NCBI RefSeq assembly: GCF_000374645.1
Contig: NZ_KB894824.1
Location: 1 to 38,302 of the forward strand
Direction of reading: 5' to 3'
From: Arhodomonas aquaeolei DSM 8974
Lineage (GTDB): Bacteria > Pseudomonadota > Gammaproteobacteria > Nitrococcales > Nitrococcaceae
Length of the DNA stretch: 38,302 nucleotides
Shown: positions 1 through 38,302 of the stretch, one piece after another
Layout of the letters: each line of letters starts with the position of its first letter
Numbering within the stretch: position 1 is the first letter of the stretch
Notes under the pieces: generated by a model
Seen by the model: the letters and a program-made list of their open reading frames with translations, nothing else
Database searches by the model: none
Told to the model about the DNA's origin: nothing
Translations under genes and position numbers: made by a program

Positions 1-64
1 GTGGCCGTGTGCGACGTTCCGGCATGGCTCGGCTTGAGATGTCGCACGCCTTCGGCGCACGACC

Positions 65-1352
65 TACGGGACCTGCCTACGCGGCAGCCAACCTCGCGAG
101 CGGCACGTCGGCGGCGCGCAGCCGTTTCTGAGCTGCCTACGCGGCAGCGAACGGCAAATATCTTGAGCCCGGCAACGTCCCGCATTTCTGAGCTGCCTAC
201 GCGGCAGCGAACGACTTTATTGATTCCGGGTCCGCTGCAATTGTTTTCTGAGCTGCCTACGCGGCAGCGAACACGGTGTCCACCGTCTGCGGCTTGCGGG
301 CCACTTTCTGAGCTGCCTACGCGGCAGCGAACCAGATCAGGTCGCTGACGATGCAGGCGTATCATTTCTGAGCTGCCTACGCGGCAGCGAACGCGGAGTT
401 CAATTCGATCGACTACCCCATAGATTTCTGAGCTGCCTACGCGGCAGCGAACGGGCGGCGTTGGCGCAAGGACGACGTCCACGATTTCTGAGCTGCCTAC
501 GCGGCAGCGAACGTTCCGCGGCTGGAGATGGATCTGGAGCGGGTTTTCTGAGCTGCCTACGCGGCAGCGAACGATGACCCGCGTGACGCGGGCCGTGCTC
601 GTGATTTCTGAGCTGCCTACGCGGCAGCGAACGGCGATCGTGCGAAATCGGTTAAGGCTTTCTTTTTCTGAGCTGCCTACGCGGCAGCGAACGGTCGCGT
701 CGACGAGCTCGCGGACGTCCTTGTTTTCTGAGCTGCCTACGCGGCAGCGAACCGGACGGCCATCAACACGCTGTTGGACGCTGCTTTCTGAGCTGCCTAC
801 GCGGCAGCGAACTGGGTCGTGATCGACGGCCAATCCGTCGAAATTTTCTGAGCTGCCTACGCGGCAGCGAACGGCTACGCTGAACAACGCGAGCGTGTCA
901 GCGCTTTCTGAGCTGCCTACGCGGCAGCGAACGATTGCGTGTCCTTCGCGGACAGGCCGGAGGTTTTCTGAGCTGCCTACGCGGCAGCGAACGACTTGAT
1001 GGCGGAGGGCGTGGCCTCCATCGATTTCTGAGCTGCCTACGCGGCAGCGAACGACGGGCACCGGCCCGGCCGTGAGCGCCACCTTTTCTGAGCTGCCTAC
1101 GCGGCAGCGAACTCCTACTACATCGGGCAGTTCAATCAGCTGCGTTTCTGAGCTGCCTACGCGGCAGCGAACTGCTCGCGGATCGAATAGGGCTTGCCCG
1201 TCCTTTTCTGAGCTGCCTACGCGGCAGCGAACACGGAGGGCGGACGCTACCGCGTGAGCCAACATTTCTGAGCTGCCTACGCGGCAGCGAACGCTCTCCG
1301 TGGCTCTGGGTCCTGTTGATCGGTTTTCTGAGCTGCCTACGCGGCAGCGAAC
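65..1352 (-). CRISPR. Type I-F CRISPR array, 22 repeats and 21 spacers
   Basis: Twenty-one identical 28-base repeats start every 60 bases from 125 to 1325 (plus-strand form begins TTTCTGAGCTGCC and ends GGCAGCGAAC). All spacers are exactly 32 bases. A 22nd, degenerate repeat lies at 65-92, matching 22 of 28 positions. The reverse complement begins GTTCGCTGCCGCG and ends GCAGCTCAGAAA, which is the type I-F (Csy/Cas6f) repeat form with the stem CTGCC/GGCAG and an 8-base 5' handle CTCAGAAA. This sets transcription on the minus strand, so the leader is at the high-coordinate end and the decayed repeat is the leader-distal terminal one, as expected. The perfect repeat conservation suggests an active or recently active array. 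No cas1, cas2-3, csy1-3 or cas6f gene is in the window; they may lie left of position 1 or elsewhere. Confidence 0.98.
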
Positions 1353-1368
1353 TAGGACTATCCGGCGG

Positions 1369-1381
1369 TAACGGGTTGATT
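1369..1381 (-). promoter_or_regulatory. IHF site, leader-proximal
   Basis: The minus strand reads AATCAACCCGTTA, an exact match to the IHF consensus WATCAANNNNTTR. It lies 17 bases from the first repeat. In type I-F systems a repeat-proximal IHF site helps place the integrase at the leader-repeat junction. Confidence 0.7.
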
Positions 1382-1411
1382 GTCAACGGACAAGTGCGCC
1401 GGAGACCGGAT

Positions 1412-1485
1412 GGACCCTTTTTTCTGGTGGGGCGTTAATTGGTTGATTTTGAGCGCTCTTGATGGTGCGCCCGGAAAAAGGGTCC
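1412..1485. repeat. Inverted repeat in the CRISPR leader
   Basis: GGACCCTTTTTT (1412-1423) and GAAAAAGGGTCC (1474-1485) are inverted copies with 11 of 12 positions complementary, about 50 bases apart. The distal IHF site sits near the centre, and a short palindrome GAGCGCTC is at 1451-1458. The arms probably bind the Cas1/Cas2-3 adaptation complex, as inferred from described I-F leaders; a simple transcription terminator is less likely because the loop is too long. Confidence 0.6.
1436..1448 (-). promoter_or_regulatory. IHF site, leader-distal
   Basis: The minus strand reads AATCAACCAATTA, a second exact WATCAANNNNTTR match, 67 bases from the first site. It lies between the arms of the inverted repeat at 1412-1423 and 1475-1485, so a bend here would bring the two arms together. 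Confidence 0.7.
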
Positions 1486-1820
1486 CGCCGGTATCAGGGT
1501 CGGTGTTGCCTTGTGGGGTGCGCCCCGGAGACGTACGTGTCGCTGAGCAGCCGTGAGCCCGGCGGCTCTGTCGCTCCCGGTAACCGACAGCGGCGGTGGT
1601 GTCCTCCGGCATGCCCGGGCAGCGTTCGTGTGCCGGGTGCCTGTCGGCAGGGCGGGGGCACACGTGTGCGGTGCCCGATCCACGCGAATGGCCGATTCCG
1701 GTCTCCGTCCACCGGCAACCGCGCCCGCTCCCCGAGGAACCCCGGTCGCCTTCGAGCAACCTGCTTACGGCCGGACCCGTGTAGGTCGTGCACGGCCCCG
1801 GGCCGTGTGCGACATCCTCG
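1486..1820. other. Non-coding gap between CRISPR leader and ubiX
   Basis: Several overlapping open frames occur here on both strands, but their translations are Arg/Pro-rich with no recognisable motif and no good ribosome binding site, so I call none of them a gene. The only structured element I see is the hairpin at 1788-1810, just past the ubiX stop codon. Confidence 0.5.
1788..1810 (-). terminator. Hairpin downstream of ubiX
   Basis: CACGGCC (1791-1797) and GGCCGTG (1801-1807) form a 7-bp stem with a 3-base loop, extendable by three pairs including a G-T wobble. It begins about 10 bases past the ubiX stop. There is no T-run, so it may only stabilise the mRNA end. Confidence 0.35.
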
Positions 1821-2435
1821 CTACGTGCCGTCCTGTCCCCAGCGCGGGCCGAGGGCATTGTCGACCCCGAGCTGGTCGAGGACGCGGGCGACGACGAAGT
1901 CGACGAGGGCGTCGACGTCCTGGGGGCGATGGTAGAAGGCCGGGTTTGCCGGGAGCATGACGGCGCCCATGCGGGTCAGCCGGAGCATGTTTTCCAGGTG
2001 GATCTCGGAAAACGGGGTCTCCCGGGGCACGAGCACGAGTCGGCCACGCTCCTTGAGCACGACGTCCGCGGCACGCTCGATGAGCCCGTCGCTGGTGCCG
2101 GCGGCGATGCGGGCGAGGCTGCCGGTGGTGCACGGGCAGACCACCATGCGCCGCGGCGCGCCGGAGCCGGAGGCGACCGGGGCGGTCCACTGCCGGGCGC
2201 TGAAGACGGTCAGGCCGTCCGCGTCGACGCCGAGGTGCTCACTGAGCACCGCGCCGACGTCGCTGCTGCGCCCGGGCAGGGCCAGGTCCTCCTCCATCTT
2301 GAGCACCAGCCGCCCGGCCTCGGAGATGAGCAGATAGACCCGCTCGCCCGCCTGGCGCAGGGCCTGGACCAGTCGCAGGCCGTAGATCCCCCCGGAGGCC
2401 CCGGTGATGGCGACGGTGACGGCGTCGTCGATCAT
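1821..2435 (-). CDS. ubiX: UbiX flavin prenyltransferase
   Basis: A 204-residue protein of normal family length. It prenylates reduced FMN with dimethylallyl phosphate to make the prenyl-FMN cofactor of UbiD-type decarboxylases, including the one in ubiquinone synthesis; cytosolic. The N-terminal nucleotide-binding motif TGASGGIYG is at about residues 11-19. The [12 protein letters not shown] segment near the middle and the [15 protein letters not shown] segment near residues 145-159 are strongly conserved in UbiX. Its ATG overlaps the mpl stop by four bases (ATGA), so the two are translationally coupled. No ubiD is in the window. The fit to the family is clear. Confidence 0.96.
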
Positions 2436-3796
2436 GCGCGGTGCTCCGCTCGGTCGGCGAGGGCGGCCAGCAGCCGCTCGTGGATGCCCCCGAATCCGCC
2501 GTTGCTCATCACCAGCACGGCGTCGCCGGGGCGTGCCTCGGCGGTGACGGCGGCGACCAGGGCGTCGACGTCGTCACCGGCGTGCGCCCGTTCCCCCAGG
2601 GGTGCGAGCGCGGCGTCGAGATCCCACTCCAGTCCCTCCGGGCGGAGTACGAAGGCGGCGTCCGCCCCGTTCAGGCTGGCGCCGAGGCGTTCCCGGTGGA
2701 CGCCGAGCCGCATGGTATTGGAGCGGGGCTCGGCCACCGCGAGGATGCGCCCGGCGTGCTGTGTGCGCAGCGCGGCGATGGTGGCCTCGATAGCGGTGGG
2801 GTGGTGGGCGAAGTCGTCGATCACGCGTACGCCGCCGGCCTCGCCGCGGACCTCCAGGCGGCGACGCACGCCCTGGAAGCCGGCGAGGGCGTCGGCGCCC
2901 ACGGCGAGGGGGACGCCGACGTGGCGGGCGGCGAGCAGCGCCGCCGCGGCGTTGCGGGCATTGTGGGTCCCGGCGAGGGGCGGCGTGAAGGCGGTGGTGT
3001 CCGCCCCGTTCAGCCGCCAGCCGTCGCCGTCGGCGAGGAGCTGCCAGTCGTTGGCGGCGCCGGTGCCGAACCGGGCCTGAGTGCTCCAGCAGCCCATGGC
3101 GAGGGTCGCGGCGAGGGCGGCGTCGTCGCCGTTGGCGAGGATCAGCCCGGAGCCGGGCACGGTGCGGACCAGGTGGTGGAACTGGCGCTGGATGGCGGCC
3201 AGGTCCGGGAAGATGTCCGCGTGGTCGTACTCGAGGTTGTTGAGCACCAGGGTGCGCGGGCGGAAGTGCACGAACTTGCTGCGCTTGTCGAAGAACGCGG
3301 TGTCGTACTCGTCCGCCTCGATCACGAAGAACGGCCCGCTGCCCAGGCGTGCCGAGCGCCCGAAGTTGCCGGGCACGCCGCCGATGAGGAAGCCGGGGTC
3401 GTAGCCGGCGTACTCCAGGATCCAGGCGAGCAGGCTCGCGGTGGTGGTCTTGCCGTGGGTGCCGGCGACCGCCAGCACCCAGCGGTCGTGGAGGATGTGG
3501 CGGGCGAGCCATTCCGGCCCCGAGGTGTAGGCCCGGCCGTCGTCCAGCACCGCCTCGACGCTGGGATTGCCCCGGGAGAGGGCGTTGCCGATGACCACCT
3601 CCTCCGTCGCGGGCATCGCGGCCGGGTCCCAGCCCTCGCGCAGGGCGATGCCCGCGTCCTCGAGCATGGTGCTCATGGGCGGGTAGACGCCGGCGTCGGC
3701 GCCGGTGACGTCGTAGCCGCGCTCGCGGGCGAGCAGCGCGATGCCGCCCATGAACGTGCCGCAGATGCCGAGGATGTCGAGGTGTGCGTCAGGCAT
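2432..3796 (-). CDS. mpl: Mpl, UDP-MurNAc:tripeptide ligase (cell-wall recycling)
   Basis: A 454-residue member of the Mur ligase family. It joins recycled L-alanyl-gamma-D-glutamyl-meso-diaminopimelate to UDP-MurNAc with ATP in the cytoplasm, returning tripeptide from wall turnover to peptidoglycan synthesis. The start [12 protein letters not shown] (about residues 9-20), the ATP loop [11 protein letters not shown] near 111-121, the [16 protein letters not shown] segment and the [13 protein letters not shown] segment are all typical; the [13 protein letters not shown] stretch separates Mpl from MurC. It overlaps the upstream membrane-protein gene by 8 bases and ubiX by 4, giving a three-gene operon. 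Pairing of mpl with ubiX is frequent in Gammaproteobacteria. Confidence 0.96.
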
Positions 3797-4289
3797 GGAG
3801 CCACTCCAGCAGCAGCCCGGAGCCGATCACCAGCGCCAGCGCCCACACTGTGGCGAGCGCGATGACGGTATCCAGGGCGTGGCGGAAGATGTGCGCGATG
3901 ATGGCGATGTTCCAGAGGATCAGGCCGATCAGGCCCAGCGCGGTGACCGGTGTGCCCGCCGAGCCCAGGGTGAGCAGGATGAGGGCAAGGCCGGTGACCA
4001 CCACGTCCGTGGCGTAGAGTGCTGTCGCCGTCTGCAGGAAGCGGTTGCCGAGGCCGTAGGCGTGCAGCAGCGCGTAGGTGAACGCGAAGGTCACGATCAC
4101 GCCGTAGGCGGCATCCAGTCCGGGGGTGGCGGTCGCCGCCGGCAGGGCGCGCATGGTCGGGTAGCCCACGACCGCGCTGGCCAGCATGGTCGCGGCCAGC
4201 AGCGTCGGGGACGCCGGCAGGTCCTGGGGGCCGCGCCGCAGCAGGCAGATGTCCAGGACCAGGCGGACGATGTGTTGCAGCGACGGCAT
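3789..4289 (-). CDS. Five-helix inner-membrane protein, unknown function
   Basis: A 166-residue protein with about five predicted membrane spans (roughly residues 28-47, 58-78, 85-107, 112-133 and 140-162). It has no enzyme motif that I recognise. The only notable soluble part is the short N-terminus with QHIVRLVLDICLLRRGPQDLPAS, which looks like the start of a YIP1-like or DUF-type integral protein. It is the first gene of the operon with mpl and ubiX and overlaps mpl by 8 bases, so a role linked to the envelope is possible, but this is inference from position only. Confidence 0.75.
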   Translation of the reverse strand: MPSLQHIVRLVLDICLLRRGPQDLPASPTLLAATMLASAVVGYPTMRALPAATATPGLDAAYGVIVTFAFTYALLHAYGLGNRFLQTATALYATDVVVTGLALILLTLGSAGTPVTALGLIGLILWNIAIIAHIFRHALDTVIALATVWALALVIGSGLLLEWLHA

Positions 4290-4447
4290 TCGTTCTCCCT
4301 GATCCGCCGGGGTGACTCGATGATTCCGGCATGGTAACCGCTTCCCGGCGCGCCTTCATGTCCGCCGCGGCGGTTGAGCGCTGCGCGGGGCGGCGGCAGA
4401 ATCAGCGGCCGACCCACTCCGAACGATAATGCTAACGGGAGAGATCG

Positions 4448-5416
4448 ATGCGTAAGTTCAGGCGCCTTACCCTCGCGGCGATCACGGTGTTCGTCGCCGG
4501 CGTGGCCGCCCTGCCGGCCCTGGCCCAGCAGACCCGGGTGACCTACAAGTCCGCCGCCGCCGGTACGGCCTACTACCAGATGGGCGTGGAGCTCTCCGAG
4601 GCCATCAAGGCCGGTACCGACGGCGCGGTTACCGTGACGCTGGAGGAGAGCCAGGGCTCGGTGCAGAACGTCATGGCGGTGATGCGCCGCGGTGGCAATT
4701 ACGTGTTCACCACGCCGCCGTCGCTGGTGACCAAGGCGATGGCGGGCAAGGGGCCGTTCGAGGGCCGGCCGGCCTCGGCGTTCGGCAAGATCCGCGGGCT
4801 GTTCCCGATTCCGGCGATCACCATGCACTGGGTGGTGAAGGGGGGCGATGGCGTCATCGGCCTGAAGGACCTCGCCGGTAAGCACATCCTCATCGGCCGC
4901 GGCAGCTTCGGGGCCCGGGAGGCGCAGCGCTACCTCGAGCTGTTCGAGCTCACCGACGACGTCCGCATTGCCGACGCGGATATCGGCAGTGGGCCGGACG
5001 CGCTCAAGAACGGCCAGATCGACGGCTTCGTCACCGCCAGCTCCTTCCCCACGCCCAACGTGATCGAGACCGCGGCGAGCCTGGACATCAGCCTGGTCTC
5101 GCTGACCCCGGAGCAGATCGAGCGCACCGGTGCGGCCCACCAGACCATACCGGCGGGCACCTACGCGGGCATCGACGAGGACGTGGAGACCACCTCCCTG
5201 CCGGTGATCGCCTACACCACCACGGGCATGGACGAGGAGACCGCCTACACGCTCACCCGCACCTTCTGGGAGCGCCGCGAGGCCATGGCCGACGAGTCCG
5301 GCTGGTGGGCGGGCATCACCCCGGAGATGATCGGCAATATGACCGGCAAGCTCCATCCGGGGGCGTTGCGTTACTACGACGAGGCCGGGATCGAGGTGCC
5401 GGAGCGGCTGCGCTGA
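4448..5416 (+). CDS. TRAP transporter substrate-binding protein, TAXI family
   Basis: A 322-residue periplasmic receptor. A Sec signal peptide is clear: basic MRKFRR, a hydrophobic core, and a cleavage site after ALPALA near residue 26. The mature start, TYKSAAAGTAYYQMGVELSEAI, is the typical TAXI opening. QGSVQNVMAVMRRG and DLAGKHILIGRGSFGAREAQRYLE are further family landmarks. TAXI proteins bind small acids such as glutamate or 2-oxoglutarate, but the ligand cannot be read from the sequence. The fused permease follows after 17 bases, so the two form one transporter operon. The ATG was chosen for the signal peptide and the GGGAGA ribosome site at 4437-4442. Confidence 0.93.
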   Translation: MRKFRRLTLAAITVFVAGVAALPALAQQTRVTYKSAAAGTAYYQMGVELSEAIKAGTDGAVTVTLEESQGSVQNVMAVMRRGGNYVFTTPPSLVTKAMAGKGPFEGRPASAFGKIRGLFPIPAITMHWVVKGGDGVIGLKDLAGKHILIGRGSFGAREAQRYLELFELTDDVRIADADIGSGPDALKNGQIDGFVTASSFPTPNVIETAASLDISLVSLTPEQIERTGAAHQTIPAGTYAGIDEDVETTSLPVIAYTTTGMDEETAYTLTRTFWERREAMADESGWWAGITPEMIGNMTGKLHPGALRYYDEAGIEVPERLR

Positions 5417-5433
5417 TCGGCTGACCGCCGGAA

Positions 5434-7233
5434 GTGGAGAACGACACGCAAGTCGCCGGCGGCGGGGTGCGGGCCGGGTGGATCGCCCTGGGGGCGGTCT
5501 CGGTGGCCTTCCACCTGGGGCTGATCTTCTACGGCCTCGCGCCCGCGCTCATCGCCCGGCCCATCCACATGGCCCTGGTGCTGCCGTGGGTCCTGGTGTA
5601 TGCGGCCTCGAACCGCCGCCAGCGCTGGAGCGGTTGGGTGCTCACGGTCGCCGGCGTGGCGGCCTGCGGTTATATCGTGCTCAACGAGTCCGCGTTGCTG
5701 GATCAGTACGGCTTCATCGAGGGGCCGTTCCAGATGGCGCTGGGCGTGTTCCTGCTGCTGCTGGCGCTGGAGACGGCCCGCCGCGCGATCGGCTGGCCGC
5801 TGCCCGCGGTGGCGGCGCTGGCGCTGCTCTATGCGGTGCTGGGGCACTATATCCCCGGGGCGTATGGGCATCCGGACCTGCCCCTGGGCAGCGTGGTGGG
5901 TGGGCTGACGATCGCCGAGGGCGGGCTCTGGGGCTCGCTCACCGGCGTGAGCGTGGGCGTGGTCGCGATCTTCGTGATCTTCGGCGCGGTGATCAACGCC
6001 GGCGAGGCCGGCCAGGGCTTCATGAACCTGGCGAGCGCGGTGGCCGGGCGCCTGCGCGGTGGCGCGGCGAAGGTGTCGGTGGTCTCCTCGGCGCTGCTCG
6101 GCTCGATATCCGGCTCCGCCTCGGCCAATGTGGCGTCGACGGGGTCGGTGACCATCCCCTCGATGATCCGCCTCGGCTATCCCCGCTCGCTGGCCGGCGC
6201 GGTGGAGGCGGTGGCCTCCTCGGGCGGCCAGATCATGCCGCCGCTGATGGGGGCGGGGGCGTTCGTGATGGTGGAGCTCACCGGCATCCCCTACACCCGC
6301 ATCATGGGGGCAGCGGTGCTGCCGGCACTGCTGTTCTTCGCGACCGTCTGGTTCGGCCTCAACGCCTTCGCCAGCCGTTACGACCTGCGCCCCCTGGCCG
6401 CCAGCGAGCGCCCCACCGGGCGGGCGCTGCTGATCACCTCGCTGTTCTTCGTCGTGCCCTTCGGGGTGCTGCTGGAGCGGATCTTCCATGGCGGCAACAC
6501 GCCGCAGTACGCGGCCAGCATCGCGATCTTCACCGCCGCGGCGCTACTGCTGTTCGACGCGCGGCTGCGTTTCTCGGTGACCGCATTCCTCCGCCGTCTC
6601 GGCGAGGCGCTGGTCCTGGCCGGCCGGCAGGTGGCCGTGATCGGCTCGATCATTCTCTGTGCCTCGCTGGTGATCGGTGTGCTCGGGATGACCGGGCTGG
6701 GCGTGAAGATCACCTCGGCGATACTGGCGCTGTCCGGCGACACCCTCTGGCCGGCGCTGGTGCTCACGGCGCTCGCCTGCCTGGCCCTGGGGATGGAGGT
6801 GCCCACGACGGCGGCCTATGTCATCTGCGTGTCGGTGGCCGGGCCGGCGCTGCACGACCTGGGCGTGGCGCCGCTGCTCGCGCACCTGTTCGTGTTCTGG
6901 TATGCGCTGCTTTCGACGATCACCCCGCCGGTCTGCGGCGGGGTGTTCATCGCCGCCGGGATGGCCGGCGAGAACTGGCTCCGCGTCGCCGTGCGCGCCA
7001 TGGCACTGGGCGTGGGGCTGTACCTCATCCCGCTGGCGATGGTGGCGAGCCCGGCGCTTCTGGCGCTGGTGGACACGCCGCTCGCCGCCCTGGCGGCGTT
7101 CCTGCGTATCGCCGTTGCCCTCGCCGCGGTGAGCTACGGCCTCATCGCGCGGCGGCCGCTGCCACTGCGGGGGCTCCTCCTGGCCGCCGGTCTGGCGCTG
7201 CTCTTCGTCTGGCCCGCCGTATGGCCCGCCTGA
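5434..7233 (+). CDS. TRAP transporter permease, fused small and large subunits
   Basis: A 599-residue polytopic inner-membrane protein, GTG start. The first ~170 residues form the four-helix DctQ-like part and the rest the DctM-like ion-coupled permease. Family landmarks in the large part are GSISGSASANVASTGSVTIP (about 227-246), EAVASSGGQIMPPLMGAGAF and the C-terminal STITPPVCGGVFIAAGMAGENW. Fusion of Q and M is the usual form in TAXI-type TRAP systems, which agrees with the receptor 17 bases upstream. It should take up an organic acid with a sodium or proton gradient. There is no metabolic gene beside it that would name the substrate. Confidence 0.94.
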   Translation: MENDTQVAGGGVRAGWIALGAVSVAFHLGLIFYGLAPALIARPIHMALVLPWVLVYAASNRRQRWSGWVLTVAGVAACGYIVLNESALLDQYGFIEGPFQMALGVFLLLLALETARRAIGWPLPAVAALALLYAVLGHYIPGAYGHPDLPLGSVVGGLTIAEGGLWGSLTGVSVGVVAIFVIFGAVINAGEAGQGFMNLASAVAGRLRGGAAKVSVVSSALLGSISGSASANVASTGSVTIPSMIRLGYPRSLAGAVEAVASSGGQIMPPLMGAGAFVMVELTGIPYTRIMGAAVLPALLFFATVWFGLNAFASRYDLRPLAASERPTGRALLITSLFFVVPFGVLLERIFHGGNTPQYAASIAIFTAAALLLFDARLRFSVTAFLRRLGEALVLAGRQVAVIGSIILCASLVIGVLGMTGLGVKITSAILALSGDTLWPALVLTALACLALGMEVPTTAAYVICVSVAGPALHDLGVAPLLAHLFVFWYALLSTITPPVCGGVFIAAGMAGENWLRVAVRAMALGVGLYLIPLAMVASPALLALVDTPLAALAAFLRIAVALAAVSYGLIARRPLPLRGLLLAAGLALLFVWPAVWPA

Positions 7234-7339
7234 CCGGTGGAACCGGTGGCCGGTCGGCGACACTATCGATTCGCCGAGCGGTTTCTTAGTAGAATCCCGC
7301 GGCTTACGCGGCTGTCGAGATAACCGGAGTACCCCGCCC

Positions 7340-8599
7340 ATGAGCGCCAGGAATGCCTTCTATGCCCAGTCAGGCGGTGTGACCGCCGTCATCAACGCCA
7401 CCGCCTGTGGCGTCATCGAGACCGCGCGCGCCCACCCGGACGCCATCGGCACCGTCTACGCCGGCAAGGCGGGCATCCTCGGGGCACTCCACGAGGAGCT
7501 CATCGACACCGGTGAGGAGTCGGCCGAGACCATCGCCGCGCTGCGCCACACCCCGGCGGGGGCGTTCGGCTCGGCACGCTACAAGCTCAAGGGCCTGGAG
7601 GAGAACCGCGCCGAGTACGAGCGCCTGATCGAGGTCTTCGAGGCCCACGACATCGGCTACTTCTTCTACAACGGCGGCGGCGACTCCCAGGACACCGCCT
7701 ACAAGGTCTCTCAGATCGGCGAGCGCCTGGGCCACCCGGTGACCTGTATCGGCATCCCCAAGACGGTGGACAACGACCTCCCCGGCACGGACACCTGCCC
7801 CGGCTTCGGCTCGGTGGCCAAGTACATCGCCGTGGCCACCCGGGAGGCCGGGCTCGACGTGCGCTCCATGGCCGAGACCTCCACCAAGGTCTTCGTGCTC
7901 GAGACCATGGGCCGGCACGCGGGCTGGATCGCCGCGGCCGCGGGGCTGGCCCGCGAGGAAGAGGGCGACCCGCCCCACGTCATCCTGCTGCCGGAAGTGG
8001 CCTTCAACCGCGAGGCCTTCCTGGCGCGGGTACACGACGCGGTGGAGCGCCACGGCTACTGTGTGGTGGTGGTCTCCGAGGGCGTGCGCCATGCCGACGG
8101 CACCTTCCTCTCCGACCAGGGCAGCACCGACGCCTTCGGTCACACCCAGCTCGGCGGGGTCGCGCCGGTGGTGGCGTCGCTGATCAAGGCGGAACTCGGC
8201 TACAAGTACCACTACGCGGTGGCGGACTACCTCCAGCGTGCCGCGCGCCACATTGCCTCCGCGACGGACGTGGAACAGGCGTACGCCCTCGGTCGCGCGG
8301 CGGTGGAGATGGCGCTCGCCGGCCGCAACGGGGTGATGCCGACCATCCACCGTCTCTCCGATGAGCCCTACCAGTGGGAGGTCGGCGAGGCCCAGCTCGC
8401 GGATGTCGCCAACAGGGAGGCGAGCATGCCGGCGGCCTACATCAGCGAGGACGGTTTCGATATCACCGATGCCTGCCGCCGCTACCTCCGCCCGCTGATC
8501 GCTGGCGAGGACTATCCCCCCTACCGCAACGGCCTGCCGGATTACGCCCGCGTACGCGGCGTGCTCGCCCCGCGCCGGCTCGCCCCCTTCGGCGGCTGA
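7340..8599 (+). CDS. pfp: Pyrophosphate-dependent 6-phosphofructokinase
   Basis: A 419-residue cytosolic enzyme, interconverting fructose 6-phosphate plus PPi and fructose 1,6-bisphosphate plus phosphate. The donor choice is readable: the loop is NGGGDS (residues 111-116), with Asp115 where ATP-dependent enzymes have Gly, and PKTVDND (140-146) has Lys141 where ATP enzymes have Gly. Both are established markers of the PPi-dependent type. METMGRHAGWIA-type sequence near residue 190 (ETMGRHAGW) is the sugar-phosphate region. The reaction is reversible, so it can serve glycolysis or gluconeogenesis. A soluble pyrophosphatase gene follows 124 bases later and competes for the same PPi pool. Confidence 0.95.
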   Translation: MSARNAFYAQSGGVTAVINATACGVIETARAHPDAIGTVYAGKAGILGALHEELIDTGEESAETIAALRHTPAGAFGSARYKLKGLEENRAEYERLIEVFEAHDIGYFFYNGGGDSQDTAYKVSQIGERLGHPVTCIGIPKTVDNDLPGTDTCPGFGSVAKYIAVATREAGLDVRSMAETSTKVFVLETMGRHAGWIAAAAGLAREEEGDPPHVILLPEVAFNREAFLARVHDAVERHGYCVVVVSEGVRHADGTFLSDQGSTDAFGHTQLGGVAPVVASLIKAELGYKYHYAVADYLQRAARHIASATDVEQAYALGRAAVEMALAGRNGVMPTIHRLSDEPYQWEVGEAQLADVANREASMPAAYISEDGFDITDACRRYLRPLIAGEDYPPYRNGLPDYARVRGVLAPRRLAPFGG

Positions 8600-8608
8600 G
8601 CGGTACGA

Positions 8609-8625
8609 CGGCGGGAATTCCGCCG
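8609..8625 (+). terminator. Short hairpin after pfp
   Basis: CGGCGG and CCGCCG pair across a GAATT loop ten bases past the pfp stop. There is no T-run, so termination here would be weak. Confidence 0.3.
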
Positions 8626-8652
8626 GGGGAAGCCCTCGGCGGCTCAGTGCTT

Positions 8653-8658
8653 TATAAT
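8653..8658 (+). promoter_or_regulatory. Possible -10 element for ppa
   Basis: A perfect TATAAT in very GC-rich DNA, 66 bases before the ppa start codon. The hexamer 17 bases upstream (8630-8635, AAGCCC) is a poor -35, so only the -10 box supports a promoter. Confidence 0.4.
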
Positions 8659-8723
8659 CGCGGCCCGGCGCGCGGCGGCCACGGTCGCCGTGCGGACCCC
8701 ATTCCAGTGATCAGGAGGGAAGC

Positions 8724-9254
8724 ATGAGCTACGAGAACGTCGCCCCGGGCAAGAGCGTCCCCGAGGACATCAACGTCATCATCGAGATCCCGGCCCACGC
8801 CGATCCGGTGAAGTACGAGGTGGACAAGGACTCCGGGGCCATGATCGTCGACCGCTTCATGGCGACGGCAATGCACTATCCCTGCAACTACGGCTATATC
8901 CCGCAGACCCTCTGCGGTGACGGCGATCCCGCCGACGTGCTCGTGGTCACCCCGTTCCCGCTCATCACCGGCTCGGTGGTGCGCTGCCGTCCCCTCGGCG
9001 TGCTGCAGATGACCGACGAGTCCGGCGAGGATGCCAAGCTGCTCGCGGTGCCGGTCTCCAAGCTCACGCCGATGTATGACAACGTCAAGGCCGCGGAGGA
9101 CCTGCCGCCCGTGATCCTCGACCAGATCGCCCACTTCTTCGAGCACTACAAGGATCTGGAGAAGGGCAAGTGGGTGCGCATCGACGGCTGGAAGGGCGTC
9201 GACGCCGCGCATGCGGAGATCAACGACGCGGTCTCCCGCTACCAGAAGGGCTGA
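8724..9254 (+). CDS. ppa: Inorganic pyrophosphatase, family I
   Basis: A 176-residue soluble enzyme that hydrolyses PPi to two phosphates, pulling biosynthetic reactions forward. Family I marks are [29 protein letters not shown] (about residues 52-62) and the metal-binding [10 protein letters not shown] near residues 66-75. Length is normal for bacterial hexameric Ppa. A strong AGGAGGGA ribosome site precedes the ATG. It lies next to the PPi-dependent phosphofructokinase, which needs or makes PPi, so the pair may set PPi levels in this cell; it has its own likely promoter and is closed by a strong hairpin. Confidence 0.97.
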
Positions 9255-9266
9255 CGCCCGGAACCT

Positions 9267-9290
9267 CCGGCGCGGCGCCCGCCGCGCCGG
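9267..9290 (+). terminator. Strong hairpin after ppa
   Basis: A perfect 10-bp stem, CCGGCGCGGC with GCCGCGCCGG, around the loop GCCC, 13 bases past the ppa stop. No T-run follows, as is common in high-GC genomes, so it may stop transcription poorly or protect the 3' end. Confidence 0.45.
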
Positions 9291-9535
9291 ATACCAGCCG
9301 GGCCACCGGGTCCGGAGGCACGGCCGCAACGGCCGCCGCGGCGCCGTCGCCCATGCGGGAATGTGCCCGGCTTGCGGTCGCCACCGCATCGCCATCCCTG
9401 ACGACCACCCGATGTCCCCCGGCGGGACCGTCCGCGAGCCGACCCGGCGTGTCCGGCACCGGCGGCGCCCGTTACCGTGCATGGTTCACGTTTGGTGTCT
9501 ACTGTGTGGGTGTTGAACGGGGTATCCGCCGGGGA

Positions 9536-9564
9536 TTGGATTGCGGGCGATCACGGCCTATAAT
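9536..9564 (+). promoter_or_regulatory. Sigma-70 promoter for the 9625 gene and prmA
   Basis: TTGGAT (9536-9541), 17 bases, then a perfect TATAAT (9559-9564). The predicted start is near 9571, giving a leader of about 50 bases. It is the best housekeeping promoter I see in the window. The rest of the 370-base gap after ppa holds only the hairpin at 9267-9290. Confidence 0.6.
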
Positions 9565-9624
9565 CCGCCGATCTTTCGCTCGGTGCGTACGCCATCGCAT
9601 GGCTCGGTTGTCGTAGGGGGGCAT

Positions 9625-9948
9625 ATGGGCTCGGCCATGACCGTGGACCGCCTGGAGGACGAGAACCGCCGTTACGACGGCCGGGGCGGCGTTAGCGCCG
9701 AGAACCGCGGGGCGGGGTTCGCCCCCGCCTTCCTCGACCGGGCCACCGGGCGCGTGCACCGCTCGTGCCTTGCCGATGGGCGGCCCGCCCCCTGTCACTG
9801 TCTCGACGGCCTGCCGGAGACGCTGGTCACCGCCCGTGACCTCGGCGGCCGCGTGACCGCGGTGCGCCCCGGCGTGATCGCCGGTTTCGTGCGCGACGGG
9901 GCCTTCTATACCCGCGAGCAGGCTGCGCGCGCCCTCGCCGCCGGCTGA
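9625..9948 (+). CDS. Small conserved protein, unknown function
   Basis: A 107-residue soluble protein. I chose the ATG at 9625 because a GGGGGG ribosome site lies just before it; a longer frame would start upstream at 9541, before the likely transcription start. The sequence is acidic at the N-terminus (MTVDRLEDENRRYDG), then has FAPAFLDRATGRVHRSCLADGRPAPCHCLDGLP and ends with an aromatic FVRDGAFYTREQAA segment. Similar small proteins, often annotated only as hypothetical, occur in other Gammaproteobacteria by memory. Two Cys-His pairs (PCHC) could bind a metal, but this is a guess. It precedes prmA by 24 bases. Confidence 0.7.
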   Translation: MGSAMTVDRLEDENRRYDGRGGVSAENRGAGFAPAFLDRATGRVHRSCLADGRPAPCHCLDGLPETLVTARDLGGRVTAVRPGVIAGFVRDGAFYTREQAARALAAG

Positions 9949-9972
9949 TCGCCCGACCACGGTGGGGCCACC

Positions 9973-10854
9973 ATGGCCTGGATCGAGATCTCCTTCGAGC
10001 TGCCCCGCGAGCGTTTCGGACTGGCCGAGGCCGTGCTCGAGGCCGCGGGGGCGCTGTCCGTTACCGGGCGTGACCCGGGGGACGAGCCGGTGCTCGAGCC
10101 CGCTCCCGGCGAACAGCGACTGTGGTCGCGGGTGCGCGTGACCGGGCTGTTCGACGCCGACGTCGACCCGGCGGCGGTCCGAGCAAGCGCCCGCGAGGCC
10201 CTGGGTGCGGAGCCGGCGGAATGGCACGTCGGCAGCCTCGAGGACCGCGCCTGGGAGCGGGCGTGGATGGACGATTACCGTCCCATGCGCTTCGGCGAGC
10301 GGCTCTGGGTGGTGCCCTCCCATGAGGCCCCTCCGGATCCGGACGCCCTGAACCTTCGCCTGGATCCCGGTCTCGCCTTTGGCACCGGCACCCATCCCAC
10401 CACCGCCCTGTGCCTGGAGGCCCTGGACGCCCGGCCCCCGGTGGGTGAGCGGGTGCTGGACTACGGCTGTGGCTCCGGCGTGCTCGCCATTGCCGCACTG
10501 CTGCTCGGCGCCCGGGAGGCGGAGGGCGTCGACAACGACCCGCAGGCACTGGTGGCCACCCGCGAGAACGCCCGCGCCAACGGCGTGGCGGAGCGGCTCG
10601 CCGTGCGCGATCACACCGGCGAGCCCCCGGCGCCGGCGGACTGCGTGGTGGCGAACATCCTCTCTGGGGTGCTTATCGAGCTCGCGCCGGTGCTGGTGCG
10701 TTGCTGCCGTCCCGGTGGCCGGCTGGTGCTCTCGGGGGTGCTTGCCGGGCAGGCCGCATCGGTGGCCGAGGCCTTCCGCCCCGAGGTCACCCTGGAGGTC
10801 TCCGCACCCAGGGACGGCTGGGTCCGCCTGGAGGGCAAGCGGGGGCCCGGGTGA
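9973..10854 (+). CDS. prmA: PrmA, ribosomal protein L11 methyltransferase
   Basis: A 293-residue SAM-dependent enzyme that methylates ribosomal protein L11 in the cytosol. The N-terminal L11-binding domain (1-~110) is followed by the linker WMDDYRPMRFGERLWVVPS, the LDPGLAFGTGTHPTT segment (about 129-143), SAM motif I LDYGCGSGVLAIAA near 157-170, and the catalytic-type VANILSGVLIEL near 220. These are all diagnostic of PrmA. Its stop overlaps the start of the next gene (ATGA-type), so it is in an operon with the DUF3426 protein. Confidence 0.97.
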   Translation: MAWIEISFELPRERFGLAEAVLEAAGALSVTGRDPGDEPVLEPAPGEQRLWSRVRVTGLFDADVDPAAVRASAREALGAEPAEWHVGSLEDRAWERAWMDDYRPMRFGERLWVVPSHEAPPDPDALNLRLDPGLAFGTGTHPTTALCLEALDARPPVGERVLDYGCGSGVLAIAALLLGAREAEGVDNDPQALVATRENARANGVAERLAVRDHTGEPPAPADCVVANILSGVLIELAPVLVRCCRPGGRLVLSGVLAGQAASVAEAFRPEVTLEVSAPRDGWVRLEGKRGPG

Positions 10855-11606
10855 TGCCACCGGCGCCCAGACACGCCCGCTGCCCGGAGTGCGGCACGCT
10901 CTTCCGGGTCACCCTGGCCCAGTCCGGCGCCGCCGGCGGCCGATGCCGCTGCGGTGTCTGCGGTGCGGTTTTCGATGTCCGCACCCATACCGAGGATCTC
11001 CCCGGCGATACGCCCGACCTCCGCGCCGAACCGGCGCTGGGGGAGGTGGGGGGGACCCCGGTGCTGGACGCGCCGCCTCCCCGGGAGCGTATGGCCCCCG
11101 CCGCGGACTGGCTGGAACCCGGTCCGGGCGAGGAGGAACCGGTACACCGGCGCTGGCCCTGGTGGCTTGCCGCCGTGGTGCTCCTGCTCGCTATTGCGGG
11201 GCAGCTCACCTGGTTCAATCGCCAGGCCCTGCTGGGCAATCCCCTGGTGCGGGACTGGGCGGTGGCGGCCTGCGAGGTGGCGGGCTGTACCGTCCCCCTG
11301 CCGCGTCGTCCGGCGGCCGTGCGGGTCGACGAGCGGGCCCTGCGGGCGTCGCCGAACGGTGACCGCCTGCGTTTCACCGCGCAAATCGCGAATACCGCCC
11401 CGACCCCCATCGAGTGGCCGCAGATGCGCCTGCGCCTGACCGCGCTCAACGGTCAGATCCTCGCCGAGCGCGGCTTCGAGGCGACGGACTACCTGGACCG
11501 GACCCCGCCCGGGACGGGGATGCCCCCCGGGGAAACAGTGGACGTATCGGTGGAGATCGACGCGCCCCAGCCCCCGGCCCAGGGCTTCGAGGTCTTCTTC
11601 CGCTAA
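10854..11606 (+). CDS. Zinc-ribbon and DUF3426 membrane protein
   Basis: A 250-residue protein starting at the ATG that overlaps the prmA stop. The N-terminus has two CxxC pairs (CPECG and CGVCG within about residues 9-40), the MJ0042-type zinc ribbon. A proline-rich linker leads to one membrane span near residues 101-121 (WWLAAVVLLLAIAGQLTW), and the C-terminal DUF3426 domain should lie in the periplasm, with conserved PIEWPQMRLRLTALNGQILAERGF sequence. Function is not established. Its place between prmA and fis is common in beta- and gammaproteobacteria and suggests a single transcript up to or near fis. Confidence 0.9.
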   Translation: MPPAPRHARCPECGTLFRVTLAQSGAAGGRCRCGVCGAVFDVRTHTEDLPGDTPDLRAEPALGEVGGTPVLDAPPPRERMAPAADWLEPGPGEEEPVHRRWPWWLAAVVLLLAIAGQLTWFNRQALLGNPLVRDWAVAACEVAGCTVPLPRRPAAVRVDERALRASPNGDRLRFTAQIANTAPTPIEWPQMRLRLTALNGQILAERGFEATDYLDRTPPGTGMPPGETVDVSVEIDAPQPPAQGFEVFFR

Positions 11607-11718
11607 CGTCGCGCTCGCCCTCTACGGGAGGTGGCGCGACCGGTCGGCGGGTTAGTATTATCACCTATTTCGGCGCCGCGGGCGGCGGTCGATACCAACG
11701 CGACGGGCAGATAACGAC

Positions 11719-12018
11719 ATGGCAGAGCAACAGGCCAGGCAGGACGAAGGGACCAGGGAGCAGTCGAAGGATCCGCAGCGTCGGGGTGTCGGGCCGATAC
11801 GCTCTTGCGTGCGCGAGTCGCTGGAGGACTATTTCCGCCAGCTCGACGGCTATCCGGGCAGCGGGCTGTACAAGATGGTGCTCACCGAGATGGAGGTGCC
11901 GCTGCTCGAGGTGGTGATGCGCGAGTGCGGTGGCAACCAGACCCGCGCCTCGGAGATCCTGGGCATCAATCGCGGCACCCTGCGCAAGAAGCTCCAGTAC
12001 TACGGCATCGAGGACTGA
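11719..12018 (+). CDS. fis: Fis nucleoid-associated regulator
   Basis: A 99-residue DNA-bending protein. The C-terminal helix-turn-helix (about 76-96, GGNQTRASEILGINRGTLRKKL) is the classic Fis reading head, shared with NtrC-type regulators. The central helices LEDYFRQLDGYPGSGLYKMVLTEME are the dimer interface. It controls rRNA transcription, supercoiling and recombination. The N-terminus is a variable charged tail. It stands 112 bases after the DUF3426 gene. The family identification is secure. Confidence 0.97.
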   Translation: MAEQQARQDEGTREQSKDPQRRGVGPIRSCVRESLEDYFRQLDGYPGSGLYKMVLTEMEVPLLEVVMRECGGNQTRASEILGINRGTLRKKLQYYGIED

Positions 12019-12062
12019 GACGCCCGCGTGTCGCCGCGCACCGCAGGGCCGGGCAGTTCCGC

Positions 12063-12068
12063 TATAAT
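12063..12068 (+). promoter_or_regulatory. Possible -10 element for purHD
   Basis: A perfect TATAAT, 38 bases before the purH start codon. The -35 region 17 bases upstream is not recognisable, so the call rests on the -10 hexamer and its place. Confidence 0.4.
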
Positions 12069-12106
12069 GGCGCCCCCTTGAGGCAGCCAGCGAAGGAAAC
12101 AGCCCG

Positions 12107-13693
12107 ATGCCAGCAGCCGCACAGTTGAGGCCGGTCCGGCGGGCGCTGATCAGCGTCTCCGACAAGACCGGGATCACCGATTTCGCCCGGGCCCTGCACG
12201 AGCGGGGTGTGGAGATCCTCTCCACCGGCGGGACCGCGCGGACCCTCGCCGAGGCCGGTGTTCCGGTGGTCGAGGTCTCCGGGCACACTGGTTTCCCGGA
12301 GATCATGGCGGGCCGGGTGAAGACCCTGCACCCGCGGGTGCACGGCGGGCTGCTGGGACGGCGCGGGGTCGACGACGCGGTGATGGACGAGCACGGCATT
12401 GCGCCCATCGACCTGCTGGCGGTCAATCTCTATCCCTTCGAGCAGACCGTCGCCCGGGCGGACTGCACGCTGGCCGATGCTATCGAGAACATCGATATCG
12501 GCGGCCCCGCGATGATCCGCGCCGCGGCCAAGAACCACGACGGCGTGACCGTGGTCACCGATGCCGGCGACTATCCGGCGGTGCTCTCCGAGCTGGACGC
12601 CGGCGGTATCACCGCCGGGACGCGCTTCCGCCTCGCGGTGGCCGCCTTCGAGCACACCGCCCATTACGACGGCGCCATCGCCGAGTACCTGGGCCGGCGC
12701 ACCGGCGACGGTGATACGCCGGCGGACTTCCCCGACACCCTCAACCCGCAGTTCCGTCTGGTGCAGACCATGCGCTACGGCGAGAATCCGCACCAGCGCG
12801 CCGCGTTCTACCGCGAGCCGGCGGCACAGGGCGCGTCGGTGGCCACCGCCAGCCAGCTCCAGGGCAAGGCGCTGTCGTTCAACAACATCGCCGATACCGA
12901 CGCCGCGCTGGAGTGCGTGCGCGGTTTCGAGGTCCCGGCCTGCGTGATCGTCAAGCACGCCAACCCCTGTGGCGTCGCCGTGGCCGAGGACCTCCTCACC
13001 GCCTACGAGCGCGCCTTCGCCACCGACCCGACGTCCTCGTTCGGCGGCATCATCGCCTTCAACCGGACCCTGGACCGCGCCACCGCGGAGGCGATCGTGG
13101 ATCGCCAGTTCGTGGAGGTGATCGTCGCCCCGGCGGTGGCGGACGGCGTGGCCGAGGCGGTGGCCCGGAAGAAGAACGTGCGCCTGCTCGTCACCGGCGC
13201 CCTGGACGAGGGCGCCGACGGCGGGCGGCTCGACTACAAGCGCGTGCGCGGCGGGCTGCTGGTGCAGGATGCCGACCATGAGCTGCTGCCCGCCGGCGCG
13301 GCGCCGCGGGTGGTGACGCAGCGTGCCCCGGAGGCGGGTGAGCGCGCCGACCTGCTCTTCGTCTGGGCCGTGGCCCGGCACGTGAAGTCCAACGCCATCG
13401 TCTACGGCGGCGCCGGGCGGACGCTCGGCATCGGCGCCGGGCAGATGAGCCGGGTGGACAGCGCCCGTATCGGCGTGCGCAAGGCGTCGGACGCCGGCCT
13501 CTCGCTGGATGGCTCGGTGCTCGCCTCGGACGCCTTCTTCCCCTTCCGCGACGGCGTCGACCAGGCCGCCGGGGCCGGCGTGCGGGCGATCATCCAGCCC
13601 GGCGGCTCGATCCGCGACGAGGAAGTGATCGCCGCCGCGGACGAGCACGGCATCGCCATGCTGTTCACCGGCATGCGGCATTTCCGGCACTGA
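12107..13693 (+). CDS. purH: PurH, AICAR transformylase / IMP cyclohydrolase
   Basis: A 528-residue bifunctional enzyme for the last two steps of IMP synthesis: formylation of AICAR with 10-formyl-THF, then ring closure. The N-terminal cyclohydrolase domain has [23 protein letters not shown] and [13 protein letters not shown]-like sequence ([18 protein letters not shown], about 66-83). The transformylase domain has [14 protein letters not shown] (about 222-235), KHANPCGVA and the C-terminal [15 protein letters not shown]. Length matches the family. It is followed by purD after ten bases. A long open frame on the opposite strand (12062-13705) is a GC-rich shadow. Confidence 0.98.
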
Positions 13694-13703
13694 GGAGCAG
13701 CCC

Positions 13704-15008
13704 ATGAAGGTACTCGTGATCGGCGGGGGCGGGCGTGAGCACGCCCTGGCATGGCGGTTCGCCCGCTCCGAACGCGTCAGCGACGTCTACGTCGCCCCCG
13801 GCAATGCGGGCACCCGGCGTGAGCCGGGCGTGCACAACGTGGCCGTCGGTGCGGAGGACATCACCGCACTGGTGGACTTCGCCCGTAACTTCGCCATCGA
13901 CCTCACTGTGGTCGGTCCGGAGGTGCCGCTGACCATGGGCGTGGTCGACGCGTTCCGGGCCGCCGGCCTGCGCTGCCTCGGCCCGGACCGCGCGGCCGCT
14001 GAGCTCGAGGGCTCCAAGGCCTTCGCCAAGGCGTTCCTGGAGCGGCACCGTATCCCCACCGCCGGCTACCGGGTGTTCGACGACCTCGGTGAGGCCCGGG
14101 ACTACATCCGCGAGCACGGCGCACCGCTGGTGGTGAAGGCCGACGGCCTCGCCGCCGGCAAGGGCGTGACCGTGGCGATGACCGTGGACGAGGCGCTGCA
14201 GGCCGCCGAGGGCATGCTCGGCGGCAACGCCTTCGGCGACGCGGGCGAGCGTATCGTCGTCGAGGACTTCCTCCAGGGCGAGGAGGCCAGCTTCATCGCC
14301 CTCGTGGACGGCAATAACGTCCTGCCGCTCGCCTCCAGCCAGGACCACAAGGCCCGGGACGACGGCGATACCGGCCCCAATACCGGCGGCATGGGCGCCT
14401 ACAGTCCGGCCCCCATCGTCACCGGGGCGGTGCACGAGCGCATCCTCGAGGAGATCGTGCGCCCCACGGTGCGCGGCCTTGCCGCCGAGGGCCGGCCGTA
14501 CACGGGGTTCCTCTACGCCGGCGTAATGATCGACCCGGACGGCGAGCCGCGGGTACTGGAGTTCAACGTGCGTCTTGGCGACCCGGAGACCCAGCCCATC
14601 CTCATGCGCCTGCGCTCGGATCTGCCGGCGCTCTGCGATGCCGCCCTGGACGGGTGCCTCGCGGAGGTCGGGGCGGAATGGGATCCGCGTCCGTGCCTGG
14701 GTGTGGTGATGGCCGCCGGCGGCTATCCGGGCGCCTACGGCAAGGGTGACGTCATCACCGGTCTGCCGGAGAGCGAGAGCGGGGACGTGAAGGTCTTCCA
14801 TGCCGGCACCAGCGACGACGACGCCGGCGAGGTCGTGACCATGGGCGGGCGCGTTCTCTGCGTCTGCGCCCTCGGCAGCGATATCGCCGAGGCCCGGAAC
14901 CGGGCCTACGAGCAGGTGGAGCGCATCCACTGGGACGGTGTCTACTACCGCCGGGACATCGGCCATCGGGCCGTCGCCCGTCTCAGGGGCGGCACCCCGG
15001 ACTCCTAG
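13704..15008 (+). CDS. purD: PurD, phosphoribosylamine-glycine ligase
   Basis: A 434-residue ATP-grasp enzyme joining phosphoribosylamine and glycine in purine synthesis. It begins [15 protein letters not shown] (residues 3-17). ATP-grasp landmarks are [68 protein letters not shown] and [19 protein letters not shown] good GAGGAG ribosome site lies in the ten-base gap from purH. The order purH-purD is widespread, and they should share one transcript. Confidence 0.98.
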
Positions 15009-15013
15009 TCGAT

Positions 15014-15031
15014 CACCGCTCCGGGGCGGTG
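15014..15031 (+). terminator. Hairpin after purD
   Basis: CACCGC and GCGGTG pair across a six-base loop just past the purD stop. A second possible stem (GCCCGT with ACGGGC, 15031-15055) overlaps it. No T-run follows. Confidence 0.3.
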
Positions 15032-15189
15032 CCCGTGCGGCGTATCGACGGGCACTCGTGCCCCGGCCCGTGTCGTCAGACGCAGGACGCGTACTGTACG
15101 GCCCGCCGGCGGGGCGGGGTTTGGTGATATGGGCCGGTCGACGGACTGACACCGTCGCCGCCCGGTGGCGAGGGGCCCGGAGGGCGCGC

Positions 15190-16161
15190 ATGTTGGAGAC
15201 CCAGTCCCAGCCGCACCGCGGCGAGCCGCGCCGGCGACTGGCGGTGTTCGCGAACGCCGCGGCCGGGCGCGCCGGCGGCCCGCTGGACGCGGCGCTGGCG
15301 GTCTTCGAGCGTTGCGGCGTCGAGTATCGCTGCCACTGGCCCGCCAATGGCGATGCGTTGCGCGCGGGTATTGCCGCCGTCGCCGCCACCGTGGATGCGG
15401 TGGTCGTCGCCGGCGGGGACGGCACCGTCAACGCCGCCCTCGGTGCCCTGGCCGGCGGCACCACGCCGCTGGCGGTGCTGCCGCTGGGCACCGCCAACGA
15501 CCTTGCCCGGACCCTGGGCATCCCGTTCGATCCTGCTGGTGCCGCCGCCATCGCGGTGGATGGTTCCGTCCACCGCATCGATCTGGGTCGGGTCAACGGC
15601 CGTTATTTCTGCAACGTCGCCCACATCGGGCTGGGCGTGCGTGCCCGGAACGAAGGCCTGGGCGAGGGCGACAAGCGCCGCTGGCGCGCGCTGAGCTACC
15701 CGGTGGCACTGCTGCGTACAGCGGGCCGGCTACGCTCGTTCCGGCTGGAAGTCGAGGTCGATGGCCGCACCGAGCGCCTGCGTGCGCTGCATTTCGCCGT
15801 GGGCAACGGCCGTTACTACGGTGGCGGCGTGCCAGTGCAGGCCGAGGCCGGCATCGACGACGGTCTGCTGGATGCCTACTGCGTCCCGCCCCAGGGGCGG
15901 CTGGGCCTGCTCCGAGCCGCCTGGGATGTCTGGCGCGGCGGAGTGGCCGGCAGCCCGGTCTGGCGTGCGCAGGCGCAGGTGCTGACTGTCCGCACCCGAC
16001 GACACCGGCGGATCCTCGCCGATGGCGAGATCATTGCGTACACCCCCGCGACGTTCGAGGTCTGTCCGGGCGAGCTCCCGGTGGTCATCGACCCGGGCAG
16101 CGGCGACGCCGCCGCGCCGTCCATACAGCGGCTGTGGCAGGGGGTGAGGAACGTCGTGTAG
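15190..16161 (+). CDS. Diacylglycerol/lipid kinase family protein (YegS/DagK type)
   Basis: A 323-residue soluble kinase. It has the catalytic GGDGT motif at residues 75-79 followed by the PLGTANDLARTLGIP segment near 98-112, both diagnostic of the DAGK catalytic fold, and later NVAHIGLGVRARNE, FAVGNGRYYGGG and a C-terminal RRILADGEI segment. Such enzymes phosphorylate lipid diacylglycerol, sphingoid bases or related alcohols; the substrate here is not known. I chose the ATG at 15190 because GGAGGG lies about eight bases before it, and the longer frame would run into purD. It is not clearly in an operon. Confidence 0.9.
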   Translation: MLETQSQPHRGEPRRRLAVFANAAAGRAGGPLDAALAVFERCGVEYRCHWPANGDALRAGIAAVAATVDAVVVAGGDGTVNAALGALAGGTTPLAVLPLGTANDLARTLGIPFDPAGAAAIAVDGSVHRIDLGRVNGRYFCNVAHIGLGVRARNEGLGEGDKRRWRALSYPVALLRTAGRLRSFRLEVEVDGRTERLRALHFAVGNGRYYGGGVPVQAEAGIDDGLLDAYCVPPQGRLGLLRAAWDVWRGGVAGSPVWRAQAQVLTVRTRRHRRILADGEIIAYTPATFEVCPGELPVVIDPGSGDAAAPSIQRLWQGVRNVV

Positions 16162-16394
16162 CGGTCTGGCATGAGTGACGGGCGACGCGGCGGGACAGTC
16201 GCGGTATGGTTCAAACCGGTAGGTGCGGCGGCACCCTCGTCGCCGGTGTTGCGCGGTATCACGCACACCCGCTAAGCCGGCGCTCGCACGCTCTGCGGGC
16301 AAGGCGCACAATCGCCCGGAAGGTTGGCATTACCGGGCCCGGGCGGTCTGGCTATCGGGGTGTTCCGGGCCCGGCATCAGCGCGGAGGTGGAGG

Positions 16395-16844
16395 ATGAGC
16401 CTGCTACGTGATCCGGCCCTGGTGGCCGTCAACGACGTGATGGTCCAGTGTCAGACCAACGCACGGCACCACCGCTACACCGCGGAGGTGATCGACGACG
16501 CCGCGGTGGCGGGCGCGCTCCAGCGCCTGGCCGGCGATCGCGAGGCCCTGGCGGACCGCCTGGCCCTCGGGCTGCGCAGCCATGGCGATCTCCCACACGC
16601 GGCGGACGCCGAGCTGGACAGCCTCCACGAGCTGGGTGACCGGCTCATCGCCCGCTTCGCCGAGCGTGGCGCGGGGCGGCTGCTGCGCGAGCGCAGTGAC
16701 GACGAACGGCGGCTCGCCGCCGCGGCCAAGCGGGCGCTGGACGAGGCCGTGCCCGGCGATCTGCGCCCCCAGTTCGAGCATCTCGTCACCGAGGCCAATG
16801 CCGCCGCGGACGACCTGATCGCCCGCATCGAGACCCTTTCGTGA
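16395..16844 (+). CDS. Ferritin-like helical protein, probably DUF2383/PA2169 type
   Basis: A 149-residue, almost wholly alpha-helical, strongly charged protein with no signal peptide. The pattern resembles the DUF2383 four-helix family: an opening LVAVNDVMVQCQTNARHHRYTAEV helix, a second helix with LAGDREALADRLALGLRSHG, then ELDSLHELGDRL and a DDERRLAAAAKRALDEAVP segment. Metal binding is possible (His and Glu rich first helix) but no clear di-iron set can be placed. The ATG at 16395 has GGAGGTGGAGG before it. It lies upstream of the nir promoter but carries its own gap, so a link to denitrification is not shown. Confidence 0.6.
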   Translation: MSLLRDPALVAVNDVMVQCQTNARHHRYTAEVIDDAAVAGALQRLAGDREALADRLALGLRSHGDLPHAADAELDSLHELGDRLIARFAERGAGRLLRERSDDERRLAAAAKRALDEAVPGDLRPQFEHLVTEANAAADDLIARIETLS

Positions 16845-16858
16845 CGTTTGGTCTTCGG

Positions 16859-16872
16859 TTGATGGATATCAA
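16859..16872 (+). promoter_or_regulatory. FNR/ANR/DNR box before nirC
   Basis: TTGATGGATATCAA, an exact TTGAT-N4-ATCAA match. A -10-like TATAGC lies at 16893-16898, so the box centre is close to -40 from the predicted start, the class II activator position. FNR family proteins sensing oxygen loss (FNR/ANR) or nitric oxide (DNR) use this motif, and nir genes are classical targets. The sequence around it is AT-rich against a GC-rich background. Confidence 0.8.
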
Positions 16873-16994
16873 CTAATAAATCGTATACATCTTATAGCCT
16901 GACCCCGAATGGCTACTCTTCGGTGGCCGATACGAGGTCCCTGCCCCCGGTCGCACCGGCGTCCCGGGGCGAGGATTACAGCCCGGGGGACGGC

Positions 16995-17384
16995 ATGCTC
17001 ATCCGTAATTCTGCATTCCTGCGGCGACTTCGCCGCACGGCGTTTCCGCTCCTGCTGATTGCCGTCACCGTGCCCGCCCTCTCCGCCGCCGGTACCCCCG
17101 CGGATGCCGAGCGTCCCGCCGCCCTGCGCGGGCGCAGTCTCGGCTCCATCGTGCGCGAGGACTGCGGTGCCTGCCATGGCCTGCGGCTGACCGGCGGTCT
17201 GGGACCGGACATCACCGCCTCCGCGCTGTCCGGGCGTGACGTCGGCGCCCTTGCCGCGACCATCGAGCACGGCCGCCCGGGTACCGCCATGCCACCCTTC
17301 GGGCCGCTGTTCAGCCCTGCCGAGATCCGCGCCATCGCCCGCGGCCTGAAGTCCGGGCGGTACCTCCAGGAGAATGACCGATGA
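16995..17384 (+). CDS. nirC: NirC-like monoheme cytochrome c
   Basis: A 129-residue periplasmic c-type cytochrome. A signal peptide runs to about residue 32 (basic RRLRRT, then a hydrophobic core and ALSAAG). The heme site is CGACH (57-61) and the likely axial Met is in GTAMPPFG (Met99). NirC proteins are small electron carriers encoded with nirS and help heme d1 formation or electron supply to cd1. It is the first gene of the d1 operon and overlaps nirF by four bases (ATGA). The ATG at 16995 was chosen for the GGGGGA ribosome site and because the signal peptide begins there. Confidence 0.88.
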   Translation: MLIRNSAFLRRLRRTAFPLLLIAVTVPALSAAGTPADAERPAALRGRSLGSIVREDCGACHGLRLTGGLGPDITASALSGRDVGALAATIEHGRPGTAMPPFGPLFSPAEIRAIARGLKSGRYLQENDR

Positions 17385-18583
17385 CCCGATATGCCCGTGC
17401 CGCTGCCATGGCTTTCCGTGCATGGCCGCTGCTGCTCGCCGCCGCGCTGCTCGGCGGCTGTGCCACCACCCCGGCCCCGCGGGGCACCGGCGATCTGGGG
17501 CTGATCGTCCAGCGCGCCGACGGCCGGGTCTCCCTGGTGGACGCCAGCGAGCGGGCCGAACTCGCGGAGATCGACGGCCTCGGCGATCTCTCCCACGCCT
17601 CCGCGGTGTTCTCCCGGGACGAGCGCTTCGCCTACGTGTTCGGCCGCGATGGCGCACTGACCAAGGTGGATCTGCTGCGCGGGCGCATCGTCGCGCGCGT
17701 GCAGCAGGCGGGCAACAGCATCGGCGGTGCCATCTCCGGCGATGGCCGGCTGGTGGCCGTGTCCAACTACGAGCCCGGCGGCGTGCGCGTGTTCGACGCC
17801 CGCACCCTGGAGCCGGTGGCGCGCATCCCGGCGCGCTACGGCGACGGCGAGCGGGCGCGGGTGGTTGGCCTGGTGGACGCCCCCGGGGAGCGGTTCGTGT
17901 TCAGCCTCTACGAGGCCGGCGAGATCTGGATCGCCGACTTCAGCGGCGGCGACGAGCCGTCCATCACCCGGATCAGGGGCGTGGGGCGCAAGCCCTACGA
18001 CGGCCTGATCACGCCGGAGGGGCGCTACTACATCGCCGGGCTGTTCGGCGAGGACGGCCTCGCGCTGGTCGACCTGTGGCACCCGGAGCGTGGTGCCCGG
18101 GAGATCCTCGCCGGCTACGGGCGCGGCGAGAAGCGCCTGCCGGTCTACAAGATGCCCCACCTCGAGGGCTGGGCGATGGTGGACGACTATGCCCTGCTGC
18201 CCGCGGTGGGGCGCCACGAGGTGCTCGTGGTCGACCGCGACGACTGGCACGAGGTGGCGCGCATCCCGGTCCACGGCCAGCCGGTGTTCGTGATGGCGGG
18301 CCCGGACGGGCGCGAGGCCTGGGTGAACTTCGCCTTCCCCCGCAACGACACCGTCCAGGTCATCGACATGGACACCCTGAAGGTCGACGACACCCTCACC
18401 CCGGGGCGGGGCGTGCTGCACATCGCCTTCTCCGCCCGCGGCGAGGAGGTGTGGCTGTCCCTGCGCGACGACGACGCCGTCGCCGTCTACGACGCGGATA
18501 CCCACGAGCCCCTGGCCCGGCTGCCGGTGCCGCGGCCGAGCGGGATCTTCTTCACCGATCGCGCCGATCGCATCGGCCTGTGA
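17381..18583 (+). CDS. nirF: NirF, heme d1 biosynthesis lipoprotein
   Basis: A 400-residue cytochrome cd1-like beta-propeller without a heme c domain. The lipobox LLGGC puts the lipidated Cys at residue 27, so it is anchored on the periplasmic side. It belongs to the d1-domain family: YDGLITPEGRYYIAGLFGED, YKMPHLEGWAM, HGQPVFVMAGPDGREAWVNFAFP and a C-terminal VPRPSGIFFTDRADRIGL. It acts late in heme d1 assembly; the exact reaction is still debated in the literature. It sits second in the operon, between nirC and the fused NirDL gene (10-base gap). Confidence 0.94.
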   Translation: MTRYARAAAMAFRAWPLLLAAALLGGCATTPAPRGTGDLGLIVQRADGRVSLVDASERAELAEIDGLGDLSHASAVFSRDERFAYVFGRDGALTKVDLLRGRIVARVQQAGNSIGGAISGDGRLVAVSNYEPGGVRVFDARTLEPVARIPARYGDGERARVVGLVDAPGERFVFSLYEAGEIWIADFSGGDEPSITRIRGVGRKPYDGLITPEGRYYIAGLFGEDGLALVDLWHPERGAREILAGYGRGEKRLPVYKMPHLEGWAMVDDYALLPAVGRHEVLVVDRDDWHEVARIPVHGQPVFVMAGPDGREAWVNFAFPRNDTVQVIDMDTLKVDDTLTPGRGVLHIAFSARGEEVWLSLRDDDAVAVYDADTHEPLARLPVPRPSGIFFTDRADRIGL

Positions 18584-18593
18584 GGACCCGGTC

Positions 18594-19643
18594 ATGGTGA
18601 CGGCGGCAGCGGATATCGCGGGTGCGGGAACCGTGGCGGCCCCGGAGGGGCTGGCGCGAGCGCTGCTTCGCGCCTACGCCCGCGGCCTGCCGCTGGAGCC
18701 GCGGCCGTACCGCACCATGGCCCGTCACCTCGGGGCCGGGGAGGGCGAGGTGATCGCCGCCCTGGGCGCGCTCACCGACCGGGGCTGGCTCGCCCGGGTG
18801 GGCGCGGCCTTCCGCCCGGGGGCGGTGGGGGCGAGCACCCTGGCCGCCCTGGCGGTACCGCCGTCGCGCCTGGAGACGGTCGCCGCACAGGTGAACGCGT
18901 ATCGCGGGGTGAACCACAACTACGAGCGTGAGCACCGTTACAGCCTCTGGTTCGTCGTGACCGCGGCGAGCCGCCCTGGAGTGGATGCCGTGCTGGACGG
19001 CGTCGCCGCCGATACCGGGCTGGCGCCCCTGGACCTGCCGCTGGAGAGCGCTTACCACCTGGACCTCGCCGGCCTGATGGCGGGCGAGGGGGACGCGCCG
19101 CGGACCGTCACCCCGCGGCCGCCCGCCGAGCCGCTGGTGCTGGACCCGGCGGCGAGGCACGTGCTGGCGGCGCTGGAGGACGGTCTCGCCCTCGTGCCGC
19201 GCCCCTTCGCCGCCGTTGCCGCCCGGGCGGGCGTCGACGAGGCGGAGGTGTTCGCGCGGCTGCGGGCCTGGCGGGAGCGCGGCGCCGTGGTCCGCTACGG
19301 GCTGATCGCGCGTCACCGCCGGCTCGGCTACCGGGCCAACGCGATGGTGGTCTGGGACGTGCCGGACGAGCAGGTGGATGCCGTCGCCGGCCGCATCGCC
19401 GGGTACCGCTTCGTCACCCTGTGCTACCGCCGCCCGCGGCGCCTGCCCGAGTGGCGGTACAACCTCTTCAGCATGATCCACGGCCGCGACCGCGCCACCG
19501 TCCGTGCCCAGGCGCAGGCGCTCGCGGCGGCCGCCGGTCCGGCGGTGCGGGACCGGCAGGTGCTCTTCAGCCGCCGGTGTTTCCGTCAGCGCGGCGCGAG
19601 CTACGCCCCGGCGCCGGCCGGCGCCGGGGCGGTGGCGTCATGA
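18594..19643 (+). CDS. nirDL: NirD-NirL fusion, siroheme decarboxylase subunit
   Basis: A 349-residue protein made of two AsnC/Lrp-like modules in one frame. The first (about 15-160) carries NYEREHRYSLWFVV, the NirD/NirG signature; the second (about 185-330) carries CYRRPRRLPEWRYNLFSMIHGRD, the NirL/NirH signature. Together with NirG and NirH it decarboxylates siroheme to 12,18-didecarboxysiroheme in the cytosol. NirD-NirL fusions are known in several denitrifiers. Both modules look intact. It overlaps nirG by four bases. The family is no longer a DNA-binding regulator despite its Lrp-like fold. Confidence 0.93.
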   Translation: MVTAAADIAGAGTVAAPEGLARALLRAYARGLPLEPRPYRTMARHLGAGEGEVIAALGALTDRGWLARVGAAFRPGAVGASTLAALAVPPSRLETVAAQVNAYRGVNHNYEREHRYSLWFVVTAASRPGVDAVLDGVAADTGLAPLDLPLESAYHLDLAGLMAGEGDAPRTVTPRPPAEPLVLDPAARHVLAALEDGLALVPRPFAAVAARAGVDEAEVFARLRAWRERGAVVRYGLIARHRRLGYRANAMVVWDVPDEQVDAVAGRIAGYRFVTLCYRRPRRLPEWRYNLFSMIHGRDRATVRAQAQALAAAAGPAVRDRQVLFSRRCFRQRGASYAPAPAGAGAVAS

Positions 19644-20095
19644 GTGGCGAACTGGACGCCGTGGACCGGCGCATCGTCAACGTCCTGCAGGGCGGCCTGC
19701 CCCTGAGTCCGACACCGTATTCCGAGGCCGCCGGGACCGTGGGCATCGCCGAGGCGGAGCTGCTCGACCGTCTCCGGCGCCTGCTCGACGACGGTTATCT
19801 CTCCCGCGTCGGCCCGCTCTTCGACGCCGGCGCCCTCGGCGGCGCCGTGACCCTGGCCGCCATGGCGGTGCCGCCGGTGCGCCTGGACGTGGTCGCGGCG
19901 CAGGTGAACGCCCACCCGGAGGTGGCCCACAACTACGAGCGCGACCACCGGCTCAACCTGTGGTTCGTGATCGCCGTGCTGGACGCCGAGCGCCTGGCAG
20001 CGGTGGCCGGCGAGATCGAGGCGGAGACCGGCCTGTGCGTCCACCTCATGCCCAAGCGCGCCGAATACTACCTCGGCCTGAGGGTGACGGCATGA
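19640..20095 (+). CDS. nirG: NirG, siroheme decarboxylase subunit
   Basis: A 151-residue AsnC/Lrp-like protein. AVDRRIVNVLQGGLPLSPTPY is the winged-helix remnant and HNYERDHRLNLWFVI the catalytic-domain signature of the NirD/G group. It partners with the NirH type subunit in siroheme decarboxylation. It starts at the ATG that overlaps the NirDL stop by four bases and ends overlapping nirH by four. The order D-L-G-H matches classical nir clusters, which is why I name this one G and the next H; the assignment within pairs rests on order and signatures. Confidence 0.9.
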   Translation: MSGELDAVDRRIVNVLQGGLPLSPTPYSEAAGTVGIAEAELLDRLRRLLDDGYLSRVGPLFDAGALGGAVTLAAMAVPPVRLDVVAAQVNAHPEVAHNYERDHRLNLWFVIAVLDAERLAAVAGEIEAETGLCVHLMPKRAEYYLGLRVTA

Positions 20096-20646
20096 CCCGG
20101 AGCGGGGACGGGCACAGCCCGGACGCGCTGGACCGGCGCATCATCGCCGCGACCCAGCACGGCCTGCCCCTGTGTCCGCGCCCCTACGCCGAGGTCGCCG
20201 CCCGCGTCGGCACGGACGAGGACGAGGTCATCCGCCGGCTCGCGGCCATGCAGGCCGGCGGTGGAATCCGGCGCATCGCCGCGGTGCCCCAGCACTACGC
20301 CCTGGGCCTGCGCTTCAATGCGATGACGGTCTGGGACGTCCCGGACACCGACGTCGACCGCCTCGGCCGGGACGTCGGCGCGCTGGAGGCCGTCAGCCAC
20401 TGCTACGCCCGGCCGCGCCACCCGCCGCAGTGGCCGTACAACCTGTTCGCCATGGTCCACGGCCGCGACCGGGACAGCGTCGAGGCGCGGATCCGCGAGG
20501 TTGCGGCGGTGCTCGGCGACCACCCCCGTGCCTCGGCGGTGCTCTACAGCCGCCGTGTCCTCAAGAAGACCGGTCTGAGAATCCCGGAACCGGCGACGAA
20601 CCCCGCAAGCGATCCGCCCCCAGGAGGCCGTCCATGTTCAGACTGA
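20092..20646 (+). CDS. nirH: NirH, siroheme decarboxylase subunit
   Basis: A 184-residue AsnC/Lrp-like protein with ALDRRIIAATQHGLPLCPRPY and the NirL/H-type SHCYARPRHPPQWPYNLFAMVHGRD signature. It is the partner of NirG. The extra C-terminal ~20 residues are disordered and proline-rich, and overlap nirJ by 13 bases. Overlap of starts and stops through the whole cluster shows one polycistronic transcript. Confidence 0.9.
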   Translation: MTRSGDGHSPDALDRRIIAATQHGLPLCPRPYAEVAARVGTDEDEVIRRLAAMQAGGGIRRIAAVPQHYALGLRFNAMTVWDVPDTDVDRLGRDVGALEAVSHCYARPRHPPQWPYNLFAMVHGRDRDSVEARIREVAAVLGDHPRASAVLYSRRVLKKTGLRIPEPATNPASDPPPGGRPCSD

Positions 20647-21800
20647 CCCGCTATATCGAGGCCCTCCGCACCCCGGGCTCGGTCCCGCCGCCGGGGCGCC
20701 CGCCCGGGCCCGTGGTGATCTGGAACCTCATCCGGCGCTGCAACCTCGCGTGCAAGCACTGCTACGCGACCTCCGCGGACATCGATTTCGCCGGCGAGCT
20801 CTCCGGCGCGGAGATCGACACGGTGATGGACGACCTCCGCGCCTTCGGCGTGCCGGTGCTCATCCTCTCCGGCGGCGAGCCGCTGATGCACCCGGAGATC
20901 CACCGTATCGCCCGCCGTGCCCGGGACAGGGGGTTCTTCGTCGGCCTCTCCACCAACGGCACGCTGATCGACGAGTCGAACGTCGCGACCATCGCGGAGA
21001 CCGGGTTCGACTACGTCGGCATCAGCCTGGACGGCCTCGGCGAGACCCACGACCGCTTCCGCAAGCGCCGCGGCGCCTTCGACGAATCCGTGCACGCGCT
21101 GCGGCTGTGCCGGGATGCCGGCATCAAGGTGGGCGTGCGCTTCACCCTGGCCGAGGAGAACGCGCACGACCTGCCGGGGCTGCTGCAGCTCGTCGCCGAC
21201 GAGGACATCGACAAGTTCTACCTCTCCCACCTCAACTACGCCGGCCGGGGCAACCGCAATCGCCGCGGCGACGCCGTCCACCGACGCACGCGCTGGGCGA
21301 TGGATCTGCTGTTCCGGCACTGCCTCGCCGACCTCGCGGCCGGCCGGCGGCGGGACTACGTCACCGGCAACAACGACGCCGACGCCGTCTACCTCCTGCA
21401 CTGGGCGGAGCGCCGTTTCCCGGCGGACGCGGTCGCCGGCCTGCGGCGGCTGCTCCGGGCCTGGGGCGGCAATGCCTCGGGCAGCGACGTCGCCAACATC
21501 GACAACCTCGGCAACGTCCACCCGGACACGTTCTGGTGGCAGCACAACCTCGGCAACGTCCGCGAGCGGCCGTTCTCCGCGATCTGGAGCGACGATAGCG
21601 AGCCCATGCTGGCCGCGCTGCGCCGCCGGCCGCGGCCGCTGGAGGGGCGCTGCGGTGCCTGCGCCCACCGCGACATCTGCGGCGGCAACACCCGCACCCG
21701 GGCGTGGCAGCTCACCGGCAACCTGTGGGCGGAGGACCCGGGCTGTTACCTGGACGACACGGAGATCGGCCTGCCGGCCGTCGAGGAGGCGCTGTCATGA
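20634..21800 (+). CDS. nirJ: NirJ, radical SAM enzyme of heme d1 synthesis
   Basis: A 388-residue cytosolic radical SAM enzyme. The cluster-binding CxxxCxxC is CNLACKHC at residues 36-43, ISLDGL and LSGGEP are typical fold motifs, and the SPASM-like tail has CGACAHRDICGGN plus a later Cys (PGCYLDD) for an extra iron-sulfur cluster. It converts didecarboxysiroheme by removing two propionate side chains to make the oxo groups of heme d1. A CAGGAGG ribosome site lies in the nirH end, seven bases before the ATG. The C-terminus overlaps nirE by four bases. Confidence 0.95.
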   Translation: MFRLTRYIEALRTPGSVPPPGRPPGPVVIWNLIRRCNLACKHCYATSADIDFAGELSGAEIDTVMDDLRAFGVPVLILSGGEPLMHPEIHRIARRARDRGFFVGLSTNGTLIDESNVATIAETGFDYVGISLDGLGETHDRFRKRRGAFDESVHALRLCRDAGIKVGVRFTLAEENAHDLPGLLQLVADEDIDKFYLSHLNYAGRGNRNRRGDAVHRRTRWAMDLLFRHCLADLAAGRRRDYVTGNNDADAVYLLHWAERRFPADAVAGLRRLLRAWGGNASGSDVANIDNLGNVHPDTFWWQHNLGNVRERPFSAIWSDDSEPMLAALRRRPRPLEGRCGACAHRDICGGNTRTRAWQLTGNLWAEDPGCYLDDTEIGLPAVEEALS

Positions 21801-22987
21801 CCGGCATGCCGGCGACGCTGGAGCTCACCGGGCGGCGGGTGCTCGTGGTGGGCGGCGGGGACGGCGCACGGCGGCTCGCCGCGTGGCTGGGGCGCCACGG
21901 GGCGCGGCTGCGCGTGGTTGCGGCGGATGTCCGCCCGGCCCTGCGCGAGGCCGCCATGGCCGGTGGTTGGGCGCTGTGCGAGCGGGCGTTCGCGCAGGGG
22001 GACCTCGACGGCTGTCACCTGGCGGTGGCGGCGTCCGATTGTGTCGATCTCAACCACCGGGTCGCCGCGGAGGCGGACCGGCGGGGCGTGCTGGTCCACG
22101 CGGTGGGCGCGCGCGAGCGGTCCTCACTGCACCTCGATATCGACGACGACGAGCCGGCCGCGCTGCAATGGCGCAAGGAACCCGGCGCCGGCCGGGCCTA
22201 CCTCGTCGGGGCGGGGCCCGGGGACCCGAAGCTGCTCACCCTGCGGGCACGGGAGGTGCTGGGCCGCGCCGACGCCGTGCTCTACGACCGCCTCGCCGCG
22301 CCGGAGGTCATGGACCTCGTGCCGGCCCGGGCGCAGCGCGTCTACGTCGGCAAGGCGGCGAGCCACCATACCGTGCCGCAGTCGCGCATCAACGCCATGC
22401 TCGTGGACCTCGTGGGCCAGGGGCTCGAGGTGGTCCGGCTCAAGGGCGGAGACCCCTTCGTCTTCGGCCGCGGCGGCGAGGAGCTGGAGGCGCTGCAGGC
22501 CGCCGGCGTGTCCTTCGAGGTCGTCCCCGGCGTCACCGCGGCCCTCGGCTGCGCCGCCTATGCCGGTATGCCGCTGACCCACCGGGACCATGCCCGGCTG
22601 TGCACCTTCGTCACCGGTCACCTCCGGGACGGCTCCCTGGATCTGCCCTGGGAGGCCCTGGTGCAGCCGTCGCAGACCGTCGTCATCTATATGGGCCTGC
22701 ACGGGCTGCCGCGGCTGTGCGAGGAGCTCATGCGGCGGGGGCTGGCGCCGGGGCATCCGGCGGCGGTGGTCCAGCGCGCGACCCTCACCGGCCAGCGGGT
22801 GGTCACCGGCTGCCTTCGGGACCTGGTGACGCGGGTGCGCGAGGCGCGGCTCCAGCCGCCGAGCCTGGTTGTGCTCGGCGAGGTGGTGCGGCTGCGCGAC
22901 CGGCTGGACTGGTTCACCGACTCGTTCGACGGGGCGGTGCCGGAAGGCGAAGCCGCGCCAGCTATCGAGGCGCTCCACGGGGGTTGA
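21797..22987 (+). CDS. nirE: NirE-like SAM methyltransferase fused to a shortened CysG-like domain
   Basis: A 396-residue protein. Residues 1-125 form a Rossmann domain like the CysG/Met8 precorrin-2 dehydrogenase (VLVVGGGDGARRLAAWLGRHG, 16-36, then AASDCVDLNHRVAAEADRRG). From about 133 it is a full uroporphyrinogen-III C-methyltransferase: YLVGAGPGDPKLLTLRA (135-151), VRLKGGDPFVFGRGGEE and PLTHRDHA. The methyltransferase makes precorrin-2, the first step to heme d1. Classical CysG is about 457 residues; here the dimer and helical part of the dehydrogenase is missing and the region of the catalytic Asp pair (normally VVDD) reads HAVGA at about 101-105. The N-domain may therefore be inactive. 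Confidence 0.88.
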   Translation: MTGMPATLELTGRRVLVVGGGDGARRLAAWLGRHGARLRVVAADVRPALREAAMAGGWALCERAFAQGDLDGCHLAVAASDCVDLNHRVAAEADRRGVLVHAVGARERSSLHLDIDDDEPAALQWRKEPGAGRAYLVGAGPGDPKLLTLRAREVLGRADAVLYDRLAAPEVMDLVPARAQRVYVGKAASHHTVPQSRINAMLVDLVGQGLEVVRLKGGDPFVFGRGGEELEALQAAGVSFEVVPGVTAALGCAAYAGMPLTHRDHARLCTFVTGHLRDGSLDLPWEALVQPSQTVVIYMGLHGLPRLCEELMRRGLAPGHPAAVVQRATLTGQRVVTGCLRDLVTRVREARLQPPSLVVLGEVVRLRDRLDWFTDSFDGAVPEGEAAPAIEALHGG

Positions 22988-22997
22988 TACCGCTCAA
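22984..22997 (+). promoter_or_regulatory. FNR/ANR/DNR box before the cd1 gene
   Basis: TTGATACCGCTCAA, 9 of 10 positions of TTGAT-N4-ATCAA. It overlaps the nirE stop codon. A weak -10 TACAAA lies at 23018-23023, which places the box near -40. The following 153-base gap contains an AT-rich stretch with no other clear element and no terminator after nirE. Confidence 0.65.
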
Positions 22998-23140
22998 GGC
23001 GGGGAGCGCACTTCGCCTACAAAGTAGTAATTGGAATAAATATTCATAAGCGGCCGGCCGCCCGTCCGGGCGGCGCTCCGGCAGACAGGGGCCGGCCGTA
23101 CCCGGAAGTCGTGTTGGAAGCCATTACAGGAGATACCACT

Positions 23141-24775
23141 ATGTCATCCTCAGGCGTAAGAACCGCCGTGGGCACCGTGCTCGTGGCGCTCGCCGCCGCG
23201 TTCACGGCGGCCCCGGTGTTCGCCGGTTTCGACGCCAAACCCGCGGAGACCATCAACGGTCGCCCGGTGAAGGCCTTTGTCAGCTCCGAGTGCGGCGGCT
23301 GCCACAACCCCAAGCGTACGGGCGCCACCGGCCCGAACATCACCCAGCAGCGCCTGCGCGAGGGCATCGGCGACGGCGAAGGGGGCTTCAAGACCTCCAA
23401 GATCACCGGCCGGCCGCTGACGCCGTTCAATGAGCAGGCAATCTTCATGACCGTCAAGCACGGCCGCACCGGGACATCCATGCCCGCCTGGGGCACGGAC
23501 TCCAATCCCATCGGCAAGGCGCTGTCCGACGCGGAGATCCGGGCGGTCACCGACTATCTCTGGAACAACGCCGCGCCCAAGCGCTTCTACTGGTCCCGGG
23601 AGAAGATGGAGGACTCCCTGGAGGTGCTCGTACCCAAGTCCGAGCAGCCGGCGGAGCCGACCCACGACCACCCGGTGGACAACCTCCTGCTCGCCACCGA
23701 GCGCGAGTACTTCAGCGTGGCCGTGATCGACGGTGACAGCTTCGAGGTGGTCGCCCATCTCAAGGCCGGTGCCCGCGCCCACGGCTACACCTTCAGCCCT
23801 GACGGGCGCTACGCCTACAACCTCGGCCGCGACGGCTGGCTGTACAAGTACGACCTCTACAGCCTCAAGCCGGTGCGTCGCATCCGCCTCGGCCTGGATG
23901 CCCGCGGGATCGCGATCTCGGACGACGGGCGCTACATCATGACCGGCATGTACATCCCGACCCAGGCGGTGATGGTGGATGCCGACACCCTGGAGCCGGT
24001 GAAGGTGATCGACACCCACGGCGTCGCCGCGATCACCGGCGGCAAGGTGGATTCGCGCATCTGCTCGGTGAACGACGTCAAGCCGAGCGTCGGTCCGTAC
24101 TTCCTGCTCGCGCTCAAGGAGGCGGGCCAGATCTGGCGGGTCAACTACGACAAGCCCGGCTTCCCCGTGAAGAAGGTGGGTAACGTCGGCAAGATCCTGC
24201 ACGACGGCTTCCTGCGTCCGGACAACAAGGTCTTCTTCCTCGCTTCCCAGAACTCCAATCACGTCGCCGCCCTGGACGTGGAGAGCATGGAGATCCTGGC
24301 CAAGATCGAGACCGGCACCAAGCCGCACCCGGGGCCGGGCGCGGTCTGGCGCGAGGACGGCGTGGAGTACGCGGCGACCCCGCACATCGGCGAGGGCAAG
24401 AACGTGATCTGGAACGACCACACCTTCGAGGTGGTCGGCGAGGTGCCCAGCGGCGGCCCGGGCCTGTTCGTGCGCGCCCGCGAGGACATGAAGTACGTGT
24501 GGTTCGACTCGGTCTTCCCGCCGGCGTCCAACGAGATCACCGTCCACGAGCGCAAGCCCCCGTTCAAGGTGGTCAAGCGCATCAACGAGGGCACGATGAC
24601 CCTGCACCCGGAGCCGGACGCCGACGGCAGCCACGTGTTCGTCAGCGACTGGAAGGAAGGCGTGATCCGGGTCTACGACGACGAGACGCTGGAGAAGGTC
24701 GCCACCATCACGGACGTGCGTACGCCCACCGGGATCTTCTCGGTGTCGCGGGCACACCACCACGAGGGCCACTGA
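23141..24775 (+). CDS. nirS: Cytochrome cd1 protein, probably nitrite reductase NirS
   Basis: A 544-residue periplasmic protein with a signal peptide (cleavage after VFA, near residue 28), a heme c domain (CGGCH, 51-55; likely Met114 in TSMPAWG) and an eight-bladed heme d1 propeller. The putative proximal d1 ligand is His214 (RAHGY). Two histidines, His354 in LHDGF and His396 in KPHPGPG, sit 42 residues apart, the same spacing as the two catalytic His of known NirS. The enzyme would reduce nitrite to nitric oxide. Sequences such as FSPDGRYAYNLGRDGWLYKYDLY and GPGLFVRAREDMKYVWFD are closer to NirN, so a NirN role (dihydro-d1 dehydrogenase) is the alternative. An AGGAGAT ribosome site at 23128 fixes the ATG over an upstream GTG. 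Confidence 0.8.
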   Translation: MSSSGVRTAVGTVLVALAAAFTAAPVFAGFDAKPAETINGRPVKAFVSSECGGCHNPKRTGATGPNITQQRLREGIGDGEGGFKTSKITGRPLTPFNEQAIFMTVKHGRTGTSMPAWGTDSNPIGKALSDAEIRAVTDYLWNNAAPKRFYWSREKMEDSLEVLVPKSEQPAEPTHDHPVDNLLLATEREYFSVAVIDGDSFEVVAHLKAGARAHGYTFSPDGRYAYNLGRDGWLYKYDLYSLKPVRRIRLGLDARGIAISDDGRYIMTGMYIPTQAVMVDADTLEPVKVIDTHGVAAITGGKVDSRICSVNDVKPSVGPYFLLALKEAGQIWRVNYDKPGFPVKKVGNVGKILHDGFLRPDNKVFFLASQNSNHVAALDVESMEILAKIETGTKPHPGPGAVWREDGVEYAATPHIGEGKNVIWNDHTFEVVGEVPSGGPGLFVRAREDMKYVWFDSVFPPASNEITVHERKPPFKVVKRINEGTMTLHPEPDADGSHVFVSDWKEGVIRVYDDETLEKVATITDVRTPTGIFSVSRAHHHEGH

Positions 24776-24784
24776 GGGCCCGGC

Positions 24785-24805
24785 GGGCGGGGCCATGCCC
24801 CGCCC
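24785..24805. terminator. Hairpin between convergent nirS and ybaN-like genes
   Basis: GGGCGGGGC and GCCCCGCCC form a perfect 9-bp stem with a CAT loop. It lies 10 bases after nirS and directly before the end of the convergent gene, so it can serve both. No T-run is seen. Confidence 0.5.
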
Positions 24806-24806
24806 G

Positions 24807-25205
24807 TCACGACTGCCGGGTGACGATGAAGGCGCTGACGCCGAGCAGCAGCGCCGAGACGCCCAGGCGCAGCGGCAGCGGTTCCACCGTCGCCATCATG
24901 ATTCCCCAGCTCACCACGATCAGGCCGATGGCCGTGCGCTTCGCCGCCGGTCGGATGGCCCGGCGTTCCTGCCAGTCCGCCAGCGGCGGGCCGAGCCGCG
25001 GGTGCTCGTGGAGCCAGCGCGCCAGTGCCGGCGAGCTGCGCGAGGCGGCGTAGGCCGCGAGTAGCAGGAACGGGGTAGTCGGGAGCAGCGGCAGGGCCAC
25101 CCCGAGCATGCCCAGGGCGATGCAGCTCCCGGCGAGCGCCTGCCAGGCGTAGCGGCGGAAGCCGCCGTTTCCCGGTGTGTTTCGAGACCCATGTTTGCCG
25201 GCCAT
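24807..25205 (-). CDS. YbaN-like DUF454 inner-membrane protein
   Basis: A 132-residue protein of the DUF454 family. The signature LGVALPLLPTTPFLLLAAYAASRSSPALARWLHEHPRLGP covers about residues 36-73 and two or three further spans follow (SWGIMMATVE, LGVSALLLGVSAFIV). Function is unknown, though relatives often lie near heme or porphyrin and iron genes. I chose ATG at 25205 over a TTG at 25217. Its start codon lies inside the FNR-type box of the divergent hemN, so activator binding could also affect its transcription. Confidence 0.88.
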   Translation of the reverse strand: MAGKHGSRNTPGNGGFRRYAWQALAGSCIALGMLGVALPLLPTTPFLLLAAYAASRSSPALARWLHEHPRLGPPLADWQERRAIRPAAKRTAIGLIVVSWGIMMATVEPLPLRLGVSALLLGVSAFIVTRQS

Positions 25206-25217
25206 GATCTGGATCAA
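25204..25217 (+). promoter_or_regulatory. FNR/ANR box before hemN
   Basis: ATGATCTGGATCAA, 9 of 10 positions of TTGAT-N4-ATCAA. A -10-like TATCCT at 25240-25245 puts the box centre at about -41.5, the exact class II position. Anaerobic hemN genes are known FNR/ANR targets in Gammaproteobacteria. The box overlaps the start codon of the divergent ybaN-like gene. Confidence 0.7.
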
Positions 25218-25299
25218 AAGCAGCCCCTGATCTATGCCTTATCCTGCCACAAATGCGCCGTCCTGAACCCATCCCCAGGGGGCGTGCGTGGAGGTTGCC

Positions 25300-26688
25300 A
25301 TGTCCGAGACCCTACAGATCGACCCGCAGATGCTCGAGCGCTACGACGTGACCGCCCCGCGGTATACGTCCTATCCGACGGCGCTCGCCTTCCACCCCGG
25401 CTGGGACGAGGCCGCCTACGTGGCCCACGTGCGCGCGCACCGCGCCCCGGACGAGCCCCTGTCGATGTATGTGCACGTGCCGTTCTGCCACTCGGCGTGC
25501 TTCTACTGCGCATGCAACCGGATCATCACCGCCAACCGCCGTCACGCCGAGCACTACCTGGAGCGGCTGATCCGCGAGATCCATGCCCAGGCGGCCCTGC
25601 TCGGCCCGCGGCCGCTGGCGCAGCTGCATTTCGGCGGCGGCACGCCCACCTACCTGGACGACGACCAGCTCGAGCGCCTGATGGGCGTGATCGGCGAGGC
25701 CTTTCCGTTCGCCCCGGTCTCCGAGCGGGAGTTCTCCATCGAGATCGACCCGCGCACGGTGGACCCGGCCCGCATGCGCCGGCTCCGGGAGATGGGCTTC
25801 TCAAGGGTGAGCCTGGGCGTGCAGGACTTCGACCCGGCGGTGCAGGCCGCCATCAACCGGATACAGTCCGCCGAGATGGTCTCGCAGGTGCTCGCCGCGG
25901 CCCGTGGCGAGGGCTTCACCTCCACCAACATGGACCTCATCTACGGTCTGCCGAAGCAGGACCGGGCGCGCTTCGACGCGACCCTGGAGCGGATCATCCG
26001 CATGCGTCCCGAGCGGTTGGCCATCTACAACTACGCCCACCTGCCCGAGCGCTTCAAGATGCAGCGCCAGATCGACGCCGATACGCTGCCGGGGCCCGAG
26101 GAGAAGCTGGGCATCTTCAACGACGCCATCCGCCGGCTCACGGAGGCGGGCTACGTCTACATCGGCATGGACCACTTCGCCCTGCCGGAGGACGAGCTCG
26201 CCCAGGCCCTGGCCGCCGATACCCTGCAGCGCAACTTCCAGGGCTATTCCACCCGGGGCGGACTGGATCTGGTGGGCGTGGGCTCCACCGCCATCGGCCA
26301 CATCGCCGGCGCTTACAGCCAGAATCACCACAATCTCGCGGCCTACAACGAGGCCATCGACGACGGCCGGCTCGCGGTCGCCAAGGGATACCGGCGTGAC
26401 GCCGACGACGAACTCCGTGCCGAGGTGATCGAGGCGGTGATGTGCCGCTCGCGGCTGGACTTCAACGACGTCTCCGCGCGCCACGGCATCGACTTCGCGG
26501 ATTACTTTGCCGACGCCCTCGCCGACCTGCGCCCCGCCGAGGCGGACGGGCTGGTGGTCATCGGCGATGACAGCCTGACCGTGACCCGCCAGGGGCGGCT
26601 GTTCCTGCGTCAGATCGCGATGCCGTTCGACGCCCATCGCCGGCGCGGCGAGTCCGACATCCTGCGGCGCTTCTCCCGCGCCATCTGA
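25300..26688 (+). CDS. hemN: HemN, oxygen-independent coproporphyrinogen III dehydrogenase
   Basis: A 462-residue radical SAM enzyme that converts coproporphyrinogen III to protoporphyrinogen IX without oxygen. The cluster motif CHSACFYCAC gives C63, C67, C70 and C72, the four-Cys HemN signature. HFGGGTPTYL, EIDPRTV, GVQDFDPAVQAAINRIQ and GMDHFALPEDEL are further HemN landmarks that separate it from HemW. The ATG at 25300 has GGAGG ahead; a GTG twelve bases upstream is the other option. It makes heme precursor when oxygen is low, matching the box and the nearby nir cluster. Confidence 0.97.
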   Translation: MSETLQIDPQMLERYDVTAPRYTSYPTALAFHPGWDEAAYVAHVRAHRAPDEPLSMYVHVPFCHSACFYCACNRIITANRRHAEHYLERLIREIHAQAALLGPRPLAQLHFGGGTPTYLDDDQLERLMGVIGEAFPFAPVSEREFSIEIDPRTVDPARMRRLREMGFSRVSLGVQDFDPAVQAAINRIQSAEMVSQVLAAARGEGFTSTNMDLIYGLPKQDRARFDATLERIIRMRPERLAIYNYAHLPERFKMQRQIDADTLPGPEEKLGIFNDAIRRLTEAGYVYIGMDHFALPEDELAQALAADTLQRNFQGYSTRGGLDLVGVGSTAIGHIAGAYSQNHHNLAAYNEAIDDGRLAVAKGYRRDADDELRAEVIEAVMCRSRLDFNDVSARHGIDFADYFADALADLRPAEADGLVVIGDDSLTVTRQGRLFLRQIAMPFDAHRRRGESDILRRFSRAI

Positions 26689-26694
26689 CCCGGC

Positions 26695-26748
26695 GGCGGC
26701 CTCGCGGGCCGCCGTCCTTCCGCGGTTGCCCCCGGCCCGGCCGGGGGG
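26695..26748 (+). terminator. Tandem hairpins after hemN
   Basis: CGGCGGCC with GGCCGCCG (26695-26702 and 26708-26715) is followed by TCCTT. A second stem, CCCCCGG with CCGGGGG (26730-26736 and 26742-26748), is followed by GCTTT. Together these make a likely intrinsic terminator between hemN and the mscS-type gene. Confidence 0.55.
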
Positions 26749-26817
26749 CTTTAATGTGCGCGTGCGACGCCTTTTCGGGGCGGCGCCACGCACAACAACA
26801 ACCGCGGAGCGTCACAC

Positions 26818-27663
26818 ATGCAGGACATGCAGCAACTCTACGAGCAGGGCTACGCGTGGCTGGTCACGAACGGGGCCGACTTCCTGCTCAACCTCGTCGG
26901 CGCTGTCGTCATCTTCTACGTGGGCAAGTGGGCGGCCCGCGGCCTCAAGGGCGTCAGCCGCCGGCTGATGCAGCGCGCGCGACTCGACGACACCCTGGTG
27001 AGCTTCGCCGCCAACATCATCTACGCGCTGATCCTCGCCTTCGTGATCATCGCCGCGCTTGGCCAGCTCGGTATCCAGACGGCCTCCCTCATCGCCATCC
27101 TCGGTGCCGCCGGCCTGGCCGTCGGTCTGGCCCTGCAGGGCTCGCTGTCCAATTTCGCGGCGGGGGTGCTAATGATCCTCTTCCGCCCCTTCCGGGTGGG
27201 GGACTACGTCGAGGCCGCGGGCACCAGCGGTACCGTCGACGAGATCGAGATCTTCCAGACCCGGCTGCGCACCCCGGACAACAAGGTCGTCATCGTGCCG
27301 AACGCGAGCGTCACCGGTGGCACCATCGTGAACTACTCGGCGATGGATACCCGCCGTGTGGACATGGTCATCGGCGTGCATTACGACACCGACCTGTCCC
27401 GGGCCCGGAACCTGCTCATGGAGATCATCACCGCCGACGAGCGCGTGCTCGCGGATCCGGCGCCCGTGGTGGTGGTGGGTGACCTCGGTGCCAGCACGGT
27501 GGACTTCTGGGTGCGGCCCTGGTGCAAGGCCACGGACTACTGGCCGCTGAAGTGGGACATGCTGGAGACCATCAAGACCCGGCTGGAGGCCGAGGGCATC
27601 ACCATCGCCTTCCCGCAGCTCGACGTCCACCTCTTCCGCGAGGAGGGGCAGGGCGCCGGGTAG
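26818..27663 (+). CDS. mscS: Small-conductance mechanosensitive channel (MscS type)
   Basis: A 281-residue inner-membrane channel that opens on membrane tension to release solutes in osmotic downshock. Three transmembrane segments fit about residues 22-42, 62-84 and 92-126; the last is the glycine/alanine-rich pore helix with AILGAAGLAVGLALQGSLSNFAAG. The cytoplasmic vestibule follows (FRPFRVGDYVEAAGTSGTVDEIEIFQTRL, then VIVPNASV). Length is typical of the single-domain MscS class. It is a single gene with its own gap from hemN; a tension-relief role would suit a salt-adapted cell, but that is inference. Confidence 0.95.
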   Translation: MQDMQQLYEQGYAWLVTNGADFLLNLVGAVVIFYVGKWAARGLKGVSRRLMQRARLDDTLVSFAANIIYALILAFVIIAALGQLGIQTASLIAILGAAGLAVGLALQGSLSNFAAGVLMILFRPFRVGDYVEAAGTSGTVDEIEIFQTRLRTPDNKVVIVPNASVTGGTIVNYSAMDTRRVDMVIGVHYDTDLSRARNLLMEIITADERVLADPAPVVVVGDLGASTVDFWVRPWCKATDYWPLKWDMLETIKTRLEAEGITIAFPQLDVHLFREEGQGAG

Positions 27664-27738
27664 CACGGCGGGCCGCGCCGCCCGCGCGGACGCCGCGTCC
27701 CGGCCCGGTGCCGTGTCCCCGATCCGGGCGCCGGCGTG

Positions 27739-28635
27739 TCAGCCGGCGTCGTCTCCGCGCAGGAACTCCAGGATGCTGGAGAAATCCTTCCTGCCGTTGC
27801 CCTGGGCGCTGTGGGTCGTGTAGAGGCTGCGCGCAAGCGCCCCCATGGGGGTGGCGGTGCCGCTGTTGACCGCCATGTTCATGGCGAGCCCCAGGTCCTT
27901 GGCGATGAGGTCCACCATGAACCCCGGCTGGTAGCCGTTGGAGGCCGGGGCGTTCTCCATTACGCCCGGGTAGGGGTTGTAGACCTGCAGCGCCCAGTTG
28001 TTGCCGGAGCTCGCCTTCATGATCTCCGAGGCCACGGCCGGGTCCAGGCCGTGGGCCCTGGCCATGTTCAGCGCCTCCGAGGTGCCGATCATGAGCACGC
28101 CGAGCAGCATGTTGTTGCACATCTTGCCCACCTGACCGGAGCCGCTCGGGCCGGCATGGAAGACCGCCTTGCCCATGACGTCGAGCACCGGCCGGGCCTG
28201 TTCCACCGCGGCGGCCTCGCCGCCGCAGATGAAGGTGAGCGTCCCGGCACGGGCGCCGCCCACGCCGCCGGAGACCGGGGCGTCCACGAACGCCAGTCCC
28301 GCCGCCGCGGCACTCTCGGCGACACCGCGGGCCTCCTCCGCGGCGATGGTGGAGCAGTCCACCAGGAGGGTGTCGCGGGAGACGCGCGCGATCAGCCCGT
28401 CGTCCCCCTCGTAGACCTGACGGACGTGGCGTCCGGCCGGGAGCATGGTGATGACGATCTCGGCACCGTCGGCGGCGGCCACGGCGGTCTCCGCCTTCGC
28501 CGCGCCGGCCTCCACCAGGGCGCTCACCGATTCCGGCACCAGGTCGAAGACCGTGACCTCGTGGCCGGCATTGACGAGGTTCGTGGCCATGGGGGCACCC
28601 ATGTTGCCCAGGCCGATGAATGCGATCCGTGACAT
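27739..28635 (-). CDS. mmsB: 3-hydroxyisobutyrate dehydrogenase
   Basis: A 298-residue NAD-dependent beta-hydroxyacid dehydrogenase of the valine degradation pathway, turning 3-hydroxyisobutyrate into methylmalonate semialdehyde. The nucleotide fold is IGLGNMGAPMA (7-17); the substrate motif is FVDAPVSGGVGGARAGTL; the catalytic Lys is K171 in GKMCNNML; and the GKDLGLAM-like segment is AKDLGLAMNMA. The full-length C-terminus is NGRKDFSSIL. The GGAGGAGAGGG ribosome site before the ATG is strong. A likely LiuR operator lies just upstream. No other valine-pathway gene is in the window. Confidence 0.92.
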   Translation of the reverse strand: MSRIAFIGLGNMGAPMATNLVNAGHEVTVFDLVPESVSALVEAGAAKAETAVAAADGAEIVITMLPAGRHVRQVYEGDDGLIARVSRDTLLVDCSTIAAEEARGVAESAAAAGLAFVDAPVSGGVGGARAGTLTFICGGEAAAVEQARPVLDVMGKAVFHAGPSGSGQVGKMCNNMLLGVLMIGTSEALNMARAHGLDPAVASEIMKASSGNNWALQVYNPYPGVMENAPASNGYQPGFMVDLIAKDLGLAMNMAVNSGTATPMGALARSLYTTHSAQGNGRKDFSSILEFLRGDDAG

Positions 28636-28655
28636 CCCTCTCCTCCTCGGATTGT

Positions 28656-28674
28656 GCTTTACGTTAACGTCAAC
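28656..28674 (-). promoter_or_regulatory. Probable LiuR-type operator before mmsB
   Basis: The core ACGTTAACGT (28661-28670) is a perfect palindrome; its flanks extend it to TTTACGTTAACGTCAAC. This matches the known motif form of LiuR, the MerR-family regulator of branched-chain amino acid and acyl-CoA catabolism, and mmsB is a natural target. It lies 26-38 bases before the mmsB start. The intergenic gap to the pirin gene (28675-28863) shows no other clear element. Confidence 0.6.
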
Positions 28675-28863
28675 GACGCTTTCCGGGAGTCTGAAACCTC
28701 CGCGCCGAAAAGAAAAGTTCCCGCCGCGTCAACGGCCGTCCGTGGGCGTGGCAGTCGTGCCGATTGTTCCTGATGCGGCAACAGCGTATTCGTTTCCAGC
28801 ATCTTTGTTTCCGGCTCAGACGCTCCTAACGTATCCCTGTAACCCACTGGAGCGGAGAGCGAC

Positions 28864-29727
28864 ATGAATGATCAGCCCCGCAGCGACACCCGCCAGGTCA
28901 CGCGCCTGGCCCGCGGCATGCCCGCCAGCGACGGCGCGGGCGTGCGGTTGACCCGCGTCATCGGCACCCCCTACCTGGATGCCGTCGACCCCTTTCTGAT
29001 GCTCGACGAGTTCCGCTCCGATAACGCGGACGACTACATCGCCGGCTTTCCGGAGCACCCGCACCGCGGCTTTGAGACGGTGACCTACATGCTCGCGGGC
29101 CGCATGCGCCACGGCGACAACCAGGGCAACAGCGGCGTGCTCGAGCCCGGCGGACTCCAGTGGATGACCGCCGGACGCGGCATCGTGCATTCGGAGATGC
29201 CGGAGCAGAGCGACGGGCTCATGTGGGGCTTCCAGCTCTGGGTGAATCTCCCGGCCGGGCGCAAGATGACGGCACCGCGCTACCAGGACATTCCGCCCGC
29301 GGAGGTCCCCGTGATCATCCCCGCCACCGGTGTGCGGCTGCGGGTGCTTGCCGGCACCGTGGAGGGCGTCGAGGGGCCGGTGCGCGGTATCGACGTCGAC
29401 CCCCTGGCCGTGGACATCGCCCTCGATGCCGGTGCCGCTCACCGGCTCACCCTGCCGGCGGACCACGCGGCCTTCGTGTATTGCTTCGAGGGGGGGCTGA
29501 GCGTCGGTGAGGGCGATGCCGCCCGGGCCGTGGCCCGCGGCGAGCTGGCGGTGTTGAGCGAGGGGGGCTCGGTGCGGATCGGGGCGGGCGGCGATGCCGG
29601 GGGCCGCGGGCTGCTGGTCGCGGGGCGTCCCCTGCGTGAGCCGGTGGCGCGGCACGGGCCGTTCGTGATGAACAGCCGCGAGGAGCTGATGCAGGCGTTT
29701 GCCGACTACCGCGATGGCCGCCTGTGA
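28864..29727 (+). CDS. Pirin-family protein
   Basis: A 287-residue bicupin. The N-terminal cupin carries the metal-ligand signature HPHRGFETVTYMLAGRMRHGD (about residues 60-80) and GRGIVHSEMPE with the final His and Glu; GLQWMTAGRGIVHSE and FQLWVNLPAGRKM are diagnostic of pirins. Bacterial pirins are mostly unassigned; some act as quercetinases or modulate metabolic enzymes. The GGAGCGGAGAG ribosome site is good. It stands alone between mmsB and coxG, both gaps being about 90-230 bases, and a functional tie to either is not shown. Confidence 0.93.
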   Translation: MNDQPRSDTRQVTRLARGMPASDGAGVRLTRVIGTPYLDAVDPFLMLDEFRSDNADDYIAGFPEHPHRGFETVTYMLAGRMRHGDNQGNSGVLEPGGLQWMTAGRGIVHSEMPEQSDGLMWGFQLWVNLPAGRKMTAPRYQDIPPAEVPVIIPATGVRLRVLAGTVEGVEGPVRGIDVDPLAVDIALDAGAAHRLTLPADHAAFVYCFEGGLSVGEGDAARAVARGELAVLSEGGSVRIGAGGDAGGRGLLVAGRPLREPVARHGPFVMNSREELMQAFADYRDGRL

Positions 29728-29814
29728 CCGTATTGCTGCAGCGCGTCAGTGCACGTGCCCCCGGCGCCGTCTATGGTTTCTAACGCCAGACCGTCACCGT
29801 GAGGGCAAGGTGTC

Positions 29815-30423
29815 ATGGAGATGAACCAGGAGCGCGAGCTCGCGTTCGACCGCCAGACCGTGTGGGATGCCCTTAACGACCCGGAGGCGCTGCGCGTGTG
29901 CATCCCGGGCTGCCAGGGCCTGGAGATGCTGGAGACCGACCGCTACGAGGCGGTGGTCCAGACCAAGATCGGTCCGGTCAAGGCCCGTTTCCGGGGCCAC
30001 GTCTCCATCGAGGATGCCGATCCCCCGCAGGGCTACCGCCTGCGCTTCGAGGGCCAGGGCGGTGCCGCCGGCTTCGCCAAGGGTGGGGCCTCGGTCCGGC
30101 TGGAGGAGATGAATCCCGAGGGCACGCGACTCGCCTACGATGTCGAGGCCACGGTGGGCGGCAAGCTCGCCCAGGTGGGCTCGCGCATCGTCAACGGCGC
30201 CGCCCGCAAGCTCGCCGACGAGTTCTTCGACAACCTCGGGGCCTACCTGCGCGGTGAGCCCGTGGGCGAGCCGGCGCCGGCCGAGGCCTCCGGCTCTTCC
30301 GCCGCTGGCAGTGGCGATGCCCCGGCGGCGGAGCCCCCGGCGAGCGCGGACGACACCGGCGAGGCGAGTGCCGGCAAGAAGAAAGGGGGCTGGCGTTTCT
30401 GGCGCCGGGATTCGTCCGGTTAG
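29815..30423 (+). CDS. coxG: CoxG, SRPBCC-family protein of the cox operon
   Basis: A 202-residue protein. Residues 1-~150 form the CoxG SRPBCC lipid-binding domain: [36 protein letters not shown]-like [17 protein letters not shown], and the late [26 protein letters not shown] proline/alanine-rich linker follows, ending in a basic and aromatic tail ([11 protein letters not shown]) that could bind the inner face of the membrane. CoxG proteins anchor molybdenum hydroxylases to the membrane, and quinone transfer has been reported for such proteins in CO oxidisers. It is the first gene of the operon; coxS follows 150 bases later. Confidence 0.9.
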
Positions 30424-30501
30424 CCGGCCCCCCGCGACGAGCGGCGCCCGTCCCCGTACCGTTTCCTGGCGTCACGCCGTTCACAGGCTATTTTAGAAAA
30501 A

Positions 30502-30542
30502 CGGACCCGGAGAGGTCCGCGGCCGCGCCCCGCAGGGGGCGC
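30502..30542 (+). other. Two hairpins in the coxG-coxS gap
   Basis: CGGACC with GGTCCG (loop CGGAGA) and GCGCCCC with GGGGCGC (loop GCAG) lie side by side, 30 bases ahead of the coxS start. No T-run follows, so this looks like an mRNA stability or processing element rather than a terminator. Confidence 0.4.
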
Positions 30543-30572
30543 CATGGCTCAGGCTTAGGAGGAGAGCTGCCC

Positions 30573-31028
30573 ATGAACGTATCGCTCACCGTCAACGGCC
30601 AGGCGGTCACCCGGGACGTGGACCCGCGGACCACCCTGGTGGAGCTGCTGCGCAACCACCTCTCGCTCACTGGCACCCACGTCGGCTGCGACACCGGCCA
30701 GTGCGGCGCCTGCACGGTGCACCTGGACGGCCGTGCGGTGAAGGCGTGCAGCGTCCTCGCCGGGCAGGCGCAGGGGGCGCAGGTCACTACCATCGAGGGC
30801 CTCGCCGACGGCGGCCTGCACCCCATGCAGTCCGCCTTCCGCGAATGCCACGGGCTGCAGTGCGGCTTCTGCACGCCGGGGATGGTCATGGCCGCGGTGG
30901 ACCTGGTGAAGCGTCACCCGGATCCGGACGAGGCCACCATCCGCGACGGGCTCGAGGGCAATTACTGCCGCTGCACGGGCTACCACAACATCGTGCGCGC
31001 GGTGCGCCGCGCCGCCGAGCAGATGTGA
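30573..31028 (+). CDS. coxS: CoxS-type [2Fe-2S] small subunit of a molybdenum hydroxylase
   Basis: A 151-residue protein. The plant-ferredoxin-type cluster is [15 protein letters not shown] (about 38-52) and the second cluster C-terminal [11 protein letters not shown] with [10 protein letters not shown] near 97-130. It passes electrons from the Mo centre to FAD. There is no signal peptide, so the enzyme is cytosolic. A GGAGGAG ribosome site precedes the ATG. It is followed by coxL after ten bases and then coxM, the S-L-M order of form II enzymes. Confidence 0.95.
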
Positions 31029-31038
31029 GGGGGGAGCG

Positions 31039-33423
31039 ATGAGCGATTCCAGCATCGGCCAGCCGGTTCACCGCCGCGAGGACGAGCGCTTCCTCCGCGG
31101 GCAGGGGCGCTACACCGACGACATCCACCTCCCCGGCGAGGCCCACGCCTATTTCCTGCGCTCGCCCCATGCCCACGCGCGCATCCGCGGCATCGGGACC
31201 GCCGCGGCGGCGCAGGCGGACGGCGTGGTGGCGGTGCTCACCGGCGAGGACCTCGCCGCCGACGGTGTCGGCGGGCTGCCCTGCGGCTGGCAGATCACCG
31301 ATGTCGACGGCAATCCCATGAAGGAGCCGGCGCACCCGCCGCTCGCGCAGGGCAAGGTCCGTTACGTGGGCGACGCCGTGGCGGTGGTCATCGCCGAGAG
31401 CTACTGGCAGGCCAAGGACGCCTCCGAGCTCATCGAGGTGGACTACGAGCCGCTGGAGGCCGTCGCCTCCGCCGCCCGCGCCCTGACGGACGGGGCACCG
31501 CGGGTGCACGACGAGTTCGACGACAACTGCTGCTATGTCTGGGAGATCGGCGAGGGTGGCGAGGTGGACGCCGCCTTCGATAGCGCCGCGCACACCGTGT
31601 CGGTGGACATCACCAACAACCGGTTGATCCCCAACGCCATCGAGCCCCGGGCGGCGATCGCGCAGTACACCCCGGGCGAGGAGCGCTATACCCTCTACAC
31701 CACCAGCCAGAACCCCCACGTCACGCGGCTGCTGATGAGCGCGTTCGTGCTCCAGATTCCCGAGCACAAGCTCCGGGTGGTGGCGCCGGACGTCGGCGGC
31801 GGGTTCGGCTCCAAGATCTTCCACTACGCCGAGGAGGCGGTGCTCACCTGGGCGAGCCGCCGGGTCGCCCGGCCCGTGCGCTGGACCGCCGAGCGCTCGG
31901 AGTCCTTCACCACCGACGCCCACGGCCGGGACCACGTCACCCGAGCGGAGATGGCGCTGGACGGCGACGGGCATTTCCAGGCGATGCGGGTGCGCACCAC
32001 CGCGAACATGGGGGCGTATCTCTCCACCTTCGCGCCGTCGGTGCCCACCATCCTCTACGCCACCCTGCTCGCCGGGCAGTACCGCACGCCGAAGATCCAC
32101 TGCCGGGTCACCGCGGCGTTCACCCACACCACGCCGGTGGACGCCTACCGCGGTGCGGGCCGGCCCGAGGCCACCTACGTGGTGGAGCGCCTGGTGGACG
32201 CCTGTGGCCGGGCCCTGGGGATCGATCAGGCGGAGATCCGGCGGCGGAACTTCATCCCGAAGGACGCCTTCCCCTACCAGACGCCGGTGGCGCTCAACTA
32301 CGACGTCGGCGACTACGAGGCGACCCTGGACGCGGCCATGGAGATGGCCGACGTCGCCGGCTTCGAGCAGCGCCGTGCCGAGGCCCGCTCGCGGGGCCGC
32401 TACCGCGGCATCGGCTACTCCACCTACATCGAGGCCTGCGGCCTGGCGCCGTCCAACATCGCCGGTGCCCTCGGTGCCCGCGCCGGGCTCTACGAGGCCG
32501 GCGAGGTGCGGCTGCACCCCACCGGCAAGGTCACCGTGTTCACCGGCTCCCACAGCCACGGTCAGGGCCACGAGACCACCTTCGCCCAGGTCGTCTCCGA
32601 CCGCCTCGGCATCGGCATCGAGGACGTGGAGATCGTCCACGGCGATACCGACCGCGTACCCTTCGGCATGGGCACCTACGGCTCGCGCTCGCTGGCGGTC
32701 GGCGGCACGGCGATCATGCGCGCCCTCGACAAGGTGATCGACAAGAGCCGCAAGATCGCCGCGCACATGCTGGAGGTGGACGCCGCGGACGTGGAGTACG
32801 ACGATCACGGCACCTTCCGCGTGGCCGGCACCGACCGCACGCTGTCCATGCCGGAGATCGCCTTCTCCGCCTACGTCCCGCACAACTACCCGCTGGAGAC
32901 GCTGGAGCCGGGGCTGGACGAGATGGCGTTCTACGACCCGACCAACTTCACCTATCCCGCGGGCAGCCACATCTGCGAGGTCGAGGTGGACCCCGAGACC
33001 GGGCGTGTGGAGATCGTCAACTTCACCGCGGTGGACGACTTCGGCAACGTCATCAACCCGATGATCGTGGAGGGGCAGGTCCACGGCGGGCTCGCCCAGG
33101 GGATCGGTCAGGCGCTGCTGGAGGCGTGCGTCTACGACGACGCCAGCGGCCAGCTCGTCACCGGCACCTACATGGACTACACCATGCCCCGGGCGGACGA
33201 CCTGCCGAGCTTCCGCGTCGACACCCGCAACACCCCCTGCACCCACAACCCCCTCGGGGTGAAGGGCTGCGGCGAGGCCGGGGCCATCGGCGCGCCGCCG
33301 GCGGTGGTGAACGCCGTGATCGACGCCCTCGGGCCGCTCGGCGTGCACGACATCGGCATGCCGCTCACGCCGGTGCGCGTGTGGCAGGCCATCCAGCAGG
33401 CCGGCGGCAGCCGCGCGGCGTAG
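31039..33423 (+). CDS. coxL: Form II CoxL-type molybdenum hydroxylase large subunit
   Basis: A 794-residue Mo-pterin subunit of the xanthine oxidase family. GGGFGSKIF (near 253-261) is a molybdopterin-binding loop, and GCGEAG (743-748) holds the catalytic Glu746. The active-site loop reads AYRGAGR (369-375), the form II signature; true Mo-Cu CO dehydrogenases have AYRCSFR with the Cys that holds copper, which is absent here. Thus the enzyme should not be called a CO dehydrogenase without proof. It oxidises some unknown substrate with water as the oxygen source; cofactor MCD is likely since mocA is in the operon. Confidence 0.95.
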
Positions 33424-33469
33424 GCACGACCCGGGCCCGGTGCCCGGCGTACGGGTGAAGGAGACGACC

Positions 33470-34267
33470 ATGTACGCATTCGAATTCCACCGCGCCAGCG
33501 ACATCGATGATGCCCTGAAACAGCTCGGCGCGGACGACGAGGCCCAGCTCATCGCCGGCGGCCAGACGCTGCTGCAGAGCCTGCGCCAGCGTCTGGCGAT
33601 GCCCTCGACCCTGGTCGATCTGGGCGGGCTCACCGAGCTCGCTGGCATCGAGCGCGACGGCGACGCCCTCAACATCGGCGCCATGACCCGGCACGCGGAC
33701 GTCGCCGGCGCCGCCGCCGTGCACGACGCCATCCCCGCGCTCGCGGTGCTCGCCGGCGGTATCGGCGATGCCCAGGTCCGCAACATGGGTACCCTGGGCG
33801 GCTCCATCGCCAACAACGACCCGGCGGCGGATTACCCGGCGGGCCTGGTGGGGCTGGGTGCCACGGTGGTAACCACCGAGCGCGAGATCGCCGCGGACGA
33901 CTTCTTCACCGGGATGTTCGAGACGGCCCTGGGCGAGCACGAGCTCATCCTCGGGGTGCGTTTCCCCGTGCCCCGGCGGGCCGGCTACGTGAAGTTTCCG
34001 CAGCCCGCATCGCGGTACGTACTGGTGAGCGTGATGGTCGCGGAGACGGACGAGGGCGTGCGCGTCGCCGTCTCCGGCGCGGGTCCCTGCGTGTTCCGCG
34101 TCCCGGAAATGGAGCGGGCGCTCGCGGCGGATTTCCGTCCCGAGGCCCTGGACGGCATCCGCGTGGACCCGGGCGGGCTCAACGAGGACCTCCATGCCAC
34201 GCCGGAGTACCGTGCCCACCTCGTGGGCGTGATCGCGCGGCGTGCGGTAGCGGCGGCGCTGTCGTAG
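33470..34267 (+). CDS. coxM: CoxM-type FAD subunit
   Basis: A 265-residue FAD-binding subunit of the same enzyme. It begins FEFHRASDIDDALKQLG and has the FAD loops AGGQTLLQSLRQRL (about 28-41) and TLGGSIANNDPAADYPA (about 108-124); the C-terminal domain GYVKFPQPASRYVLVSVM is the CO_deh_flav_C part. It accepts electrons from CoxS and passes them on. The ATG at 33470 has GGAGA before it, giving the usual start. The order S-L-M is complete. Confidence 0.94.
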   Translation: MYAFEFHRASDIDDALKQLGADDEAQLIAGGQTLLQSLRQRLAMPSTLVDLGGLTELAGIERDGDALNIGAMTRHADVAGAAAVHDAIPALAVLAGGIGDAQVRNMGTLGGSIANNDPAADYPAGLVGLGATVVTTEREIAADDFFTGMFETALGEHELILGVRFPVPRRAGYVKFPQPASRYVLVSVMVAETDEGVRVAVSGAGPCVFRVPEMERALAADFRPEALDGIRVDPGGLNEDLHATPEYRAHLVGVIARRAVAAALS

Positions 34268-34412
34268 CGCCCTCGTCGCGTTGAGGCACGGGCGGGCGGC
34301 GGCGTTATGCCGGCCGTATGAGGACGGTCACCGGGGTTCCGCCCCCGTCGGACGCCAGGCCGTGACCCGCCCGGACCCAGGGTTCCCCGGAGCGAAGGAT
34401 ACCGGATCAGCC

Positions 34413-35328
<916 letters not shown>

Positions 35329-35345
<17 letters not shown>

Positions 35346-36555
35346 GCCCCGCGGACGGCTGGCCGCCAACGTCGCCCATTTCGTGCGCCTGCTCCGCGCC
35401 GCCGGTCTGCCGCTGGGCCCGGACAGCACCCTGGACGCCATCGAGGCCGTGCGCACCGCCGGCGTGGGCGACCGCGCCGACCTGCGCGCGGCGCTGGCCG
35501 CGGTGCTGGTGCGCCGGCGCAGCGACCTGCCCGTCTTCGAGCAGGCGTTCGAGCTGTTCTGGCAGCATCCCCGGCTCACCCAGCGTGCCCTACAGCGCCT
35601 CGCCGCCCGCGCCGCCGGCGGTGGCACGACATCGCCGCGCCGGCCGCCGCCGCGGCGGATCGCCGACGCGCTCGCGCCGGAGGCGGACACGGGCGCCGGC
35701 GGGCGGGAGGCCGGCGATACCGAGGAGGGGCTGGCGACGCTCACCTGGACGGACCGGGAGCGGCTTCAGCACCGGGACTTCGAGAGCCTGAGCGCCGAGG
35801 AGCTTGCCCGGGCCCATCGCCTGATCCGCGACATGGTCCCGCCGGCGCCGGCGCGGCCCACCCGGCGTTACCGGCCGGACCCCCGGGGGACGCGTGTCGA
35901 TCCGAGGGCAAGCCTCAGGGCCGGGCTACGCGGGGGCTCGCCGGGTATCGAGCTCCGCCACCGCCAGCGCCAGTGGCGTGAGCCGCCACTGGTGGTACTC
36001 TGCGATATCTCGGGGTCCATGAGTCAGTATGCGCGGACCTTCCTGCATTTCCTACATGCGCTGATGCACTCGCGCGAGCGTGTGGAGGTGCTGCTGTTCG
36101 GCACCCGGCTGACCCGGGTGACGCGGCTGCTCCGCGCCCGGGACGTGGACGAGGCCCTGGCGGCCGTGGGCGGTGCCGCGCCGGACTGGTCCGGCGGCAC
36201 GCGCATCGGGGCCATGCTCGGTGCCTTCAACCGTCGCTGGGCGCGGCGGCTGCTGGGGCAGGGCGCGGTGGTCGTGCTCCTGAGCGACGGGCTGGACCGG
36301 GATCCCGAGGGCGGGCTTGCCCGGGAGGCGGCGCGGCTGCACCGGCTCTCCCGGCGACTCATCTGGGTCAACCCGCTGCTGCGCTGGTCCGGCTTCGAGG
36401 CCCGCGCCGGCGGGGTGCGGGCACTGCTGCCCCACGTGGACGAATTCCGCCCGGTGCACAGCCTCCACAGCCTGGAGCAGCTGGCCCGGGCCCTCGGCGG
36501 GAGATACGGCGATGGCGAGCGGGCCGATCTGCGGGCTGCTGCTGGCGGGGGGTGA
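35329..36555 (+). CDS. coxE: CoxE, von Willebrand factor A domain protein
   Basis: A 408-residue VWA protein, partner of the MoxR ATPase CoxD in maturation. The N-terminal half is the CoxE-specific helical part (HFVRLLRAAGLPLGPDSTLDAIEAV). A low-complexity Pro/Arg stretch leads to the VWA domain; the MIDAS site is DISGSMS (226-232), complete with Asp and two Ser, followed by VLLFGTRLTRVT and GGTRIG. It begins inside coxD and overlaps mocA by 44 bases, so translation is tightly coupled. Confidence 0.93.
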
Positions 36556-37111
36556 GGGCCGGCGTTTCGGCGGGGACAAGCTCATGGCGGCGCTGGCGGA
36601 CGGCACGCCCGTGGCCGTCGCCACCGCCCGGGCGCTGGCCGCCGGCTGCGACCGGGTCGTCGCCGTGACCCGGCCGGACCGTGATCCCCTGGTGAAGGCG
36701 CTGCGCGGTGCCGGCTGCGAGGTGGTCGTCACCGCCGCATGCCGGCGTGGCATGGGGGCGAGCCTGGCCGCCGCGGTCGCGGCCTCGGGGGCGGCCGCGG
36801 GATGGCTGGTGCTCCCGGCGGACATGCCCGCCGTGGCCGGCACCACGGTCGCCGCCGTCGCGGCGGCCCTGCGTCGTGGTAGCCTCATTGCAAGACCCGA
36901 GCTCGACGGTCGCCCCGGTCATCCGGTCGGCTTCTCCGCCGAGCTGCGCGAGGCGCTCGCCGCCCTGGACGGCGATACCGGGGCCCGCGGTGTGGTGGCG
37001 CGCCATCGAGACGCCGTCGCCTGCCTGGCGGTGGACGACCCCGGTATCCTCGCGGATATAGACACGCCGGCGGACCTCGTCCGTCTCGCCGGAGGAGGAA
37101 ACGGGACGTGA
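36512..37111 (+). CDS. mocA: MocA-like molybdopterin cytidylyltransferase
   Basis: A 199-residue nucleotidyltransferase. LAGGEGRRFGGDK (11-23) is the nucleotide-binding loop. LPADMPAV near 105-112 and GHPVGF near 138-143 are the MocA-type motifs (MobA for GTP differs here), so it most likely makes MCD from CTP and Mo-pterin. It suits a molybdenum hydroxylase of this family. It starts within coxE (44-base overlap) and overlaps xdhC by four bases (GTGA). Specificity for CTP over GTP is inferred from the motifs, not tested. Confidence 0.85.
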   Translation: MASGPICGLLLAGGEGRRFGGDKLMAALADGTPVAVATARALAAGCDRVVAVTRPDRDPLVKALRGAGCEVVVTAACRRGMGASLAAAVAASGAAAGWLVLPADMPAVAGTTVAAVAAALRRGSLIARPELDGRPGHPVGFSAELREALAALDGDTGARGVVARHRDAVACLAVDDPGILADIDTPADLVRLAGGGNGT

Positions 37112-37890
37112 GCGACGACTGGCTGGAGATACTGCGCGAGCTGCGCGAACGCGGCGTGGGCCATGCCCTCGCCACGGTGATCGAGACCCGCGGCAGCGCC
37201 TCGGCGAAGACCGGTTCCAAGGCGGTGATCGACGCCGAGGGCCGGCTGCTGCACGGCTGGGTGGGCGGCGGCTGTGCCGAGTCCACCGTCTGCCAGACCG
37301 CCGTGGCCGCCCTGCGCGAGGGCGAGGGCCGGGTGGTGGACGTCAATCTCGACGACGAGGTCCTGGGCGTGGGCATGCCCTGCGGCGGGCACATGCGCGT
37401 GTTCGTGGAGCCGGTGCTGCCGCGTCCCGGGCTGTGGATCGTCGGCCACGGCCGGGTCGCCGAGACCCTGTGCGCCTTCGGCGACCGCTTGGGTCTGGCC
37501 GTGCGGGTGAGCGACCCTGGCGCCACCGCCGAGCATTTCCCCGAGGCCGCCGAGCGCATTACCGATGACGCGGGTTACCAGCGCCTGCGCCCGGCACCGG
37601 GAGACTTCGTCGTCATCGCCACCCAGCACAAGGGGGATCACCTCTCCCTGGACCGGGTGCTCGAGTCCGATGCCGGCTACATCGCCCTCATCGCCAGCCG
37701 CAAGCGTGCCGGACTGGTGATGGACTACCTCCGCGAGCGCGGCCGGGGCGAGGAGGACATCGCCCGCGTGCGCTCGCCGGCGGGCCTCGATATTGGCGCC
37801 CGCACCCCCGAGGAGATCGCCCTGAGCGTCATCGCCGAGATCGTGCAGCACCGCCGCGGCGGCTCCGGCGAGTCTCTGGCGTCGCCGTAG
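37108..37890 (+). CDS. xdhC: XdhC/CoxI-family molybdenum-cofactor maturation protein
   Basis: A 260-residue cytosolic protein. GWVGGGCAEST (about 50-60) is the XdhC_CoxI N-terminal signature with its Cys; the C-terminal half is the XdhC Rossmann domain (LWIVGHGRVAETLCAFGDRLGLAVRVSDP). Such proteins bind the Mo cofactor, add the terminal sulfur ligand with a partner and insert it in the apo-enzyme. The GTG start overlaps the mocA stop; a GGAGGAGGAA ribosome site precedes. It is the last clear gene of the cox operon, and may also be known as CoxF or CoxI. Confidence 0.93.
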   Translation: MSDDWLEILRELRERGVGHALATVIETRGSASAKTGSKAVIDAEGRLLHGWVGGGCAESTVCQTAVAALREGEGRVVDVNLDDEVLGVGMPCGGHMRVFVEPVLPRPGLWIVGHGRVAETLCAFGDRLGLAVRVSDPGATAEHFPEAAERITDDAGYQRLRPAPGDFVVIATQHKGDHLSLDRVLESDAGYIALIASRKRAGLVMDYLRERGRGEEDIARVRSPAGLDIGARTPEEIALSVIAEIVQHRRGGSGESLASP

Positions 37891-38302
37891 CGGAGACGTC
37901 GGCTGCCGGGAGCACCGACCTACGGCCGTGCCACGCCGATCTCCCCTTATGGGACGGGGTTACCCCCGCGGCCGGCGGGCCTTGCGCAACCACGACGCAG
38001 GATGGGGGCATCACGTAGATACCGTCTTACCCCTGTGCTTGCAAGGGGATGTTGGGATCGAAGGATTTGCCGGACTTGAGCACGCCGTGGATGAGGTGGA
38101 GGAGCTTTCTGGCGGCGGCGCACACGAGGGACTTGCCTCTTACGCCACGCTGTTTGAGCCGCTCGACATAGGCGCGGATCACGGGGTTGTGTTTCATCGC
38201 GCACAGGGTGGGGAAGTACAGCGCCTTGCGCAGGGCGGCGTCGCCGCATTTGGAGATCCGGCGCGGGGCACGCACGCTGGTGCCTGACTCGTAGGGCCTG
38301 GG
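37891..38302 (-). mobile_element. Right-hand end of an IS110-family element (partial)
   Basis: The transposase C-terminus runs in from the right edge on the minus strand, and the next 136 bases (37891-38026) lie between its stop and xdhC. The true end of the element is somewhere in this gap and I cannot place it; no terminal inverted repeat stands out, as expected for IS110. Elements of this family encode a guide (bridge or seek) RNA in a non-coding end; in the IS1111 group that end is downstream of the transposase, i.e. here. Confidence 0.6.
38027..38302 (-). CDS. IS110-family transposase, C-terminal part
   Basis: A partial reading frame of 91 residues, open to the window edge. It contains SGTSVRAPRRISKCGDAALRK and then ALYFPTLCAMKHNPVIRAYVE with a C-terminal RKLLHLIHGVLKSGKSFDPN, the conserved Transposase_20 region of the IS110/IS1111 family. 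The reading frame starts exactly at 38302, so the 5' part lies outside the window. The family uses a DEDD and serine catalysis guided by an RNA from the element. Whether the copy is intact cannot be told. Confidence 0.9.
   Translation of the reverse strand, partial: PRPYESGTSVRAPRRISKCGDAALRKALYFPTLCAMKHNPVIRAYVERLKQRGVRGKSLVCAAARKLLHLIHGVLKSGKSFDPNIPLQAQG

Follow-up and report, generated by a model that had tools for sequence, protein, structure and literature searches.

A form II cox operon of Arhodomonas aquaeolei and its putative copper-free molybdenum hydroxylase

Gene content of the locus

The window analyzed here, a stretch of 38,302 nucleotides that represents an entire contig of Arhodomonas aquaeolei, carries eight cox-cluster genes, all on the forward strand and each backed by a Pfam match, which together form an ordinary and intact form II operon of a kind already known. 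The first of them, coxG (29815..30423), encodes an SRPBCC/CoxG-family protein proposed to act as a membrane dock (PF06240, 109.7 bits with a cut-off of 22.2) that shares 51% identity over 142 residues with the CoxG of O. carboxidovorans OM5. Three subunit genes follow: coxS (30573..31028) for the small subunit with two [2Fe-2S] domains (PF00111 and PF01799); coxL (31039..33423), a single intact open frame of 794 amino acids, for the molybdenum-cofactor large subunit (PF01315, PF02738 and PF20256), which the tree places in the form II clade; and coxM (33470..34267) for the FAD subunit (PF00941). Downstream lie coxD (34413..35345), encoding a MoxR-like AAA ATPase (PF07728; 51% identity to OM5 CoxD over 285 residues), and coxE (35329..36555), encoding its VWA-domain partner (PF05762, VWA_CoxE, 221.2 bits; 33% identity to OM5 CoxE). 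The cluster ends with a mocA-like gene (36512..37111) for a MobA-like NTP transferase, a cofactor nucleotidyltransferase (PF12804, 121.4 bits; TIGR03310, 110.3 bits, under its cut-off of 186), and an xdhC-like gene (37108..37890), whose product has an XdhC/CoxI Pfam match and, by comparison with OM5 and by its loop, a CoxF-type backbone with an XdhC-type PCGG loop.

The likely starts of five genes were picked by the analysts (coxM 33470, coxD 34413, coxE 35329, mocA 36512 and xdhC 37108, the last a GTG), and with these starts coxD overlaps coxE, coxE overlaps mocA and mocA overlaps xdhC; 412 bases of the contig are left beyond xdhC. None of the NCBIfam models matching the eight proteins scored above its cut-off, and CoxG matches no model. 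The subunit genes stand in the order S-L-M, whereas the form I operon of OM5 has M-S-L. This order, the AYRGAGR motif of the large subunit and its position in a clade sister to form I uphold the preliminary description of the locus as a form II cox operon.

Several other genes of the window were also recognized. Upstream of the operon lie a gene for a cytochrome cd1-type protein (PF02239 plus a cytochrome c domain; 23111-24772) and then a HemN-like gene identified by eye (25288-26688), which suggests that denitrification-type heme d1 genes are located nearby. A 3-hydroxyisobutyrate dehydrogenase gene (27739-28635; TIGR01692 over cut-off) is on the strand opposite to the cox genes, and beside the other loci of the form II family a weak homologue (33%) occurs at L130 only. 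A pirin gene (28864-29727) ends about 90 bases before coxG, with a distant pirin-like gene (29%) in the same place at L133. A TAXI-type binding protein and a TRAP permease (PF16868 and PF06808) are encoded at 4448-7230, 26 kb from coxL; TAXI/TRAP homologues directly flank coxSLM at three family loci (L066, L101 and L112), and L111 has only the binding protein in that position.

The large subunit, its clade and its pocket

The preliminary description had read AYRGAGR at residues 369-375 of CoxL and concluded that the copper-binding Cys of CO dehydrogenases is lacking, and both statements are borne out. The loop is encoded at 32143..32163 on the forward strand, and in an alignment with 10 form I CoxL rows its Gly372 stands in the column of the copper-ligand Cys of AYRCSFR (one form I row reads AYACSFR). 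The form I loop (GGVAYRCSFRVTE) exceeds that of the window by two residues. AYRGAGR is kept in 71/71 form II family rows of the alignment; these rows were admitted by this motif and by identity, and no aligned row with at least 57% identity lacks the motif. The CO dehydrogenase equivalog model TIGR02416 gives the window CoxL 672 bits, below its cut-off of 991, and the form I controls L138 and L139 score 1620 and 1272 bits, respectively. The protein carries xanthine oxidase family domains, with fold matches of Z 33-41, and its solved relative with the top sequence score is the CO dehydrogenase 8uem (649 bits, compared with 503 bits for quinoline oxidoreductase), a ranking that would count against a copper-free, non-CO reading. 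A fold search of the predicted CoxL returned closely placed family matches; the predicted structure was set aside as a source for the pocket (mean pLDDT 74.7, pTM 0.71, pocket loops with pLDDT below 50).

A 103-row tree, built by a quick search with SH-aLRT as the only support measure and with the motif columns retained, joins the 10 form I rows in one clade with a support of 100. The window CoxL lies outside it, in a 76-row clade (support 93) that is sister to form I, with 75 rows reading AYRGAGR and a single row reading PYRGAGR. A phylogenetic position inside form I had been named as one result that would speak against the reading, which thus survives this check. The large subunit of quinoline 2-oxidoreductase (QorL), a single row on a long branch, branches outside the two forms. 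The search of the Arhodomonas genome revealed no form I, the OM5 CoxL query giving one match with E ≤1e-100, the window CoxL itself. Relatives with at least 58% identity occur in at least 82 of the 397 genomes sampled from the phylum (own genome excluded; counted from the listed rows with two candidates scored per genome, hence a lower bound), below which the identities drop to 51% or less. Orthologues at 78-80% are present in other genomes of the same order; among named relatives, Variovorax sp. WS11, further Burkholderiales, one Rhodospirillales genome, Saprospiraceae, a Kapaibacterium and a KSB1 genome reach 60-80%, and an Azospirillum lipoferum plasmid has a relative at 68%. Form II coxL is very common, and homology surveys can count it as a CO oxidation gene (PMC13203968, accessible text).

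Thirty alignment columns separate the family from form I: at least 95% of the 71 family rows agree on one residue there, and at least 9 of the 10 form I rows show a different state. The changes from form I to the family, with numbering anchored on C388, include C388 to G372, S389 to A373, F390 to G374, G280 to E265 and Q528 to H507, and the form I Cys that follows ET (position 220 by the anchored count) is R204 in the family. Replacement of Cys388, Ser389 and Phe390 by Gly, Ala and Gly is seen in 71/71 family rows, as is a stretch with G83, W84 and G91 that has no counterpart in form I. Gln224 (71/71 family rows) is presumably the Mo-site Gln of the xanthine oxidase family, and the column of Glu746 (codon 33274..33276, forward strand), with Glu in 70/71 family and 10/10 form I rows, is the one that we take to hold the catalytic Glu. 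This conservation of the pocket across phyla suggests that the family may share one substrate. Four cysteines of CoxL are also typical of the family, namely C82 (67/71), C467 (70/71), C734 (67/71) and C744 (59/71); the corresponding form I columns contain Thr, Val (Thr in one row), Ser and Val.

Maturation genes, copper loading and probable membrane docking

The product of the window xdhC gene scores 138 bits against CoxF of O. carboxidovorans OM5 and 72 bits against OM5 CoxI. The loop M107CPSHGTM is the copper site proposed for OM5 CoxF (PMC4240915, available text). At that place the window protein reads MPCGGHM, with the PCGG loop encoded at 37378..37389 (forward strand), and it contains no RGD. 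Across 18 form I loops (loci L138, L068, L151-L154, L155-L164, L167 and L168), the OM5 motif MCPSHGTM reduces to C-x-S-x-G-[TS]: Cys, Ser, Gly and then Thr or Ser are kept in 18/18, and Met107 and His are not kept.

A form I CoxF and OM5 CoxL were used as queries in 47 genomes (44 carriers of the form II family and three with form I only). Form I is present in 13 of these genomes, and a CoxF with the C-x-S-x-G loop adjoins it in 12 of the 13; the same type was found at 6/6 plasmid form I loci examined. By comparison, such a CoxF occurs in 0/34 form II-only genomes among matches of at least 63 bits, the range in which loops were checked (Fisher p 2.5e-10 for 12/13 vs 0/34, kinship ignored), and PCGG is the loop in each of the five CoxF matches above 100 bits in these genomes (the window, G003, G035 and two in G192). 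The Arhodomonas genome has no C-x-S-x-G CoxF in that range, its second match scoring 61 bits. The CoxF rule is imperfect, as genome G369 carries a form I CoxL (L216) with 69% identity to that of OM5, its best CoxF match scores 40 bits, and no CoxF-type gene lies in the 20 kb around this coxL. At the form I loci of three genomes (G026, G031 and G054), the C-x-S-x-G and PCGG types stand side by side, so the PCGG protein accompanies form I too.

Maturation genes were counted in 62 form II family loci, giving coxD in 38, coxE in 35, coxG in 35, xdhC in 31 and mocA in 13, all of which are lower bounds because detection relied on similarity to the window genes and contig ends cut some loci. One locus (L024), with a coxL broken up into several frames, was left out, and L009 and L056, apparently one contig, were counted only as L056. 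XdhC-family genes at most other family loci score best against the CoxI type, and that of the window combines the CoxF backbone with PCGG. In two close relatives, a NifU_N (IscU-like) protein that might supply sulfur or clusters is encoded after xdhC (L059, 16460-16879; L056, 3342-3770).

The full set of G, S, L, M, D, E, mocA and xdhC claimed in the preliminary description is thus confirmed by Pfam as far as the genes go, but the C-x-S-x-G copper loader is missing from it and the "xdhC" product is nearer to CoxF. The paradox that this claim implied, a complete CO dehydrogenase maturation set in an operon without a copper site, is not supported, since D, E and G often accompany form II enzymes and the C-x-S-x-G CoxF, the component that goes with the copper site, is absent. 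Judged from gene content, copper loading is missing in the window operon. The presence of CoxD and CoxE where there is neither a copper ligand nor a copper loader suggests that the task of these two proteins may not depend on copper, a point of relevance to the published model of maturation. Such a task would agree with the role of CoxD in sulfuration and would go beyond the proposal that CoxE and CoxF serve Cu, both as given in the available text of PMC4240915. The CoxF loop offers a marker of operons built for copper loading that is independent of the CoxL motif.

The CoxG of the window matches chains 2pcs and 8uds, the latter named CoxG, and its C-terminal tail (30376..30420, forward strand) is classified as basic-aromatic, a class into which 0.286 of its shuffles also fall. 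The tails of the 35 CoxG proteins from family loci include 14 transmembrane helices and 14 basic-aromatic tails, with 5 proteins having none and 2 another kind; an anchoring tail, whether helix or basic-aromatic, is therefore present in 28/35. The basic-aromatic assignment partly reflects composition (14/16 observed vs 5.9/16 expected after shuffling). Both kinds occur within the six-member clade of the window, basic-aromatic in the window, L058 and L059 and helical in L056, L057 and L010, and on the tree the tails switch at least five times among the 28 tailed rows, or show 11 changes when a third state is kept. These two anchoring kinds of tail make it probable that CoxG serves to dock the enzyme to the membrane. 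The earlier suggestion, drawn from the basic-aromatic tail, of a putative electron passage to membrane quinone is supported, as far as docking is concerned, by the family match and the tails, but this tail represents only one of two anchoring solutions. In the literature available in part, OM5 without CoxG grows more slowly on CO but still grows (PMC4240915), form I CoxG is described as a quinone-binding protein that passes electrons (work of Kropp et al. 2025, reported in PMC13240472), and glycerol-3-phosphate dehydrogenase of Sulfolobus is anchored by a CoxG-like protein that is dispensable for quinone reduction (PMC11962113).

Proposed function and relation to known systems

The accessible text of PMC6794299, PMC13203968 and PMC13240472 treats the substrate of form II enzymes as unknown, in line with the preliminary description, which had called it an open question. 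The form II cox of Rubrivivax has no confirmed function according to the part of PMC4257681 available, studies disagree on form II activity (PMC11771112, in part), and no form II substrate was named in the literature found, most subscription papers being outside reach. In Rubrivivax gelatinosus S1, the coxSLM complex (pCOD, putative CO dehydrogenase) is reported in the available text of PMC10434068 to be expressed and redox-active: it reduces NBT in gels, is lost in a coxL mutant, and shows no response to any of four aldehydes (formaldehyde, acetaldehyde, butyraldehyde and octanal). Both Cu and Cd inhibit it, and it is slightly more active in CO2-enriched medium, in which the authors see a hint of CO/CO2 chemistry. 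The published Rubrivivax coxL reverse primer reads YMDYTM, which occurs in 28/71 family rows and 0/10 form I rows; the exact primer was not found in 147 loci, and the forward primer matches the end of coxS at L023. The YMDYTM primer and the S-L-M-D-E order place the Rubrivivax complex in the form II family, a placement made from primer and gene order and not from the pCOD sequence. The Rubrivivax gene coxX, whose function is not known there, appears to stand where coxG stands at L011 and L104. The coxL mutant and the gel assay provide an existing handle for a substrate search.

Conserved neighbors were rejected as a guide to the substrate, as outside the cox genes no gene is widely recurrent in the 62 loci (shadow-frame clusters ignored, a minority of the unnamed neighbors scanned against families). 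Clusters found in 4 to 15 loci include ABC transporter parts, TAXI/TRAP transporters and PQQ alcohol dehydrogenases. Some of these ABC transporter parts resemble molybdate/tungstate uptake systems, judged by eye.

Since both the copper Cys and the copper loader are lacking, the enzyme most likely oxidizes a compound other than CO. The operon is best read as encoding a copper-free form II molybdenum hydroxylase, a sister of CO dehydrogenase whose physiological substrate would not be CO, and we assign this reading a probability of about 0.7. It is drawn from what the sequences show: a three-subunit architecture without a Cu ligand, a genome search that turned up no C-x-S-x-G CoxF, the clade of CoxL, a conserved pattern in the pocket and the types of tail on CoxG. 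In the proposed mechanism, MocA would make the dinucleotide form of the molybdenum cofactor, and CoxD, CoxE and the PCGG-type XdhC/CoxF protein would be responsible for loading both the cofactor and the Mo=S sulfur; a Mo=S ligand and a dinucleotide cofactor are suggested by the presence of mocA, xdhC, coxD and coxE. CoxL would oxidize a small organic substrate by the chemistry usual for xanthine oxidases, through attack by Mo-OH, with Glu746 as the base and hydride transfer to Mo=S. Electrons would then pass from the CoxS [2Fe-2S] clusters to the CoxM FAD and on to membrane quinone, with CoxG docking the enzyme there.

The substrate may be an aldehyde or a similar carbonyl other than the four simple ones tried in Rubrivivax, in which case the enzyme would be an aldehyde oxidoreductase that supplies the quinone pool with electrons, acting for instance downstream of a PQQ alcohol dehydrogenase; we regard this as a possibility with less than even odds. 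On a Pseudosulfitobacter plasmid, SLM lies inside a cluster with PQQ alcohol dehydrogenase, pedF, pqqABCDE and CoxG, and across the 44 carriers 3/34 PQQ alcohol dehydrogenase genes are within 12 kb of a family coxL vs 0.19 expected (Poisson P 0.001, kinship ignored), with further cases at L014 and on that plasmid (locus L067). The four simple aldehydes had no effect on the Rubrivivax complex (PMC10434068, in part), which speaks against this reading. The window CoxL falls less short of the glyceraldehyde dehydrogenase model (674/790 bits) than of the CO dehydrogenase model, but no family member examined reaches the cut-off of the former, and form I also scores high on it (558 and 660 bits), so the model says little. 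As a general answer, the link to PQQ alcohol dehydrogenase was rejected, an enzyme over cut-off being absent in 25/44 carriers, including the Arhodomonas genome.

Hydroxylation of an N-heterocycle, as performed by quinoline, nicotine-pathway or 3-hydroxypyridine dehydrogenases, is considered unlikely. QorL, at 38% identity, ranks with the nearest solved relatives, its loop AYRGVGF shares the AYRG start, and R204 and E265 are common to QorL and the window CoxL, but its long branch lies outside the group of form I and form II, and no recurrent ring-degradation genes were found beside the 62 loci, whose unnamed neighbors were annotated in part. Moreover, Ala373 occupies the position aligned with Phe914 of bovine xanthine oxidase, which we take to be the stacking residue. 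The remaining odds on the substrate fall to other small organic compounds.

Still less probable is a real CO dehydrogenase, perhaps slow or of low affinity, in which Cu is bound otherwise or is not needed. In its favor, and against the non-CO reading, stand two form II-only Kyrpidia strains that grow on CO and gave no form I match in their genomes; the authors place the Kyrpidia CoxL outside the BMS clade, and a purified CO-oxidizing enzyme of Aeropyrum pernix is tentatively assigned to form II (PMC7248562, available text). The sister position of form II and form I and their common D, E and G genes would also fit, as would the slight rise in activity of the Rubrivivax complex in CO2-enriched medium and the four family cysteines C82, C467, C734 and C744, which are near pocket segments and for which no function is claimed. 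Against this stand the missing Cu-ligand Cys, Phe390 and C-x-S-x-G CoxF, the inhibition of the Rubrivivax complex by Cu (PMC10434068, in part), and form II-only isolates often without CO consumption, as cited in the accessible text of PMC13203968 and PMC11771112. A decaying duplicate without function is hardly credible, given that no supporting point was found, the overlapping genes are intact, the catalytic residues are near-invariant, orthologues at 78-80% persist in the same order, and a Rubrivivax family member is expressed (PMC10434068, in part).

An extension of the copper-free hydroxylase reading, which we consider rather doubtful, would make the form II family one enzyme with one conserved non-CO substrate, a so far unrecognized respiratory electron donor in about one-fifth of Pseudomonadota and some Bacteroidota; copper loading would hinge on a switch of CoxF from PCGG to C-x-S-x-G, and CoxD and CoxE would serve the Mo=S step and not copper. 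Beyond the preliminary description, the present analysis contributes a division by copper loader, the alternation of CoxG anchors and the Rubrivivax link, with no priority claimed for the CoxF-loop distribution or the CoxG tails.

Among known systems, form II coxSLM operons, including that of pCOD of R. gelatinosus S1 (PMC10434068, in part), share with the window the AYRGAGR motif, the S-L-M order and the D and E genes, features of the family at large, with pCOD linked to it through primer and gene order; the window differs in placing coxG first and in using a CoxF-backbone PCGG protein. The form I Mo-Cu CO dehydrogenases of O. carboxidovorans and M. smegmatis have the three subunits, CoxD, CoxE and CoxG in common with it (the window CoxL has 37% identity to OM5 CoxL and 42% in structural alignment with 8uem), but are distinguished by the M-S-L order, an AYxCSFR loop longer by two residues, the C-x-S-x-G CoxF and a separate clade. 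Quinoline 2-oxidoreductase (QorMSL) resembles the window enzyme in its xanthine-oxidase family fold, 38% identity and R204 plus E265, whereas it falls outside the clade of form I and form II as a single long-branch row. The glyceraldehyde dehydrogenase of Sulfolobales (NF041018-NF041020, 4zoh) has the S-L-M subunit types and 36% identity (to 4zoh), but the three subunit models remain under cut-off (674/790, 192/350 and 219/290 bits). Finally, in Sulfolobus acidocaldarius it is a CoxG-like protein that brings a soluble respiratory dehydrogenase to the membrane; the glycerol-3-phosphate dehydrogenase concerned is unrelated, and the system provides a precedent that CoxG is not tied to CO (PMC11962113, available text).
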